Assembly (NCBI RefSeq): GCF_900091495.1
Contig: NZ_LT607413.1
Location: forward strand, 310,001-374,000
DNA length: 64,000 bases
Origin: Micromonospora echinospora
GTDB lineage: Bacteria > Actinomycetota > Actinomycetes > Mycobacteriales > Micromonosporaceae
Reading direction: 5' to 3'
Shown here: positions 1-64,000 of the stretch, piece by piece
How positions within the stretch are numbered: the first letter of the stretch is position 1
Layout of the letters: each line of letters starts with the position of its first letter
Made by a program: the position numbers and the translations under genes
The notes under the pieces: model-generated
What the model was told of the DNA's origin: nothing
Seen by the model: only the letters and a program-made list of their open reading frames with translations
The model's database searches: none

Positions 1-175
1 CCAGCACCACCGCCGCGCCGAGCACCAGCAGCCCACCGACCAGCAACAACACGCTCCGACCGGAGTACGGCGGGGTCAGCCGGGGGTACGTGATCGGCGC
101 GGCGAGCAGCACGCCGAGCAGCACGTCCCCCAGCCGCCGCCGGCCACCGTCGATCCGCCGTCCGAGTATCCGCAC
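1..175 (-). CDS. Partial membrane protein, N-terminal part only
   Basis: An open minus-strand frame begins at a GTG at 175 and runs off the left edge without a stop. The visible N-terminus is Arg-rich (RILGRR, then GGRRR) and is followed by two hydrophobic stretches separated by a short loop (PRLTPPYSGR). This looks like the start of a polytopic membrane protein. It lies 56 bp downstream of the bioD stop on the same strand, so it could be the third gene of that transcript. No clear Shine-Dalgarno precedes the GTG. I do not recognise the family, and the start is a guess. Confidence 0.35.
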   Translation of the reverse strand, partial: MRILGRRIDGGRRRLGDVLLGVLLAAPITYPRLTPPYSGRSVLLLVGGLLVLGAAVVL

Positions 176-231
176 GCCCTCGGAGGCTACCCACCGGCAG
201 GACCGGTCGACACTGCCGAAAGTGGGTGGGG

Positions 232-957
232 TCAGATCTCCTCGGCCCAGGCCCGCCAGTCGTCGAGCACCCCGTACAGGGCCGGGGTGAGCCAGCCCGG
301 GGCGGACCGGCGGAACACCCCCGGATCCATCGCCCCGGCCCCGGTCGGCAGCGCCCCGAGCAACTTCGGCACCAGCTCGCCGAGGTTCGCCCAGTGCACC
401 AGCTCCGGCTCGGCCGGCCAGGCGCCGATCACCACCCCGGCCGGCACCGCCCGGCGGTCCAGCGCCTCCAGGGTGAGCGCGGTGTGGTTCAGGGTGCCCA
501 GCCCGGCCCGGGCCACCACCACCGCCGGCGCGCCGAGCGCCACGGCCAGGTCGGCGACGGTCCACGCCTCGCCGGAGGGGCGCAGCCCCATCGGGACGAG
601 CAACCCACCGGCCCCCTCGACGAGCACCAGGTCGTGCTTGTCCGCCTCCTCGCGGACCGCGTCGACGACGGTGTACAGCTCCAGCGGTTCCAGTTCCGCC
701 ACCCGGGCGGCGGTCAGCGGGGCGAGCGGATCGGGGAAGCTGGCCAGCGTCCGGCCGGTCAGCGGGGCGGCCAGCCGGGTCACGCTGTCGACGTCGGAGG
801 GCTCGCCGGTGGCCGTACCGGTCTGGCCGGGCTTGACCACCGCGACCCGCAGCCCGGCGGCCTGCGCGGCGGCGGTCACGGCCGCGGTCACCACCGTCTT
901 GCCGACCCCGGTGTCGGTGCCGGTGACCAGCACCGCCCCCTGCCACGGGGCGGTCAC
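232..957 (-). CDS. bioD: Dethiobiotin synthetase BioD
   Basis: 241 aa. BioD closes the ureido ring of dethiobiotin from 7,8-diaminopelargonate, CO2 and ATP in the cytosol, the penultimate step of biotin synthesis. The N-terminal P-loop reads GTDTGVGKT, typical of the family. VVKPGQTG and the [10 protein letters not shown] segment match the substrate and nucleotide-binding loops. The length fits the family. The GTG start at 957 overlaps the bioF stop in a GTGA, so the two are probably translationally coupled. No bioA lies in the window. Confidence 0.95.
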
Positions 958-2126
958 GCGGCCACCCCGTCCCGCAGCCCCCGCGCCCCCTCGGGCGCGC
1001 ACTCCACGACGACGTCCAGCGCCCGCGCGAAGTCGCCCCGGGGCACCCCCGCGTTGAGGGTCAGCCGCAGCCGGGACCGGGGATCGGGGGTGGACGGCGG
1101 ACGGAAGCAACCGACCGCCACCCCCCGGTCCCGGCACGCCTCGGCCCAGCCCGTGGCGGCCTCCGCGCCCGGTGCGGTCACCGACACCACCCCGGCGGTG
1201 GGCGTGGAGACGGTCAGGCCGGCGGCCCGCAGCCGGCGTACCGTCAGGGCGGCCCGGTCGACGAGTTCGGCGCGCAGGTCGTCCCGGGAGCGGGCCAGGT
1301 CGACGGCGGCCCGCACCCCGGCGGCCACCGCCGGCGGGAGCGCGGTGTCGAAGATGAAGGTCCGGCCGGTCTCCACCAGGTGCCGGACGAACGGGGCGGG
1401 GCCGGCCACCACCCCACCCACACCGCCGAGGGACTTCGAGAGGGTCGCGGTGACCACCACGTCCGGCGCTCCGGCGAGCCCGGCGGCGACCACCGCGCCG
1501 GCACCGGCCGGTCCGGTCACCCCGAGCGCGTGCGCGTCGTCGACGAGCAGCAGCGCGCCGAACCGACGGGCCACCTTGTGCAGCCGGGCGAGCGGGGCAA
1601 GGTCCCCGTCGACGGAGAAGACCGACTCGGTGACCACCACCGCCGGCCGACCGGGGGCAGCGGCGAGGGCGGCCTGCACGGCGGCCACGTCGGCATGCGG
1701 GGTGACCACGGTCTCCGCCCCGGAGATCCGGCAGCCGTCGATCAGGGAGGCGTGGTTGTGCGCGTCCGAGACCAGCAGGGTGCGGGGCTGGACGAGGGCC
1801 CGCAGCGCGCCGAGGTTGGCCAGGTAGCCGGAGGAGAAGACGAGGGCGCGTTCCGCGCCGAGCCAGTCGGCGAGGGCGTCCTCCAGGTCGTGGTGCACGT
1901 CGGTGGAGCCGCGCACCAGCCGGGAGCCGGTCGCGCCGAGCCCGTACGCCCGCAGGGCGGCCTCCGCGGCGGCGGTGACCTCGGGGTGGGTGGCGAGGCC
2001 GAGGTAGTCGTTGCCGGCCAGGTCGACCACGGTGTCGTCCGCGCCCCGGGGTCGCAGACGCCGGGTCAGCCCGGCCTTCGCCCGCAGCTCGGCACGGCGT
2101 TCGAGCGCCGCCAGCCAATCCGCCAC
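954..2126 (-). CDS. bioF: 8-amino-7-oxononanoate synthase BioF
   Basis: 390 aa. A PLP enzyme of the alpha-oxoamine synthase family that condenses pimeloyl-thioester with L-alanine to give 8-amino-7-oxononanoate. Visible signatures are [12 protein letters not shown] near the N-terminus, [10 protein letters not shown], the [12 protein letters not shown] substrate loop, [10 protein letters not shown], and the PLP lysine in TLSKSLGG. In-frame GTGs occur at 2144, 2132 and 2126. I chose 2126 because AGGGGAG sits five bases upstream of it; at 2132 the same motif would abut the start codon. It is first in bioF-bioD and diverges from bioB. A possible -10 (TAACTT on the minus strand, 2189-2194) is weak. 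Confidence 0.95.
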
Positions 2127-2326
2127 CGTCACTCCCCTGCTCACCGCCCGACCTCGGCCGCCGCGCCCGGCGACCGTTCCGCCGGGCGAAGTTACCATCC
2201 GGACCCGAGCCACCGGCGTGGCGCGGCTCGGCCCCCGCCGGAGCGCCTCCCGGGCCCCCGCCGGGGGCGGCTCGGGGGCGGCTGGAGCCGGGAGAAGCAG
2301 GCACACGTCCCGCCCTCGCGGCCTTG

Positions 2327-2332
2327 TAGGGT
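2327..2332 (+). promoter_or_regulatory. -10 element of a probably leaderless bioB promoter
   Basis: TAGGGT ends 7 nt before the bioB ATG at 2340, and no Shine-Dalgarno lies in between. Transcription would start at or next to the A of ATG. No convincing -35 is visible. The divergent bioF-bioB spacer (2127-2339) is otherwise GC-rich, and I could not identify a biotin-repressor operator in it. Confidence 0.5.
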
Positions 2333-2339
2333 ACGAGCC

Positions 2340-3335
2340 ATGCCAGAGATCCTCGACCAGGCTCGGACCCAGGTGCTGGAGAACGGCGTCGGCCTCGACG
2401 AGGCCGGTGTCCTCGCCGTGCTGAACCTGCCCGACGAGCACCTGACCGCAGCGCTCCAGCTCGCCCACGAGGTGCGGATGCGCTGGTGCGGCCCGGAGGT
2501 CGAGGTGGAGGGCATCGTCTCGCTCAAGACCGGCGGCTGCCCGGAGGACTGCCACTTCTGCTCCCAGTCCGGTCTCTTCGCCTCGCCGGTCCGCTCGGTC
2601 TGGCTGGACATCCCGTCGCTGGTCGAGGCGGCGAAGCAGACCGCGGCCACCGGGGCGACCGAGTTCTGCATCGTGGCCGCCGTGCGCGGGCCGGACGCGA
2701 AGCTGATGAAGCAGATGCGTGAGGGCGTGGCCGCGATCCGGGCGGCGGTCGACATCCAGGTCGCCGCGTCGCTGGGCATGCTCAGCCAGGAACAGGTCGA
2801 CGAACTGGTCGACATGGGTGTGCACCGGTACAACCACAACCTGGAGACCTGCCGCTCCTACTTCCCGAACGTGGTCACCACGCACTCCTGGGAGGAGCGC
2901 TGGGAGACCCTGCGGATGGTCCGCGAGTCGGGCATGGAGGTCTGCTGCGGCGGCATCCTCGGCCTCGGCGAGACGGTCGAGCAGCGGGCCGAGTTCGCCG
3001 CGCAGCTCGCCGAACTGGACCCGCACGAGGTCCCGCTGAACTTCCTCAACCCCCGTCCCGGCACGCCACTCGGCGACCGGCCGGTGGTCGAGGGGAAGGA
3101 CGCGCTGCGGGCCATCGCCGCGTTCCGGCTGGCCATGCCGCGCACCATCCTCCGGTACGCCGGCGGACGCGAGCTCACCCTCGGCGACCTGGGCACCCGG
3201 GACGGTCTCCTCGGCGGCATCAACGCGGTGATCGTCGGCAACTACCTGACCACCCTGGGACGGCCGGCCACCGACGACCTCAAGCTGCTCGAGGACCTGA
3301 AGATGCCGGTCAAGGCGCTCTCCGCCACGCTGTGA
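2340..3335 (+). CDS. bioB: Biotin synthase BioB (radical SAM)
   Basis: 331 aa. Inserts sulfur into dethiobiotin to form biotin. The radical-SAM motif CPEDCHFC (C67, C71, C74) ligates the [4Fe-4S] cluster. [19 protein letters not shown] and [13 protein letters not shown] hold the usual residues around the [2Fe-2S] cluster and substrate pocket. [11 protein letters not shown] and RYAGGRE are further family hallmarks. The GTGA junction at its end couples it to the small Cys-rich gene that follows, a pairing known for the actinobacterial BioB/BsaP system. Confidence 0.97.
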
Positions 3336-3439
3336 CAGCGGGCGACGCGGTGACGGTGGGCGACGCGGTGACGGTGGGCGACGCTGCGACAGCGGGTGAC
3401 GCTGTGACGGTGGGCGACAGGATGACGGTGGGGGACGCG
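3332..3439 (+). repeat. 18-bp tandem repeat, six copies, at the 5' end of bsaP
   Basis: Six consecutive 18-bp units related to GTGACGGTGGGCGACGCG. Variant units carry AGCGGG or begin GCGACA or ATGACG. The array starts exactly at the GTG of bsaP and stays in frame, so copy-number changes alter only the length of the N-terminus. Confidence 0.9.
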
Positions 3440-3661
3440 GTGACGCGGACCGACGGCACGGCCCCGACCGGCCCGGCGAACGGCGGGTGGTGCGACCGGT
3501 GCGGTGAGCCCGCCGGGGCGAGAGTGCACGAGCCGTGCCGGGCCGCCCGCGCGCTCGAACCGCCCCGGTACTGCCCGTCCTGCCGGCGCCGGATGAAGGT
3601 GCAAGTGTTGCCGACCGGCTGGCGGGCGACCTGCGTCGAACACGGCGCGCTCACGAGCTGA
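3332..3661 (+). CDS. bsaP: Biotin synthase auxiliary protein BsaP with repetitive N-terminus
   Basis: 109 aa from the GTG overlapping the bioB stop; an internal ATG at 3422 would give 79 aa. The conserved part is the C-terminal half: C54-x2-C57, C69, a PPRYCPSC pair (C81, C84), then PTGWRATC (C101) and H104. This matches actinobacterial BsaP, a small protein reported to be needed for biotin synthase activity in these bacteria. Direct adjacency to bioB supports the assignment. The first 36 residues are a degenerate hexapeptide repeat (VTVGDA-like) encoded by 18-bp DNA repeats, so either the N-terminus expanded or the true start is M31. Confidence 0.8.
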
Positions 3662-3968
3662 GCCCACCCGGGCCGGCGCTCCCCACCTCACCACACCGCC
3701 TCACCACACCGCCCCACGCCGCGCCGCGCCCTGTCCCAGTCCACCCCGCGCCACCGCGCCCCGGGCCACGCCGCGCGCCCTGCCCGACGCCACCCCGCGC
3801 CACCGCGCCCCGGGCCACGCCGCGCGCCCTGCCCGACGCCACCCGGCGCACTACGCCGCGCGCTGTCCCAGCCCACCCCGCGTCGCCCCGCCCGCCCCGC
3901 GCCGCGCGCACGCCCCCGGCCCCGCGTCGCCCGGGGCGTGCCGCCCCGCGCGCGGCACCCCGCCGGCA
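3662..3968. repeat. C-rich low-complexity spacer with a 49-bp tandem repeat
   Basis: No credible gene in this stretch. It is strongly C-rich on the plus strand. A 49-bp unit starting CCACCCCGCGCCACC recurs at 3741 and 3790, with a degenerate third copy from 3839. All frames stay open only because of base composition, and the translations are Pro/Arg/Ala runs without family character. Confidence 0.75.
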
Positions 3969-4013
3969 ATCTTGGACACTTACCGTCCAAATAGAACGGT
4001 AAGTGTCCAAGAT
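3969..4013. terminator. Perfect 18-bp hairpin, copy 1 of a pair
   Basis: ATCTTGGACACTTACCGT at 3969-3986 pairs perfectly with 3996-4013 across a 9-nt loop. It lies downstream of bsaP and 41 bp before the DUF559 gene. It could act as a terminator, although no U-tract follows. A sister hairpin lies at 5120-5166. Confidence 0.7.
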
Positions 4014-4041
4014 CCGGCGGCGTGGTCGGGTGAGGGGCAGT

Positions 4042-4047
4042 CAGACT
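4042..4047 (+). promoter_or_regulatory. Possible -10 of a leaderless promoter (DUF559 gene)
   Basis: CAGACT ends 7 nt before the ATG at 4055. There is no Shine-Dalgarno. Confidence 0.35.
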
Positions 4048-4054
4048 CGGCGGG

Positions 4055-5014
4055 ATGTACGCCGAGTTTCCCCGCGACGACGCGGCGGCCCTGGACTGGT
4101 TGACGTTCGAGCAGTCCGGCGTCCTCACCACGGCACAGGCGACCGGTCTCCTGACCGAGGGACTGGTGCGCAGCCGGGTCCGCACCGGGCGCTGGCGGTC
4201 GGTCTGTCGGGGCGTCCTGCTGACCGGCAACGGCCGGCTGACCCGTGACCAGCAGTTGTGGGTGGCGGTGCTGGTCGCCGGGGAGGGTGCCGTGCTGGCG
4301 GGGACCACGGCAGCCACCGAGGCGGGCGTCCGTGGGCTGCCCGGGGAACCACTGCACGTCCTGGTTCCCGCCGCGCGCCGGGCCGCCCGGACGACACTGC
4401 GCCGGCTGCCGATCGACATGCCGGCCGTACGCGTGCACCGCACCTCCGTGCTCCCGCCGGAGCACGTCCAGCTCGGCCGGCCGCCCCGCACCACCACCGC
4501 CCGTGCCCTGGTGGACGCGGCCGGCTGGGCACGCGACGAGGCGTACGCGCAGGAGGTGCTGGCCGCCGGTTGCCAGCAGCGCCGGGTGCTGCCCGAGGAA
4601 CTCCGGACGATGGTGAGCGCCCTGCCCCGGGCTCCCCGTCGGCAGCTCATCCGGCAGACGATCGAGGATCTCGCGGGCGGCGCGGAAGCACTCTCGGAGA
4701 TCGACTTCGTCCGCCTCGGCCGGCGGTACGGGCTGCCCCGGCCGGATCTCCAACGACGGCGCACCGACGCGGCGGGGCGAACCCGGTGGCTGGACGCGTA
4801 CTGGCCGGCGCACCGGCTGCACGTGGAAATCGACGGCGCGCACCACATGGACGTACGCCAGTGGGCGGCCGACATGCGACGACAGAACGATGTGTGGACG
4901 GCGGGTGACCGGATCCTGCGCTTCCCCGCCTGGCTGGTCCGCGCCCGCCCGGCGGAGGTCGCCGCCGACCTTCGCCGCGCCCTGACCGCCGCCGGCTGGC
5001 GCCCCGCCGCGTAG
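4055..5014 (+). CDS. DUF559 / Vsr-like endonuclease-fold protein
   Basis: 319 aa. The N-terminal part resembles the winged-helix region of AbiEi-type antitoxins: LTTAQATGLLTEGLVRSRVRTGRW, broken here as LTTAQATGLL followed by VRSRVRTGRWRSVCRGV. The C-terminal 90 residues look like the DUF559 PD-(D/E)XK fold: RWLDAYWPAHRLHVEIDG supplies the D and E-x-D residues, followed by HH, an Arg/Asn-rich RRQND helix and RILRFPAW. Such proteins are common as multiple paralogues in actinomycetes and mostly lack an assigned role. It stands alone between two related hairpins (3969-4013 and 5120-5166). Nuclease activity is inference. Confidence 0.75.
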   Translation: MYAEFPRDDAAALDWLTFEQSGVLTTAQATGLLTEGLVRSRVRTGRWRSVCRGVLLTGNGRLTRDQQLWVAVLVAGEGAVLAGTTAATEAGVRGLPGEPLHVLVPAARRAARTTLRRLPIDMPAVRVHRTSVLPPEHVQLGRPPRTTTARALVDAAGWARDEAYAQEVLAAGCQQRRVLPEELRTMVSALPRAPRRQLIRQTIEDLAGGAEALSEIDFVRLGRRYGLPRPDLQRRRTDAAGRTRWLDAYWPAHRLHVEIDGAHHMDVRQWAADMRRQNDVWTAGDRILRFPAWLVRARPAEVAADLRRALTAAGWRPAA

Positions 5015-5041
5015 AACGCCCCGAACCGCCACCGGCTGTCA

Positions 5042-5116
5042 CCCCCCCCCCCCGCCCCACCGTCCCCCGCCCACCGCCCACCGCCCACCGCCAAAAGCCG
5101 AGCGCCGAGCGCCGAA
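5042..5116. repeat. 12-C homopolymer followed by two short heptamer repeats
   Basis: Twelve consecutive C at 5042-5053. Then CCGCCCA repeats about three times (roughly 5069-5092), and GCCGAGC repeats about 2.4 times (roughly 5097-5116). The tract sits between the DUF559 gene and the second hairpin and has no coding potential. Confidence 0.8.
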
Positions 5117-5119
5117 ACG

Positions 5120-5166
5120 GATCTTGGACAGTTACCGTCTGGATACGACGGTAACTGTCCAAGATC
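5120..5166. terminator. Perfect 19-bp hairpin, copy 2 of a pair
   Basis: GATCTTGGACAGTTACCGT at 5120-5138 pairs perfectly with 5148-5166 across a 9-nt loop. It lies between the convergent DUF559 gene and cellulase gene, so it probably serves as a bidirectional terminator. Compared with the hairpin at 3969 it differs in the stem by a compensatory C-to-G / G-to-C pair. Confidence 0.75.
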
Positions 5167-5179
5167 AGTGAAGGGCGGG

Positions 5180-8566
<3,387 letters not shown>

Positions 8567-10135
8567 ATGGCTCTACGACTCGCCGACGGCACCGCCTGGT
8601 CCGAGACACTGGCCCGGGCCGTCCAGACCGCCCCCGAGGCGTTCGACCCCGCCGGCCCCGACGGCACCACCACGCTGCGCAACCTGATCGAGGGCGACTG
8701 GGCCTCGGCCGGCACGCCCAGCCCGGTGCGCACCCCGGTCGACAACACGGTCCTGGTCAACCTGCCCCGGCTGGACGCCGCCACGGCCCGCGCCGCCGTG
8801 GTCTCCGCCGCCGCCGCGCACCGCGACTGGGCCGAGACCCCCCTGGCCGAGCGGAAGGCCCGGGTCAACGAGGCGCTCGACGCGCTCGGCGCCCACCGCG
8901 ACCTGCTGGCCCTCCTGCTGGTCTGGGAGATCGGCAAGCCCTGGCGGCTGGCCTGCGCCGACGTGGACCGGGCGCTGGACGGCGTCCGCTGGTACGTCGA
9001 CGAGATCGACCGGATGCTCGCCGACGGGCGCGAGCCGCTCCCCGGCCCCGTCAGCAACATCGCCAGCTGGAACTACCCGATGAGCGTGCTGGTCCACGCC
9101 GAACTGGTCCAGCTCCTCGCCGGCAACGCGGTCATCGCCAAGACCCCCTCGCAGGGCGGCGCGGTCTGCCTGACCGTCGCCCACGCGCTGATGCGCCGCG
9201 CGGGACTGCCCACCACCCTCGTCTCCGGCGGTGGCGAGGAACTCTCCGAGGTGCTCGTCCGCGCCCCGGAGATCGGCGCGGTGGCCTTCGTCGGCGGGCG
9301 CTCCAACGGCGGGAAGGTCGCCGCCGCGCTGCTCGACTCCGACAAGCGCCACTTCATCGAGCAGGAGGGCCTCAACGCCTGGGGCATCTGGAACTTCTCC
9401 CAGTGGGACATGCTCGCCAAGCACCTGAAGAAGGGCTTCGAGTACGGCAAGCAGCGCTGCACCGCGTACCCCCGCTTCGTCGTACAGCGCGACCTGGTCG
9501 ACGAGTTCCTCGACATGTACCTGCCGGTGGTCCGCTCGGTGCGCTTCGGTCACCCGCTCGCCGTCGGCGACGACTGGACCGCCGGTGACCCCCTGCCCGA
9601 GCTGGACTTCGGCCCGCTGATCAGCTCGACCAAGGCCGACGAGCTGCGCCGCAAGGTCGACGAGGCGGTCCGGGGCGGCGCGGTCCCGCTCTACCGGGGC
9701 AAGCTCGACGGCGCGCCGTTCCTGACCGGACAGGACACCTCGGCGTACGTGGCCCCGTCGGTGCTGCTCGCCCCGCCCGGTCGGTCCCGGCTGATGCACG
9801 CCGAGCCCTTCGGCCCGGTCGACACGATCGTGGTCGTGGACACCACCGACGAGCTGCTCGCCGCGATGAACGCCTCCAACGGCGCGCTGGTCGCCAGCCT
9901 CGCCTGCGACGACGAGGAAGAGGCGGCGAAGCTGGCAGTGGACCTCCAGGCGTTCAAGGTCGGCATCAACAAGCCGCGTTCCCGGGGCGACCGGGATGAG
10001 CCCTTCGGCGGCCGGGGCGCTTCCTGGAAGGGCGCGTTCGTCGGTGGTGACCTGCTGGTGCAGGCGGTCACGGTCGGCGGCGACGGCCGCCTCTACGGCA
10101 ACTTCCCCGACTACAACAGCTACCCGGCGACCTGA
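8567..10135 (+). CDS. Aldehyde dehydrogenase family protein
   Basis: 522 aa. An NAD(P)-dependent aldehyde dehydrogenase fold, probably cytosolic. Visible signatures are the nucleotide-binding region (SNIASWNYPMSVLVHAE and AVIAKTPSQGG), a FVGGRSNGGK glycine loop, the general-base motif EQEGLN (E267) and the nucleophile in GKQRCTAYPR (C298). LMHAEPFGPV and INKPRSRGDRDEPFGG are also family-like. QEGLN and RCTAYPR depart from the usual ELGG and GQxC forms, so substrate specificity cannot be read. ATG 8567 has a GAGGAG six bases upstream. It appears monocistronic, with a hairpin just after the stop. Confidence 0.88.
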   Translation: MALRLADGTAWSETLARAVQTAPEAFDPAGPDGTTTLRNLIEGDWASAGTPSPVRTPVDNTVLVNLPRLDAATARAAVVSAAAAHRDWAETPLAERKARVNEALDALGAHRDLLALLLVWEIGKPWRLACADVDRALDGVRWYVDEIDRMLADGREPLPGPVSNIASWNYPMSVLVHAELVQLLAGNAVIAKTPSQGGAVCLTVAHALMRRAGLPTTLVSGGGEELSEVLVRAPEIGAVAFVGGRSNGGKVAAALLDSDKRHFIEQEGLNAWGIWNFSQWDMLAKHLKKGFEYGKQRCTAYPRFVVQRDLVDEFLDMYLPVVRSVRFGHPLAVGDDWTAGDPLPELDFGPLISSTKADELRRKVDEAVRGGAVPLYRGKLDGAPFLTGQDTSAYVAPSVLLAPPGRSRLMHAEPFGPVDTIVVVDTTDELLAAMNASNGALVASLACDDEEEAAKLAVDLQAFKVGINKPRSRGDRDEPFGGRGASWKGAFVGGDLLVQAVTVGGDGRLYGNFPDYNSYPAT

Positions 10136-10147
10136 CGGTCGGCACGC

Positions 10148-10176
10148 GGGGTCCGGTCGCCGGGCGGCCGGACCCC
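10148..10176 (+). terminator. Hairpin after the aldehyde dehydrogenase gene
   Basis: GGGGTCCGG (10148-10156) pairs with CCGGACCCC (10168-10176). It lies 12 nt after the stop and 8 nt before the -10 of the next gene. No U-tract follows, as is usual in these genomes. Confidence 0.6.
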
Positions 10177-10184
10177 ACCGGCGG

Positions 10185-10190
10185 TACGGT
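10185..10190 (+). promoter_or_regulatory. -10 element of a leaderless promoter (VOC gene)
   Basis: TACGGT ends 6 nt before the ATG at 10197. No Shine-Dalgarno is present. Confidence 0.55.
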
Positions 10191-10196
10191 CACCCC

Positions 10197-10607
10197 ATGG
10201 CCGCCATCGATCAGATCTCTCTCGGGGTGTCCGACTGCGAACGGGCGGGCCGGTTCTGGGCCGCCGCGCTGGGCTACGTACGCCGGCCACCGCGCTACCC
10301 GGGCGACGAGTGGATCGTGCTGGAGCCGCCTCCCGGCGCACCCGGCATGCCGATCGCGATGGATCTCAGCGAGAGTCCGGTCGCCGAGTTCCCCCGCATC
10401 CACCTGGACCTCATCGCCGGGGACCGTGACCTCGACGACGAGGTGGAGCGGCTCGTCGGGTGCGGCGCCCAACGGGTCGACTGGCCGCACTACCCGGCGG
10501 AACTCGAACCGGGCGCCGCACCGTACGTCGTGCTCGCCGACACCGAGGGCAACCGCTTCTGCGTCTCCGGCCAGGTGCCCCGAAGCGGGGAGCCGGAGGG
10601 ACGCTGA
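10197..10607 (+). CDS. VOC (glyoxalase/bleomycin-resistance fold) family protein
   Basis: 136 aa. Two beta-alpha-beta-beta-beta repeats typical of the vicinal oxygen chelate superfamily are visible. IDQISLGVSDCERAGRFW opens the first, HLDLIAGDRDLDDEVERL opens the second, and VLADTEGNRFCV closes it. Actinobacteria carry many such small proteins, some metal-dependent enzymes and others binding proteins, and nothing here fixes a substrate. It is a single gene, convergent with the ACT-GNAT gene 12 bp away. Confidence 0.8.
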   Translation: MAAIDQISLGVSDCERAGRFWAAALGYVRRPPRYPGDEWIVLEPPPGAPGMPIAMDLSESPVAEFPRIHLDLIAGDRDLDDEVERLVGCGAQRVDWPHYPAELEPGAAPYVVLADTEGNRFCVSGQVPRSGEPEGR

Positions 10608-10619
10608 CCCGCCGCGCGA

Positions 10620-11702
10620 TCAGGTGCGGGCCGGGCTGGGCCGGGGGTCGAGCGGCAGGGTGACCGTCACCACGGGGCCGTCCCGGTCCAGGCGCATCGG
10701 ACGGCCGAGCCGGTGCAGGGTCCGCAGCATCGGCGTGTTGCCGGTGTGCACGTGCAGCTCCAGCGCGGCGTACCCGGCCCGGTCGGCCCGGGCGACCAGC
10801 CGGCGCAGCAGCGCGCCGCCGAGACCACGGCGCTGCCGGTCGTCGGCGACCAGCAGCGCCGCCTCGGCCTGGTCTCCCTCGCCGAGCAGGTTCGCCATCG
10901 CGACCACCGACTCCGCCGAACCGGCAGGGTCGGTCTCGACGGCGACCAGGGTCGTACCCCGGGCCGGGTCGAGCAGCCGCCGCACCCGCTCCGGCGACGG
11001 TCGTCCCGCCCCGGAGAGGTAACGGCGGTGCAGGCTCCGCGCCGAGCACCGTTCGTGCAACGCCAGGACGGCGGGGAGGTCGTCCGGACCGGCCGGGCGT
11101 ACGACCACCTCGGAGCCGTCGGGGAGCACCAGGGTGACCTGCTCGGCGGCGCGCTGGACGACGGTGGCGGCCAGTTCGACCAGCGCCTGCGCCCGGGCGT
11201 ACTCGGCCGGGGTGAAGTCCGGCGCGACGCGGGCCAGGTCGAAGGACCCGCCGGCTCCGTCGCCGAGACGCATCCGGGTGCCGTCGACGCCGGCCGTCAC
11301 CGCGCCGCCGGCACCGGCCGGACCGGCCGCGACGACCGGCACCGGCCGCCAGGTCACCGTCTCCGCGCCGAGCAGGGCGCGCAGCGCCTCGCCGGTCGCG
11401 TCCGGGTCACGGACCAGCCGGGTGGCCAGCCCGAGCACCCGGGTCGGCTGGTCGACCAGGCCGCGCGCCTCGCTGCGGGCCACCCAGCAGTTGCGGCCCC
11501 GCCCCTTCTCGACGGCGGCGAGCAGGTCGGCCTCGCCGAGGGTCTCCGGCGCGTCGACGAGGAAGTCGTCCACCGCGCCGGCCTCGGTGGTGTGCACCTG
11601 CACGGCGAGGATGTTCACCCCACGCAGCGCGAGGCTGGCGGTGAGCACCGACAGGTAGCCGGGCCGGTCGTCCACGGTGGCCCGGATCCGCCACAGGGTC
11701 AC
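10620..11702 (-). CDS. ACT-domain / GNAT acetyltransferase fusion
   Basis: 360 aa. Residues 1-75 form an ACT-like regulatory domain (TLWRIRATVDDRPGYLSVLT and GVNILAVQVHTTE). A linker follows, and about residues 205-350 form a GNAT domain: VVVRPAGPDDLPAVLALHER, then LVADDRQRRGLGGALLRRLV, which holds the acetyl-CoA P-loop (RRGLGGAL). ACT domains usually bind amino acids, so ligand-controlled acetylation is likely by analogy, but the target is unknown. The GTG start at 11702 overlaps the stop of the upstream ACT gene in a GTGA, so the pair is one operon. Confidence 0.78.
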   Translation of the reverse strand: MTLWRIRATVDDRPGYLSVLTASLALRGVNILAVQVHTTEAGAVDDFLVDAPETLGEADLLAAVEKGRGRNCWVARSEARGLVDQPTRVLGLATRLVRDPDATGEALRALLGAETVTWRPVPVVAAGPAGAGGAVTAGVDGTRMRLGDGAGGSFDLARVAPDFTPAEYARAQALVELAATVVQRAAEQVTLVLPDGSEVVVRPAGPDDLPAVLALHERCSARSLHRRYLSGAGRPSPERVRRLLDPARGTTLVAVETDPAGSAESVVAMANLLGEGDQAEAALLVADDRQRRGLGGALLRRLVARADRAGYAALELHVHTGNTPMLRTLHRLGRPMRLDRDGPVVTVTLPLDPRPSPART

Positions 11703-12406
11703 GGCCGCCCCCCGGGTGTCGGGGACGCCGGGGCGCCCACCAGGTCGAGCCGGTCGCCGAGGATCACCGCGCTGGCCCGCACCAACTGGGCCAGCCGGTC
11801 CACCTCGGTGCGGTGGAAGGCCGCCGGGGAGAACATCTCCGTCGCACCGCGGGTCACCACCAGCACCAGCCCGGCCCGGCCGAACGGCGCGACCGCGTGG
11901 TGGCCGCCGTCGGGCACGGTCAGCGCGCGGGAGCGCAGCGGCGTCACCTCCGGCAGGGCGGGGCCGGTCGGGGTACGCCAGCTCGCGTACCCGACGGTGG
12001 CCGTGCCGCCGCCCGAGGAGGCCCAGTCGACGGGAACCACCGCGGCCACCGCCCAGTCCGCCGCGAGCAGGCCGGGCACCGCGTCGACCAGGGTGGCCAA
12101 CCCGTCGGCCGGGTTCGCCGCCACCTGGGTGAGCAGTTCGGCGTCCTGCCCGGTGGCGGTCGGCGCGCCGATCGCCCGCCACACCCCGTCCACCTGGACG
12201 CCGGGGATCGCGGCGAGGCCGGCCATCAGCCGCTCCAGCCGGCCGGCGCCCGGCCAGACCACGGTGAAGTCGTCGACCGCGCGGCCACCGAGCCGTTCCA
12301 GCACCACCACCTGGACGATGTCGGCGCCGGAGACCCCCAGGGTGCGGGCCACCTGGCCGAGCGTGCCGGGCCGGTCCGGCAGGGTCACCCGAACTCTCAG
12401 CAGCAT
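11699..12406 (-). CDS. ACT-domain protein
   Basis: 235 aa. The N-terminus (MLLRVRVTLPDRPGTLGQVA, then GADIVQVVVLERLGG and DDFTVVW) is an ACT domain of the kind that senses small ligands such as amino acids. The rest includes a segment that could form a GAF-like fold (VDAVPGLLAADWAVAAVVPV to AGLVLVVTRGATEMF), but I cannot assign it firmly. GGGGGAC lies about 5 nt upstream of ATG 12406. It is the first gene of the operon with the ACT-GNAT fusion and diverges from the phosphotransferase gene. Confidence 0.7.
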   Translation of the reverse strand: MLLRVRVTLPDRPGTLGQVARTLGVSGADIVQVVVLERLGGRAVDDFTVVWPGAGRLERLMAGLAAIPGVQVDGVWRAIGAPTATGQDAELLTQVAANPADGLATLVDAVPGLLAADWAVAAVVPVDWASSGGGTATVGYASWRTPTGPALPEVTPLRSRALTVPDGGHHAVAPFGRAGLVLVVTRGATEMFSPAAFHRTEVDRLAQLVRASAVILGDRLDLVGAPASPTPGGRP

Positions 12407-12543
12407 GTCTGTCCCCCATCGCTCGGCGGCCGGCGCGTGTTCCCGGCAGGCGGGCCGGTACACGTCCGGCAGGCTGGTCCTCAGCGTGTCCGACGGGCGT
12501 TTCGCCCCTGTTGCCGCGCGGTGTCCCCGGCGAAAAACACGTC

Positions 12544-12573
12544 TTGACACGATGAGCCGAGGTGCCATCAACT
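12544..12573 (+). promoter_or_regulatory. Promoter with consensus -35, upstream of the phosphotransferase gene
   Basis: TTGACA at 12544-12549, an 18-bp spacer and TCAACT at 12568-12573, which ends 6 nt before ATG 12580. The -35 is perfect and the -10 weak. The geometry again gives a leaderless message. Confidence 0.5.
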
Positions 12574-12579
12574 ATTCGG

Positions 12580-13671
12580 ATGACCGATCCGGCCGCGTTC
12601 CGGCCGGGGACCGGCTCGGCCCCTCCCGCCGGGACGCCCCCGCGCGGGCTCGACCTCGACCGGCTCGCCGGTTACCTGGCCGCCCACCGACCCGACCTGG
12701 CCGACGGCCCGCCGCAGGCCCGGCTGATCGCCGGCGGGAAGTCCAACCTGACCTACCTGCTGACCATCGGCGACCGGGAGGTGGTGCTGCGCCGGCCCCC
12801 GCTGGGCCACGTGCTGGCCACCGCGCACGACATGGCCCGGGAGCACCGGGTGATCAGCGCGCTCGCCCCGACCGGGGTGCCGGTGCCGGCCCCGCTGCTG
12901 TTCTGCGCCGACCCGGCGGTGATCGGCGCGCCGTTCTACCTCATGGAACGCGTCGACGGCGTGGTCTACCGCAGCCGCCGGCAGACCGACCGGCTCAGCG
13001 CCGGGCAACGGCGGGACCTGGCCATGGCGATGATGGACACCCTCGCCACCCTGCACTCGGTGCCGCCGGCCGAGGTGGGGCTCGCCGACTTCGGCCGGCC
13101 GGAGGGCTACCTCGCCCGCCAGGTACGCCGCTGGGCCGGTCAGTTGGAGTCCTCCCGCAGCCGACCGTTGCCCGGCGTCGACGAACTGCGTGACCGGCTC
13201 GCCACGACCGTCCCGGAGGGGGCGAACGACGGCCGGATCGTGCACGGCGACTACCGGCTGGACAACCTCCTCGCCACCGTCGAGCCGGTCGCCGTCCGCG
13301 CGGTGCTCGACTGGGAGATGGCCACCCTCGGTGACCCGCTGGCCGACCTGGGCCTGCTGCTGACCTACTGGGACGTGCTCGGCGACTCGGACCTCGCCGC
13401 CGGCAACCCGGTGGCCGACGGGCTCGGGCCCCGTGCCGGTTTCCCCACCGGCGCCGAACTCATCGAGCGGTACGCCGGCCGGGCCGACGTGGACGTGGGC
13501 CCGCTGCACTGGCACGTGGCCCTCGGCTGCTTCAAGCTCGCCGTGATCTGCGAGGGGATCCACTACCGGCACACCCTCGGGCAGACCCTCGGCGAGGGTT
13601 TCGACCAGATCGGCGAGCTGGTGGCCCCGCTGGTCGCGCACGGGCTGGCCGCCACCGGCGGCCACGGCTGA
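12580..13671 (+). CDS. APH-family phosphotransferase (ACAD10/11-like kinase half)
   Basis: 363 aa from ATG 12580; a GTG at 12562 would add six residues. Aminoglycoside-phosphotransferase fold: GGKSNLTYLL (nucleotide-binding loop), a VVLRRPP lysine-loop strand, the catalytic HGDYRLDNLL and LDWEMATLGDPLADL with the metal-binding Asp. The next gene is an acyl-CoA dehydrogenase. The same two activities are fused in eukaryotic ACAD10/11, which phosphorylate and then process 4-hydroxyacyl-CoAs. A role in hydroxy-fatty-acid catabolism is therefore plausible but inferred. Confidence 0.8.
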   Translation: MTDPAAFRPGTGSAPPAGTPPRGLDLDRLAGYLAAHRPDLADGPPQARLIAGGKSNLTYLLTIGDREVVLRRPPLGHVLATAHDMAREHRVISALAPTGVPVPAPLLFCADPAVIGAPFYLMERVDGVVYRSRRQTDRLSAGQRRDLAMAMMDTLATLHSVPPAEVGLADFGRPEGYLARQVRRWAGQLESSRSRPLPGVDELRDRLATTVPEGANDGRIVHGDYRLDNLLATVEPVAVRAVLDWEMATLGDPLADLGLLLTYWDVLGDSDLAAGNPVADGLGPRAGFPTGAELIERYAGRADVDVGPLHWHVALGCFKLAVICEGIHYRHTLGQTLGEGFDQIGELVAPLVAHGLAATGGHG

Positions 13672-13749
13672 CCGGCACGCCGCAGGGAACCGGCCGGTGC
13701 CGCCGGACGGGACACGAGGGCGGCCCGCGTGCCGCTCGGGGAGGGACAC

Positions 13750-14973
13750 ATGGACTTCGGTTTCGACGCCCGCACCACCGAGCTGCACGAGGCGCTGCTG
13801 CGGTTCCTGGAGGAACGGATCTACCCGGCCGAGGCGGTGCACGCGGAACAGGTCGCGGCGGCGGGTGACCCGTGGGCGCGCCCGCCGGTGCTGGCCGAGC
13901 TGAAGGCCGAGGCGCGGGCCCGGGGCCTGTGGAACCTCTTCCTCCCCGATCCGCGTCACGGGGCCGGCCTGACCAACCTCCAGTACGCTCCACTGGCCGA
14001 GCTGACCGGCCGCAGCCCGCACCTGGCCCCGGAGGCGCTCAACTGCGCCGCGCCGGACACCGGCAACATGGAGTTGCTCGCCGCGTTCGGCACCGGGGAG
14101 CAGCAGGACCGCTGGCTGCGTCCGCTGTTGGACGGCGAGATCCGGTCGGCGTTCTGCATGACCGAACCGGCGGTCGCCTCGTCCGACGCCACCAACATCG
14201 CCACCCGGATCGTCCGGGACGGCGACGAGTACGTCGTCGACGGACGCAAGTGGTGGTCGTCCGGCGCGATGGACCCGCGCTGCGAGCTGCTGATCGTGAT
14301 GGGGAAGACCGACCCGGACGGCGAGCGGTACCGACAGCAGAGCATGATCCTGGTGCCCCGGGACACCCCCGGCGTGACGATCCGCCGGGGCATGACGGTG
14401 TTCGGGTACACCGACGCCGCGCACGGCGGGCACGCCGAGATCGACTTCACCGACGTCCGGGTGCCGGCGGCGAACCTGGTCGGGATGGAGGGGGGCGGCT
14501 TCGCCATGGCCCAGGCGCGGCTCGGGCCGGGGCGCATCCACCACTGCATGCGGCTGGTGGGGATGGCCGAGCGGGCCCTGGACCTGATGTGCCGGCGGGT
14601 TCTCGACCGGGTGGCGTTCGGCCGGCCGTTGGCCGAGCAGGGCGTGGTCCAGGAGTGGATCGCCGAGGCCCGGGTCCGGATCGAGCAGGCCCGGCTCCTG
14701 GTGCTCAAGACCGCCTGGCTGATGGACACCGTCGGCAACAAGGGCGCGCACACCGAGATCCAGGCCATCAAGATCGCGGCACCGGCGATGGCGGAGTGGG
14801 TGATCGACAAGGCCGTCCAGGCGCACGGCGGGGCCGGGGTCAGCCAGGACACCCCGCTCGCCGCGCTCTGGGCGCAGGCCCGCACCCTCCGTCTCGCGGA
14901 CGGCCCGGACGAGGTCCACCGCGCCTCCCTCGCCCGCCGCGAACTGCGCCGCCACACCACCCACCCAGCGTGA
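13750..14973 (+). CDS. Acyl-CoA dehydrogenase family protein
   Basis: 407 aa from ATG 13750, chosen over an in-frame upstream start at 13729 because GGGAGGGA sits just before it. FAD-dependent acyl-CoA dehydrogenase fold: [18 protein letters not shown] (FAD/substrate loop), a [20 protein letters not shown] beta-domain segment, [20 protein letters not shown], and the C-terminal [15 protein letters not shown] with ADGPDEVHR. The length is normal. It follows the phosphotransferase gene by 78 bp in the same direction, recalling ACAD10/11. Confidence 0.87.
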
Positions 14974-15021
14974 GAACCCGCCACCGCTGAACAACAGGCA
15001 CGCAGCGTAGCCAGGGGCACG

Positions 15022-16068
15022 TCAGGCGGAGGCGCGGGGCACCATGTGGGTGTCGAGGAGGACGTACGGGGCCGGCAGGTCCTCGCCGCGGATACGGGAG
15101 ACCAGCAGGTGGGCCATCTGCCGCCCCATCTCCTCCACCGGCTGGAAGACCGTGGTCAGCGGCGGGTCCGACTGCCGGGCCAGCGGCGAGTCCTCGTACC
15201 CGACGACCGCCACGTCGTCGGGCACCCGTCGGCCGGCCTCCCGCAGCGCCCGCAGCGCGCCGTGCGCCATCAGGTCACTGGCGGCGAAGACGGCGTCGAG
15301 GTCCGGGCAGGACTCCAGCAGCCGGCGCATGCAGGCCGTCCCGCTGCCCTCGCTGAAGTCGCCGTACGCGATCATCGCCGGGTCGACCTGGCCGCCGGTC
15401 GCCGCGACGGCCTCCCGGTAGCCGGTCAACCGGGCCAGGCCAGCGCCCATGTCCTGCGGACCGGCGATGGTGGCGATGCGCCGCCGGCCCTTGCCGGCGA
15501 GGTACTCCACCGCCTGCCGGGCACCGCCGACGTTGTCCACGTCCACGAAGTAGGCGGGCTGGGCCCCGGGGCGCAGCATCCGCGCCGGCCGGCCGCCGAG
15601 CACGGTAGGCAGGCCGCGCTCCTCCAGCAGCGTGGGCAGCGGGTCGGCGTCGTGCAGGGAGAGCAGCAGGACGCCGTCGACGTGCTGGTTGGTCAGGTGG
15701 TGCTCGACCCGCTCCCGCTCGACCGGCGACTGGGCCATGGCGAGCCAGAGCTGCATCGGGGTCTCCAGCAGTCCCGAGCTGATCCCCCGGACGATGCCGG
15801 CGAAGAACGGCTCGGTGAAGACCCGCTCGCCGGACTCGGAGACCACCAGGGCAACCGAGTCGGTACGCTGGGTGACCAGGGCGCGGGCGGCCCGGTTCGG
15901 CACGTAGCCCAGCTCGGCGATGGCCTGCTGCACCGCGGCCCGAGCCTCCGGGCTCACCTGCGGCGAGCCATTGACCACGCGGGAGACCGTCCCGCGCCCG
16001 ACGCCGGCGCGGGCCGCCACCGCGTCGAGGGTCGGGCGCCCGAGCGAGCGGGTGCGCTGGGTTGTCAT
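15022..16068 (-). CDS. cebR: LacI-family cellobiose regulator CebR
   Basis: 348 aa from ATG 16068 (GAGGAG 6 nt upstream). The N-terminal helix-turn-helix and hinge read PTLDAVAARAGVGRGTVSRV, NGSPQVSPEAR and YVPNRAARALV, the LacI pattern. The remainder is a periplasmic-binding-like sensor domain: SVALVVSESGERVF, VDGVLLLSLHD and DLDAVFAASDLMAHGALRAL. It lies directly behind the cebEFG-beta-glucosidase genes on the same strand. The window contains three CebR-type palindromes, so it should repress the transporter and the cellulase until a cello-oligosaccharide binds. The assignment rests on context plus operators. Confidence 0.88.
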   Translation of the reverse strand: MTTQRTRSLGRPTLDAVAARAGVGRGTVSRVVNGSPQVSPEARAAVQQAIAELGYVPNRAARALVTQRTDSVALVVSESGERVFTEPFFAGIVRGISSGLLETPMQLWLAMAQSPVERERVEHHLTNQHVDGVLLLSLHDADPLPTLLEERGLPTVLGGRPARMLRPGAQPAYFVDVDNVGGARQAVEYLAGKGRRRIATIAGPQDMGAGLARLTGYREAVAATGGQVDPAMIAYGDFSEGSGTACMRRLLESCPDLDAVFAASDLMAHGALRALREAGRRVPDDVAVVGYEDSPLARQSDPPLTTVFQPVEEMGRQMAHLLVSRIRGEDLPAPYVLLDTHMVPRASA

Positions 16069-16157
16069 CGTCTGCTCCTCCGACGTCGGACGTCTCCGGC
16101 GGGGCCCTCGGGGAGAGGGCACCGCCGGAGCCGCCCGTTACTGGCTGGCCGTGCGGC

Positions 16158-17591
16158 CTATTGTGCGGCCAGACCGTTGCGTCGGATCACCTCGGCGTAC
16201 CACCTGGCGCTGGACTTCGGGACGCGGAGCTGGCTGTCGTAGTCGACATACACCATGCCGAAGCGCTTGGTGAAGCCCCACGCCCACTCGAAATTATCCA
16301 TCAGCGACCAGGCGAAGTACCCGCGCAGCGGCACCCCGGCGCTGATCGCCTCGTGCGCGGCCCGCAGGTGGGCGTCGAAGTACGCCAACCGGTCCGGGTC
16401 GTCGACCCGACCGTCGACGACCGCGTCGACGAAGGCCGACCCGTTCTCGGTGACGTACAGCGGCAGGTCGGTGTACTCCTCGTGCACCCGACGCAGCGTC
16501 TCGACCAGACCGGGGGCGTCGATCTCCCAGTCCATGTCGGTGACCGGGACGCCCCGGGTGACGAAGCGCACCGACTCGCTTCCCGGCCAGCAGGACGGAG
16601 CGCGCCAGTACTTCTCCGGGGCCGTGCCCTCGACCGGCGCGGCGACCACGTGCCGGCTGTAGTAGTTGACGCCGACCAGGTCCAGCGGGCTGGAAATGAT
16701 CTCCAGGTCCTCGTCCCGGACGTGCCCGAAGTCGCTGACCAGGCGCAGGTCGGCGACCAGGTCGTCCGGGTACCGCCCGCGCAGGATCGGGTCGAGGAAG
16801 AACCGGTTGGCCAACCCGTCGATCCGACGGGCCGCGTCGGCGTCGTCGGGCGAGTCGCTGGCCGGGGTGACCGGGTAGAGGTTCAGCGTCACCCCCACCT
16901 CGGCGGCGTGCCGGCCGGCGCGCAGCGCCTGCGTGGCCAGGCCGTGCCCGAGCATCAGGTGGTGCCCGGCGCGGACCGCCTCAACGCCGGCCGAGCGACC
17001 CGGGGCGTGCGCCCCGGAGCCGTACCCGAGGAAGGCCGAGCACCAGGGCTCGTTCAGCGTCGTCCAGTACCGCACCCGGTCGCCGAGGGCGTCGTGCACG
17101 AGCGCGGCGTAGTCGGCGAACCGGCTGGCGGTGTCCCGCGCCGGCCAGCCTCCGGCGTCCTCCAGCTCCTGGGGCAGGTCCCAGTGGTAGAGGGTCACCC
17201 AGGGCTCGATGCCGTGGGCGTGCAGCTCGTCGACGAGCCGACGGTAGAAGTCCAGGCCCTCCTGGTTCGCCGGCCCGGACCCGCCCGGCTGCACCCGGGG
17301 CCAGGAGACCGAGAAGCGGTACGACCTGAGCCCCAGCTCCGCCATCAGCCGCACGTCGGCCGGCATCCGGTGGTAGTGGTCGCAGGCCACGTCGCCGGTG
17401 TGGCCAGCGACCGTACGCCCCTCGGTGTGGCTGAAGGTGTCCCAGATCGAGGCGGTCCGGCCGCCCTCGGTCGCGGCTCCCTCGATCTGGTAGGCGGCGG
17501 TGGCCGCGCCCCAGAGGAAGTCCGGCGGGAAGGTCAGCTCCGGGCGTTGGTCCAGCAGGTCGACACCGGGCGGGGTGGCGGGGTTGCTCAC
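16158..17591 (-). CDS. bglC: GH1 beta-glucosidase of the cellobiose locus
   Basis: 477 aa. A GH1 retaining beta-glucosidase, cytoplasmic (no signal peptide). It should hydrolyse imported cellobiose and cellotriose to glucose. [16 protein letters not shown] opens the barrel, TTLNEPW holds the acid/base E181, and YVTENGSAF holds the nucleophile E382. [15 protein letters not shown] is the C-terminal substrate loop. The GTG start at 17591 overlaps the cebG stop (GTGA), so it is coupled to the permease gene. Streptomyces has the same cebEFG-bglC order. Confidence 0.93.
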
Positions 17592-18490
17592 GACTTGACC
17601 GCACCTTCCATGATGCCGCCGATGATCTGGCGGCCGAACAGGATGAACATCACGAACAACGGCAGGGTGGCGATCAACGTTCCCGCGAAGATCTGCGAGT
17701 TGTCGGCGAAGTACGCCGTGTTCAGGCTGCGCAGCGAGATCTGCACGGTCGGGTTCGCCGGGTCGGCGAGGACCACGAACGGCCAGAAGAACTGGTTCCA
17801 CTGCTCCATGAAGGTGAGCAGGCCGAGCACCGCGGCGGCCGGACGCAGCGCCGGGGCGACCACGTGCCAGTAGATCCGCCAGGTGGAGCAGCCGTCCACC
17901 CGGGCCGCCTCGATCAGCTCGTTCGGCACGGCCTGTTCGGCGTACTGCCGCATCATGAAGATGCCGAAGCCGCCGATCAGGAACGGCACCGTCACCGACG
18001 GCATCGTGTTCAGCCACTCCAGCTTCGCCATGAGGATGTACAGCGGCAGGACGCCGAGCTGGATCGGCACCATCATCGAGGCGAGGATGACCAGCAGCAG
18101 CGCGTTCTTGCCCTTGAACTTCAGCTTGGCGAAGGCGAACCCGGCGAGCGAGCCGAAGAAGACCGTGGCGACGGTGATCGTCCCGGAGACCAGGAACGAG
18201 TTCATCAGACCCTTGAGCACGTTCGCGTCGCCGTTGGCGAGCACCCGCTCGATGTTCTCGCCGAGCTTGCCGCCGGGCAGGAACGGCGGCGGCCAGGAGT
18301 TCGCCGCGTCGTTGGTGCGGGACGCGATGACGATCATCCAGTAGAACGGGAAGAGGGAGAGGATCACCCCGAGGACCAGGCCGACCCAGGTGAGCGGGCT
18401 GGCCTTCCAGAGCTGGGCGGCCTTGTGCCCGGCCCGCTCGCGACGGGGCGACGGCTGGCGTACGGGGGGACGGAGCGTCGTGGTCGTCAT
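17588..18490 (-). CDS. cebG: Cello-oligosaccharide ABC transporter permease CebG
   Basis: 300 aa. Inner-membrane permease of a carbohydrate uptake ABC transporter (MalG type) with six predicted membrane segments beginning at [20 protein letters not shown]. The cytoplasmic EAA loop reads [20 protein letters not shown], where the shared ATPase (MsiK in Streptomyces, not in this window) should dock. It starts 10 bp after cebF and overlaps the beta-glucosidase. Confidence 0.92.
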
Positions 18491-18500
18491 CTGCGCACCC

Positions 18501-19481
18501 TCACTTGTCCGAGCTGATCCGACGGGCCAGCAGGTAGTTCACGACCGACATGAGAGCGATCAGCAGGAACAGCACGAGCGCGACCGCGCCGGCGTACCCC
18601 CAGCGGAAGCGGGTGTTCATCACGTCGAGCAGGTACATGGTGATGGTCTGGAACTGCCCCTCGGAGCCGCCCGAGATGCCGCCGGACCCGCTGGTGAACA
18701 GCAGCGGCTCGGTGAAGAGCTGCAACCCGCCGATGGTCGAGATGATCAGCGTGAAGATGATCGTCGGGCGGAGCTGCGGAACGGTGATCGACCAGAACTG
18801 CCGACGCCGGGACGCGCCGTCCAGGGACGCCGCCTCGTACATGTCCTTGCTGATCGACTGCATGGCGGCGAGGTAGATCAGGGCGTTGTAGCCGATCCAC
18901 CGCCAGTCGACCATGGTGGAGATGGCGAACCAGGAGGCGTACCGGTTGGCCCGCCAGTCGATCGGGTCGATGCCCACCAGGTCGAGCGCCCAGTTGACCA
19001 GGCCGAACTCGCGCGCGTAGATCATCGAGAAGATGAGCGCGACCACGGCGGTCGAGGTGATGATCGGCATGGCGATGGCCATCCGGAAGAACGTCTGCGC
19101 GGGGAGCCGCCGGTTGAGCGCGTTCGCCAGCATCAGGGCGATCAGCAGCTGCGGCACCGTGGAGAGGACGAACATCCCGAAGGTGTTGTAGACCGCGTTC
19201 CAGAACTGCGGGTCGTTCGTGAAGAGCTCGACGAAGTTGTCCAGCCCGACGAAGCTGATCGTGGCGTTCAGCGGGGAGCGGTCGGTGAGCGCGATCCAGA
19301 CCGTGTATCCGATCGGGTACGCGCTGAAGACGGCGAAGATGACGAAGAACGGCAGGACGTAGAGGTAGGGCGAGTACTTCAGGTCCAGCCGGGTCAGTGC
19401 GGCGAGGCGTCCCCGCTCGGCGGGGGCGGGGCGGGGCCGGCGTCCGTCGGGGGGCGCTTCGGCGTGCAGGTCGAGGCTCAT
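18501..19481 (-). CDS. cebF: Cello-oligosaccharide ABC transporter permease CebF
   Basis: 326 aa. MalF-type permease. A charged N-terminal tail precedes the first membrane segment YLYVLPFFVIFAVFSAYPIG. The EAA-like loop reads YEAASLDGASRRRQFWSITVP. It forms the heterodimeric channel with CebG. The gene follows cebE after a 115-bp gap that holds two stem-loops, and precedes cebG by 10 bp. Confidence 0.92.
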   Translation of the reverse strand: MSLDLHAEAPPDGRRPRPAPAERGRLAALTRLDLKYSPYLYVLPFFVIFAVFSAYPIGYTVWIALTDRSPLNATISFVGLDNFVELFTNDPQFWNAVYNTFGMFVLSTVPQLLIALMLANALNRRLPAQTFFRMAIAMPIITSTAVVALIFSMIYAREFGLVNWALDLVGIDPIDWRANRYASWFAISTMVDWRWIGYNALIYLAAMQSISKDMYEAASLDGASRRRQFWSITVPQLRPTIIFTLIISTIGGLQLFTEPLLFTSGSGGISGGSEGQFQTITMYLLDVMNTRFRWGYAGAVALVLFLLIALMSVVNYLLARRISSDK

Positions 19482-19501
19482 CAGCGGTCCTTCACGTCAG
19501 G

Positions 19502-19529
19502 CGACACCGCCCGTGCACCGGCGGTGTCG
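19502..19529 (-). terminator. Stem-loop between cebE and cebF (second)
   Basis: CGACACCGCC (19502-19511) pairs with GGCGGTGTCG (19520-19529), 10 bp around an 8-nt loop. It lies just ahead of cebF. Confidence 0.55.
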
Positions 19530-19536
19530 GGCGGCA

Positions 19537-19581
19537 CCGCGGGTGGCGTCGAGGCGTTGCCGCCGTCGACGCCACCCGCGG
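19537..19581 (-). terminator. Stem-loop between cebE and cebF (first)
   Basis: CCGCGGGTGGCGTCGA (19537-19552) pairs perfectly over 16 bp with 19566-19581. Placed just after cebE, it probably attenuates read-through or protects the cebE message, favouring more binding protein than permease. Confidence 0.65.
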
Positions 19582-19596
19582 GCAGCTCGGCCAGGG

Positions 19597-20910
19597 TCAC
19601 TTGCCGGCGGCCGCGCCGTTCTTCAGCGCTGCCTGCCACTGCTCACCTGCGGACTTGCCCTGCTCGACCGCGCGCAGGGTGTTCTCCACGGCGGTCCGGA
19701 CCGCGTTGTTCTTCGGACCGAGGTACACCGGCTTCAGCTCGGAGGCGCCGGCGGCGAAGATCTTGCCGACCGGGGCGTCGCTGAAGTACGGGTTGGTGGA
19801 GTCGGCGACCGCCGGGTCGGCCAGACCCTGCGGGGACGACGGCAGGTTGCCGACCTTCTTGAAGGCCTCGACGTGGCCCTTCGCGTCGGTCAGGAACTTG
19901 ACCAGCTTGGCCGCCTCGGCGGCGTTCTTGCTGGACTTCGGCACGGCGAGGAAGGAGCCGCCCCAGTTGCCGCCGCTGCCCGGAGCCTTGGCGATGTCCC
20001 ACTTGCCGGCCGCCGCGTCGCCGGCCTGTCCCTTGATCACACCGGTCATCCAGGCCGGGCAGGCGATGGTGGCGAAGGTGCCGTTCTTGAAGCCGGCGTT
20101 CCACTCGTTCGAGAAGGACTGGAGGTTGTTCGACAGCTTGGCGTCGATCATCTTGGTGGTGAGGTCGTACGCCGTCCGGACGTCCGGGTTCTCGCCGATG
20201 ACCAGCTTGTTGCTCTTGTCGTAGTAGGTGTAACCGGTGCCGGCGCCGGCAACCTGCATCAGCACCACGTTGTAGAAGTTGGTCGCCGAGTCGACGAACT
20301 TGTGCTTGGCGTCGGCGGCGGCGAACTTCTTGCCGGTCTCGATGAAGGCGTCCCAGGTGGGCCAGAGCTGGGCGACCTGCTCCCGGTCGCTGGGCAGCTT
20401 GGCGGCCTCGAAGAGGTCCTTGCGGTAGCACAGCGCCATCGAGCCGACGTCGGTGCCGAGGCCCAGCACCTTGCCGTCGGGGGTGGTGCCCTGCTCCCAC
20501 TTCCACGGCAGGAAGTTGCCCTTGAGGTCGTTCGCGCCGTGGTCGGCCAGGTTCACGAACTTGTCGGCCTGGGCGTAGAACTGGACGATGGTGCCCTCCT
20601 CGAGGGCGACCACGTCACCGGCGCCGGAGCCGGCGGTGATCTGCTGGGTCAGTCGGGTGTTGTAGTCACCCAGGCCGAGCCCCTTGCCCCGCTCCTGGAT
20701 CTTCACGTTCGGGTTCGCGGCCTCGTACTGCTTGTAGAGCTCGTCGTAGCCGAAGCCCTGGTCGCCGAAGACGTCGACCACGAGGGTGATCTTCTCGCCG
20801 GAGCTGCCGGTATCCGAGTCGTCGCTGCCGCAGGCCGCGACGCTGGCGAGCGCCGCGACGGACGCGAGCGCGAGGGCCGCGAACCGCCGACGGCGGAAGG
20901 TGAGGCTCAT
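19597..20910 (-). CDS. cebE: Cello-oligosaccharide-binding lipoprotein CebE
   Basis: 437 aa. Extracellular solute-binding protein (family 1). The signal sequence MSLTFRRRRFAALAL leads to a lipobox ending SVAAC, with the lipidated cysteine at C27 followed by a Ser/Asp-rich linker. The mature domain contains FGYDELYKQYEAANPNVKIQ, the GLGTDVGSMALCYRKDLFEA signature strand and the Trp-rich NWGGSFLAVPKSS, as in cellobiose and maltose binders. It is the first gene of the ceb operon. Its promoter lies 63-91 bp upstream, between two CebR boxes. Confidence 0.93.
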   Translation of the reverse strand: MSLTFRRRRFAALALASVAALASVAACGSDDSDTGSSGEKITLVVDVFGDQGFGYDELYKQYEAANPNVKIQERGKGLGLGDYNTRLTQQITAGSGAGDVVALEEGTIVQFYAQADKFVNLADHGANDLKGNFLPWKWEQGTTPDGKVLGLGTDVGSMALCYRKDLFEAAKLPSDREQVAQLWPTWDAFIETGKKFAAADAKHKFVDSATNFYNVVLMQVAGAGTGYTYYDKSNKLVIGENPDVRTAYDLTTKMIDAKLSNNLQSFSNEWNAGFKNGTFATIACPAWMTGVIKGQAGDAAAGKWDIAKAPGSGGNWGGSFLAVPKSSKNAAEAAKLVKFLTDAKGHVEAFKKVGNLPSSPQGLADPAVADSTNPYFSDAPVGKIFAAGASELKPVYLGPKNNAVRTAVENTLRAVEQGKSAGEQWQAALKNGAAAGK

Positions 20911-20956
20911 CCTGACCCCTCTTTTCGGTGAGGCTTTCGAGTGTGGTGGGGGCGCC

Positions 20957-20970
20957 CGGGAGCGCTCCCA
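20957..20970 (-). promoter_or_regulatory. CebR operator downstream of the cebE -10
   Basis: CGGGAGCGCTCCCA, one mismatch to the consensus 14-mer TGGGAGCGCTCCCA. It sits 2 bp downstream of the -10 element, where a bound repressor blocks initiation. Confidence 0.85.
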
Positions 20971-20972
20971 TG

Positions 20973-21001
20973 AGATTGCCGGCGGGTAACGGACGTGTCA
21001 A
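20973..21001 (-). promoter_or_regulatory. cebE promoter
   Basis: On the minus strand: TTGACA (20996-21001), a 17-bp spacer and CAATCT (20973-20978). This is the clearest sigma70-type promoter in the window. It is flanked on both sides by CebR boxes. Confidence 0.8.
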
Positions 21002-21008
21002 TAGATCG

Positions 21009-21022
21009 TGGGAGCGTTCCCA
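21009..21022 (-). promoter_or_regulatory. CebR operator upstream of the cebE -35
   Basis: TGGGAGCGTTCCCA, one mismatch to the CebR consensus, 7 bp upstream of the -35. Its centre is 52 bp from the centre of the downstream box, about five helical turns, so both can sit on one DNA face. Confidence 0.85.
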
Positions 21023-21052
21023 TATCGTTACCGGAATCGGTGATCGACTCCA

Positions 21053-21104
21053 GATGCGGCATCCCGGGCCGTCCGAGGTCCAGGACAGCCCGGGATGCCG
21101 CATC
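21053..21104 (-). terminator. 17-bp hairpin terminator of the pRiA4b-type gene
   Basis: GATGCGGCATCCCGGGC (21053-21069) pairs perfectly with 21088-21104. It lies 63 bp after the stop of the minus-strand gene and insulates the ceb promoter from read-through. Confidence 0.75.
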
Positions 21105-21166
21105 CTGCGTCGGTCAACCGGGAAACCCCGCCGGCCGGCGGGGGTGGGGAGTGGGTCAGGCCGGGG

Positions 21167-21712
21167 TCAGCAGAACCGGCGCAGCAGGGTGCCGGCCCGG
21201 CCGGCGTCGAAGGCCGACGCGTCGAACGGCCGGCCCAGCCAGTCGCGCATCGCGTCGTGCTCGGGGTGCTCCGGGTCGGCCAGGGCTTCGAGCAGCAGCA
21301 GGTAGCCCGCCGGGCCGCCGACGTCCTCCGGCGGGCAGGCGCGCTCGCCGTCCAGGCAGGCCGGGTACCGACCGTCCGGGTCGGCGGTCAGCACGTCCTC
21401 CACCACCAGGTCGTGCTCCCACCAGTCGCCGAAGTCGTAGGTGTAGTGGAACCGGCTCCCCTTGCCCACCGCCGTGTCCAGCCGGGTGTCCAGTTCGTCG
21501 CGCAACGCCAGCCCGTCGTCCGGGTCTGGGGTGCCGTACTGCACCCCGTCGATCTCGAAACTGTGCAGGTGGCAGTCCCGCCAACCCATGGCGTGCTGCA
21601 CCACGCGGTGCAGTCGGTCCAGGGTGTACCCACCGGGCACCAGCACCCGCCGCCAGACCGGTGGCCGGACCCCGGCCAGGGAGATCCGCAACTGGAAGAT
21701 CTGACGCGGCAT
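21167..21712 (-). CDS. Plasmid pRiA4b ORF-3-like family protein
   Basis: 181 aa. The sequence follows the pRiA4b ORF-3 family pattern: FQLRISLAGVRPPVWRRVLV, TLDRLHRVVQHAMGW, HLHSFEIDGVQYG, FHYTYDFGDWWEHDLVVED, and CLDGERACPPEDVGGPAGY near the C-terminus. The fold is conserved and widespread, but its function is unknown. Two in-frame ATGs occur (21721, 21712); I chose 21712 because GGGAGG abuts the first. It diverges from the small Cys-rich ORF at 21746. Confidence 0.85.
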   Translation of the reverse strand: MPRQIFQLRISLAGVRPPVWRRVLVPGGYTLDRLHRVVQHAMGWRDCHLHSFEIDGVQYGTPDPDDGLALRDELDTRLDTAVGKGSRFHYTYDFGDWWEHDLVVEDVLTADPDGRYPACLDGERACPPEDVGGPAGYLLLLEALADPEHPEHDAMRDWLGRPFDASAFDAGRAGTLLRRFC

Positions 21713-21733
21713 GCTGTCCATCCTCCCTCGGCA

Positions 21734-21739
21734 TAGGCT
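21734..21739 (+). promoter_or_regulatory. -10 element of a leaderless promoter (small Cys-rich ORF)
   Basis: TAGGCT ends 6 nt before ATG 21746. No Shine-Dalgarno is present. It overlaps the 5' region of the divergent gene. Confidence 0.55.
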
Positions 21740-21745
21740 GCCAGC

Positions 21746-21865
21746 ATGATCTGCCGAGCGTGCCGGGCGAAACGGCACGGTGACTGCCCGGGCCGGAACT
21801 GGTGCGACTGTCAGCACCGTACCCCCGCGCCGACCCCTCCGGTCACCGGTCCGGCGAGCGAATGA
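21746..21865 (+). CDS. Small Cys-rich protein coupled to the RibD-C reductase gene
   Basis: 39 aa beginning MICRACRAKRHGDC, with GRNWCDCQHR in the middle and a Pro/Thr-rich tail. Five cysteines (C3, C6, C14, C20, C22) and H24 form a compact pattern that could bind a metal ion. It is preceded by a leaderless-type -10. Its TGA overlaps the ATG of the pyrimidine-reductase-like gene (ATGA), so translation of the two is coupled. Both signals argue that it is a real gene despite its size. I do not know its function. Confidence 0.6.
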   Translation: MICRACRAKRHGDCPGRNWCDCQHRTPAPTPPVTGPASE

Positions 21866-22608
21866 ACGTCCGGATTCCGATCCACCGCGCCTGGCCGGGA
21901 CCGGTCGCCGGGCCGCTGGACGACGAGACCCTGGCCGCCCTCTACGGTCGTGGCGACCGCCCCCGCCTCCGGGTCAACTTCGTGACCAGCATCGACGGCG
22001 CGGTCGCCCTCGACGACTACTCCGCCGGCCTGTCCGGAGAGCCGGACAAGCGGGTGTTCGGGCTGCTCCGGATGCTCTGCGACGCGCTCGTGGTGGCCGC
22101 CGGCACCCTGCGGCACGAGGGCTACCGGGCGGTACGCCTCGACGAGACCCGGCGGGCCTGGCGGCGGGCGCACGGGCTGGCCGCGTACCCGACGCTGGTG
22201 GTGGTCTCCGGCTCGCTCCGCCTCGACCCGGCGCAGGCCGCCCTCGCCGACGCCCCGGTCCGCCCGGTCGTCCTGACCACCGACGACGCCACCGCCCCCG
22301 CCGGGCTCACCGAGGTCGCCGACCTGGTCCGCTGCGGGACCGGCCGGGTCGACCTGGCCGCCGGCCTGGCCGAGCTGCGTCGACGTGGTCTCGACCACCT
22401 GCTCTGCGAGGGCGGTCCGCAGCTGTTCGGCGCGCTCACCGCCGCCGACCTGGTCGACGAGGTCTGCCTGACGGTCGCGCCGCTGCTCGCCGGCCCGGGC
22501 GCGGGCCGGATCACCGCCGGGGCGGCCGGACCGGCGCGCGACCTGCCGCTGCGGCACGTCCTCGCCACCGACGACGGGGTGCTGATGCTGCGCCACGCCC
22601 GGGACTGA
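21862..22608 (+). CDS. RibD C-terminal / dihydrofolate-reductase-like pyrimidine reductase
   Basis: 248 aa. The RibD-C fold is visible throughout: LRVNFVTSIDGAVALDDYSA at the N-terminus, CDALVVAAGTLRHEGY, VVVSGSLRLDP, and LLCEGGPQLFGALTAADLVDEV. These proteins resemble the NADPH-dependent reductase half of RibD but lack the deaminase half. In actinobacteria many copies lie outside riboflavin operons and their substrate is unknown. The ATG overlaps the stop of the small Cys-rich ORF. Confidence 0.85.
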   Translation: MNVRIPIHRAWPGPVAGPLDDETLAALYGRGDRPRLRVNFVTSIDGAVALDDYSAGLSGEPDKRVFGLLRMLCDALVVAAGTLRHEGYRAVRLDETRRAWRRAHGLAAYPTLVVVSGSLRLDPAQAALADAPVRPVVLTTDDATAPAGLTEVADLVRCGTGRVDLAAGLAELRRRGLDHLLCEGGPQLFGALTAADLVDEVCLTVAPLLAGPGAGRITAGAAGPARDLPLRHVLATDDGVLMLRHARD

Positions 22609-22698
22609 CCGGGTCGCAACTGGCAACCTGTCGTACCGCTGGGGCAGGATGCAGCACGTGTGCCCTGAGCGAATGCGACTGACCAGCGGAGCCCGGCG

Positions 22699-24468
22699 AT
22701 GACCGACGACAGCCCGGTGACGACCGACGACGCGTTCGACGGCTCCGGCGAGGAGGTGGGGCGGGTCCTCGGCACCGCCGACGCCACCCCGCTCCAGTTC
22801 TGGACGGCGGTCTCCGACGGCAGCTACCTCCAGCTCGACGACGTGGTGGTGACCCGGCGCGAACTGCCCGACCGGGAGCCGGTGACCATCGCCGGGGTGG
22901 TGACCCAGGTCCGCGCCCGGCACGAGGGCGCCCAGTTCGACTCGGACGTCTTCGCCATCGCCGACGGCACCCTCCCGGCCCAGGTGCAGGAGGCCGCCGA
23001 GATCACCACCACCCGGGTCGACCCGGAGCTGTACGTCCCACCCACCCCGGGCGCGGTGGTGCGCCGCGCCGAGGGCGACGCCCGGGCCCGGGCGCTGCAC
23101 TTCGACCGGATGGAACGACGCATCCCGATGGGGACGGGCCGCGACGGGGTGCCGGTCTACCTGAACGCCGACTTCCTCGACGGCAGCCGGGGCGCGCACG
23201 TGTCGATCTCCGGCATCTCCGGGGTGGCCACCAAGACCAGCTTCGCCACCTTCCTGCTCTACTCGGTGTTCCGCTCCGGCGTGCTCGGCGGCGACGCGGT
23301 CAACGCCAAGGCGCTGATCTTCAACGTCAAGGGCGAGGACCTCCTCTTCCTCGACCACCCGAACACCCGGCTCGACGACGCCACCCGGGCGGCGTACGCG
23401 AAGCTCGGCCTGGCCGCCGGGGCCTTCCCCGACGTGCGCGTGCACGCCCCGCCCCGGGTCGGCGACTCCTCCGGCACGCCGGACGTCAGCAGCCGGCTCA
23501 CCGGCGTGGACAGCTTCTACTGGACGCTGAGCGAGTTCTGCGCCGACCGGCTCCTGCCGTACGTCTTCGCCGACGCCGACGACGAACGCCAGCAGTACAC
23601 GATGGTGGTGCACGCGGTCACCGCCCACCTGGCCCGGTACGCCCAGCCCGCCGACGGCGGGGTGAGCATCGACGGCGTCCGGCTGGGCTCCTACACCGAC
23701 CTGGTCGACCACATCGTCGAGCAGCTCAACGACGACGAGACCCGCAGCGACTGGACCGGCAGCGCGGTCGGCATCGGCACCGTCAACGCCTTCGCCCGGC
23801 GGCTGATCGGCAGCAAGAAGGACCTGGGCCGGCTGATCCGCGGCGACCTCGCCACCCGCCGTCCGCACTCGATCAACACGGCCGAGAGCGCCCAGGTCAC
23901 CGTGGTCGACCTGCACAACCTGCCGGACCGGGCGCAACGGTTCGTGGTCGGGGTGACGCTGCGCGGCGAGTTCGAGCGCAAGGAGAAGGCCGGCACCGCC
24001 CGGCCGCTGCTCTTCGTCGTCCTCGACGAGCTGAACAAGTACGCCCCCCGGGAGGGCTCCTCCCCGATCAAGGAGGTGCTGCTCGACATCGCCGAGCGGG
24101 GCCGCTCGCTCGGGGTGATCCTGGTCGGCGCGCAGCAGACGGCGAGCGAGGTGGAACGGCGGATCGTCACCAACTCGGCGATCCGGGTGGTCGGCCGGCT
24201 CGACCCGGCCGAGGCGTCCCGCCCGGAGTACGGCTTCCTCCCACCGGCCCAGCGGCAGCGGGCGCTGCTGGCCAAGCCGGGCACGATGTTCGTCAACCAG
24301 CCGGACATCCCGGTGCCGCTCTGCCTGGAGTTCCCCTTCCCGGCCTGGGCCACCCGGGTCTCCGAGGCCGGTCACGCCCCGTCGGAGACACTCCGGTCCA
24401 TCACCCAGGCCGCCGACCCGTTCGCCGTGGTCGGCTCCGGTGGCGCCGACGACGACATCCCGTTCTAG
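22699..24468 (+). CDS. herA: HerA-like DNA translocase ATPase
   Basis: 589 aa. An N-terminal beta-rich segment (about 15-125, containing QLDDVVVTRRELPDREPVTI and GVVTQVRARHEG) fits the HAS-barrel of HerA. A RecA-like ATPase domain follows. The Walker A is unusual, GISGVATKTS at 172-181 with K179. The Walker B is LLFVVLDELNKYAP (D443, E444). A sensor region reads SLGVILVGAQQTASEVE. HerA hexamers drive DNA through a NurA nuclease during end resection. This gene is 11 bp upstream of sbcD, heading sbcD-sbcC-nurA-like. Confidence 0.82.
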   Translation: MTDDSPVTTDDAFDGSGEEVGRVLGTADATPLQFWTAVSDGSYLQLDDVVVTRRELPDREPVTIAGVVTQVRARHEGAQFDSDVFAIADGTLPAQVQEAAEITTTRVDPELYVPPTPGAVVRRAEGDARARALHFDRMERRIPMGTGRDGVPVYLNADFLDGSRGAHVSISGISGVATKTSFATFLLYSVFRSGVLGGDAVNAKALIFNVKGEDLLFLDHPNTRLDDATRAAYAKLGLAAGAFPDVRVHAPPRVGDSSGTPDVSSRLTGVDSFYWTLSEFCADRLLPYVFADADDERQQYTMVVHAVTAHLARYAQPADGGVSIDGVRLGSYTDLVDHIVEQLNDDETRSDWTGSAVGIGTVNAFARRLIGSKKDLGRLIRGDLATRRPHSINTAESAQVTVVDLHNLPDRAQRFVVGVTLRGEFERKEKAGTARPLLFVVLDELNKYAPREGSSPIKEVLLDIAERGRSLGVILVGAQQTASEVERRIVTNSAIRVVGRLDPAEASRPEYGFLPPAQRQRALLAKPGTMFVNQPDIPVPLCLEFPFPAWATRVSEAGHAPSETLRSITQAADPFAVVGSGGADDDIPF

Positions 24469-24479
24469 GGGGACCACCC

Positions 24480-25631
24480 GTGAAGATCCTGCACACCTCC
24501 GACTGGCACGTCGGCAAGGTCCTCAAGGGCCAGTCCCGCGCCGAGGAGCACAAGCAGGTCCTCGCCCAGGTCATCGAGATCGCCCGGCAGGAGCGGCCCG
24601 ACCTGGTCGTGGTCGCCGGTGACCTCTACGACACCGGCTCCCCCACCCCGGAGGCCACCCGCCTGGTCACCCGGGCGTTGACGGCGCTGCGCCGCACCGG
24701 CGCGGACGTGGTCGCCATCGGCGGCAACCACGACAACGGCCCGGCCCTGGACGCGCTGCGCCCGTGGGCCGAGGCCGCCGGGATCGTGCTGCGCGGCAGC
24801 GTCCGGGACACCAACCCGGCCGACCTGGTGATCGACGGGACGACCCGGGACGGCGAGCGCTGGCAGCTCGCCGCGCTGCCCTTCCTCTCCCACCGGTACG
24901 CCGTCCGCGCGGTGGAGATGTACGAGCTGACCGCCGCCGAGGCCACCCAGACGTACGCCGACCACCTGGGGCGGGTGCTCGCCCGGCTCACCGAGGGCTT
25001 CGCCGAACCCGACCGGGTGCACCTGGTCACCGCGCACCTGACCGTGGTCGGCGCGAGCACCGGCGGCGGCGAACGGGACGCGCACACCATCATGGGATAC
25101 GCCGTCCCCGCCACGGTCTTCCCGGGCACCGCCCACTACGTGGCGCTCGGGCACCTGCACCGGGCCCAGCGGGTCGACGGGCCCTGCCCGGTGCGCTACA
25201 GCGGCAGTCCGATCGCCATCGACTTCGGCGAGCAGGAGAACGTCTGCTCGGTGACGCTGGTCGAGGTGAGCGCCCGCACCGCCGCGCAGGTCCGCGAGGT
25301 GCCGGTCTCCGCCGCGGTGCCGCTGCGCACCGTCCGGGGCACCCTGGCCCAGCTCGCCGAGCTGGAGCCGCCCGAGGGGTGGCTGCGGGTGTTCGTCCGG
25401 GAGCAGCCCCGCGCCGGGCTGCGCGAGGAGGTCCAGGATCTGCTCCCCCGGGCGCTGGAGATCCGGATCGACCCGGAGCTGGTGCCGGCCCCGGGCGGCG
25501 GGGCGCGCACCGCCCAGCGGGCCGGCCGGTCGCCGCAGCAGCTCTTCGCCGACTACCTGGCCGGTCGCGGGCACGACGACGACGGGGTGCGGGAGCTGTT
25601 CGACGAGCTGTTCGAGGAGGTCGACCGCTGA
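24480..25631 (+). CDS. sbcD: Exonuclease SbcD (Mre11 family)
   Basis: 383 aa. Mn-dependent nuclease subunit of SbcCD/Mre11-Rad50, acting on DNA hairpins and blocked ends. The metallophosphoesterase motifs are complete: HTSDWHVGK (D8, H10), VAGDLYD (D48), GGNHDN (N83-H84-D85), a VTAHLTV histidine and GHLHRAQ. The GTG start has GGGGGA 6 nt upstream. The stop overlaps the sbcC start in TGATG, and the HerA-like gene lies 11 bp upstream, so the cluster is one transcript. Confidence 0.95.
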   Translation: MKILHTSDWHVGKVLKGQSRAEEHKQVLAQVIEIARQERPDLVVVAGDLYDTGSPTPEATRLVTRALTALRRTGADVVAIGGNHDNGPALDALRPWAEAAGIVLRGSVRDTNPADLVIDGTTRDGERWQLAALPFLSHRYAVRAVEMYELTAAEATQTYADHLGRVLARLTEGFAEPDRVHLVTAHLTVVGASTGGGERDAHTIMGYAVPATVFPGTAHYVALGHLHRAQRVDGPCPVRYSGSPIAIDFGEQENVCSVTLVEVSARTAAQVREVPVSAAVPLRTVRGTLAQLAELEPPEGWLRVFVREQPRAGLREEVQDLLPRALEIRIDPELVPAPGGGARTAQRAGRSPQQLFADYLAGRGHDDDGVRELFDELFEEVDR

Positions 25632-28105
25632 TGCGCCCGATGCGGCTGGACATGGCGGGCTTCACCGTCTTCCGCGAGGAGACCACGGTCGACTTCACCG
25701 ACGCCGACTTCTTCGCGCTGGTCGGGCCGACCGGGTCGGGCAAGTCGACGGTGCTGGACGCCATCTGCTTCGCCCTCTACGGCACGGTGCCCCGTTGGGG
25801 CGGGGCGCGCGGGCTGGCCAACGCGCTCGCCCCGTCCGCCACCGAGGCCCGGGTGCGGCTGGTGTTCGAGTCCGCCGGGGACCGCTACGTCGCCACCCGG
25901 GTGGTCCGCCGGGACGGCCGGGGCACCGTCAAGACCGCCAACGCCGGGTTGCAGCTCATGCCACCCGGCTTCGACGTCACCAAGCTGGACACCGGGCTCA
26001 GCCCGGAGGATCTCGGCGAGGTGCTGGCCGGCACCCCGGCCGAGATGGAGACGGCGGTCCTGGAGGCGGTCGGGCTGCCGTACGAGCAGTTCACCAGCTG
26101 CGTGGTGCTGCCCCAGGGGCAGTTCGCGGACTTCCTGCACGCCAAGCCGGCCACCCGGCAGCAGATCCTGGTCAACCTGCTCGGCCTCGGCGTCTACGAG
26201 GAGGTGCAGAAGCGGGCCACCGAGCGGGCGGGGAAGGCCGAGGCGCGGTTGGAGCAGGTCGACCGGATCCTCGCTGGCCTGACCGACGTCGACGACGCGG
26301 CCCTGGCCGAGGCGGAGTCCACCGTCACCCGGGCGCACGAGCTGGCCGGGGCGGTCGCCGCCGCCGTACCGGAGCGGGAGCGGGCCCGGACGGCGACGCG
26401 GGAGGCACACGCGGCGCTGGCCGCCCTCGACGCCGACCTGGCGGTGCTGGACGCGGTGCGCGCGCCGGCCGGGGTGGCCGAGGTGGCCCGGGCGGTCGCG
26501 GGCGCACGGGCCGGCGTCGACCAGGCCGCGAAGGCGGTGGCGCTGGCCGAGGAACGCGAGGAGAAGCTCCGCGGCGAGCTGGCCGGGGCGGGTGACGAGA
26601 GCGCCCTGCGGCTGCTGCTGAAGGCACACGCCGACCGGGACCGGCTGACCGGCGAGGTCGAGTCGGTGGCCGCGACGGTGGCCGCGGCCGAGGCGGAGCA
26701 CGAGGCGACGATGGCGGCGCTGGCCGAGGCGCGGGCGGCGACCGAACGGGCCGAGACCGAGCTGGAGGCGGCGTTCCGGGCGCACGAGGACGCGAAGACC
26801 GCCGACCAGGCGGTGGCGCTGCGGGCGCAGCTGACCGACGGGGCGTGCTGCCCGGTGTGCGAGCAGGTGGTGCCCCGGGTGCCGGCGGTCCCGGCCGGCT
26901 CGGCGGTGGCCCGGGCCGTGGCCGCCGGGAAGGCCGCGCGGGCCGCCAGCGACGCGGCGAAGCGGCGGGCGCAGGAGTGCGACACCGCCGCCCGGGAGCG
27001 GGAACGGGCGCTGGTGCGCGTCCGGGCCCAGCACGACCAGCTGCGGGACCGCTTGGCCGAGGTGGACGCCCAGCTCGCCGGGGCCGCCACCGCCGAGGCG
27101 CTGCGGCACGACCTGGCCGAGCACGCCCGGCTGCGGACGGCCCTGGACGAGGCGGCGGGCGCGGTGCGCGCGGGGCGGGACGCCGCCCGGCGGGCCCGGG
27201 GCGCGTTCGAGGCCGCCGAGGAGGGGCTGCGGGCCGCGTGGCGGGAGTTCGACACGGTACGGGACCGGCTGGCCCGGTTCGGTCCGCCGGCCGCCGACCG
27301 GGACGACGTCGCCGCCGCCTGGACGGGTCTGGCCGGCTGGGCCGGCGGGGAGGCGGACCGGCGGCGCGCGGACCGGGTGGACCTGGTGGCGTCGGTGACG
27401 GCGGCGGAGGCCGCCGCCGAGGCGGTGGAGGACCGGATCGCCGGCATCTTCGCGGTCGCCGGGTTACCCCCCGACGACGACCCGGTCCGGGCGGCCACGG
27501 TCGCGGTGGAACGCGCCGAGGCGGCCCACCGGCGGCTGGTGGAGCGCCGCGAGCAGGCCGCCGAGCTGCGGGAGCAGCGGGCCGGACACGAGCGGGAGAC
27601 CCGGGTGGCCCGGGCGCTCGCCGGTCACCTGCGGGCCAACAACTTCGAGCGGTGGCTGCTGGCGGAGGCGCTGGACGTGCTGGTCGACGGGGCGTCCCGG
27701 ATCCTGCGGGAACTCTCCGGCGGGCAGTACGACCTGGTCCACGACAAGGGTGAGTTCTTCGTGGTCGACCACCACGACGCCGGCCTGCGGCGCGGGGTGC
27801 GGACGCTCTCCGGCGGGGAGACCTTCCAGGCTTCCCTGGCACTGGCGCTCGCGTTGTCCGAGCAGCTCGCCGGCCTCTCCACGACGGCGGCGAGCCTGGA
27901 GTCGATCGTGCTGGACGAGGGGTTCGGCACCCTCGACGCGGCCACCCTGGACACGGTGGCCGCCACCCTGGAGAGCCTGGCCGCCCGGGGCGACCGGATG
28001 GTCGGGGTGGTCACCCACGTGCCGGCGCTCGCCGAGCGGATCCCGGTGCGCTTCGAGGTCCGCAAGGACGCCCGCAGCGCCCGCGTCGAACGGAGTGGCC
28101 TGTGA
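25631..28105 (+). CDS. sbcC: Exonuclease SbcC (Rad50 family)
   Basis: 824 aa. ABC/SMC-type ATPase partner of SbcD. The Walker A GPTGSGKST (32-40) follows the usual DFTDADFFALV strand, and VVLPQGQFADFLHAKPATRQ is the Q-loop region. A long Ala/Glu/Arg-rich coiled coil is broken at its apex by the zinc hook CPVC (407-410). The C-terminus carries the signature LSGGETFQASLALALALSEQ and Walker B SIVLDEGFGTLD. It is shorter than the 1,000-residue E. coli SbcC because the coiled coil is short, as in many actinobacteria. Confidence 0.95.
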   Translation: MRPMRLDMAGFTVFREETTVDFTDADFFALVGPTGSGKSTVLDAICFALYGTVPRWGGARGLANALAPSATEARVRLVFESAGDRYVATRVVRRDGRGTVKTANAGLQLMPPGFDVTKLDTGLSPEDLGEVLAGTPAEMETAVLEAVGLPYEQFTSCVVLPQGQFADFLHAKPATRQQILVNLLGLGVYEEVQKRATERAGKAEARLEQVDRILAGLTDVDDAALAEAESTVTRAHELAGAVAAAVPERERARTATREAHAALAALDADLAVLDAVRAPAGVAEVARAVAGARAGVDQAAKAVALAEEREEKLRGELAGAGDESALRLLLKAHADRDRLTGEVESVAATVAAAEAEHEATMAALAEARAATERAETELEAAFRAHEDAKTADQAVALRAQLTDGACCPVCEQVVPRVPAVPAGSAVARAVAAGKAARAASDAAKRRAQECDTAARERERALVRVRAQHDQLRDRLAEVDAQLAGAATAEALRHDLAEHARLRTALDEAAGAVRAGRDAARRARGAFEAAEEGLRAAWREFDTVRDRLARFGPPAADRDDVAAAWTGLAGWAGGEADRRRADRVDLVASVTAAEAAAEAVEDRIAGIFAVAGLPPDDDPVRAATVAVERAEAAHRRLVERREQAAELREQRAGHERETRVARALAGHLRANNFERWLLAEALDVLVDGASRILRELSGGQYDLVHDKGEFFVVDHHDAGLRRGVRTLSGGETFQASLALALALSEQLAGLSTTAASLESIVLDEGFGTLDAATLDTVAATLESLAARGDRMVGVVTHVPALAERIPVRFEVRKDARSARVERSGL

Positions 28106-28157
28106 GCGCGAGGAGTGAGCTTGCGAGCCCCGCAGTCGCGAACGGAAGGCTGACCCG

Positions 28158-29135
28158 ATGAGTGGGGCGGGTCGTCCGCAGTTCTTCGTGGACGCGTGGG
28201 ACCCGGCGTATGGGGCGTCGTTCGAGGCGTCCCCGGGTGGCCCGGCCGCGCCGAGCAGTGCCCAGGTCGACCCGGACGTGGAGCTGCCGGCGGCGGACTG
28301 GCGGGCGCTCGGTCCCCGGGACGGGGTTCACGCCCCCGAGGTGGTGCTCCTGGTCGACGGGGTGCGCCGGATCGACGCCAGCGTCTGGACGGCCGAGTCC
28401 GACGGGGTCTCCTACCCGGGCGTGGCGGCGTCGTACGCGGCCGGTGTGGTCCGTTGTGACCTGGGGCGGGGCGCGGCGGAGATGGCCGGCGCCCGGGTGG
28501 CCCGGGGGCTCTTTACGGCCAGCCCGTCGGCGCAGGAGATGGTCGCCGGGTCGGTGCGGTACCCGGTGCACCGGGTCGGCGGCAGCGGCGAGCTGAGCAA
28601 GCTGCCGGCCGCCGTGCAGGGCCCGCTGACCGCGCTGGAGGTGGCGGTCTCCGACGCCGCCCGGACCGACGGTGACCTGCTGGTGGTGGACGGGCCGCTG
28701 CGGGCCCGGCGGCAGTTGCCCCGCACCCTCGGGTACGTCAAGACCCAGCACAGCCAGTACCTCGACGCCCGGCTGACGGCGGTGGTGACCGGGATGGCGC
28801 CGGGGCAGCGGTGTCCGGTGTTCCGGCTCCGGGTGGGCACCGGCTGGGGTGGCTGGTCGTGGTATCTGCGGCTGCCGGTGGCGCGGGGCGCGCCGTGGGC
28901 CGGCATCGTCCGGGTGGAGTGCTCGCCCGACCTGGAGCCCACCGACGCGATCGCCCTGGCCGACCTCTCCCTGGTCACCCTCCCCCGGTTCGCCTCCACC
29001 CCGTACAAGGATCCGCGCGCCCCGCAGAACCTGGTCCCGATCGCCGGCCTGGAACGCCGGCTGCGCGCCCTGCTCGGCGACGCCCGCCTGCTGCACCGGG
29101 CGCTCTCCGCCGCCGCGCGCCGCGCCCGCCGCTGA
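28158..29135 (+). CDS. NurA-like nuclease-domain protein
   Basis: 325 aa. The motif order resembles the NurA nuclease fold: VVLLVDGVRRIDA (D67), ALEVAVSD (E161), DGDLLVVDGPL (D178), a GYVKTQHSQYL segment (K195), WYLRLP (Y237) and a C-terminal LVPIAGLERRLRALLGD helix. NurA is the 5'-3' exonuclease that works with HerA and Mre11-Rad50 in archaea. It sits 52 bp after sbcC with GGAAGG before the ATG, at the end of a herA-sbcD-sbcC run. Such proteins are easily left as hypothetical in actinobacteria. The call combines motif resemblance with context and has not been aligned. Confidence 0.62.
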   Translation: MSGAGRPQFFVDAWDPAYGASFEASPGGPAAPSSAQVDPDVELPAADWRALGPRDGVHAPEVVLLVDGVRRIDASVWTAESDGVSYPGVAASYAAGVVRCDLGRGAAEMAGARVARGLFTASPSAQEMVAGSVRYPVHRVGGSGELSKLPAAVQGPLTALEVAVSDAARTDGDLLVVDGPLRARRQLPRTLGYVKTQHSQYLDARLTAVVTGMAPGQRCPVFRLRVGTGWGGWSWYLRLPVARGAPWAGIVRVECSPDLEPTDAIALADLSLVTLPRFASTPYKDPRAPQNLVPIAGLERRLRALLGDARLLHRALSAAARRARR

Positions 29136-29218
29136 CCGGCGACCGGCGACCGGCGACCGGCGACCGGCGACCGGCGACCGGCGACCGGCGACCGGCGACC
29201 GGCGACCGGCGACCGGCG
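29135..29218. repeat. Heptanucleotide tandem repeat, ACCGGCG x 12
   Basis: Twelve perfect 7-bp units run from the last base of the NurA-like stop codon to 15 bp before the next gene. A 7-bp unit cannot stay in one frame, so this is not coding. Confidence 0.95.
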
Positions 29219-29220
29219 AG

Positions 29221-29226
29221 GATACT
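29221..29226 (+). promoter_or_regulatory. Possible -10 of a leaderless promoter (methyltransferase-like gene)
   Basis: GATACT ends 6 nt before ATG 29233. It lies immediately after the heptamer array, so array length would set the distance to any upstream promoter elements. Confidence 0.45.
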
Positions 29227-29232
29227 GGCCGG

Positions 29233-30090
29233 ATGGGGCGCAGGCGGGACGCGGACCGGGTGGTCGCGCGGGTCGACACCGGTGAGGCCGAGCTGGTGCC
29301 GGACCCGGACCGCCCCGGGTCGTGGACCCTGCTGCTCGACGGGGCGCCGCAGTCGCACGTCGACCTGACCGACCCGACCCACCTGGAGTTCGAGTACGTG
29401 CGGCGGCTCGCCGCCGCGCTGGACCTGGTCGCCCCGACCGGCGTACCGCTGCGGGTGCTGCACCTCGGCGGTGGCGCGCTGACCCTGCCGCGCTACCTGG
29501 CGGCCAGCCGGCCCGGGTCGACGTCCCGCGTGGTCGAGGTGGACGGGGCGCTGGTCGAACTGGTCCGCCGGGGGATGCCCTGGCCGGCGCAGGCCCGGAT
29601 CCGGGTCCGGGTCGCCGACGCCCGCGAGGTCGTGGCGACCACGCCCGACGCCGCGTACGACGTCATCGTCGCCGACGTCTTCGCCGGTGCCCGCACCCCG
29701 GCCCACCTGACCTCGGCGGAGTACGCCGCCGAGGTGGCCCGGGTGCTGCGTCCGGACGGCTGGTACCTCGCCAACCTGGCCGACGGTCCGCCGCTGCGGT
29801 ACGCCCGCGCCCAGGTGGCGACGGTCCGGACGGTCCTGCCCCGGGCCTGCCTGGTCGCCGACGCGGCGGTGCTGCGGGGCCGCCGGTACGGCAACCTGGT
29901 GCTGGTCGCCGGCCGGGTCGAGCCGCCGGTCGCGGCGTTGACCCGGCGGGCCGCCGGGGACTGGTTCCCCGGGCGGGTGCTCGCCGGGGCGGAGCTGGAC
30001 CGCTTCGTCGGGGGCGCGACGGTGGTCCGGGACGCCGAGGCGACCCCGTCCACGCCGCCTCCGCCCGGGCTCTTCTCCGTCCGCCGGTGA
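29233..30090 (+). CDS. Spermidine synthase-like methyltransferase-fold protein
   Basis: 285 aa. Spermidine-synthase / class I methyltransferase fold. LRVLHLGGGALTLPRYLAA is the nucleotide-binding glycine loop, RVVEVDGALVELVRRGM carries the acidic residue after beta-2, and DAREVVA and YDVIVADVFAGARTP supply the later motifs. The family (fused or single SpdSyn-like proteins) is common in actinobacteria and generally has no proven polyamine activity. It is a single gene; the upstream neighbour ends in a repeat array. Confidence 0.75.
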   Translation: MGRRRDADRVVARVDTGEAELVPDPDRPGSWTLLLDGAPQSHVDLTDPTHLEFEYVRRLAAALDLVAPTGVPLRVLHLGGGALTLPRYLAASRPGSTSRVVEVDGALVELVRRGMPWPAQARIRVRVADAREVVATTPDAAYDVIVADVFAGARTPAHLTSAEYAAEVARVLRPDGWYLANLADGPPLRYARAQVATVRTVLPRACLVADAAVLRGRRYGNLVLVAGRVEPPVAALTRRAAGDWFPGRVLAGAELDRFVGGATVVRDAEATPSTPPPPGLFSVRR

Positions 30091-30148
30091 CCGTTCCGGG
30101 GCCGTCACACGGCCGTCCGGTGGTGGCGGGGGTCGGTGCCGGGCGTGG

Positions 30149-30154
30149 CAGAGT
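30149..30154 (+). promoter_or_regulatory. Possible -10 of a leaderless promoter (alkA)
   Basis: CAGAGT ends 6 nt before GTG 30161. There is no Shine-Dalgarno. Confidence 0.35.
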
Positions 30155-30160
30155 GTGCCG

Positions 30161-31063
30161 GTGACCGCCACCCGGATCCTGCGTCCGCCGCCGGAGCACC
30201 GGTTCGCCGAGACGGTACGCGCGCTGACCTTCAGCCCGTACGACCCGTGCGCCCGGATCGCCGCCGGGGCGTTCTGGTGGGCGACCCGCACGCCGGACGG
30301 GCCGGCCACCCTGTGCCTGCGCCGCCACGACGGCGACCTGCTCGCCGAGGGGCACGGGCCGGGCGCCGACTGGGTGGTGGAGCGCGCCGGGGCCATTGCC
30401 GGCCTGCGCGACGACCTGACCGGTTTCGCCGACCTGGCCGGCCGGCACCCGGTGGTGTCCCGGCTGGCCGCCCGCCACCGGGGGCTGCGGATGCCGGCCA
30501 CCGGCCGGGTCTTCCGGCAGTTGCTGCGCACGGTTCTGGAACAGAAGGTCACCGGCAAGGAGGCGTACCGGGCCTACGCGGCGACGGTCCGGCACTTCGC
30601 CGAGCCCGCGCCGGGGCCGTTCCCGCTGCTGCTGCCGCCCGACCCGGCGGCGGTGGCCGCCGCGCCGTACTGGGTGTTCCACCCGTTCGGGGTGGAACAG
30701 CGGCGGGCCGAGACGCTCCGCCGGGTCGCCGCCCTCGCCGACCGGCTGGAGGCGTGCGCGGACGCCGCCGAGGCGACCCGGCGGCTGACCGCGATCCCCG
30801 GCATCGGCCCGTGGAGCGTCGCCGAGGTGGTCCGGATCGCGTACGGCGACCCGGACGCGGTGAGCGTCGGCGACTACCACGTGCCGAACACGGTGAGCTG
30901 GGCGCTGGCCGGTGAGGCGCGCGGGGACGACGCGCGGATGCTGGCGCTGCTGGAGCCGTTCCGGGGGCACCGGGGACGGGTCTGCCTGCTGCTGGCCGTC
31001 GAGGGCGTGCACGCGCCCCGCTTCGGGCCGAGGATGCCGCTGCGCTCCTTCGCGACCTACTGA
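30161..31063 (+). CDS. alkA: DNA-3-methyladenine glycosylase AlkA-type
   Basis: 300 aa. Base-excision repair glycosylase of the helix-hairpin-helix GPD superfamily. The HhH and catalytic region reads LTAIPGIGPWSVAEVV followed by SVGDYHVPN, with catalytic aspartate D238. RQLLRTVLEQKVTGKEAY is the conserved helix lining the DNA site. Length and order fit AlkA-like enzymes that remove alkylated purines. An in-frame GTG at 30155 is possible, but the -10 spacing favours 30161. It is convergent with the next gene and overlaps it by 7 bp. Confidence 0.85.
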   Translation: MTATRILRPPPEHRFAETVRALTFSPYDPCARIAAGAFWWATRTPDGPATLCLRRHDGDLLAEGHGPGADWVVERAGAIAGLRDDLTGFADLAGRHPVVSRLAARHRGLRMPATGRVFRQLLRTVLEQKVTGKEAYRAYAATVRHFAEPAPGPFPLLLPPDPAAVAAAPYWVFHPFGVEQRRAETLRRVAALADRLEACADAAEATRRLTAIPGIGPWSVAEVVRIAYGDPDAVSVGDYHVPNTVSWALAGEARGDDARMLALLEPFRGHRGRVCLLLAVEGVHAPRFGPRMPLRSFATY

Positions 31064-31572
31064 CCCGGTCCGCCGGCCCGGCGGCAGAGCCGACGCAGGG
31101 TGGCCGCCAGCCAGCGGGCGTACCCGTGTTGGAAGGCCCGCCCGGCGGGGCCGGCCGCCCGCATGATCCAGCGTTCCGGACGGCTGAACGCGCGGATCTC
31201 GAACCAGACCCGGCCCGCGTCGTCGCGTTCCACCACGAACGCCTCCTCGCCGGCCGCCGGGTGACCGGGGAGCGTGCCGTACCCGAAACCGGCCCGGCGG
31301 TCGTCGTCGGCGGCCCAGACCACCTCGCACGGGGCGGCGAGCCGCAGCGGGCCGATGCCCAGCCCGGAGGTGACGGCGACGCCCGGCGCGGCCCGGGGCG
31401 CGTCGGCGGTGATCCGGACCCCGGCGGCGCGGTGCAGCCGCCAGGTGAGCACGGCCGTACCCGCCACCGCGAAGCAGCCGTCGGGAAGCCGGACCCGGTG
31501 CCGCACGTGCCGCCAGCCCGCCGGCAGGTCCCCGGTGCGGGTGGCCCCGACGTGCGGGTAGGTCAGCGGCAC
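31057..31572 (-). CDS. DUF1990 family protein
   Basis: 171 aa. It matches the DUF1990 pattern: PLTYPHVGAT at the start, a WRHVRHRVRLPDG strand, GFGYGTLPGHPAAGEEAF and a WFEIRAFSRPERWIMR C-terminal segment. The family is usually annotated as unknown. I chose GTG 31572 because GGAGG lies 5 nt upstream; GTG 31578 is the alternative. The last 7 bp overlap the end of alkA on the other strand. Confidence 0.75.
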   Translation of the reverse strand: MPLTYPHVGATRTGDLPAGWRHVRHRVRLPDGCFAVAGTAVLTWRLHRAAGVRITADAPRAAPGVAVTSGLGIGPLRLAAPCEVVWAADDDRRAGFGYGTLPGHPAAGEEAFVVERDDAGRVWFEIRAFSRPERWIMRAAGPAGRAFQHGYARWLAATLRRLCRRAGGPGQ

Positions 31573-31663
31573 GGGCACCTCCGGGGTTCGGCGCGGACCC
31601 GGCAAGCGTACGGCCGCCGCCGGCGGCGCGGAGCGGCCCGCGCGAACCGCCGGCCCGGCCGGC

Positions 31664-31876
31664 TCAGGCCGCCTCGCGCAGATCGGCCAGGGTCAGCGGG
31701 GTACGCCGGGTCAGCAGGTCCGCCAGCTCGGGGATCGATCCGGCCTCGCCGAGGACGTCCTTGCCACCACCGAACTCCGGGCGGTAGCGGCGCACCAGCC
31801 GGTAGCGGTACCGGCCCCGGATCAGCTCCGCGGTGACCCGCCAGCGCCCGCAGCAGCCGCAGACGAACTCGCGCAC
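31664..31876 (-). CDS. Small protein with CxCC motif, divergent from the ligase gene
   Basis: 70 aa from GTG 31876. The N-terminus reads VREFVCGCCGRWRVTAELI, followed by an Arg/Tyr-rich stretch (RGRYRYRLVRRYRPE). A C-terminal helix reads ELADLLTRRTPLTLADL. The three cysteines could bind a metal, but the set is incomplete for a classic zinc ribbon. A -10 (TACCGT, minus strand) ends exactly 6 nt before the GTG, which supports the start. Function unknown. Confidence 0.55.
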   Translation of the reverse strand: MREFVCGCCGRWRVTAELIRGRYRYRLVRRYRPEFGGGKDVLGEAGSIPELADLLTRRTPLTLADLREAA

Positions 31877-31882
31877 CCGGCG

Positions 31883-31888
31883 ACGGTA
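31883..31888 (-). promoter_or_regulatory. -10 element of a leaderless promoter (70-aa protein)
   Basis: TACCGT on the minus strand, ending 6 nt before GTG 31876. Confidence 0.5.
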
Positions 31889-32011
31889 GCTCTGACCTGC
31901 GCTTTTCCGGATCGACCACCGGTGACGGACACCCCCGACGCGGGACACACGGCACCGGACGCGACCGTGATGTGCCTCACCGTCGTCGGTCCCGTCTGGT
32001 TGACTGTCGCC

Positions 32012-33112
32012 GTGGAGCTGCCGCTGAACCCGCCGGTCGAGCCGATGCTGGCCAAGAGCGTCGCCCGGATCCCCACCGGGGAGCAGATGACCTACGAGCC
32101 GAAGTGGGACGGGTTCCGGTGCATCGTCTTCCGGGACGGCGACTCCGTCGAGCTGGCCAGCCGGGGCGGCAAGATGATGACCCGGTATTTTCCCGAGGTC
32201 GTCGAGCAGGCCCGTGCGCAGTTGCCGGAGCGCTGCGCGGTCGACGGCGAGTTGATCGTGATCCGGCGCGACGGCCCCGACGGGCAGCCCCGGCTCGACT
32301 TCGAACTGCTCGCCCAGCGGATCCACCCGGCCGCGTCCCGGGTGCGGCTGCTCGCCGAGACCACCCCCGCCGACTTCGTCGCCTTCGACCTGCTGGCGAT
32401 CGACGACGAGGTGCTGCTCGACCGGCCCTACCCGCAGCGCCGGGCCCGGCTGGAGGCCGCGCTGGCCGGGGTGCGTCCACCGGTGCACGTCACCCCGGTC
32501 ACCACCGACCTGGAGACCGCACGTCGGTGGTTCGACGTCTTCGAGGGCGCCGGCCTGGACGGGTTGATCGCCAAGCCGGCCGACCTGCCGTACGAGCCGG
32601 GCAAGCGGCTCATGTTCAAGGTCAAGCACGCCCGCACCGCCGACGTGGTGGTGGCCGGCTTCCGCTGGTACAAGTCCGGGCCGGTGGTCGGCTCGCTGCT
32701 GCTCGGCCTCTACGACACGCAGGGCCTGCTCCACCACGTCGGGGTCTGCGCCTCGTTCACCATGGCCCGCCGCAAGGAGCTGCTGACCGAGCTGGAACCG
32801 TACCGGGACGTCGGCGACGACCACCCGTGGGCGCACGGCGACCACGCGCGCGGCCAGCGCATCCCGGGCGGGGTGAGCCGCTGGACCGGCGGCAAGAACC
32901 TGGAGTGGGAGCCGCTGCGCCCGGAGCTGGTGGTGGAGGTCGGCTACGACGCGATGGAGGGCGACCGCTTCCGGCACACCGCCCAGTTCGTCCGCTGGCG
33001 GCCCGACCGCGACCCCCGCTCCTGCGGGTACGACCAGTTGGAACGCCCGGTCCGCTTCGACGTCGACCAGGTGCTGCGCGGTGATCCGGTGCCGACGACC
33101 GAGCCGAGCTGA
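32012..33112 (+). CDS. ligC: ATP-dependent DNA ligase LigC-type
   Basis: 366 aa. Nucleotidyltransferase plus OB-fold ligase. The adenylated lysine lies in YEPKWDGFR (K31). RCAVDGELIV and ADFVAFDLLA are the next motifs, followed by GLDGLIAKP and LMFKVKHARTADVVV (motifs IV-V). Length and the MELPLNPPVEPML start match actinobacterial LigC, which backs up nucleotide-repair and end-joining ligation. GTG 32012 was chosen over an upstream GTG at 31922 for that reason. The LigD polymerase domain is encoded separately at 37773-38798. Confidence 0.9.
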   Translation: MELPLNPPVEPMLAKSVARIPTGEQMTYEPKWDGFRCIVFRDGDSVELASRGGKMMTRYFPEVVEQARAQLPERCAVDGELIVIRRDGPDGQPRLDFELLAQRIHPAASRVRLLAETTPADFVAFDLLAIDDEVLLDRPYPQRRARLEAALAGVRPPVHVTPVTTDLETARRWFDVFEGAGLDGLIAKPADLPYEPGKRLMFKVKHARTADVVVAGFRWYKSGPVVGSLLLGLYDTQGLLHHVGVCASFTMARRKELLTELEPYRDVGDDHPWAHGDHARGQRIPGGVSRWTGGKNLEWEPLRPELVVEVGYDAMEGDRFRHTAQFVRWRPDRDPRSCGYDQLERPVRFDVDQVLRGDPVPTTEPS

Positions 33113-33139
33113 CGCCGACACGATCCTGGAGGGCAGGCT

Positions 33140-34738
33140 GTGCGCCGCATGACCCACCCGTCTCCGGCCCGCCGGGCCCGTTTCGCGCTGGCCGGGTTCA
33201 TCGCGGCGGTCCTGGTCGCCGCCGGCTGCACCCTGCCGACGTTCGCGCCCCGAGTCGAGGTGGAGGGCGAGGCGTCGGTGGCCCCGCTGGGTGCGAGCCC
33301 CCAGTGGCGGTCCTGCCCGGAGACCGCCGAGCAGGTTGCCGGCCGCGCCGCGCCGGGCATGCGGTACGAGTGCGCCCGGATCGCCGTACCGCAGCGGTGG
33401 AACACCACCGGTGGGCCGGCGACCGCCACCCCGGGCGGCGGCGCGACGTTCGAGATCGCGCTGCTGCGGGCCCGCTCCACGAAGCAGCGCGACCGGATCG
33501 GGTCGCTGCTGGTCAACCCGGGCGGCCCGGGTGGTTCCGGCGTCGACACGGCGGTCTACCTCTCCCTCGGGGAGCAGTTCGGCGGCCTGCCGGCCTCGGT
33601 GACCGAGCGGTTCGACATCGTCGGCTTCGACCCGCGCGGAGTGGCCCGCTCCAGCCCGGTCGAGTGCATCTCCGACACCGACCTCGACGCCAGCTTCGGT
33701 TACGACCCCGACCCGGAGTCGACCGCCGCCTTCGACGGTCTGGTCGCCCTCAACCAGCGGATCGGCCAGGCCTGCGGAGCGAAGTACGGCGACCGGCTGT
33801 CACTGTTCGGCACCGAGCAGGCCGCCCTGGACATGGACGCGGTGCGCGCCGCCGTCGGCGACGAGAAGCTAACCTACCTGGGGTACTCCTACGGCACTCT
33901 GCTCGGCGCGGTCTACGCCCAGCGTTTCCCGGAGCGGGTGCGCGCGCTGGTGCTCGACGGCGCCATCGATCCCCGCCAGAACGCGGTGGAGGCGTCGGAG
34001 GGCCAGGCGAAGGGCTTCGAGCGGGCGTTCGGCAACTTCGTCCGCTGGTGCTCCGCCAACGCCGACCGTTGCCCGCTCGCCCCGGACGCCCGGGCTGCGG
34101 TGACCTCAGCCGTCGACAAGGCCCGGGTCTCCCCGGTCCGGGGCGCGGACGGGCGGGAGGCCACCGCCGGCTGGGTCTTCTACGCGGTCATCTCCTCGCT
34201 CTACACCGAGCAGGGGTGGCAGGAACTGGCCCGTGCGGTCGACCAGTTGGCCGAGGGCGACCCGGCCGGCGTCTTCCGCCTCGCCGACGCGTACGCCGGA
34301 CGGAACCCGGACGGCACCTACACCAACCTGTTCGACGCCAACCTGGCCGTGAACTGCGCCGACGACGAGGAGCGGCCGAGCCTCGAACGGATCCGCCAGC
34401 TCCAGGGGCAGTGGCGCCGGGCGTACCCGCTGTTCGGGCCGGCATTGGCGGTGGGACTCCTGACCTGCGCGAAGTGGCCCGCCGAGCCCGATCCGTACCC
34501 GACCGGGAAGGCCGACGGCGCACCGCCGATCCTGGTGGTGGGCACCACCGGCGACCCGGCCACGCCCTACGAGCAGACCCCGGCGCTGGCCGCGATGCTC
34601 GGGGTGGGGCGGGTCCTCACCTGGGAGGGCGAGGGGCACACCGCCTACCCGCAGACCACCTGTGTCACCGAGGCGGTCGACGCCTACCTGATCGACCTGA
34701 CCGTGCCGGCGGAGGGGCTGCGCTGCCCGGCACGCTGA
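33140..34738 (+). CDS. Secreted alpha/beta-hydrolase (tripeptidyl aminopeptidase type lipoprotein)
   Basis: 532 aa. An export signal with a lipobox (AAVLVAAGC, about residue 30) suggests a lipoprotein. The catalytic triad is readable: GYSYGTLLG with nucleophile S250, the Asp in ILVVGTTGDPATPYE and the His in GEGHTAYP. The oxyanion region NPGGPGGSG and the C-terminal TAP-like domain match the SCO-type tripeptidyl aminopeptidase / proteinase family of actinomycetes. GGAGGGCAGG precedes the GTG start. Confidence 0.88.
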   Translation: MRRMTHPSPARRARFALAGFIAAVLVAAGCTLPTFAPRVEVEGEASVAPLGASPQWRSCPETAEQVAGRAAPGMRYECARIAVPQRWNTTGGPATATPGGGATFEIALLRARSTKQRDRIGSLLVNPGGPGGSGVDTAVYLSLGEQFGGLPASVTERFDIVGFDPRGVARSSPVECISDTDLDASFGYDPDPESTAAFDGLVALNQRIGQACGAKYGDRLSLFGTEQAALDMDAVRAAVGDEKLTYLGYSYGTLLGAVYAQRFPERVRALVLDGAIDPRQNAVEASEGQAKGFERAFGNFVRWCSANADRCPLAPDARAAVTSAVDKARVSPVRGADGREATAGWVFYAVISSLYTEQGWQELARAVDQLAEGDPAGVFRLADAYAGRNPDGTYTNLFDANLAVNCADDEERPSLERIRQLQGQWRRAYPLFGPALAVGLLTCAKWPAEPDPYPTGKADGAPPILVVGTTGDPATPYEQTPALAAMLGVGRVLTWEGEGHTAYPQTTCVTEAVDAYLIDLTVPAEGLRCPAR

Positions 34739-34740
34739 CC

Positions 34741-34782
34741 CGTCACCGTCACCGTCACACCCCCGTCACCGTCACCGTCACC
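34741..34782. repeat. Imperfect hexanucleotide repeat CGTCAC
   Basis: Two runs of CGTCAC units (34741-34757 and 34764-34782) fill the spacer between the hydrolase and GNAT genes. Confidence 0.8.
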
Positions 34783-34829
34783 GGCCCCACCGCCCGCACC
34801 GGCCAGCCGACTGTGCCATCCTCAGCGGC

Positions 34830-35282
34830 ATGTCTGACCTGGTGTTCCGCACAGCGGCCCGGGCCGATCTGCCTGCGGTGGTCGCCCTGCTCGCCGACGA
34901 CGTCCTCGGCCAGAGCCGGGAGGCTACGGTGGTCGACGAGGCGTACGAGCGGGCCTTCGCGGACATCTCCGCCGACCCCCGCAACCACCTCGTGGTCGCC
35001 GAGCAGGACGGCGAGGTGGTCGGCTGCCTCCAGGTCACCTACATTCCGGGCCTGGGCCGGCACGGCGCGGAACGCGCCCTGGTCGAGTCCGTCCGGGTGC
35101 GCGCGGACCGCCGGGGGGCGGGGATCGGCCGGGCCCTGATGACCTGGGTGGTCGACCGCGCCCGGGAGCGGGGCTGCGCGCTGGTGCAGCTCACCACGGA
35201 CAAGCGCCGGGCCGACGCGCACCGGTTCTACATCGGCCTCGGGTTCGTCGCCAGCCACGAGGGGATGAAGCTGCCGCTCTGA
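34830..35282 (+). CDS. GNAT family N-acetyltransferase
   Basis: 150 aa. A complete GNAT fold: DLPAVVALLADDVLG at helix 1, NHLVVAEQDGEVVGCLQVTY, the acetyl-CoA loop RADRRGAGIGRALMTW, and VQLTTDKRRADAHRFYIGLG with the C-terminal FYxxLGF motif. A substrate cannot be named. A weak -10 (CATCCT) lies 7 nt before the ATG, and a 15-copy heptamer array begins right after the stop. Confidence 0.85.
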   Translation: MSDLVFRTAARADLPAVVALLADDVLGQSREATVVDEAYERAFADISADPRNHLVVAEQDGEVVGCLQVTYIPGLGRHGAERALVESVRVRADRRGAGIGRALMTWVVDRARERGCALVQLTTDKRRADAHRFYIGLGFVASHEGMKLPL

Positions 35283-35385
35283 CCGGCTCCCGGCTCCCGG
35301 CTCCCGGCTCCCGGCTCCCGGCTCCCGGCTCCCGGCTCCCGGCTCCCGGCTCCCGGCTCCCGGCTCCCGGCTCCCGGCTCCCGGC
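35283..35385. repeat. Heptanucleotide tandem repeat, CCGGCTC x 14.7
   Basis: 103 bp of perfect 7-bp units starting right after the GNAT stop codon. The apparent ORFs through it in all frames (SREPGAG-type peptides) are artefacts of the repeat. Confidence 0.95.
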
Positions 35386-35771
35386 AGGATGATGCCTCCA
35401 CCCACCCTGTCGAGCTGCACGCACAGACGGGGCAGTCGGTGCTTCCTTCCCTCGACCCGGCCACCACCAGCGGCGCTGCCCTCCTACGCGGCCTCGCCTT
35501 GGCGCTGCCCTCTCCTTACGGCTTCGCCCCGGCGGTGTCGGAGGCACCAGCTCCGCACTCGCGGCGCACCAACACTCGATCGGAGCGGGACCGGTCGCCG
35601 ATCCTGCTCCACGGGCGGGGACCGTACCGGTAGCACAGGCGGGGCAGCTCTACAGTGCCCCGAACCCATGACTTCCTCCCCGGGAACGGAAGCGGGCAGG
35701 CGCGCCGCACCCGACCGGCACCAGCACCCGGCGGGACTTCCGCACCCGGCCAGCGCCCGAACGACACGGGG
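35386..35771. other. Non-coding spacer between two heptamer arrays
   Basis: I see no credible gene. There is an imperfect direct repeat (GCGCTGCCCTC near 35472 and 35502) and a small hairpin CGGGGCA/TGCCCCG at 35640-35662. The composition is less codon-biased than the neighbouring genes. It could be the decayed remains of a gene. Confidence 0.4.
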
Positions 35772-35875
35772 CACCGGACGCCGGACGCCGGACGCTGGGC
35801 ACCGGACGCCGGACGCTGGGCACCGGACGCCGGACGCTGGGCACCGGACGCCGGACGCTGGGCACCGGACGCCGG
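35772..35875. repeat. 21-bp tandem repeat built of three heptamers
   Basis: Units of CACCGGA-CGCCGGA-CGCTGGG. The first is 28 bp with an extra CGCCGGA, then three 21-bp copies and a truncated last copy. All lengths are multiples of 7, like the arrays at 29135 and 35283. Confidence 0.9.
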
Positions 35876-35904
35876 CGGAGAGGGCACGACGGGCGGTGCT
35901 GCAC

Positions 35905-35910
35905 TAGATT
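35905..35910 (+). promoter_or_regulatory. -10 element of a leaderless promoter (membrane protein)
   Basis: TAGATT ends 6 nt before ATG 35917. Confidence 0.55.
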
Positions 35911-35916
35911 CACCGC

Positions 35917-36819
35917 ATGGCACGGTGGGCTCGGTTGGCACCGGCGGCGTGGACGGCACGGCTGCCTCCCGTGGCCTGGCTGGTTCTCGCCGCCGCGCTG
36001 CTCGTCACCGCCGCGTTCACCCGCTGGCGTACGGTCACCGGCGACCCGGTCGTCGCCGCCGCGCTGGAGCAGAAGGTGGCGGCGGTGGGCGCGGTGGCCG
36101 GCCCCTGGCTCGTCGGGGCGACCACGCTGCTGGTGGTGACCCGGGCGGTGGCGGTCGCGGCCGGACGCCCGCAGCGGCTGCTCCGGCTGGTCGGCACCGC
36201 CCTGGCGGTCGTCCTCGTGGTGGTGCTCGGGGTGATCGCGGTGTCGCTGGTACGGACCCTCGACCCCTCGTTCGACACCGACCGGGGCCCGGTGTCCACC
36301 CAGCCCGGGCCGGCGCTGCTCCCCGCCGCCGGAGCGCTGCTGGCCTGCCTGGTGGGCATCTGGTCGGCACCCGCGCGTCCGGCCGTCGCGGGGCCGCCCC
36401 GGTCACGCTGGCGGCGTGCCGGGGTGCTGCTCCTGGCCGCCGGCTGGGCGACGGTCGCGGTCGCGGTCGGGCTGCCGTCCTGGCGGCGCGATTACCCGGA
36501 CCGGGTCGAGGTGGACGCCAGCCTCGACCTGGTCTTCGTGGCGCTGCCCTTCGCGCTGGTCGGTGCCCTGCTGGCGGTGCCGTCGCTGCTGCGTACCGGC
36601 ACGGCCCGCCGGCCGTGGCGGGAGGCGAGCCGGGGCTGGTCGATCGCCACGACGCTGGGCTGCGGCAGTTCGATCGGGGCGATCTGGTACTTCGTGGCGA
36701 ACGATCCGTACCGGCAGGAGGCCGGCATGTCCTCGGCCCGGCCGGGCGCGGGCACCGCCCTGGCGCTGCTCGGCTGCGTGTTGATCGCGGTCTCCGGGGC
36801 GCTCCCCGACGACCGCTGA
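35917..36819 (+). CDS. Polytopic membrane protein, family unknown
   Basis: 300 aa. About seven hydrophobic segments alternate with short charged loops: VAWLVLAAALLVTAAF, GPWLVGATTLLVVTRAV, LAVVLVVVLGVIAVSL, ALLPAAGALLACLVGIW, GVLLLAAGWATVAVAV, LVFVALPFALVGALLAV, and a last segment near the C-terminus. No catalytic or transport motif is recognisable. It stands alone downstream of the heptamer-repeat spacers. Confidence 0.7.
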   Translation: MARWARLAPAAWTARLPPVAWLVLAAALLVTAAFTRWRTVTGDPVVAAALEQKVAAVGAVAGPWLVGATTLLVVTRAVAVAAGRPQRLLRLVGTALAVVLVVVLGVIAVSLVRTLDPSFDTDRGPVSTQPGPALLPAAGALLACLVGIWSAPARPAVAGPPRSRWRRAGVLLLAAGWATVAVAVGLPSWRRDYPDRVEVDASLDLVFVALPFALVGALLAVPSLLRTGTARRPWREASRGWSIATTLGCGSSIGAIWYFVANDPYRQEAGMSSARPGAGTALALLGCVLIAVSGALPDDR

Positions 36820-36878
36820 GGCCCGTCGCCGGCGACCGCTGAGGCCCACTACCGATGGCGGCCAGTCCGAGCCGGTGG

Positions 36879-37682
36879 TCAGGCCCGGCAGAGGATCTCG
36901 CCGTGCAGGATGGTGAACCAGCCGTCGTCGGCGGCCGTCCACTCCCGCCACCCCGTCGACAGGCGGGCCAGATCCTCCTCCGTGGCGAGGCCGGACGCGC
37001 GCACCTGATCGGCCATGGCCGAGTACCGGATCCGGTCGGCCCACATGCCGCCCCACCACTGCCGGTCCTCCGGCGTGGCGAAGCACCACGTGCTGGCCGT
37101 GGCGGTGACGTCGGTGAACCCGGCGGCGCGGGCCCAGGAGAGCAGTCGCCGGCCGGCGTCGGGCTCGCCGCCGTTGGCGCGGGCGGCCCGCTGGTACAGG
37201 GTGAGCCACTCGTCCAGCTCGGGCACCCGGGGGAACCAGGTGAACGCGGCGTAGTCGCTGTCCCGGACGGCGACGATCCCACCGGGTCGGCATACCCGGC
37301 GCATCTCCCGCAGGGCCCGGACCGGGTCGGCCACGTGCTGGAGCACCTGGTGCGCGTGGACCACGTCGTACGCCGCGTCGGGCAGGTCCAGCGCCTGCAC
37401 GTCGGCGACCACGAAGTCGACGTTGTCCCGTCCCCGGGCGGTCGCCTCGGCCCGCGCGAGATCGAGAGCCTCCCCGGTGACCTCCAGCGCGGTCACCCGT
37501 GCCACCCGTCCGGCCAGGTCGACGGTGATGGTGCCGGGCCCGCAGCCGATGTCGAGCAGGGTCTGGTCGGACGCCAGGTGGGGCAGGAGGTACCCGGCGG
37601 AGTTCTCCGCGGTACGCCAGCGATGCGACCGCAGCACCGTCTCGTGGTGTCCGTGGGTGTAGACGTTGCGGGCGGCGACCAT
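36879..37682 (-). CDS. SAM-dependent methyltransferase
   Basis: 267 aa. Class I Rossmann methyltransferase. LLDIGCGPGTITVDLA is motif I, VTALEVTGEALDLARAEA carries the acidic motif II residue, DVQALDLPDAAYDVVHAHQV is motif III, and LREMRRVCRPGGIVAV follows. The rest resembles UbiE/MenG-type small-molecule methyltransferases, but the acceptor is not deducible. ATG 37682 has GAGGAGG 8 nt upstream. Confidence 0.85.
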   Translation of the reverse strand: MVAARNVYTHGHHETVLRSHRWRTAENSAGYLLPHLASDQTLLDIGCGPGTITVDLAGRVARVTALEVTGEALDLARAEATARGRDNVDFVVADVQALDLPDAAYDVVHAHQVLQHVADPVRALREMRRVCRPGGIVAVRDSDYAAFTWFPRVPELDEWLTLYQRAARANGGEPDAGRRLLSWARAAGFTDVTATASTWCFATPEDRQWWGGMWADRIRYSAMADQVRASGLATEEDLARLSTGWREWTAADDGWFTILHGEILCRA

Positions 37683-37772
37683 GACGGGGACCTCCTCGTT
37701 CCGGGTGCCCCGAACCTAGCCGCCCCTTCCCTGGATGCGGGACGCCGATCCCGCTAAGCGAGATCCGCCGCC

Positions 37773-38798
37773 TCAGCCGGCCTCCGGCCGGGACCGGGAC
37801 GGCTGCACCCGTTTGGGCTCACCCGGCATCTTCGGGTGGTCCGGAGGGTACGGCAGGTCGCCCGAGCCGGCGGCGTCGTCCCGGTCGGCCCACTCCAGCA
37901 GCGGGGTGATGTCCCACGGACGGTCGTCGATGCCGGCGTGCGGGTCCCCCCGCTCGGCCAGCCGGGCCGGCACGCTGCCGAGGTGGAAGTCGTCCGGGTC
38001 GACGTCGGGCAGCTCGTCCCAGTCGACCGGGGTGGAGACGGTGGCCCGGGCGTTGGCCCGCAACGAGTACGCGCAGGCGATCGTCCGGTCGCGGGCCATC
38101 TGGTTGTAGTCGACGAAGACGTGCGCCCCGCGCTCCTCCTTCCACCAGGCCGTGGTGATCAGGTCGGGGCGACGGCGTTCCAGCTCGCGGGCCAGGGCGA
38201 TGGTGGCCCGGCGCACCTCGGTGAACGTCCAGCGCGGCTCGATACGCAGGTAGACGTGGACGCCCCGGCCACCGGAGGTCTTCGGCCAGCCCGTCGCGCC
38301 GAGTTCGCCGAGGAGGGCCCGCAGCTCGCCGGCCGCCGTCACCGCGTCGGCGAAGTCGGTGCCGGGTTGCGGGTCCAGGTCGACGCGGAGCTCGTCGGGC
38401 CGGTCCACGTCGGTGGCGCGCACCGGCCATGGGTGGAAGACGATCGTGCCCATCTGCGCCGCCCAGGCGACGTGCGCCAGGTCGACCGGGCAGAGTTCGT
38501 CGGCGCTGCGACCGCTGGGGAACTCGATCCGCGCTGTCCGGACCCACGGCGGCACGCCCCGGGCCGGCACCCGCTTCTGGAAGAACATCTCCCCCTCGAT
38601 ACCCTCGGGGAAGCGTTGCAGCGTGGTGGGGCGGTCCCGCAGCGCCCGCATGATCCCGTCGCCCACGGCGAGGTAGTAGTGGAAGACGTCGGCCTTGGTG
38701 TAGCCCCGCTCGGGGTAGATCACCCGGTCCGGGCTGCTCAGTCGTACGGTGTGCCCGGCCACCTCGATCTCGACCGCCGATGCCTTCGTGCCACCCAT
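37773..38798 (-). CDS. LigD polymerase domain protein (NHEJ primase-polymerase)
   Basis: 341 aa. Stand-alone PolDom of LigD, an archaeo-eukaryotic primase-fold polymerase that fills gaps during non-homologous end joining. Motif blocks seen are SPDRVIYPERGYTKADV, FFQKRVPARGVPPWV, the metal-binding ELRVDLDPQPGTDF (D-x-D), TSGGRGVHVYLRI and VFVDYNQMARDRT. ATG 38798 is preferred over GTG 38816 because a minus-strand -10 (TATGGT) ends 6 nt before it. No Ku gene is in the window; LigC is encoded 5 kb away. Confidence 0.88.
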   Translation of the reverse strand: MGGTKASAVEIEVAGHTVRLSSPDRVIYPERGYTKADVFHYYLAVGDGIMRALRDRPTTLQRFPEGIEGEMFFQKRVPARGVPPWVRTARIEFPSGRSADELCPVDLAHVAWAAQMGTIVFHPWPVRATDVDRPDELRVDLDPQPGTDFADAVTAAGELRALLGELGATGWPKTSGGRGVHVYLRIEPRWTFTEVRRATIALARELERRRPDLITTAWWKEERGAHVFVDYNQMARDRTIACAYSLRANARATVSTPVDWDELPDVDPDDFHLGSVPARLAERGDPHAGIDDRPWDITPLLEWADRDDAAGSGDLPYPPDHPKMPGEPKRVQPSRSRPEAG

Positions 38799-38804
38799 GC
38801 CGCG

Positions 38805-38839
38805 ACCATATGCCACACCGGTGACAGAGGACCTATTCT
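38805..38839. promoter_or_regulatory. Back-to-back -10 elements for the LigD-polymerase and msrB genes
   Basis: Minus strand TATGGT (38805-38810) and plus strand TATTCT (38834-38839) each end exactly 6 nt before their start codons, GTG 38846 and ATG 38798. The whole divergent spacer is only 47 bp, so both promoters are leaderless and share their upstream DNA. Confidence 0.55.
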
Positions 38840-38845
38840 TGCCGG

Positions 38846-39256
38846 GTGAGTCTTTCCGAGAGCGAACTGCCCCGCACCGAGGACGAGTGGCGCGTCCGGC
38901 TCAGTCCGGAGGAGTTCCGGGTGCTGCGCCAGGCCGGCACCGAGCGCCCCTGGACCGGCGAGTACGTCGACACCAAGACCCCCGGCGTCTACCACTGCCG
39001 GGCCTGTGGCGTGGAACTCTTCTCCAGCGACACCAAGTTCGACTCGCACTGCGGCTGGCCGAGCTTCGACGACGCGCTGCCGGGTGCGGTCAAGGAGATC
39101 CCGGACAACACCCTCGGCATGCGGCGCACCGAGATCCGCTGCGCGCGCTGCGACAGCCACCTGGGGCACGTCTTCCACGGCGAGGGCTTCACCCCGAAGG
39201 ACACCCGGCACTGCGTCAACTCGGTGTCCATCCGGCTGGAGCCACGCGAGGGCTGA
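38846..39256 (+). CDS. msrB: Peptide-methionine (R)-S-oxide reductase MsrB
   Basis: 136 aa. Repairs methionine-R-sulfoxide in proteins. Zinc ligands are CRAC (C51, C54) and CARC (C99, C102). The catalytic cysteine is in RHCVNSVSI (C123), with a likely resolving C69 in SHCGWPSF. TKFDSHCGWPSF and GHVFHGEG are family signatures. The GTG start follows a leaderless-type -10. It diverges from the LigD-polymerase gene. Confidence 0.95.
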   Translation: MSLSESELPRTEDEWRVRLSPEEFRVLRQAGTERPWTGEYVDTKTPGVYHCRACGVELFSSDTKFDSHCGWPSFDDALPGAVKEIPDNTLGMRRTEIRCARCDSHLGHVFHGEGFTPKDTRHCVNSVSIRLEPREG

Positions 39257-39379
39257 GCCGCGAGGGCTCTGAGCCGCCCGCACCGGGCCACCCGACCGGA
39301 CGCTTCTCCTCCGTTCCGCCACCAGGCCGTCGTCCGATGGCGCACCCTCAGGGCATGACTGTCGGTGGGGGGTTCCGTC

Positions 39380-39640
39380 ATGGCGACCTGTGAGGTCTGC
39401 GGCAACGACTACTGGATGGCGTTCGAGGTCCGGACGGTCAGCGGTGACTCGCACACCTTCGACTCGTTCGAGTGCGCGGTGCACAAGCTGGCACCGGTGT
39501 GCGAGCACTGCCAACTGAAGATCGTCGGGCACGGCGTCGAGGTGTCCGGCCGTTTCTTCTGCTCGGCGCACTGCGCCCGTACCGTCGAGGGTGAGCGGGC
39601 CGCCGCGATCAGCGACACGGTCGGTGCCCGTCCGGGCTGA
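39380..39640 (+). CDS. Small zinc-ribbon protein
   Basis: 86 aa. Cysteine pairs are spaced as in a double zinc ribbon: MATCEVCGNDYW, SFECAVHKL, CEHCQLKIVGHG and FFCSAHCARTVEG. Similar small proteins in actinobacteria are annotated as hypothetical or metallothionein-like. ATG 39380 follows a G-rich GGTGGGGGG tract; an upstream in-frame start at 39365 is less likely. It lies 123 bp after msrB in the same direction. Confidence 0.7.
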   Translation: MATCEVCGNDYWMAFEVRTVSGDSHTFDSFECAVHKLAPVCEHCQLKIVGHGVEVSGRFFCSAHCARTVEGERAAAISDTVGARPG

Positions 39641-39715
39641 CGGGCACCGGGCGCGACCACCGCGGCCCGTGCGTGTCGCACCGACCGTCGCGGTGGCCGC
39701 GTCCGGCGGTACGCG

Positions 39716-40576
39716 TCAGGGCGTCGACGCCCGCGATCCGTACCCGTACTCGGAGACCACCTCGCCGTCGGGTCCCCGCAGGGCCGCGCGGTCGCCCTTG
39801 TCGTTCCAGATCGGGCGTCCGCTGCCGTAGGAGAAGCCGCCCCACTCGGGGTGGTGCTGGTTGGTGTAGATCCTGATCCGCTGCCCCGGCTGGAGCACGG
39901 TGCCGGGCGGGAACCCGAAGTCCTGGCCGGCGTCGTCGGCCCCGAGCGTCCAGCCGCTGATGTTCGCGGCCACGGTGCCCCGGTTGACGATCTCGACGTA
40001 CTCGTCCGCCTGGGTGTACTTCACGTCGCCCCGGTGGCGCACGGTGGTGATGACCACGTCCGGTCGGCCGGCACGGGCGAAGATCGCGACGATGTCCGCG
40101 CTGTTCGCGCCGTTCTCCGGGCTGACGAACGTCCGGACGACCTGGCCGCCCCGCTTGAAGCCGCTGATCACCACGCCGTACTCAACCCCGTCGATCGTCA
40201 CGGTCTCCGGCGAGACGAACGTCGGCAGGTCGACCACGTCGTCCGGGGTCGGCCCGTTGTTCGGGGTCTCATTGTGGTGGAAGCGGAAGCTGAAGTCCGA
40301 CTCGGTGCCGTCCTCGAAGGCGACCCGCACGACGAGGTCCACGTCGAACTGCTGCGCCGGCATGCCCACGATGGGGAAGTTCTCGTGCGTGTACGTGCCG
40401 AGGGTGAACTCGGTGCCGTCGGTCTGCACCTCGACGGAGCCGCCGCGGAAGACGTATCCGCTCTGGCCGGAGCCGGCCGGAGTGCCCCACCGGACGTGTT
40501 CGGTACCGAGTCCGTTGAGGTTCGGCGGGCTGACGCTCAGGGACGACCAACTGCCGGTCGTCAGGGCAGTGCTCAT
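39716..40576 (-). CDS. Choice-of-anchor K plus lamin-tail domain protein
   Basis: 286 aa. The first 170 residues match the choice-of-anchor K beta-sandwich pattern: VRWGTPAGSGQSGYVF, FTLGTYTHENFPI, FDVDLVVRVAFEDG, FSFRFHHNETPNN. The C-terminal 100 residues form a lamin-tail-like Ig domain: DEYVEIVNRGTVAANISGW, PGTVLQPGQRIRIYTNQ, WNDKGDRAALRGPDG. No signal peptide or membrane anchor is visible, which is odd because both domains are usually extracellular. GGAGG precedes ATG 40576, and the upstream DNA is AT-rich for this window. Confidence 0.7.
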   Translation of the reverse strand: MSTALTTGSWSSLSVSPPNLNGLGTEHVRWGTPAGSGQSGYVFRGGSVEVQTDGTEFTLGTYTHENFPIVGMPAQQFDVDLVVRVAFEDGTESDFSFRFHHNETPNNGPTPDDVVDLPTFVSPETVTIDGVEYGVVISGFKRGGQVVRTFVSPENGANSADIVAIFARAGRPDVVITTVRHRGDVKYTQADEYVEIVNRGTVAANISGWTLGADDAGQDFGFPPGTVLQPGQRIRIYTNQHHPEWGGFSYGSGRPIWNDKGDRAALRGPDGEVVSEYGYGSRASTP

Positions 40577-40594
40577 ACAACCTCCATCGACGCC

Positions 40595-40645
40595 ACCAAT
40601 TCGGACTTTTCCGCACACAATGATATTTGTAGATTATTAACGGCA
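40595..40645 (-). promoter_or_regulatory. AT-rich promoter region of the lamin-tail gene
   Basis: About 50 bp with a much lower GC content than anything around it (stretches such as TGATATTTGTAGATTATTAA). On the minus strand it lies directly upstream of the gene and presumably contains its promoter. Exact -35/-10 boxes are ambiguous. Confidence 0.45.
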
Positions 40646-40725
40646 TGCGAAGGCTGTCCGACTGGCGACACTGGCTTGCGTCCGAGCCGGGCCAGGCCTC
40701 CAGGCACCCGACGGACCGGTGGCAC

Positions 40726-40731
40726 TAGCCT
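40726..40731 (+). promoter_or_regulatory. -10 element of a leaderless promoter (elaA-like gene)
   Basis: TAGCCT ends 6 nt before ATG 40738. Confidence 0.55.
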
Positions 40732-40737
40732 GGCGGG

Positions 40738-41190
40738 ATGCTGCCCCGCACCCCCGTCCTCCGGGTCTCCCCGTTCGCCGACCTGGACACCCGCACCTTC
40801 CACGACCTGCTGAAACTACGCATCGACGTGTTCGTGGTGGAGCAGGCGTGCGCCTATCCGGAACTCGACGGGCGGGACGTCGAACCGGGCACCCGGCATC
40901 TCTGGCTGGCCGAGGACGGCGTGCCGGTGGCGTACCTGCGGATCCTGGCCGACCCGGGCGGGGTCGAGCGGATCGGCCGGGTCGTGGTGGCCCCGGCGGC
41001 GCGCGGCGGTGGCCACGCCGGGCGGCTGATGACCGAGGCGCTCGCCGTGGTCGGACACCGCCCGTGCGTCCTGGAGGCGCAGTCGCACCTGGTCGGCTTC
41101 TACGCGCGGTACGGCTTCAGCGCCAGCGGCCCGGAGTACGTGGAGGACGGCATCCCGCACACCCCGATGCGCCGGGAGGCCACGTCCTGA
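40738..41190 (+). CDS. ElaA-type GNAT acetyltransferase
   Basis: 150 aa. The ElaA pattern is clear: LLKLRIDVFVVEQACAYPEL, DGRDVEPGTRHLW, a RIGRVVVAPAARGGGHAGRL acetyl-CoA loop and LEAQSHLVGFYARYGF. The in vivo substrate of ElaA proteins is unknown. It is a single gene, convergent with hemQ, with a shared terminator hairpin between them. Confidence 0.88.
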   Translation: MLPRTPVLRVSPFADLDTRTFHDLLKLRIDVFVVEQACAYPELDGRDVEPGTRHLWLAEDGVPVAYLRILADPGGVERIGRVVVAPAARGGGHAGRLMTEALAVVGHRPCVLEAQSHLVGFYARYGFSASGPEYVEDGIPHTPMRREATS

Positions 41191-41208
41191 CCGTCCTGAC
41201 CGACCTGA

Positions 41209-41243
41209 CCGACCCCCGGCCTCGACGGGTCGGCCGGGGTCGG
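41209..41243. terminator. Bidirectional hairpin between the elaA-like gene and hemQ
   Basis: CCGACCCCCGGCC (41209-41221) pairs with GGCCGGGGTCGG (41232-41243) with one bulged C. It lies between convergent genes. Confidence 0.6.
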
Positions 41244-41255
41244 CGACGGAGCGGA

Positions 41256-41966
41256 TCAGGGCAGGGCGGCGACGATGTCGGCGATCGAGCGGCGACGACC
41301 GGTGTAGAAGGGGATCTCCTCGCGGACGTGCCGGCGGGCCCGGGAGGCGCGCAGGTCCCGCATCAGGTCCACGATCCGGTGCAGCTCGTCGGCCTCGAAC
41401 GCCAGCATCCACTCGTAGTCGCCGAGGGCGAACGAGGCGACCGTGTTCGCCCGGACGTCCGGGTAGCCACGGGCCATCCGGCCGTGCTCGGCGAGCAGCT
41501 CCCGCCGCTCGGCGTCGGGCAGCAGGTACCACTCGTAGGACCGCACGAACGGGTAGACGCAGACGTACGCCCGTGCCTCCTCGCCGGCCAGGAACGCCGG
41601 GATGTGGCTCTTGTTGAACTCCGCCGGCCGGTGCAGCGCCATCTGCGACCAGACCGGGGTCATCGCCCGTCCCAGGGCGGTGCGCCGGAACCGGCCGTAC
41701 GCGTCCTGGAGGTCGTCGCTGGAGGACGAGTGCCACCAGACCATCAGGTCGGCGTCGGCCCGCAGCCCGGCGACGTCGTAGGTGCCCCGGACCACGACGT
41801 CCTTGCCGGCCAGCTCCTCGACGAGGGCGTCGGCCTCGGCGACGACGTTGTCCCGCAGGGCCGGCAGCGGGCCGGTGGCCCGGAACACCGACCACATCGT
41901 GTAGCGGATGCTGTCGTTCAGCTCCCGCAGCCGCGCCGCGTTGGTCTGCTCGGTCTGCTCGGTCAT
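41256..41966 (-). CDS. hemQ: Coproheme decarboxylase HemQ/ChdC
   Basis: 236 aa. Peroxide-dependent decarboxylase that converts coproheme to haem b in the coproporphyrin-dependent pathway of actinobacteria and firmicutes. [14 protein letters not shown] holds the reactive Tyr (Y144), and [13 protein letters not shown] supplies the region around the haem ligand (H121 is a candidate). MWSVFRATG at the N-terminus and [14 protein letters not shown] are family markers. ATG 41966 overlaps the hemY stop (ATGA). Confidence 0.93.
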
Positions 41967-43372
41967 GTCGCCGGTCCTCCCAGTGCACTGATGATCTCTT
42001 CGGCCGCCGTCTCGCCGGACCGCACGCAGACCGGGATGCCCACCCCGTCGTACCCGGCCCCGGCCAGGGCCAGCGTCGGGTGATCCGCCCGCAGCGCCGT
42101 CCGGGCCGCCGCCACCCGGTCGGAGTGTCCCGGGGTGTACTGCGGCAGCGCGCCACCCCACCGTTGCACGTGGCTGGCCAGTGGCGTCGGCAGCGCCGTG
42201 CCGAGCACCCCGGACAGCTCCCGGTGCACGGTGGCGACCAGGTCGGCGTCGGAGAGCTGCAACTGCCGCTCCTCGCCGTACCGGCCGACCGAGGCGCGTA
42301 CCAGCGCCACCCCGTCCGGCCGGCGCAGGTGCCCCCACTTGGTGGTGAAGAAGGTGGCCGCCTTGATCAGCAGCCCCTCGGTGCCGGGCACCAGGAAGCC
42401 GGAGAGGGCGGGCAGCTCCGGCTCGGGCAGGGCCAGGGTGACCAGGGCGACGCTGGCGTAGTCCAGCCCACCGATCCGGGTGGCCACCGCCGGGGCCACC
42501 TCGGCGAGCAGTCGCGCCGCCGGACGGGCCGGCACGGCCAGCACCACCGCGTCGACCTCGACGGACTCCGGGTCCCGGGTCGGGCCCACGGTCAGCCGCC
42601 ACCGCCCGCCCAGCGGGGTGAGGTCGCGGACCGTCGCGCCGAGCCGGATCGTCGCCCCACTGGCCGTCGCCGCCGCCTCGACCAGCCGGCTCATCCCGCC
42701 GGCCAGCGCGCCGAAGACCGGCGCCCCGGGGGCCCGGGGCGCGGCGGCCTGCGCCGCCCGGACCGCCCCGGTGAGGGTGTGCGCCACCCGGGCCGCGCGG
42801 GCCAGCGCCGGCATGGTGGTGACCAGGGAGAGGTCGTCGGCGCGTCCGGCGTAGACGCCGCCGAGCATCGGATCGACCAGCCGGTCCACCACCTGGTCGC
42901 CGAGGCGGGCCCGGACCAGCGCGCCGACCGCGACGTCCTCGTCCGGGCCGAGCAGCGGCTCACCGCCGTCGGCGTCGGCCGCCGCGGTGGGCTCGGCCAC
43001 CGTCGCCACCTTCTCCAGATCCCCCGGTACGCCCACCAGCGTGCCGCCCGGGATCGGGCGCAGTCCCCCGTCGACGGCGAGCGCGGCCTGCCCGACGGTC
43101 GGGTGCACGATCTCGGCGTCGAGTCCGAGCCGACGGACCAGGGCCACCGCCCCGGACTCGCCGCCGGCCGGGTCACGCATCAGGAACGACTCCGCGCCGA
43201 ACTCCACCGGTCCGCCGGCCAGACTGCTGGTGCGCAGCTTGCCGCCGAGCGCGCCGGACTGCTCATACACGGTGACGTCGGTGCCGGCGGGCGCGCGGTC
43301 GCGCAACCGGACGGCTGCGGCCAGCCCGGTGATGCCACCGCCGATGACCGCGATCCGCCACGGTCGCCGCAT
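41963..43372 (-). CDS. hemY: Coproporphyrinogen III oxidase / protoporphyrinogen oxidase HemY (CgoX)
   Basis: 469 aa. FAD-dependent amine-oxidase-fold enzyme that oxidises coproporphyrinogen III to coproporphyrin III. The dinucleotide motif is [15 protein letters not shown], and [16 protein letters not shown] follows. [15 protein letters not shown] and a C-terminal [16 protein letters not shown] complete the signature. There is no membrane anchor. With hemE upstream and hemQ downstream it forms three consecutive steps of the coproporphyrin route; the ferrochelatase is not in this window. Confidence 0.93.
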
Positions 43373-43384
43373 CGTCGCCTCCGG

Positions 43385-44491
43385 TCAGTCGACGGGCCGC
43401 GCGGACACCTCGTGCACCAGCGCGACCACCCGGGTCAGCACGTCGGGGTCGGTCTCCGGCAGGACGCCGTGACCGAGGTTGAAGACGTGACCGGGAGCGG
43501 CCCGGCCCTCGTCGAGGATGCGCCGCACCTCGGCCTCGACCACCGGCCAGGGGGCGAAGAGCACGCACGGGTCGAGGTTGCCCTGGACCGCCCGGTCCGG
43601 ACCGATCCGCTGCGTGGCGACGTCCAGCGGGGTACGCCAGTCCACGCCGACCACATCGGCGCCGGCCTCCCCCATCGCGGTCAGCAGCTCGGCGGTGCCC
43701 ACCCCGAAGTGGATCCGGGGCACCCCGGCGTCGGCCAGCCCGGCCAGCACCTTCGCCGAGTGCGGCTGCACGTAGCGGCGGTAGTCGGCCTCGGACAGCG
43801 CGCCGGCCCACGAGTCGAAGAGCTGCACCGCCGAGACCCCGGCGGCGACCTGCACCCGCAGGAACGCCAGCGTCACCTCGGCGAGCCGGCCGCAGAGCGC
43901 GTGCCACAGCTCGGGGTCGCCGTACATCAGCGCCTTGGTCTTCGCGTGGGTCCGCGACGGGCCGCCCTCGACCAGGTAGCTGGCCAGGGTGAACGGCGCG
44001 CCGGCGAACCCGATCAGCGGGGTGTCGCCCAGCTCGGCGACGAGCAGCCGGACCGCCTCGTCGACGTACGAGACGTCGTCGACGGTGATCGGTCGGATCC
44101 GGTCGACGTCGGCGCGGCTGCGGACCGGCTCGGCGACCACCGGGCCGGTGCCCGGCACGATGTCCAGGTCGACGCCGGCCGCCGCGACCGGCACCACGAT
44201 GTCGCTGAACAGGATCGCCGCGTCCACGCCGTGCCGGTGGACCGGCTGGAGGGTGATCTCGGCGACCAGCTCGGGACGGCGGCAGGACTCCAGCATCGCC
44301 ACGTTGGCCCGGATCTCGCGGTACTCCGGCAGCGACCGCCCGGCCTGCCGCATGAACCAGACCGGCGTGTGCGGGCCGGGGCGCCGACGACAGGCCCGGA
44401 CGAAGGGCGAGTCGACGGTGCGGGCTGCTCCGCCCACGCTCGGGCGGGTGTCTCCGTCTCGGGCAGCGCCGCCCGCGGTGGTGGTGGTCAT
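43385..44491 (-). CDS. hemE: Uroporphyrinogen decarboxylase HemE
   Basis: 368 aa. Converts uroporphyrinogen III to coproporphyrinogen III. The signature near the N-terminus reads [44 protein letters not shown] and [11 protein letters not shown] are the other conserved blocks, ending with [17 protein letters not shown] 44491 is preceded by CACGAT ending 7 nt upstream, without a Shine-Dalgarno, so the operon may be leaderless. hemY starts 12 bp after its stop. Confidence 0.95.
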
Positions 44492-44656
44492 CGCCGCAAT
44501 CGTGCCACGTCCACCGTCACCGCCGGTCGCCCGGGTTGCGAAGGACACGCCCGCGAGAGCCACCGGACGATCACGCTGCGCGTTCGGCGGTGGCCGGGGC
44601 GGCGACGAGCGGCCCGGTGCCGGCGCGCCGTCCGCCAGCCGGACGTGGCGGCGGCT

Positions 44657-44662
44657 TAGGCT
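44657..44662 (+). promoter_or_regulatory. -10 element of a leaderless promoter (DUF3000 gene)
   Basis: TAGGCT ends 6 nt before ATG 44669. Confidence 0.55.
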
Positions 44663-44668
44663 GCCCGC

Positions 44669-45241
44669 ATGTCCCCTCCGATCGCGCTTCCGGAGACCTT
44701 CGCCCGCGCGGTCGCCGGGTTGCGGTCGGTGGCGACCCGGCCCGAGATCGTGATGGAGGAGGTGGGCGCTCCGAAGCGCCTCGCCCCGTTCGCCTTCGCC
44801 CTCTCCGCCACCGTGCTGCGCGACGACGACGAGGTCGCCACCGGGCGACTGATCCTGCTCCACGACCCGGCGGGGCACGAGGCGTGGCAGGGCGTGCTAC
44901 GGCTGGTCAGTTACGTCACCGCGGACCTGGAGTCCGACCTCGCCGCCGATCCGCTGCTGCCCGGGGTGGGCTGGACCTGGCTGACCGACGCGTTGGAGGC
45001 CCAGGACGCCGGCCACCGGGCGCTCGGCGGCACGGTCACCCAGACCATGTCCACCCGGTTCGGCGACCTGGCCGGCCCACCGGCCACGGGGGACATCGAG
45101 ATCCGGGCCTCGTGGACCCCGCTCGACGACAACCTGGCCCCGCACCTGCACGCCTGGTGCACGCTGCTCGCCTCGACCGCCGGCCTGCCACCGCCGGGGG
45201 TGACCGCGCTGGCCGACCGCCGGCCCGCCACCACCGGCTGA
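44669..45241 (+). CDS. DUF3000 domain protein
   Basis: 190 aa. It matches the actinobacterial DUF3000 family: [53 protein letters not shown], and a central [12 protein letters not shown] with [13 protein letters not shown]. No enzymatic motif is visible. The family is conserved in actinobacteria and typically sits near hemE and an RNase D-like gene, as here. Function unknown. Confidence 0.85.
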
Positions 45242-45384
45242 CGCCGACACCGCGCCACGACGACCGACGGTCCCGGCTGGGCGCCAGCGGCCGCCCCGGT
45301 TTCCCATCGCCTGCCGCTGGCCTCGTCCTGGTCACCCCCACCGCTGCGGGCATCCCGACCAGGCCCGTCCGGCCGGGCAAAACG

Positions 45385-45437
45385 CGTCAGTCCGCAGGCC
45401 CGTCGCCGTGACACGACGACCGACCTGCGGACCGACG
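45385..45437. terminator. Bidirectional hairpin between DUF3000 and the Pro-rich membrane protein gene
   Basis: CGTCAGTCCGCAGG (45385-45398) pairs with CCTGCGGACCGACG (45424-45437) with one mismatch, between convergent genes. Confidence 0.6.
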
Positions 45438-45451
45438 GGAAGCGCGGTGGG

Positions 45452-46309
45452 TCAGAGGTACTTCTCGGCCTCGTCGCAGACCGCGTCGAGACCCTTGACG
45501 GCCTGGTCATAGGCGGTCTTGTTGTTGGCCGCGGCGGCGGCCAGCGCGGTGGTGAGCTTCTCCAGGCAGCTCGCGATGACCTTCTTCTGCCGGGCCTGCT
45601 CGTCGCGGTCGTTCTTGGTGCCGGTGAGGTCCTGCTGGGTGTCGGTCAGCTTGTCCTTGGCGGTCTGCAACTCGCCCTTGAGCTTCTCGATCTCCTTGAC
45701 CTTGGTGTCCCGGTCGGTCGTCCGGGCGACCAGGTTCTTCTCGGTGCGTTCCAGGTCCCCGCTGGTGTTGAGGTACAGCCCGGTCATCACGCCACCGAGG
45801 ACGAAGAGCAGGCCGGCCACGATCGCCAGCACGAGCACGGCGCGCCCGCGTCCGCCACCGCCACCGGAGGTGGTCGCCGGCGGCGGGTACCCGGGCGGGC
45901 CGGACATCGGCGGGCCGAAGGGCTGGCCGGAGGTGGGCGTGTACTGACCCGGCACCGGCGTGCCGGAGGTCGGGCCGTAGGCGGCCGAAGCCGGCGTCTC
46001 GGCCGGCGGCGCGGACTGCGGGTAGCCACCGGGGTAGCCGGGCTGCTGCGGGTACCCGGCGGCAGGAGGCGCGGACTGCGGGTATCCCACCGCGGGCGGC
46101 GCGGACTGCGGGTATCCGGTCGCCGGTGGCGCGGACTGCGGGTATCCGGCCGGCGGCTGGGCCGACAGCGTCGGGTCGATACCGAACTGCTGGGTCGGCT
46201 CGTGCCCCTGCGGTTCGCGCTGGGAGCCGTACAGCCCGCCGCCGGGGCCGGCCGGCGGCTGCTGCGGATACCCCGGCGGGGGGTACCCGCCGGTGGGTGG
46301 CTGGGTCAT
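45452..46309 (-). CDS. Pro/Gln-rich membrane protein with coiled coil
   Basis: 285 aa. Residues 1-150 are a low-complexity cytoplasmic tail with a repeated GYPQSAPPA-type unit (about five copies). One transmembrane helix follows (AVLVLAIVAGLLFVLGGV), then an extracytoplasmic coiled coil (LERTEKNLVARTTDRDTKV, EIEKLKGELQTAKDKL). The C-terminal end has two cysteines that could form a disulfide. GGAGGAAG precedes ATG 46309. The neighbouring protease gene has the same layout. Function unknown. Confidence 0.7.
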   Translation of the reverse strand: MTQPPTGGYPPPGYPQQPPAGPGGGLYGSQREPQGHEPTQQFGIDPTLSAQPPAGYPQSAPPATGYPQSAPPAVGYPQSAPPAAGYPQQPGYPGGYPQSAPPAETPASAAYGPTSGTPVPGQYTPTSGQPFGPPMSGPPGYPPPATTSGGGGGRGRAVLVLAIVAGLLFVLGGVMTGLYLNTSGDLERTEKNLVARTTDRDTKVKEIEKLKGELQTAKDKLTDTQQDLTGTKNDRDEQARQKKVIASCLEKLTTALAAAAANNKTAYDQAVKGLDAVCDEAEKYL

Positions 46310-46389
46310 GGCTACTTCCTCCGAGTGGGCTGGTCCGGCTCCGGCTGACGGGGCGGACCGGGCGGGTGCGGGGCGCGTGGGCGGACGGA

Positions 46390-47586
46390 TCAGCAGATGT
46401 CGAAGCCGTCGCACGCAGTCTTGATCGGCACGGCCAGGCCGATGCCCTCGGCGTTGCGGGCCTTGGCGGTGGCGATGCCGACGACCTGCTTGGCGCTGTT
46501 GATGACCGGACCCCCGGAGTTGCCGGGGTTGATCGGAGCGTCGAACTGGATCATGTCGCCGCCGCCGTTCTCCGCCTTGCGGAAGGCGCTCACCACCCCC
46601 GTGGTGACGCTGTCGGTGAGGCCGAGCGGCGCGCCCACGACGACGATCTGCTGCCCGGACTTCACCGGGGTGGCGGCGGTGACCAGGCCGGTGAACTTGG
46701 CCGCCGTCCGCAGGTGGGCGACGTCGTTCTCCTCGTCGACCTTGACGATGGTGGCCGGGAACCGCTGGTCGGTGCGCTCCAGGAACACCTGGCGCTCGCC
46801 GCTGGTCCAGAGCGACTCGACCACGTGGTAGTTGGTGAACAGGTTCGCCCCGCCCTCGGAGTTGGGCTTGCCGACGGCGAACGCGGTGCCGGTGGAGGTG
46901 CCGGCCCGGACCCGGAAGACGCTGCGCAGCACCGTCTCGGCGATGTCCTCCGGGTTGAACACCGTGCCGGCCTGCTTCTCCAGCTCGTCCGTGCGCTGTT
47001 CCACACCGTCGAGGCGGACGCCGTCGCGGTCCTGCGCGGTGGCCAGGTCGCGGCGGGTGTCGCCGAGCCGGTCGTTGAGCACGTGGATCTGGTACGCCTG
47101 GACGCCGGACACCAGGACCAGCAGCAGCGCCAGCAGCAGCGCGGCGCGGGGCAGCCATCCGGAGCGCTGGCGGCCGGCGCGCGCGTCGCCGGGGTAGGGG
47201 GTGCCCGGGAACGCCGGGCCGGAGGCGGCCGGAGGCTGACCGGGCGACCACGTCGTCGGGGCGGGCGCCGACGGTCCGGCGGCCGACGGGTGCGGCGGTG
47301 CCGGCGGTTGCCCGGCCTCACCGGCGGTCGGCCAGGTGCCCCGGGGGGCGGGCACCGCGGCCGGGGCGGCGGCGTAGCCGGCGGCCGGGACGCCCGGGTG
47401 TCCCCCGCCGGCCGGGGACTGGCCGGGGATCGGGGCGGCGCCCGCCGGGGGCGCGGGCCAGCCGCCCACCGCCGTGCGTGGCGGTTCCATCCGTGGCGGC
47501 AGCGGCCCCGGTCGACTTCCCTGCTCACCGGATCCGGGTGCCGGCCCGACCGGTCCACTGTCCTGCGGCCCGTACCCCGCCGTCAT
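46390..47586 (-). CDS. Membrane-anchored S1C trypsin-like serine protease (HtrA-like, no PDZ)
   Basis: 398 aa. A Pro/Gly/Ala-rich cytoplasmic tail (1-140) leads to one transmembrane helix (about 147-167) and an extracytoplasmic protease domain. The triad is readable: NYHVVE (H254), EENDVAHL (D288) and PGNSGGPV (S357). Unlike typical HtrA there is no PDZ domain; the protein ends shortly after the protease fold at GFDIC, and C392/C398 may form a disulfide. A promoter is visible upstream (47658-47686). An envelope-stress role is inference. Confidence 0.85.
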   Translation of the reverse strand: MTAGYGPQDSGPVGPAPGSGEQGSRPGPLPPRMEPPRTAVGGWPAPPAGAAPIPGQSPAGGGHPGVPAAGYAAAPAAVPAPRGTWPTAGEAGQPPAPPHPSAAGPSAPAPTTWSPGQPPAASGPAFPGTPYPGDARAGRQRSGWLPRAALLLALLLVLVSGVQAYQIHVLNDRLGDTRRDLATAQDRDGVRLDGVEQRTDELEKQAGTVFNPEDIAETVLRSVFRVRAGTSTGTAFAVGKPNSEGGANLFTNYHVVESLWTSGERQVFLERTDQRFPATIVKVDEENDVAHLRTAAKFTGLVTAATPVKSGQQIVVVGAPLGLTDSVTTGVVSAFRKAENGGGDMIQFDAPINPGNSGGPVINSAKQVVGIATAKARNAEGIGLAVPIKTACDGFDIC

Positions 47587-47657
47587 GATTGCCACGTCCT
47601 CCCCGGTGAGCGCCTGCCGGCCGGCCACCGGCGCTTCGCCGGCGGTGGGCCCGATGG

Positions 47658-47686
47658 ACCGTACCGGCCCGGAACGACATTGTCTC
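47658..47686 (-). promoter_or_regulatory. Putative promoter of the HtrA-like protease gene
   Basis: Minus strand: GAGACA (47681-47686), a 17-bp spacer and TACGGT (47658-47663), leaving a leader of about 65 nt that ends in a GGGAGGA Shine-Dalgarno. Confidence 0.45.
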
Positions 47687-47777
47687 CCCTCTTGTCCACT
47701 CCCCCGACACGGCGGTACCAGGGGCGGCCGCCGACACGCACCGGAGGAGGCTGCGCGCACCCGATCGCCGCGCGCAC

Positions 47778-47783
47778 TAGGGT
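47778..47783 (+). promoter_or_regulatory. -10 element of a leaderless promoter (RNase D-like gene)
   Basis: TAGGGT ends 6 nt before GTG 47790. Confidence 0.55.
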
Positions 47784-47789
47784 TGTCAG

Positions 47790-49106
47790 GTGACCGACGA
47801 ACCACCCCTGCGCCGTCGGGCCGCCGAACGCCGACCGGGAAACGAACCGCAGCACCCGCCACCGGCCGCGCCGGAGCCGACGGACGCGGGGACCGAAGCG
47901 ACCGCCGAGCAGCCCGTACCCCTGACCGCCCCCCGGGAGGGCACACCCGCGCCGGCGGCCACATCGGCCGCGCTGGCCGAGGTGGTGGCCCGGTTCGCGG
48001 CGGGCACCGGACCGGTGGCCATCGACGCGGAACGCGCCTCCGGATACCGCTACAGCCAGCGCGCCTACCTGGTCCAGCTGCGCCGTGCCGGGGCCGGCAC
48101 CGTCCTGATCGATCCGCTGCCCCTGCCCGACCTGTCCGCCCTCGACGCGGTGATCGGCCCGGCCGAGTGGGTGCTCCACGCGGCCAGCCAGGACCTGCCC
48201 TGCCTGGCCGAGTTGGGGCTGCGCCCGCGTCGGCTGTTCGACACCGAACTGGCCGCGCGGCTGGCCGGATTCGAACGGGTCGGCCTGGCCGCGCTGACCG
48301 AACACCTGCTGGGTTACACCCTGGAGAAGCACCACTCGGCGGCGGACTGGTCGAGCCGGCCGCTGCCGGAGTCCTGGCTGACCTACGCCGCCCTGGACGT
48401 GGAGCTCCTGGTCGACCTCCGCGACGCGCTCGCCGCCGAGCTGGAACGGCAGGGCAAACAGGAGTGGGCGGCGGAGGAGTTCGCCGCGCTGGTCGCCGCC
48501 GGGGCACGACCGCCCCGGGTACGGGCCGAGCCGTGGCGACGCACCTCCGGCATCCACCGGCTGCGCGGCGCGCGTGCTCAGGCGCGGGTCCGGTCGTTGT
48601 GGTACGCCCGGGACCAGATCGCCGCCCGCCGGGACGCCGCCCCCGGGCGGGTGCTCCCCGACTCGGCGATCGTCGCCGCCGCCGAGCTGGACCCGAAGGA
48701 CGAGAAGACGCTGCTGACCCTGCCCGGTTTCGGTGGCCGGTCGGTGCGCCGGCTGGCCCGCACCTGGCTGGCGGCGTTGGAGGACGCCCGGCAGCTGCCC
48801 GAGGACGCGCTTCCGGTCACCCCGGCGGTGGAGGGTCCACCTCCGCCGCACCGGTGGGCGGAACGGGACCCGGTGGCCGCCGCGCGGCTGGCCCGGTGTC
48901 GCGAGGTGGTGGTCCGGATCGCCGGCGAGCACCGCCTGCCGCCGGAGAACCTGATCGCCCCGGACTCGATCCGCCGGCTGGCCTGGACCCCGCCGGACGA
49001 GATCACCGAGGAGACCGTGACCGAGACCCTGCGCGGGTTCGGCGCGCGGAACTGGCAGCTCGGCCTGCTGGTGCGGGAGCTGACCGCCGTCCTGCCCACG
49101 CCCTGA
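47790..49106 (+). CDS. RNase D-like 3'-5' exonuclease with HRDC domain
   Basis: 438 aa. After a Pro/Ala-rich N-terminal tail (1-55), a DEDD exonuclease domain is visible: GPVAIDAERASGYRY (D79, E81), HAASQDLPCLAELG and LTYAALDVELLVDLRDAL with the last catalytic Asp and Tyr. An HRDC-type helical region follows (RSLWYARDQIAARRD), then a second one with ENLIAPDSIRRLAW. Role by family: 3' trimming of structured RNA. Upstream of fadA and separated from it by a strong hairpin. Confidence 0.88.
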   Translation: MTDEPPLRRRAAERRPGNEPQHPPPAAPEPTDAGTEATAEQPVPLTAPREGTPAPAATSAALAEVVARFAAGTGPVAIDAERASGYRYSQRAYLVQLRRAGAGTVLIDPLPLPDLSALDAVIGPAEWVLHAASQDLPCLAELGLRPRRLFDTELAARLAGFERVGLAALTEHLLGYTLEKHHSAADWSSRPLPESWLTYAALDVELLVDLRDALAAELERQGKQEWAAEEFAALVAAGARPPRVRAEPWRRTSGIHRLRGARAQARVRSLWYARDQIAARRDAAPGRVLPDSAIVAAAELDPKDEKTLLTLPGFGGRSVRRLARTWLAALEDARQLPEDALPVTPAVEGPPPPHRWAERDPVAAARLARCREVVVRIAGEHRLPPENLIAPDSIRRLAWTPPDEITEETVTETLRGFGARNWQLGLLVRELTAVLPTP

Positions 49107-49113
49107 TGGCGCG

Positions 49114-49141
49114 CACCCACCCCGGAGGTCCGGGGTGGGTG
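49114..49141 (+). terminator. Hairpin terminator of the RNase D-like gene
   Basis: CACCCACCCCGG (49114-49125), a 4-nt loop and CCGGGGTGGGTG (49130-49141) form a perfect 12-bp stem 8 bp after the stop codon. Confidence 0.8.
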
Positions 49142-49287
49142 TGGTGTGGGACACACGGAGGGCACGGGCACGCGTGGTTACCGGTGAGTAGCATGCGAGG
49201 AACCACGCCCGTGCCGGCGACCTTCGTTCGGTCCGGCGTGCCGCCTGGCGGCGCGTAGGCCGAATCACGGTCGAAAAGGAGGCTCCA

Positions 49288-50484
49288 GTGCCCCGTGAAG
49301 TTCGGGATGTCGTCTTCGTCGACGGCGTCCGCACCCCGTTCGGCAAGGCGGGTGGCATGTACGCCAACACCCGCGCCGACGACCTGGTCATCCGCTGCAT
49401 CCGGGAACTGCTGCGACGCAACCCGCAGCTGCCGCCGGAGCGGGTCGAGGAGGTCGCCATCGCCGCCACCACCCAGATCGGCGACCAGGGCCTGACCATC
49501 GGCCGGACCGCCGCGCTGCTCTCCGGCCTGCCGAAGACCGTGCCCGGCTACGCCATCGACCGGATGTGCGCGGGCGCGATGACCGCGGTGACCACCGTGG
49601 CCGGGGGCATCGCGATGGGCGCGTACGACGTGGCCATCGCCGGTGGCGTCGAGCACATGGGGCGGCACCCGATGGGCGAGGGCGTGGACCCGAACCCGCG
49701 CATCCTCGCCGAGAAGCTGGTCGACCCGTCCGCCCTGGTGATGGGGGCCACCGCGGAGAACCTGCACGACCGGGTCCCGCACGTCACCAAGGAGCGCGCC
49801 GACGCGTTCGCGCTGGCCTCGCAGCAGAAGACCGCGAAGGCGTACGCCAACGGCAAACTCCAGCCGGACCTGGTCCCGGTCGCGATCCGCGACGAGGAGG
49901 GCGGCTGGGGGCTGGCCACGGTGGACGAGGCGCCCCGGGACACCTCGCTGGAGAAGCTCGCCACCCTGAAGACCCCGTTCCGCCCGCACGGCAAGGTCAC
50001 CGCCGGCAACGCCGCCGGGCTCAACGACGGCGCCACCGCCAGCCTGATCGCCGCCGAGTCCACCGCCCGCGAGCTGGGCCTGCCGGTCGCCATGCGGCTG
50101 GTGTCGTACGGCTTCGTCGGCGTCGAGCCGGAGGTGATGGGCGTCGGCCCGATCCCGTCGACGGAGAAGGCGCTGCGGATCGCCGGTCTGGGCATCGAGG
50201 ACATCGGGCTGTTCGAGCTGAACGAGGCGTTCGCGGTGCAGGTGCTGGCCTTCCTCGACCACTTCGGCATCGCCGACGACGACCCCCGGGTCAACCCGTG
50301 GGGCGGCGCGATCGCCATCGGTCACCCGCTCGCCTCCTCGGGCGTACGGCTGATGACCCAGCTCGCCCGGCAGTTCGCCGAGCACCCCGAGGTCCGGTAC
50401 GGCCTCACCGCCATGTGCATCGGCATCGGCATGGGCGGCACGGTCATCTGGGAGAACCCGAACTGGGAGGGTGGAGACAAGTGA
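49288..50484 (+). CDS. fadA: Acetyl-CoA acyltransferase FadA (thiolase)
   Basis: 398 aa. Last step of fatty-acid beta-oxidation. The acylated nucleophile is in IDRMCAGAM (C94). NEAFAVQVLA, a GGAIAIGHPLASSG histidine loop and AMCIGIGMGGT with the second catalytic Cys complete the thiolase set. GTG 49288 has AAGGAGG 6 nt upstream. The stop overlaps the fadB start (GTGA), so the two subunits of the beta-oxidation complex are coupled. Confidence 0.93.
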   Translation: MPREVRDVVFVDGVRTPFGKAGGMYANTRADDLVIRCIRELLRRNPQLPPERVEEVAIAATTQIGDQGLTIGRTAALLSGLPKTVPGYAIDRMCAGAMTAVTTVAGGIAMGAYDVAIAGGVEHMGRHPMGEGVDPNPRILAEKLVDPSALVMGATAENLHDRVPHVTKERADAFALASQQKTAKAYANGKLQPDLVPVAIRDEEGGWGLATVDEAPRDTSLEKLATLKTPFRPHGKVTAGNAAGLNDGATASLIAAESTARELGLPVAMRLVSYGFVGVEPEVMGVGPIPSTEKALRIAGLGIEDIGLFELNEAFAVQVLAFLDHFGIADDDPRVNPWGGAIAIGHPLASSGVRLMTQLARQFAEHPEVRYGLTAMCIGIGMGGTVIWENPNWEGGDK

Positions 50485-52550
50485 GCACGATCGCCGCGGC
50501 GAACGAGGTGGTCACGAAGGCGCTGCTGCGCCGGGTGAACGTGCCCGGCCTGGACCGGCCGGCCGCCCTGATCACCCTGGACAACGGTTTCGACCACACC
50601 AAGCCGAACACCCTCGGACCGGGCGGGCTGACCAGCCTGGACGAGGCGATCACCGAGGCGCTGGCCGCGAACCCGGCGTTCGTCGCGGTCACCGGCAAGC
50701 CGTACGTCTTCTGCGTCGGCGCGGACCTGGTCAGCCTGCCGCAGATCGCCGACCGGGAGCAGGCGCTGGAGGTCGGCCGGCTCGGCCACCGGGTCTTCGC
50801 CCGACTGAAGGACAGCGACGTCCCGACGTTCGCCTTCGTCAACGGCGCGGCGATGGGCGGCGGCCTGGAGCTGGCGCTGCACTGCCACTACCGGACGCTC
50901 TCCGGCGGCGCGGCGGCCCTGGCCCTGCCCGAGGTGTCGCTGGGCCTGGTCCCCGGTTGGGGCGGCACCCAGCTCCTGCCCAACCTGATCGGAATCCCGG
51001 CCGCCACCCAGGTGGTCATCCAGAACCCGCTGATGCAGAACAAGATGCTCCGGCCGAAGCAGGCCGCCGAGATGGGCATCGCCGACGTGCTGCTGGAGCC
51101 GGCCGACTTCCTGGAGCGGTCCCTGGAGTGGGCCGCCCGCGTGGTGCGCGGCGAGCTGACCGTGTCCCGGCCGGAGGTCGACCGGGACATGTGGGACGGC
51201 GTGCTCTTCTTCGCCCGGCAGATGCTCGACCAGCGGCTGCACGGCGCGGTCCCGGCCGCGAACCGGGCCCTGGAGCTGCTCGCCCTGGCCAAGGAGGCCG
51301 ACTTCGCCACCGGCACCGCCGCCGAGGACGAGGCCCTGGCCGACCTGGTCTTCTCCGAGGAGCTGCGCAGCGGCCTGTACGCCTTCGACCTGGTGCAGCG
51401 GCGGGCCAAGCGACCGGTCGGCGCGCCCGACAAGGGGCTGGCCCGCGACGTCACCAAGGTCGGCATCGTCGGCGCCGGCCTGATGGCCAGCCAGCTCGCG
51501 CTGCTGTTCGCCCGCCGCCTCCAGGTGCCGGTGGTGATGACCGACCTGGACCAGTCCCGGGTGGACAAGGGCGTCGCCTACGTGCACGCGCAGATCGAGA
51601 AGCAGGTGTCCAAGGGACGGATGGACAAGGGCACGGCCGCCAAGCTGTACGGCCTGGTCTCCGGCTCGGTCGACAAGGGCGTCTTCGCCGACGCCGACTT
51701 CGTCATCGAGGCGGTCTTCGAGGACCTGGGCGTCAAGAAGCAGGTCTGGGCCGAACTGGAGAAGATCGTCTCGCCGGAGGCGGTGCTGGCCACCAACACC
51801 TCCTCGCTCTCGGTGACCGCGATGGCCGCCGACCTGGAGCACCCCGAGCGGGTGGTGGGCTTCCACTTCTTCAACCCGGTCGCGGTGCTGCCGCTGCTGG
51901 AGATCGTCCGGGGCGAGCGGACCGACGACGCCACCCTGGCCACCGCGTTCGCCGTCGGCAAGCAGCTGCGCAAGTCCTGCGTGCTGGTCGCCGACGCGCC
52001 GGCGTTCGTGGTCAACCGGCTGCTCACCCGCTTCCTCGGGGAGATCTTCTCGGCCGTTGACGCGGGCACCCCGCTGGAGGTGGCCGACAGCGCGCTGGAC
52101 CCGCTGGGCCTGCCGATGCGTCCGCTGGCCCTGCTCCAACTGGTCGGCCCGGCGGTCGCCCACCACGTGGGCGGCACTCTGCACGCGGCCTTCCCGGACC
52201 GGTTCGCGGTCAGCGACAACCTGAAGCGGATCGCCGAGTCGGGGCAGCCGGTCATGGTGGACGACGAGGTGAACCCGGAGGTGGCGAAGCTGCTGGTGGT
52301 CGGGGACGCACCGCTGACCGCCGAGCAGGTCCGGCAGAACGCGCTCGACGCGCTGGCCCAGGAGATCCGGCTGATGCTCGACGAGGGCGTGGTGGCCGAG
52401 GCGCAGGACATCGACCTGTGCATGATCCTCGGCGCGGGCTGGCCGTTCCACCTGGGCGGCGTGACGCCGTACCTGGACCGGACGGGCACCTCGGAGCGGG
52501 TCACCGGGACGCGTTTCCTGCCGCGCGGGGCGGCGAGCCTGCCCGCCTGA
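50481..52550 (+). CDS. fadB: 3-hydroxyacyl-CoA dehydrogenase / enoyl-CoA hydratase FadB
   Basis: 689 aa. Bifunctional beta-oxidation protein. The N-terminal crotonase domain (1-190) shows FCVGADLVSLPQ and FAFVNGAAMGGGLELALHCH, the oxyanion-hole segments, plus ALPEVSLGLVPGWGGTQLLP. The dehydrogenase half begins at VGIVGAGLMASQLALLFARR (Rossmann loop) and contains NTSSLSVTAMA and VVGFHFFNPVAVLPLLEIV. Together with FadA it forms a trifunctional complex. A hairpin lies 20 bp after the stop. Confidence 0.93.
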   Translation: MSTIAAANEVVTKALLRRVNVPGLDRPAALITLDNGFDHTKPNTLGPGGLTSLDEAITEALAANPAFVAVTGKPYVFCVGADLVSLPQIADREQALEVGRLGHRVFARLKDSDVPTFAFVNGAAMGGGLELALHCHYRTLSGGAAALALPEVSLGLVPGWGGTQLLPNLIGIPAATQVVIQNPLMQNKMLRPKQAAEMGIADVLLEPADFLERSLEWAARVVRGELTVSRPEVDRDMWDGVLFFARQMLDQRLHGAVPAANRALELLALAKEADFATGTAAEDEALADLVFSEELRSGLYAFDLVQRRAKRPVGAPDKGLARDVTKVGIVGAGLMASQLALLFARRLQVPVVMTDLDQSRVDKGVAYVHAQIEKQVSKGRMDKGTAAKLYGLVSGSVDKGVFADADFVIEAVFEDLGVKKQVWAELEKIVSPEAVLATNTSSLSVTAMAADLEHPERVVGFHFFNPVAVLPLLEIVRGERTDDATLATAFAVGKQLRKSCVLVADAPAFVVNRLLTRFLGEIFSAVDAGTPLEVADSALDPLGLPMRPLALLQLVGPAVAHHVGGTLHAAFPDRFAVSDNLKRIAESGQPVMVDDEVNPEVAKLLVVGDAPLTAEQVRQNALDALAQEIRLMLDEGVVAEAQDIDLCMILGAGWPFHLGGVTPYLDRTGTSERVTGTRFLPRGAASLPA

Positions 52551-52570
52551 TCCGCCGTACGACCACCGGG

Positions 52571-52599
52571 GGTCGGCACGCCGTGACGGCGTGTCGGCC
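52571..52599 (+). terminator. Hairpin after fadB
   Basis: GGTCGGCACGCCGT (52571-52584) and ACGGCGTGTCGGCC (52586-52599) pair over 14 positions with two G-U wobbles in RNA. The innermost pairs would open to form the loop. Confidence 0.5.
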
Positions 52600-52658
52600 C
52601 CGTTCGTTCGGGTCGGCACGCCCCGGCCGCCGGACGGTGGAGCGTCCCATCGGGGCAA

Positions 52659-52686
52659 TGGTCATGTCGGTGCGGCTGGTTAGGAT
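52659..52686 (+). promoter_or_regulatory. Promoter of the first duplicated membrane-protein gene
   Basis: TGGTCA (52659-52664), a 16-bp spacer and TAGGAT (52681-52686). The same arrangement is kept in the paralogue 1 kb downstream. The leader is short and ends in GGAG 6 nt before the ATG. Confidence 0.5.
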
Positions 52687-52717
52687 CACGCGTCCATTCC
52701 TGAGATCTGGAGCATCG

Positions 52718-53434
52718 ATGTCCCAGCCGCACCACCCCCCGCAGCCGGAGTACGGCTCTGCCACCCCCCAGCCGTCCGGCATTCCCGGCCCCGGCGCTGG
52801 CCAGCCGTACGGGGCCGACCCGATGGCGGCCGGGTTCGCGCCGCCGCCGAAGAAGAAGTCCGGCGTCGGCAAGGTCCTGCTGATCGTCCTCGCCGTGGTG
52901 CTGGTGCTCTGCGTCGGTGGTGGCATCGCCATCTGGGCCACCGTCGGAGACGACGTCGGCGAGGTCGTGGAGGCCACCAAGACCCGGGTGGTCGCCCCGG
53001 AGACGCTCAACGGCCGGCCCAAGGTTACCGAACCGGCGCTGGTGGCCGCGTCGGAGCAGATGGCCGCCGAGATCAAGAAGGACGTGCCGGAGGCGACCAG
53101 CCAGGTCGGCGGCTTCTACGGCGACCCGCAGAAGAACGACCTGGTCATGATCGTCGGGGTGTCCGGCGTGATGGCCGACCCGGAGAAGGAGATGAACGAC
53201 GCGATCAGCGCCATCTCCGGGCAGCTCGGGGCCACCAACATGACCGCCGTGGAGCCGGGGCCGCTCGGCGGCGACGCCAAGTGCGGCGACGGTTCCTCCG
53301 AGGGCGTCAAGCTCGGCATCTGCGTGTGGGCCGACCGGGGCAGCCTCGGCATGGTGGTCATCTACTTCAAGACCGGCAAGGAGGCCGAGGCGGAGTTCGG
53401 CACCATCCGCGCCGCCATCGAGCAGCGCAACTGA
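52718..53434 (+). CDS. Single-pass membrane protein, tandem duplicate A
   Basis: 238 aa. Pro-rich cytoplasmic tail (starts MSQPHHPPQPEYG), a basic KKKSGVGK stop and one transmembrane helix (VLLIVLAVVLVLCVGGGIAI). A 170-residue extracytoplasmic domain follows with two cysteines (AKCGDG and GICVWADRG) that could be disulfide-linked. It closely resembles the next gene, including promoter and leader, so this is a recent tandem duplication. The family is not recognised. Confidence 0.75.
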   Translation: MSQPHHPPQPEYGSATPQPSGIPGPGAGQPYGADPMAAGFAPPPKKKSGVGKVLLIVLAVVLVLCVGGGIAIWATVGDDVGEVVEATKTRVVAPETLNGRPKVTEPALVAASEQMAAEIKKDVPEATSQVGGFYGDPQKNDLVMIVGVSGVMADPEKEMNDAISAISGQLGATNMTAVEPGPLGGDAKCGDGSSEGVKLGICVWADRGSLGMVVIYFKTGKEAEAEFGTIRAAIEQRN

Positions 53435-53452
53435 GTCGTCCGGTATCCGGTT

Positions 53453-53480
53453 GGGGCCCCTTCCGCGCGGGAGGGGCCCC
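53453..53480 (+). terminator. Hairpin after duplicate A
   Basis: GGGGCCCCTTCC (53453-53464), GCGC loop and GGGAGGGGCCCC (53469-53480), one mismatch. Confidence 0.7.
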
Positions 53481-53662
53481 TTCGCGTCCCCGGGTCGGGC
53501 CGTCGCGGCCCGCTCGGCGGCGCTGGTCCCGTCGCCCTCCGGATCGGCCAGGTCACGTCCCGGCCCGCTGGTCGGACGACCGTGCCGCGGCCCGGGTGAA
53601 CGGCGCCGCGAGTCGCCACCGTCACCCCGGCTGCCCGACGGGAGAGCGTCCCATCTGGACAA

Positions 53663-53690
53663 CGGTCATCCCGGCACACCTGGTTAGGAT
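53663..53690 (+). promoter_or_regulatory. Promoter of the second duplicated membrane-protein gene
   Basis: CGGTCA (53663-53668), a 16-bp spacer and TAGGAT (53685-53690). The surrounding GTTAGGATCACGCGTCC is identical to that of duplicate A. Confidence 0.5.
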
Positions 53691-53721
53691 CACGCGTCCG
53701 TTCCTCCGATCTGGAGCATCG

Positions 53722-54510
53722 ATGTCCCAGCCGCACCACCCCCCGCAGCCGGAGTCCGGCTCTGCCATGCCCCAGACGGAGTCCGGCCCTGCCACCCTCC
53801 AGCCGGAGTCAGGCGCGGCCACCCCCCAACCGGAGTCCGGCGCTGCCATTTCCCCGTCCGGCACGCCCGGCCCGCCGTACGGGACCGACCCGGCGGCTGG
53901 TTTCCCGCCGCCCCCGCAGAAGAAGAAGTCCGGCGTCGGCCGGGTCCTGCTGATCGTCCTCGCCGTGGTGCTGGTGCTGGTGCTCGGCGTCGGCGGCGGG
54001 ATCGCCATCTGGGCCTTCGTCAAGGACGACGTCGGCGAGGTCGTGGAGGCCACCGGGACCCGGTTGGTCGCCCCGGAGACGCTCAACGGCCGGCCCAGGC
54101 TCACCGATCCGGACTCGATGGCCATGGTGGAGGAGATCAAGGCCGACAACGCCAAGAACGTGCCGCAGGCGACCGACACGGTCGTCGGCGTCTACGGTGA
54201 CCTGGCGAAGGACGACGTGATCCTGGTTTTCGGGCTGGCCGCTCTGATCGAGGAACCGGAGGAGGAGCTGGACGGCGCGCTCAAGAGCCTCTCCGCGGAG
54301 TTCGAGGTCGGCGTCGTGGTCACCGTGGCGCCGGGCCCGCTGGGCGGCATCGCCAAGTGCGGCGACGGCTCCGCCGAGGACGTCGAACTCGGCTTCTGCA
54401 TGTGGGCCGACCGGGGCAGCCTCGGCATGATCATCGGCTACTCCAAGACCGGCAAGGAGGTCGAGAGGGAGTTCGCTGCCATCCGCGCCGCCATCGAGCA
54501 GCGCGACTGA
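53722..54510 (+). CDS. Single-pass membrane protein, tandem duplicate B
   Basis: 262 aa. Paralogue of the preceding gene with the same first ten residues. The cytoplasmic tail is longer and contains a repeated PESG-type unit (PQPESGAA). The transmembrane helix (VLLIVLAVVLVLVLGVGGGI) is preceded by QKKKSGVGR. The extracytoplasmic domain keeps RLVAPETLNGRP, AKCGDGSAE, FCMWADRGSLGMI and AAIEQRD. Function unknown; retention of both copies suggests they are used. Confidence 0.75.
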   Translation: MSQPHHPPQPESGSAMPQTESGPATLQPESGAATPQPESGAAISPSGTPGPPYGTDPAAGFPPPPQKKKSGVGRVLLIVLAVVLVLVLGVGGGIAIWAFVKDDVGEVVEATGTRLVAPETLNGRPRLTDPDSMAMVEEIKADNAKNVPQATDTVVGVYGDLAKDDVILVFGLAALIEEPEEELDGALKSLSAEFEVGVVVTVAPGPLGGIAKCGDGSAEDVELGFCMWADRGSLGMIIGYSKTGKEVEREFAAIRAAIEQRD

Positions 54511-54522
54511 GTCGCATCGGCA

Positions 54523-54556
54523 CGAGGGGCCCCTCCCGGACGGAAGGGGCCCCTCG
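54523..54556. terminator. Hairpin after duplicate B
   Basis: CGAGGGGCCCCTCCC (54523-54537) pairs with GGAAGGGGCCCCTCG (54542-54556) with one mismatch, between convergent genes. The core GGGGCCCC is shared with the hairpin after duplicate A. Confidence 0.7.
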
Positions 54557-54566
54557 CCTCCCCGGG

Positions 54567-54950
54567 TCAGGCCGTCACGGCCCGCTCGGCGACGCTGCGC
54601 TCTACGCAGAACTCGTTACCCTCCGGGTCGGCCAGGACGACCCAGCCGGTGCCGTCCGGCCGACGCTGGTCGTCGACCTGGGTGGCGCCGAGGGCGAGCA
54701 GGCGCTCCACCTCGGCGTCCCGGTCCCGGTCGGACGGCTGCAGGCAGACGTGCATCCGGTTCTTGACCGTCTTGCCCTCCGGCACCTGCACGAAGAGCAT
54801 CATCGGGCCGCCCGGCGGCAGCAGCATCGCCTCCGGGTCCCCGGGCAAGTCGTCGGGCCGGCGGGAGCAGCCGTAGACCTCGGCCCAGAACCCGGCGAGG
54901 ACGTAGGTGTCGTGGCAGTCGACGGTGACGCTGTGAATTCCTGAACTCAC
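54567..54950 (-). CDS. VOC family protein
   Basis: 127 aa. Vicinal-oxygen-chelate fold: IHSVTVDCHDTYVLAGFWAE opens the first half, MHVCLQPSDRDRDAEVERL opens the second and WVVLADPEGNEFCV closes it, as in many actinobacterial glyoxalase-like proteins. GTG 54950 has GGAGG 5 nt upstream. It follows the two-component genes on the same strand, with a 14-codon ORF in between. A specific role cannot be assigned. Confidence 0.82.
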   Translation of the reverse strand: MSSGIHSVTVDCHDTYVLAGFWAEVYGCSRRPDDLPGDPEAMLLPPGGPMMLFVQVPEGKTVKNRMHVCLQPSDRDRDAEVERLLALGATQVDDQRRPDGTGWVVLADPEGNEFCVERSVAERAVTA

Positions 54951-54996
54951 GGTTTCCTCCGTACGAGGATGGGACGCGCCCCGCGTGAGTCGACTG

Positions 54997-55041
54997 TCAG
55001 CGGTGCCGGCGGCGAGGCGCGGGAATGACAATGGTGGACAT
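54997..55041 (-). CDS. 14-aa ORF with a strong ribosome binding site
   Basis: MSTIVIPAPRRRHR, preceded by GGGAGGT 7 nt upstream of its ATG, a better ribosome binding site than most genes in this window have. It ends 46 bp before the VOC gene. It could be a translated leader controlling that gene or a stand-alone basic peptide. Without conservation data it remains a candidate. Confidence 0.35.
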   Translation of the reverse strand: MSTIVIPAPRRRHR

Positions 55042-55128
55042 CGACCGCACCTCCCTTCCCTGCTCGGGCTGACCGGACGATCATGCCAGGCCCGCCCTGG
55101 CCCGCGCAAAACGTTTTTCCGCCGCCGG

Positions 55129-56364
55129 TCAGTCGGTCGTCGCGGCTGTCCCGGTGCCCGGCAGGGCGGCGGTGGTGACCACGGCGGAGGCGCTGACCAC
55201 CGGGGTGGCGTCCGCCGCCGGCAGGGTCACCGTGACCTCCAGGCCCCCGCCCGGCTGGGCGATCACCCGGACGCTGCCGCCGTGCGCGTCGCAGACCGCC
55301 CGGACGATGGAGAGGCCGAGCCCCGAACCGCGCGCCCCGGTCCGCTCCCGCCCGCCACGCCGGAACGGCTCGAACAGCCCCGGCACGTCGGCCTGGTCCA
55401 CCTCGAAGCCGGTGTTGCCGACGACCAGCCAGGACTCCCGCCCGTCGGAGCCGGTGCGCACCCAGAGCCGGCCGTGCAGGTGGTTGTAGCGCACCGCGTT
55501 CTCGATCAGGTTGCCGGCGAGCCGGCCGAGCAGGCCGGGGTCGCCGACCACCGGAGCGGGCTCCAACGCGGTCTCCACCCGCAGCTTGATCCGCTCCACC
55601 TCCCGGCGGACCGCCGACAGCGCGCCGGCGGTGCCGTCGGCCAGGTCGCACTCGGTCTTGCGGCCCAGCCGACGCCCCGCCTGGGCCTCGCTGCGGGCCA
55701 GCACCAGCAGCGCGTCAACCAGGCCGTTGGCCCGCTCGGAGGCGTCCCGGACGACGGTGGCCATCCGGCGGAACTCGGCGGTGTCCGCCTCGTCGTCGGA
55801 GAGCGTCACGTCGATCTCGGTCCGCATCACCGCCAGCGGTGTGCGCAACTCGTGGGAGGCGTTGGCGACGAACCGTTTCTGCGCCTCGAACGCCTCGGCG
55901 ATCCGGTCCAGCATCGCGTCGAAGGTCTTGGCCAGCTCGGCCACCTCGTCGTCGGCCCCGGAGTAGCCGATCCGCTGGTCCAGGGTGGCCTCGCCGAGCC
56001 GGCGGGCGGTGGAGGTGACCTGGTGCAGCGGACGCAGCGCCCGGCCGGCCACGGCGTACGCGCCGGCCACCCCGACCACGCTGATCGCCAGCAGGGCGAC
56101 CAGGCCCTTGGCGAGCAGTTCCCGGGACGCGGCGTCGACCAGCTGCCGCTGCCACTGCCCGGCGTCGAGGGTGCGCCCGTCGGCGAGCACCACGGTGGTG
56201 CCGGGCAGCAGCTCGTCGGTGGGCCGCAGCGCGTCGCGCACCAGCAGCCAGGCGAGCAGGACGAGGATCGCGCCCGCGCCGATCAGCAGGATGCCGTTGA
56301 GCAGGGTCAGCCGCAGCCGCAGCGTGGGCCGCAGCCGGGGACGGCGGGTGAGGTAGAGGGTCAT
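55129..56364 (-). CDS. Sensor histidine kinase
   Basis: 411 aa. Two transmembrane helices (about 20-43 and 88-107) enclose a small extracytoplasmic loop. A HAMP domain follows (GRALRPLHQVTSTARRLGE), then the dimerisation/phosphoacceptor region RFVANASHELRTPLAVM (H171). The ATPase domain has NLIENAVRYNH (N-box), and RGSGLGLSIVRAVCDAHGG (G-boxes). ATG 56364 overlaps the response-regulator stop (ATGA). The signal is unknown. Confidence 0.93.
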   Translation of the reverse strand: MTLYLTRRPRLRPTLRLRLTLLNGILLIGAGAILVLLAWLLVRDALRPTDELLPGTTVVLADGRTLDAGQWQRQLVDAASRELLAKGLVALLAISVVGVAGAYAVAGRALRPLHQVTSTARRLGEATLDQRIGYSGADDEVAELAKTFDAMLDRIAEAFEAQKRFVANASHELRTPLAVMRTEIDVTLSDDEADTAEFRRMATVVRDASERANGLVDALLVLARSEAQAGRRLGRKTECDLADGTAGALSAVRREVERIKLRVETALEPAPVVGDPGLLGRLAGNLIENAVRYNHLHGRLWVRTGSDGRESWLVVGNTGFEVDQADVPGLFEPFRRGGRERTGARGSGLGLSIVRAVCDAHGGSVRVIAQPGGGLEVTVTLPAADATPVVSASAVVTTAALPGTGTAATTD

Positions 56365-57029
56365 GACGGGTCTCCGGCGGTCCGGTAGCCGGCCCCGACC
56401 ACCGTCTCGATCAGCGGCGGGTCGCCGAGCTTCTTGCGCAGGGTCATCACGGTGACCCGGACGATGGTGGTGAACGGGTCGGTGTTGGCGTCCCAGACCC
56501 GTTCCAGCAGCTCCTCGCTGGAGACCACCGCGCCCCGGGCCTTGAGCAGCTCGCAGAGGACGCCGAACTCCTTGTTGGTCAGGTCGACCGTCGACCCGCC
56601 CCGGGTGACCACCCGGCGGGCCGGATCGAGCACCAGGTCGGCCAGCTCCAGCACCGGCGGCGCGGGCGGGGTGGCCCGCCGGCCGAGCGCCTGGACCCGG
56701 GCGACCAGCTCGTCGAAGGCGAACGGTTTGGGCAGGTAGTCGTCGGCTCCGAGCTGGAGCCCCTCCACCCGGTCGGAGACGGTGCCGCTGGCGGTGAGCA
56801 TCAGCACCCGGGTGAGGGTGCCGGAGGCGGCCAGCTCGGCGCAGATCTGGTCGCCGTGCACGCCGGGCAGGTCGCGGTCGAGGATGACCACGTCGTACCG
56901 GGTGACGAAGGCCATCTCGTGCCCGGCGTCCCCGTCGTACGCGACGTCGACCGCCATGCCCCGGCGGCGCAGTCCCCGCGCGATCGCGTCGGCGAGGTTG
57001 CGCTCGTCCTCGACCACCAGTACCCGCAT
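56361..57029 (-). CDS. OmpR/PhoB-type response regulator
   Basis: 222 aa. Receiver domain with acidic pair E8/D9 in VVEDERN, phosphoacceptor D51 in VVILDRDLPG and the conserved Lys in YLPKPFAFDEL. The winged-helix DNA-binding domain contains LTNKEFGVLCELLKARG, VVSSEELLERVW and TVMTLRKKLGDPPLIETV with GAGYR. ATG 57029 has GAGGAGG 6 nt upstream. It is first in a two-gene operon with the kinase and diverges from the C39-like gene. Confidence 0.93.
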   Translation of the reverse strand: MRVLVVEDERNLADAIARGLRRRGMAVDVAYDGDAGHEMAFVTRYDVVILDRDLPGVHGDQICAELAASGTLTRVLMLTASGTVSDRVEGLQLGADDYLPKPFAFDELVARVQALGRRATPPAPPVLELADLVLDPARRVVTRGGSTVDLTNKEFGVLCELLKARGAVVSSEELLERVWDANTDPFTTIVRVTVMTLRKKLGDPPLIETVVGAGYRTAGDPS

Positions 57030-57119
57030 TCCCGGCCTCCTCGCTGCTGCCCACCACAACCTAGTGTCGGCCGCCAAACGCGAGGTCGTCGCGGGCCTCC
57101 GGCACACCCCGCCGGGGCA

Positions 57120-57148
57120 TTGCAAAGAAACTTCGGGTACGCGATGCT
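57120..57148 (+). promoter_or_regulatory. Promoter of the C39-like gene
   Basis: TTGCAA (57120-57125), a 17-bp spacer and GATGCT (57143-57148), ending 9 nt before ATG 57158. No Shine-Dalgarno, so the message is probably nearly leaderless. Confidence 0.5.
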
Positions 57149-57157
57149 GCACGAAAC

Positions 57158-58465
57158 ATGTCTACGGATCGGACCGTGATGGCCGCAGCGACGCAGGGCC
57201 GGGACGTCGTCTACCGGGTCTTCCGGTTCCCGGCGGACCTCGACGACGGCGCGGTGCTCGGCGTACGACCCGGCGACGGCGGACTCGTCCTGGGCGGACC
57301 GCTCGCCGAGCTGGAGTACACCGACCCGCACACCGGCGTCCGCACCCGGTACGACGTGGGCCGCTGGACCTCCCCACCGGTCCGGGTCGGGTTCGGGGTC
57401 CACCAGGTGGTCCCCTCCTGGACCGCCGACACCCCGGCGGGCTGCTGGATCCAGGTGGAGATGTGCGGCTGGAGCGACGACGCCCCGGCCACCGACTGGT
57501 ACGTCCTGGCCCGGTGGGCCGCCGACGACGAGGGGATCCGCCGCACCTCCGTACCAGGGCAGCGGGACCAGCGGGCCGAGGTGGACACCGACACGCTGAC
57601 CGTGACCGGCGCGGCGGCGACCGGCTGGCAGGTGCGGGTGACCCTGGCCCGCCCGGTCGGCAGCACCGTCGGGCCGACCCTGCGGACGGTCGGCGTGGTC
57701 GCCTCCGGTCCCCGCCCGACGGCTCCCCCACCCGCGCCCACGGCCCCCACCCCGGTGCGGGCGGACGGCACCGGGCCGGCGCCAACCGACGCGACCGGGC
57801 CTGCCCGCACCGACGGCACGGAGCGGAACGCGGCGACGGGTGAGCCGGCGGCGCGTGGCCGGGTGCTGGCGGTGCCGACGTTCTCGCAGCGGCTGCACGC
57901 CGGCCACCACCCCCACTGGGGCGGTGGCGGGGACTCCTGGTGCAGCCCGACCTGCGTCGCCATGGTGCTGGCCTACTGGGATGTCGGCCCCACGCCCGAC
58001 GAGTACACGTGGGTGGACCCGGCCGACCCCCGCCCGGAGGTCGACCACGCCGCCCGGCACTGCTACGACCACGCCTACCGGGGCGCGGGCAACTGGCCCT
58101 TCAACACCGCCTACGCCGGCCGCTACCGCATGGACGCCTTCGTCACCCGGCTGCGGTCGCTGGCCGAGGCGGAACGGTTCGTCGCCGCCGGGGTTCCGCT
58201 GGTGGTCTCCGCCGCGTTCCGTACCGGTGACGTGCCCGGCCTCGACTACGACACCAAGGGACACCTGATCGTGCTGGTCGGTTTCACGCCCGACGGCGAC
58301 CCGGTGCTCAACGACCCGTACGCCTCGGACGACGCCGGGGTGCGCCGGACCGTCGACCGCCACCGGTTCACGGTGGCCTGGCAGCAGGGCAGCGGCGGGG
58401 TGGCGTACGTCATCCGCCCGCCCTCGGTGCCGCTGCCGCCGCCGCCCGCCCAGCCGAACTGGTGA
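57158..58465 (+). CDS. C39-like peptidase family protein
   Basis: 435 aa. The N-terminal 180 residues form a beta-rich domain (VFRFPADLDDGAVLGVRPGD, YDVGRWTSPPVRVGFGVHQV). A Pro/Thr/Ala linker (about 185-230) joins it to a papain-like C39 domain: VPTFSQRLHAGHHP, DSWCSPTCVAMVLAYW with C262, DTKGHLIVLVGF with the active-site His and VLNDPYASDD. No signal peptide is seen, which is unusual for a C39-type protein. Start alternatives are GTG 57176 and ATG 57179. It diverges from the response regulator gene. Confidence 0.8.
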   Translation: MSTDRTVMAAATQGRDVVYRVFRFPADLDDGAVLGVRPGDGGLVLGGPLAELEYTDPHTGVRTRYDVGRWTSPPVRVGFGVHQVVPSWTADTPAGCWIQVEMCGWSDDAPATDWYVLARWAADDEGIRRTSVPGQRDQRAEVDTDTLTVTGAAATGWQVRVTLARPVGSTVGPTLRTVGVVASGPRPTAPPPAPTAPTPVRADGTGPAPTDATGPARTDGTERNAATGEPAARGRVLAVPTFSQRLHAGHHPHWGGGGDSWCSPTCVAMVLAYWDVGPTPDEYTWVDPADPRPEVDHAARHCYDHAYRGAGNWPFNTAYAGRYRMDAFVTRLRSLAEAERFVAAGVPLVVSAAFRTGDVPGLDYDTKGHLIVLVGFTPDGDPVLNDPYASDDAGVRRTVDRHRFTVAWQQGSGGVAYVIRPPSVPLPPPPAQPNW

Positions 58466-58496
58466 CCGCCCGGCTCAATCCGGCACGTCGCGGACA

Positions 58497-58519
58497 CCGG
58501 CCGGGCGTCGCCCGGCCGG
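58497..58519. terminator. Bidirectional hairpin between convergent genes
   Basis: CCGGCCGGG (58497-58505), a 5-nt loop and CCCGGCCGG (58511-58519), located between the convergent C39-like and propeller genes. Confidence 0.6.
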
Positions 58520-58576
58520 GCGTCGCTGCCGGGGCGTCGGCCTGATGCCGGCTGGGCAGCGGCCCCGGTCACCCGG

Positions 58577-59872
58577 TCAGTGCGGCAGCCACCAGAGGCG
58601 GAACGAGCCGTCCAGCTGCTGGCACAGCAGCAACTCGGGGTAGAAGCGGCAGCCGCCGTGGCTGCCCGGCAGCACGTCCAGGATCCGGGGTCGGCCGCGC
58701 ACGACGTCGAGTTCGGCCACCAGCAGTCCCCGGTCCCGGATCTCCCGGGAGACGATCGGCGGCCCACCCTCGACCGGCGTCTGCAACCCGTTCCAGCTGC
58801 CCAGGTTGGCCAGCTCCCGGCCGGTCGCGAGGTCCAGCAGGACGACCTCCTCCCGAACCGGACTGACCGACGTGGTCGCCACCAGCCGGTCCCCGACCGG
58901 GAAACCCGCCAGCCACCGGGGGTCGTGCCACACGGTCCGGCCGGTCGCCCGGTCCAGCGCCCGCACCCCACCGGCCTGCTCCCAGGAGCACAGCAACGCG
59001 GTGCCGCACGACGTGACGTACGCCACCGAGGGCAGGTCGACCGTCCAGCGCCGGTCCAGCCGATCCAACCCGTACGCGGTCAGCGTGGGCGGATCGATCC
59101 GGACGGCCAGCAGCAGGTCGCCGGTCACCTGACCGCCCACACCGACGTCCGGGGCGCCCAGGTCGACGGGCGCGCCGGCCAGGAGCCGACCGGTGTCGGC
59201 GTCCCGCACCTCGATCCGCCCCGACGGGAGAATCCACACCAGCCGGTCGATCCCCCGCTCCGCGAAGCGGTGGTCGGTCCAGGTGGGACGCCCGGGCACC
59301 GACCAGAACACCGACCCGGTCGCCGGGTCGACCACCCGGACCGACTGCCCGTCCTCCCCCGAGCGAACGGTCAGCAGCACCCGGCCGCCCTCGGTCAGCA
59401 TCGGCGAGCCGGGCTGACGCCAGCGTTCCCGTCCGGTCGCGGTCTCCAGGGCGACGGTGAGCGCGCTTTCCCGTCCGCCGTCGTTGCTGGTCACCAGGAG
59501 GACCCCGGCGGCAGCGGCCATCGGCCAGATCCTCGGCGCGTCCGGCACCGTCCGCCGCCAGCGGGCGCGCAGCGTCGACGGCGCGGCCCGGCCGTCGTCG
59601 GGCAGGTCGTAGACGGTCAGTTCCCGGCCACCCGGCACGCCGCCGGAGCGGGGACCGACCACCACCAGTTGGTCACCGGCGAGGAACGCCTCGGCCCCGG
59701 CGCGACCGGGCACCGTCACCGAGACCCGTCCGGGTGCCGGCGCCGCCCCGGCCAGGGTGGCCAGGACGAGGCCGAGCACCAGCGCGACCCGCCAGGGCCG
59801 GGGCACCCCGGGGCGGGGCCGTACCGCCGGCTCCGGGTCGTCGCGCACCTCACCCAGATCGATCAGCGCCAT
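58577..59872 (-). CDS. Membrane-anchored PQQ-like beta-propeller protein
   Basis: 431 aa. A short cytoplasmic N-terminus, one transmembrane or signal helix (VALVLGLVLATLAGAAPA) and an extracytoplasmic repeat domain of PQQ/BamB-like blades. Recurrent elements are LETATGRERWRQPGSP, VDPATGSVFWSVPG, RDADTGRLLAG, LDRATGRTVWHD and LDLATGRELANLGSWNG. No PQQ-dehydrogenase active site is recognisable, so a scaffold or binding role is more likely. GGGGAGGG precedes ATG 59872. Confidence 0.8.
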   Translation of the reverse strand: MALIDLGEVRDDPEPAVRPRPGVPRPWRVALVLGLVLATLAGAAPAPGRVSVTVPGRAGAEAFLAGDQLVVVGPRSGGVPGGRELTVYDLPDDGRAAPSTLRARWRRTVPDAPRIWPMAAAAGVLLVTSNDGGRESALTVALETATGRERWRQPGSPMLTEGGRVLLTVRSGEDGQSVRVVDPATGSVFWSVPGRPTWTDHRFAERGIDRLVWILPSGRIEVRDADTGRLLAGAPVDLGAPDVGVGGQVTGDLLLAVRIDPPTLTAYGLDRLDRRWTVDLPSVAYVTSCGTALLCSWEQAGGVRALDRATGRTVWHDPRWLAGFPVGDRLVATTSVSPVREEVVLLDLATGRELANLGSWNGLQTPVEGGPPIVSREIRDRGLLVAELDVVRGRPRILDVLPGSHGGCRFYPELLLCQQLDGSFRLWWLPH

Positions 59873-59974
59873 CCGTGCCCTCCCCGCGCCCCGCCATCAC
59901 CACCGGGGTCCCGGCGCGCCGTCCGCTGTCCGCGATCGGCACCGGCGGCGGCAAAAGCGACAAGACCTCTCGCG

Positions 59975-59980
59975 TACGAT
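59975..59980 (+). promoter_or_regulatory. -10 element of the first polytopic paralogue
   Basis: TACGAT ends 8 nt before GTG 59989, placing the likely transcription start at or just before the start codon. Confidence 0.5.
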
Positions 59981-59988
59981 GGCGCGTC

Positions 59989-61878
59989 GTGGCTGTGCCG
60001 GTGGTAGACCCCTCGTTGAAGTCCGCGTCCGTGTCCGCTGCGGCCGACCCGCCGGAGGAGACCCGACCGGCGACCGGTCGGTTCGGCCGGGCCGACGCGT
60101 TGGCCATCGGAGCCTATGTGCTCCTCGGCGTTCTCGTGTGCCTGAACTACTGGGGGGACATCGAGAACCGGGTCTCCTCGCACCTGCCCACCGACCACAG
60201 CTGGTTCGAGTGGCTCTTCTCGCACGGCGCGTACTCCGTGCGCCACCTGGAGAACCCGCTCTTCTCGGAACGCCAGAACGCCCCGGACGGGGTGAACATG
60301 ATGGCGAACACCTCGCTGCTCGGGGTGACCCTGCCGCTGGCGCCGCTGACCCTCCTGCTCGGTCCGCAGGTGGTCTACGCCCTCTACCTGGGCGGGGCGC
60401 TGGCCGCCACCGCCGCCACGTCGTACTGGGTGCTCTCGCGTCGGCTCGTCCGTTCCCGGGCGGCGGCGTTCGTCGGCGGCGCGTTCCTCGGGTTCGCGCC
60501 GGGCATCGTGCACCACGCCAACGGGCAGCCCAACTTCGTCTCGAACTTCCTGCTACCGCTGATCGTGGCCCGGGTGCTCCGCCTCGGCGAGCCGGGCCGG
60601 TGGCGACGCAACGGTGTGGCGCTGGGGCTGCTGGTCGCGTACCAGATCTTCGTCAACGAGGAGATGCTGCTCCTCACGGCCCTCGCCTGCCTGGTGATCG
60701 TGGTCGTCTACGCGGTGTCGCGCTGGCGGTCCGCGCGGGCCCAGGCCGGCACCTTCCTGGCCGCCCTCGGCCTCGGCGGCGGGCTGGCGCTGCTGCTGAC
60801 CGCGTACCCGATCTGGTTCCAGTTCAACGGCCCGCAGTCCTACCGCGGCCTCCAGGGTGGCGTCTTCCACAGCTGGGGCGAGGACCTGGCCGCCTTCGTC
60901 ACCTTCGCTCGGGACACCCTGGCCGGGGACCCGGCGGTGGAGAAGACCATCGGGCTGACCGAACAGAACACCTGGTTCGGCTGGCCGGTGGTGCTCGTCA
61001 CGCTGGCGGCGATCGTGCTGCTCTGGCGGCGTTCCCTGGCCGCGCGGATCGCGGCGGTGCTGGTGGCGGTCTTCACCGTGGCGTCGCTCGGCCCCCGGAT
61101 CCGGCTGAACGGCGTGGAGACCGAGGTCTACGGCCCCTGGCACTACATCCCCGACGACCTGCCGCTGGTCGAGATGATGATGCCCACCCGGCTCACCCTG
61201 GTGGTGACCGGCGCGGTCGGCGTCCTGCTCGCGCTCGCCTGGGACGCGGCCGACCGGAGCGGCCGGGGCGTCCCGGCGGCCGACGCCGACGGCCAGCCGG
61301 CCGACGCCGAACCCGGCGTCACGGACTCCGGTACGGCCACCGCCAGAGCCCGCCGCCGCTGGGTACGCCCCGTCGGGTGCGCCGCCGTCGCGCTGGCGGT
61401 GCTGCCGCTGGTCCCCCGGCCGCTGCCGGCCCAGCAGATCGACCCGCCGCCCACGTTCATCACGTCCGGCGCCTGGCGGACGTACGTGCCCGACGGCCGG
61501 ACGCTGGTGCCGGTGCCCGTCCCGAGCAACGTGCACGGCCTCTCCACGCTGCGCTGGAGCGCGCTGACCCGGCACGAGTTCCCGGTGCCCGGCGGCTACT
61601 TCATCGGCCCCGGCCCGAACGACGAGGGCATGTTCGGCGCGCCGAACCGCCCGACCAGCACCCTGATCTACTCCACGATGGACAAGGGTGCGGCGCCGGA
61701 GCTGACCGACGAGGACCGCCGCCGGGCCGTCGAGGACCTGCGCTACTGGCGGGCCTCGGTGGTGGTGCTCGGCGCGCATCCCCGCGAGGCGGCGCTGCGC
61801 GACCTGATGACCGGTCTGCTCGGCGAGCCCCGCCGGGTCGACGACGTGTGGCTCTGGGACGTCCGTCCCCTGGTCTGA
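59989..61878 (+). CDS. Polytopic membrane protein, GT-C glycosyltransferase-like, paralogue 1
   Basis: 629 aa. Roughly ten or more hydrophobic segments with a large first extracytoplasmic loop after TM1, containing SSHLPTDHSWFEWLFSHGAY and NAPDGVNMMANTSLLG. FVNEEMLLLTALACL and GFAPGIVHHANGQPN are the best-kept motifs relative to the paralogue. A long soluble C-terminal part ends DDVWLWDVRPLV. The overall layout is that of GT-C-type membrane glycosyltransferases, but no donor-specific motif is certain. The start is set by the -10 spacing. Convergent with a paralogue 96 bp away. Confidence 0.7.
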   Translation: MAVPVVDPSLKSASVSAAADPPEETRPATGRFGRADALAIGAYVLLGVLVCLNYWGDIENRVSSHLPTDHSWFEWLFSHGAYSVRHLENPLFSERQNAPDGVNMMANTSLLGVTLPLAPLTLLLGPQVVYALYLGGALAATAATSYWVLSRRLVRSRAAAFVGGAFLGFAPGIVHHANGQPNFVSNFLLPLIVARVLRLGEPGRWRRNGVALGLLVAYQIFVNEEMLLLTALACLVIVVVYAVSRWRSARAQAGTFLAALGLGGGLALLLTAYPIWFQFNGPQSYRGLQGGVFHSWGEDLAAFVTFARDTLAGDPAVEKTIGLTEQNTWFGWPVVLVTLAAIVLLWRRSLAARIAAVLVAVFTVASLGPRIRLNGVETEVYGPWHYIPDDLPLVEMMMPTRLTLVVTGAVGVLLALAWDAADRSGRGVPAADADGQPADAEPGVTDSGTATARARRRWVRPVGCAAVALAVLPLVPRPLPAQQIDPPPTFITSGAWRTYVPDGRTLVPVPVPSNVHGLSTLRWSALTRHEFPVPGGYFIGPGPNDEGMFGAPNRPTSTLIYSTMDKGAAPELTDEDRRRAVEDLRYWRASVVVLGAHPREAALRDLMTGLLGEPRRVDDVWLWDVRPLV

Positions 61879-61901
61879 TCTGATCTGCCGCCCGCCCGGT
61901 G

Positions 61902-61963
61902 GGGTGGTTGCAGGGGTCCCTTCCTACCGCAATTCGCCGAGGAGGGGACCCCTGCAACCACCC
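61902..61963. terminator. Long hairpin between the two convergent paralogues
   Basis: 24-nt arms at 61902-61925 and 61940-61963 (beginning GGGTGGTTGCAGGGG) pair with a single mismatch across a 14-nt loop. The flanking CCGCCC and GGGCGG can extend the stem. This is the longest stem in the window and serves both genes. Confidence 0.8.
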
Positions 61964-61974
61964 GGGCGGATCGG

Positions 61975-63945
61975 TCAGTCGGCGCGGGTGGTGATCGGAC
62001 GGACGTCCCAGAGCCAGACGTCCCGTTCCCGCCGGGCCGGGCCGACGAGCTGCTCGACCGTCTGCCGCAGCGGCTCGACGTTCTTCTGGTCGACCGGCAA
62101 CACCATGATCGCCGCCCGCCAGTAGCGCAGCTCGTCCAGCGAGCGGCGACGCTCCCGGTCGTCCAGCTTCGGGGCGCGTCCGGTGGTCGCCACCTCCTGG
62201 AGGATTTCGCCCACCCCGCTGGGTCGGCCGCCGAACCGGCCCGGGTCACCGGTGTTGCCGTTGCGCGGCGCGAGGAAGTACCCGCCAGGGATCTTGAAGT
62301 CCAGGTTGGTCGAGGCGGCCCAGCGCATGCCGTGGGTGTTGCCCATGCTGGGGATCGGCACCGGCACCAGGGTCTGCTCCGTCGCGACGTAGCGCCGCCA
62401 CTGGTCGGAGGTGATGAAGTCCGGCACCGGCGGGCGGCTGGTCACCTTCAGCGGCATCGGGGCGATCGGCAGCAGCGCCATGACCAGGCCGGCGCCGACC
62501 AGGGTGCGGGTGTGCTGGGCCAGCGGACGCGTCGCCCAGGCCCGCTCGACGGCGATGGCGAGCAGGACGCCGATCACCACCGTCGTGATCATCCCGAACC
62601 GGGTGGGCACCACCGCGTCCAGCAGCGGCAGGTGGACCAGCCACTCCCACGGGCCGGTGAAGAGTTCCCGGTCCCACCAGGAGATCCGCTCCCCGAGCGA
62701 GAGCACGGCGTAGAAGACGCCGGTGACCGCGAGCGCCCGGACGACCAGCTCCCGGCGCAGCCAGAGCACGATGCCGACGGTGATCAGCGCCAGGCTCCAG
62801 CCGAAGAAGGCGTTCTCCTCGGAGTAGTTGGGGGCCAGGTTGGCGTTGGCCCGCTCGTTGCCGCCGAGGGTCGGCGAACCCGGCGTGACGAACGCCGCGA
62901 TGTCGTTGCCGTAGTCGCGGACCGCGTCGCTGAGCCCGTGGTACGCCATCGGGCCACCGAACTGGACGTAGAGCGGGTACGCCAGCAGCGACCCGGCGAC
63001 CAGGGTGCAGACGCCGAGCGCGACCGCCATCGGCCGCCAGGCGGTCGACCAGAGGTCCCGCCGCTGGGCGACCACGGCGATCAGGAAGATGCCGCAGGCC
63101 ATCGCGGTGAAGAGCAGGATCTCCTCGTTGATGAACGCCTGCCAGGTGACCAGCAGCGCCAGGATCACCCCGTCCCGGACCGGACGCCGGGAGCGGGTGA
63201 TCACCAGCACCCGCCAGACGATGAACGGCAGCAGCCACTGGGAGATGATGTTCGGGTGCCAGTTGGCGTGCGAGAGCATCGCCGGTGAGAACCCGCAGAA
63301 CCAGCCGCCCACCACGGCGGCCAGCGGGGTCCGCACGACGTGCCGCGAGAGCACGTAGTACCAGGTCGAGGCGGTGCCCGCCAGGGCCAGGGTGACCAGC
63401 ACCACGAAGGTCACCGCCGGGCCGAAGAGCAGCGTGATCGGCACCATCGGGATGCCGAGCGCCAGGATGGCCGTGTTGGCCATCAGGTTGACCCCGTCGG
63501 GGTAGTTGAACTGCTCGGTGTAGAACGGGAACTCGCCGTGCAGCACCACCCGCACCGAGTGGGCGAGGAAGAACTGCACCTGGGCCGGGTCGCTGCTGTA
63601 GAGCGAGGCGACCCGGCCTGCCGGGTCGACCCAGATCTGACTGGTCACCCAGATCGCGGCGAGCAGAAAGAGCCCGAAGACGCCGACGTCGCGCCGCCAG
63701 GTGGGCCAACGTCGCCGGCCGGCGGTGGTCCCCGCCGGGGCGCCGGGGGCGTCCGGGGTGTCGGCGTCCGTCCGGCTGGCCGTCGGGTTCCCGTCGGCCG
63801 TGGTCCCGTCGGCCGCTCCTCCGTCGGACGTCCGCTCGTCGACCGACCCGGCGGCGACCTGCCCGGTCGACGCTGTCGGGTCGCTCTCCGGGCCGGCGGT
63901 GGCGGATTCCAACGTGGATACCCCACGGGGCACGGCAGGCGTCAC
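61975..63945 (-). CDS. Polytopic membrane protein, GT-C glycosyltransferase-like, paralogue 2
   Basis: 656 aa. Same architecture as the convergent neighbour, with an Asp/Thr/Ala-rich cytoplasmic tail of about 75 residues. Shared landmarks are YPDGVNLMANTAILALG, GFSPAMLSHANWHPN, AFINEEILLFTAMACG, an IPGGYFLAPRNGN loop and the C-terminal RDVWLWDVRP. GTG 63945 is suggested by TAGACT (minus strand, 63955-63960) 9 nt upstream. The two genes are an inverted, convergent paralogue pair. Confidence 0.7.
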   Translation of the reverse strand: MTPAVPRGVSTLESATAGPESDPTASTGQVAAGSVDERTSDGGAADGTTADGNPTASRTDADTPDAPGAPAGTTAGRRRWPTWRRDVGVFGLFLLAAIWVTSQIWVDPAGRVASLYSSDPAQVQFFLAHSVRVVLHGEFPFYTEQFNYPDGVNLMANTAILALGIPMVPITLLFGPAVTFVVLVTLALAGTASTWYYVLSRHVVRTPLAAVVGGWFCGFSPAMLSHANWHPNIISQWLLPFIVWRVLVITRSRRPVRDGVILALLVTWQAFINEEILLFTAMACGIFLIAVVAQRRDLWSTAWRPMAVALGVCTLVAGSLLAYPLYVQFGGPMAYHGLSDAVRDYGNDIAAFVTPGSPTLGGNERANANLAPNYSEENAFFGWSLALITVGIVLWLRRELVVRALAVTGVFYAVLSLGERISWWDRELFTGPWEWLVHLPLLDAVVPTRFGMITTVVIGVLLAIAVERAWATRPLAQHTRTLVGAGLVMALLPIAPMPLKVTSRPPVPDFITSDQWRRYVATEQTLVPVPIPSMGNTHGMRWAASTNLDFKIPGGYFLAPRNGNTGDPGRFGGRPSGVGEILQEVATTGRAPKLDDRERRRSLDELRYWRAAIMVLPVDQKNVEPLRQTVEQLVGPARRERDVWLWDVRPITTRAD

Positions 63946-63954
63946 AGTCGGCGG

Positions 63955-63960
63955 AGTCTA
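63955..63960 (-). promoter_or_regulatory. -10 element of the second polytopic paralogue
   Basis: TAGACT on the minus strand, ending 9 nt before GTG 63945. The last 40 bp of the window show nothing else. Confidence 0.45.
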
Positions 63961-64000
63961 CCGGAGCTGAGAAAAGCCACGAAAACGGCGGGGACGCCCG

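Follow-up and report, generated by a model that had tools for sequence, protein, structure and literature searches.

A probable HerA–SbcCD–NurA DNA-end resection operon in Micromonospora echinospora

Introduction

Among bacteria, the HerA translocase and the NurA nuclease are best compared with those of Deinococcus radiodurans, for which the structure of the complex (7f6d, 7wrw, 7wrx) and 5'-strand resection in vitro have been established (PMC9960219). The same paper terms the role of bacterial NurA–HerA controversial, deletions having led to modest or even improved resistance, and the term SbcC is absent from its main text. Regarding SbcCD, its partnership with HerA–NurA in D. radiodurans is described in another article as yet to be uncovered (PMC4663267).

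A link between the genes themselves has already been published for a bacterium. According to PMC5448004, homologues of sbcD and sbcC are located downstream of hepA (the HerA gene) in Oceanithermus profundus, an arrangement that its authors compare with the archaeal operon and read as SbcCD recruitment in that genus; in Thermus, nurA lies ahead of hepA. The archaeal herA–nurA–mre11–rad50 genes (PMC2288612, PMC4351679) bring together the same four functions as the locus described here, and the title of the former article names an Mre11–HerA interaction. Finally, Thermotoga maritima TM1739 (1zup) has the NurA fold in common with the M. echinospora protein, but their identity is only 20–22% in Foldseek alignments.

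Organization of the locus

The window, i.e., the whole 64,000-nucleotide stretch that was analyzed of contig NZ_LT607413.1 from the soil actinobacterium M. echinospora, contains four open reading frames on its forward strand, in the arrangement first noted from the sequence:

herA, 22699..24468, + strand, 589 aa, Deinococcus-type HerA translocase by homology
sbcD (bacterial Mre11), 24480..25631, + strand, 383 aa, GTG start, 11 bp past herA
sbcC (bacterial Rad50), 25631..28105, + strand, 824 aa, ATG at 25631, 1 bp overlap with sbcD
nurA, 28158..29135, + strand, 325 aa, predicted NurA nuclease of RNase H-like fold

The spacings originally given for this same-strand row (+11, -1 and +52) agree with the coordinates of the reading frames when sbcC is read from its ATG (25631); in the mechanical ORF list this frame begins upstream, at 24764. 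The four genes are probably carried on one transcript. No clear SOS-box-like site was found at the operon start, the nearest match (22724, three mismatches) lying within herA; across the whole window the pattern occurs 44 times against a shuffled mean of 21.4, and single weak matches therefore mean little. While D. radiodurans NurA–HerA serves as the structural reference, the window differs from it in having sbcD and sbcC between herA and nurA. As in the O. profundus locus (PMC5448004), a HerA gene is followed by sbcD and sbcC. In the window nurA comes last; in Thermus it precedes hepA. A literature search combining HerA, NurA and Micromonospora returned no match; the operon may still be in print.

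HerA and NurA match the two chains of a solved complex

The first gene of the cluster is, by sequence homology, a Deinococcus-type HerA, aligned by phmmer to the D. radiodurans protein (drHerA, 7f6d_B) over residues 17–296 and 324–557 (E 4.3e-149, 500.7 bits); a Pfam search with the window HerA alone gave no HerA match. Its Walker A motif, GISGVATKTS, had been called atypical. This proved mistaken, as the same ten residues are present in drHerA and the motif is hence not unusual for a bacterial HerA. In the alignment, K179/T180 of this motif correspond to drHerA K175/T176, which touch the nucleotide and Mg (PMC9960219, PDB 7f6d), and Walker B D443/E444 to D487/E488. Residue mapping further pairs drHerA D220 with D214 and the DNA-translocation arginines R495/R552 with R451/R508. 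Seven of the eight drHerA residues compared are conserved, the remaining position being R96 (E101 in the window HerA), whose mutation in drHerA was without effect (PMC9960219). The N-terminal part, where a HAS-barrel would be expected, is alignable to drHerA from residue 17; the predicted model of the window HerA is poor (pLDDT 43.4).

The fourth gene is, on similar grounds, a NurA nuclease with predicted activity. The window protein matches the drNurA chain 7f6d_H with an E value of 7e-22; with the family profile the E value is 2.2e-52, and T. maritima 1zup is matched at 9.1e-20. The RNase H-like fold anticipated for this protein was recovered by Foldseek with a predicted model of moderate quality (mean pLDDT 64.5), the top match being 7f6d_G (E 2.9e-14), together with 1zup_A (E 7.7e-12). 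Pfam family PF09376 did not match the window NurA sequence alone, and 19 of 32 aligned members matched it at E values up to 1 (best 2.2e-6). Among these 32 members, D67, E161, D178, K195 and R287 are invariant; four of the motif residues proposed by the sequence-only reading are thereby retained and the fifth, Y237, has to be replaced, the invariant tyrosine being Y236. Residues D67, K195 and R287 correspond to drNurA D53, K201 and R309, for which mutants have lost all nuclease activity (PMC9960219; chain 7f6d_H is numbered as in that paper plus 20). The two window proteins hence correspond to both chain types of a single solved structure, with the HerA Walker A motif, the NurA fold and three NurA activity residues in common with D. 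radiodurans.

A separate SbcD lineage

SbcD of the window matches TIGR00619 above the cut-off (E 9.7e-53) and is of the bacterial type (1e-52 for this model versus 1e-14 at best for archaeal Mre11 models). SbcC matches TIGR00618 with an E value of 2.5e-76, its 257.5 bits lying under the curated cut-off of 478.5 bits. The zinc-hook motif, CPVC, is found at residue 407, and the protein belongs to a short-armed type: the hook is located at ~380–410 in HerA-linked short-armed SbcC and mostly at ~515 otherwise. HerA-linked SbcDs are set apart from canonical actinobacterial ones (3 label changes versus a shuffled mean of 14.3) and, judged by their sequences, form a distinct lineage mostly paired with short-armed SbcC. 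The shortness of SbcC tracks this lineage only roughly. Two loci have a long SbcC despite HerA linkage (L059, 1012 aa; L160, 1019 aa), one unlinked locus combines an SbcD of the linked lineage with a long SbcC (L174, 1067 aa), and a short SbcC occurs in a locus without HerA (L176, 792 aa).

The genome of the window has a second, canonical SbcD copy. An integrase-family gene adjoins this copy.

With the second copy as query, no canonical SbcD was found in the 60 other family genomes (best scores 94–143 bits). As controls, the same query scored 163–385 bits against 13 canonical actinobacterial SbcDs, 111–142 bits against 70 HerA-linked family SbcDs and only 144 bits against E. coli SbcD, so a very distant canonical SbcD could escape the family search. 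The possibility that the linked SbcCD is a specialized extra beside a housekeeping SbcCD was rejected, a canonical SbcD not having been found in the other 60 family genomes.

Distribution and linkage

Across a sample of 198 genomes of the phylum, including that of the window, NurA of the window type is present in 45, and all 45 also have HerA, an association above chance. In 42 of these 45 genomes the genes for HerA, SbcD and NurA share a strand and are found within 25 kb, ordered HerA–SbcD–NurA in 13 and NurA–HerA–SbcD in 29; in two genomes (G097 and G183) the cluster genes are split over different contigs. When 20 loci were read, all four genes were matched in 17, and the survey of relatives thus supports the association suspected from the single locus. 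Within Micromonosporaceae, HerA was present in all 61 genomes sampled; in 55 of them an SbcD match follows it at a distance of at most 144 bp. Of 63 full-length loci, 57 have one and the same pyrimidine-reductase gene close by, on the upstream side. The cluster looks like a regular possession of Micromonosporaceae and not an oddity. Linkage on the scale of the phylum suggests that the four-gene cluster is older than the SbcCD recruitment proposed for Oceanithermus (PMC5448004), or that it has spread as a unit.

Proposed function and alternatives

Homology to the solved drHerA–NurA complex, the conserved catalytic residues and a linkage that recurs through the phylum in either of two arrangements all favor the original view of the locus as a bacterial HerA–SbcD–SbcC–NurA resection cluster. 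We estimate at roughly 0.8 the probability that the operon encodes a bacterial HerA–SbcCD–NurA DNA-end resection machine of an already known kind. In such a machine, SbcCD would probably bind and trim the broken end, the HerA hexamer would then pump the duplex into the NurA dimer, and the latter would degrade the 5' strand, leaving a 3' tail for RecA. SbcCD may thus pass ends to HerA–NurA in these bacteria, possibly through physical coupling, and the operon would have a role in recombination repair.

A tentative extension of this model, which we regard as possible but doubtful, is that the HerA-linked short-armed SbcCD is the end-loading subunit of a HerA–NurA–SbcCD complex that took over all SbcCD work in Micromonosporaceae. 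If true, SbcCD would as a rule operate in this family only within a translocase–nuclease machine, and shorter SbcC arms would suit docking onto the HerA ring, not long-range end tethering.

Among the alternatives, it is unlikely, though less so than the others, that HerA–NurA and SbcCD share only a neighborhood or a transcript and work in separate pathways. Linkage by itself is no proof of contact, HerA and SbcD are ~1.5–14 kb apart in 10 of the 42 linked genomes, and the SbcCD link to HerA–NurA in D. radiodurans is stated as untested in PMC4663267; however, the functions stay together in two gene orders, the linked SbcD belongs to a lineage of its own, and in loci of another family a Mre11-like gene lies near a diverged NurA–HerA pair.

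The sequence-only reading had envisaged an alternative to AdnAB or RecBCD; that the operon takes their place as the main machine of end resection is improbable. While AdnA/B-like long frames and RecD above the cut-off are both lacking in 15 of the 45 NurA-positive genomes, the genome of the window itself has an AdnAB-like pair, i.e., two neighboring ORFs of UvrD type (1162 and 1148 aa) that include PDDEXK domains. Moreover, AdnA/B-like long frames were found in 25 of 45 NurA-positive versus 37 of 153 NurA-negative genomes and RecD in 6 of 45 versus 24 of 153, in counts that ignore kinship; the association with NurA is positive or absent, and not negative. Distant AdnAB may be missed, since the query was a single nuclease domain from the window's genome.

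The other suggestion of that reading, a HerA-class anti-phage module (cf. HerA–Sir2, HerA–DUF4297 and TdpAB), is very improbable: the PADLOC matches of HerA (best HerA model E 2.3e-5; mads_8 E 4e-8), those of SbcC to Rad50-like models (mads_3 E 7e-27 and LmuB E 1.3e-19, among the best 25 of 60) and the weak Foldseek match between the NurA model and the TdpAB complex (E 4.6e-4) all fall well short of those obtained with repair proteins, the window NurA had no PADLOC match at all, no Sir2- or DUF4297-like effector is among the matches listed for the four proteins (for SbcC, the best 25 of 60), HerA is not patchy among the 61 family genomes sampled, and the reductase gene lies nearby in most full-length loci.

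Perspectives

For actinobacteria, a HerA–SbcCD–NurA operon would mean a further resection-type machine besides AdnAB. With HerA in every Micromonosporaceae genome sampled, SbcD mostly directly behind it and canonical SbcD usually missing, the question of how SbcCD and HerA–NurA are related is open to genetics in this family.

A conserved HerA-SbcCD-NurA operon

The four-gene cluster is a genuine and well-conserved repair operon. All four open reading frames proposed by the sequence-only reading lie where it placed them, on the same strand and with gaps of +11, -1 and +52 bp:

22699..24468, + strand, herA
24480..25631, + strand, sbcD
25631..28105, + strand, sbcC
28158..29135, + strand, nurA

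The identities of SbcD and SbcC were likewise confirmed by NCBIfam, SbcC scoring 257.5 bits against TIGR00618, under the cut-off of 478.5 bits. HerA, which has one match in the window's genome (7.78 Mb, one contig), and NurA, each searched as a single sequence, gave no HerA or NurA match in Pfam. In a sequence search of the PDB, HerA matched Deinococcus radiodurans HerA (7f6d_B; E 4.3e-149) and the fourth protein matched NurA of the same complex (7f6d_H; E 7e-22). A NurA profile of 32 members, comprising the window protein and 31 relatives (29-87% identity), reached 7f6d_H at E 2.2e-52 and Thermotoga maritima TM1739 (1zup) at E 9.1e-20, and 19 of these members matched PF09376 with E values no higher than 1, the lowest being 2.2e-6. 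Several relatives bear the UniRef name "NurA domain-containing protein", and the closest, among the matches listed, are mostly Micromonospora proteins. The predicted NurA structure, of moderate confidence (mean pLDDT 64.5), retrieved 7f6d_G (E 2.9e-14) and then both 1zup chains as the first three Foldseek ranks, followed by a TdpAB chain (E 4.6e-4); the HerA model (43.4 pLDDT) was left out of the analysis.

Active-site residues are consistent with these assignments. Of the NurA motif read from the sequence, D67, E161, D178 and K195 are invariant over the 32 aligned members, while the tyrosine is Y236 and not Y237. By alignment with 7f6d_H, whose residue numbers are those of PMC9960219 plus 20, D53, K201 and R309 of D. 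radiodurans NurA correspond to D67, K195 and R287; in that paper, complexes carrying D53A, K201A or R309A fully lost nuclease activity. In HerA, residues K175, T176, D220, D487, E488, R495 and R552 of the D. radiodurans protein correspond to K179, T180, D214, D443, E444, R451 and R508, and R96, whose mutation was without effect (PMC9960219), is not kept (E101). The Walker A motif GISGVATKTS, taken for atypical at first, is identical in D. radiodurans HerA and is hence what one expects in this type of bacterial HerA.

Downstream, a perfect tandem repeat (29134-29219; 7-bp unit GACCGGC, 12.3 copies) is located where nurA ends, at its stop codon, and in the intergenic gap that follows. With a DNA-3-methyladenine glycosylase 2-like gene (weak similarity) and an ATP-dependent DNA ligase gene (PRK08224) at 30155-33112, the region holds several DNA-repair genes.

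Distribution in Micromonosporaceae and across Actinomycetota

HerA and an SbcD match were found in all 61 sampled Micromonosporaceae genomes, SbcD starting no more than 144 bp after HerA in 55 genomes, up to 10 kb away in five and on a different contig in one. Among 80 named NurA-bearing loci (the top-scoring 80 out of at least 545), which by title we take to be all from Micromonosporaceae, 70 contained SbcD, and these also contained SbcC (70/70) and HerA (69/70; in the remaining locus the contig end is reached before HerA); in the other 10, NurA lies at most 1.1 kb from a contig end. A pyrimidine reductase gene (PF01872) lies upstream in 57 of 63 full-length loci and the glycosylase-like gene downstream in 45. 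Three of the genomes searched have HerA in frames that are broken or split (G114:C5:170666-172299, G369:C1:2574046-2575757 and G375:C1:4595975-4597707) and one NurA match (locus L120) holds a stop codon, reflecting either sequencing error or decay.

Across 198 genomes of the phylum, the window's own included, NurA was counted in 45 and HerA in 46, with thresholds (>60 and >150 bits, respectively) chosen after the scores were seen; the counts exclude two NurA rows, at 25.2 and 18.6 bits, as well as eight genomes with HerA rows below 60 bits. All 45 NurA genomes have HerA, and in the sole HerA-only genome the contig ends just behind SbcD. In 42 of the 45, HerA, SbcD and NurA share a strand and fall within 25 kb, in the order NurA-HerA-SbcD (29) or HerA-SbcD-NurA (13); in 10 of these 42, HerA and SbcD are about 1.5-14 kb apart. 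Of the three exceptions, two have the genes spread over different contigs, and in the third NurA adjoins HerA and SbcD was not found. All four genes were matched, some partially, in 17 of 20 phylum loci read; two of the others (L044, L046) have genes missing from their contigs and one (L049) has no HerA in the stretch read.

Neither HerA nor NurA was found in the seven f4-family genomes listed, which we take, from their size and kinship, to be Streptomyces. In 16 genomes of another family, f16, HerA is diverged (60-150 bits) and the phylum search showed no NurA; in five f16 loci read (L155-L158, L163), profile search detected a diverged NurA, which adjoins the diverged HerA, and the one SbcD-like gene checked (L158) scored highest with archaeal Mre11 models. 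Genome G146 carries, in addition to the normal set, a second, diverged NurA-HerA-SbcD-SbcC set (locus L160, 289-8594; G146:C15), adjoining a HigA/IrrE-like regulator.

A separate SbcD lineage

When 45 SbcD rows were placed in a tree, 27 HerA-linked and three unlinked rows separate from 15 canonical ones, which include E. coli and a second copy from the window's genome (three label changes against a shuffled mean of 14.3); L160 and E. coli have very long branches. Linked SbcC of the phylum loci measures 772-877 aa with a CPVC hook at about 378-410, apart from L059 (1012 aa), L160 (1019 aa, in which a pattern search found no hook) and L044 (cut). Over the 70 Micromonosporaceae loci its median length is 824 aa and its range 501-852 aa, the shortest possibly reflecting broken frames. 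Canonical SbcC spans 987-1138 aa, with a hook found in 12 of 15, E. coli included, mostly at 513-532, the others standing at 553-623 or, in E. coli, at 500.

The second, canonical SbcCD of the window's genome (393 and 1016 aa; locus L166, 2458-8093, G000:C1 ~7.402-7.408 Mb) adjoins a phage-integrase-family gene and was probably acquired. As controls, its SbcD gave 163-385 bits with 13 canonical SbcDs from actinobacteria, 111-142 with 70 linked Micromonosporaceae SbcDs and 144 with E. coli SbcD; its best scores in the other 60 Micromonosporaceae genomes were only 94-143 bits, below the canonical controls, so that these genomes yielded no canonical SbcD of the actinobacterial kind. A single SbcD match occurs in 57 of these 60; two others have short extra matches (25.6 and 22.7 bits). 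In genome G368, a second SbcD-like match (C11:57369-58250; 72.8 bits) was seen beside the HerA-linked one. Judging from these SbcD searches, the HerA-linked SbcCD appears to be, as a rule, the sole SbcCD of Micromonosporaceae. Among the 45 NurA genomes of the phylum, an additional, canonical-type SbcD (>50 bits) occurs only in the window's genome and G183; at the same threshold, G146 shows its second, diverged set, with HerA.

Relation to other end-resection systems

The proposal that the cluster replaces AdnAB or RecBCD found no support. The window's genome itself has two adjacent UvrD-type open reading frames, each with a PDDEXK domain, which we take to be an AdnAB-like pair. Using the nuclease domain of one member as query and counting frames of at least 900 aa, AdnA/B-like frames were found in 25/45 NurA-positive vs 37/153 NurA-negative genomes, and RecD over the cut-off in 6/45 vs 24/153, counts which, with kinship ignored and sensitivity limited, speak against mutual replacement. 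Fifteen NurA-positive genomes have neither.

The most likely resection sequence is SbcCD, then HerA-NurA. As the linkage suggests, SbcCD would open or trim the DNA end and pass it to HerA-NurA, whereupon HerA would push the duplex into NurA, which would strip the 5' strand; HerA-driven 5'-strand removal by NurA has been shown in vitro for the D. radiodurans proteins (PMC9960219). PMC4663267 describes a link between SbcCD and HerA-NurA in D. radiodurans as something still to be established. In Oceanithermus profundus, according to PMC5448004, hepA is followed downstream by homologues of sbcD and sbcC; the authors compare this arrangement with the archaeal system and explain it by recruitment of SbcCD in that genus, and their text gives no position for nurA. 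Bacterial HerA-SbcCD linkage is thus already in print. The present analysis adds how widespread this linkage is among actinobacteria, a gene order that ends with nurA, and an SbcD lineage distinct from the canonical one.
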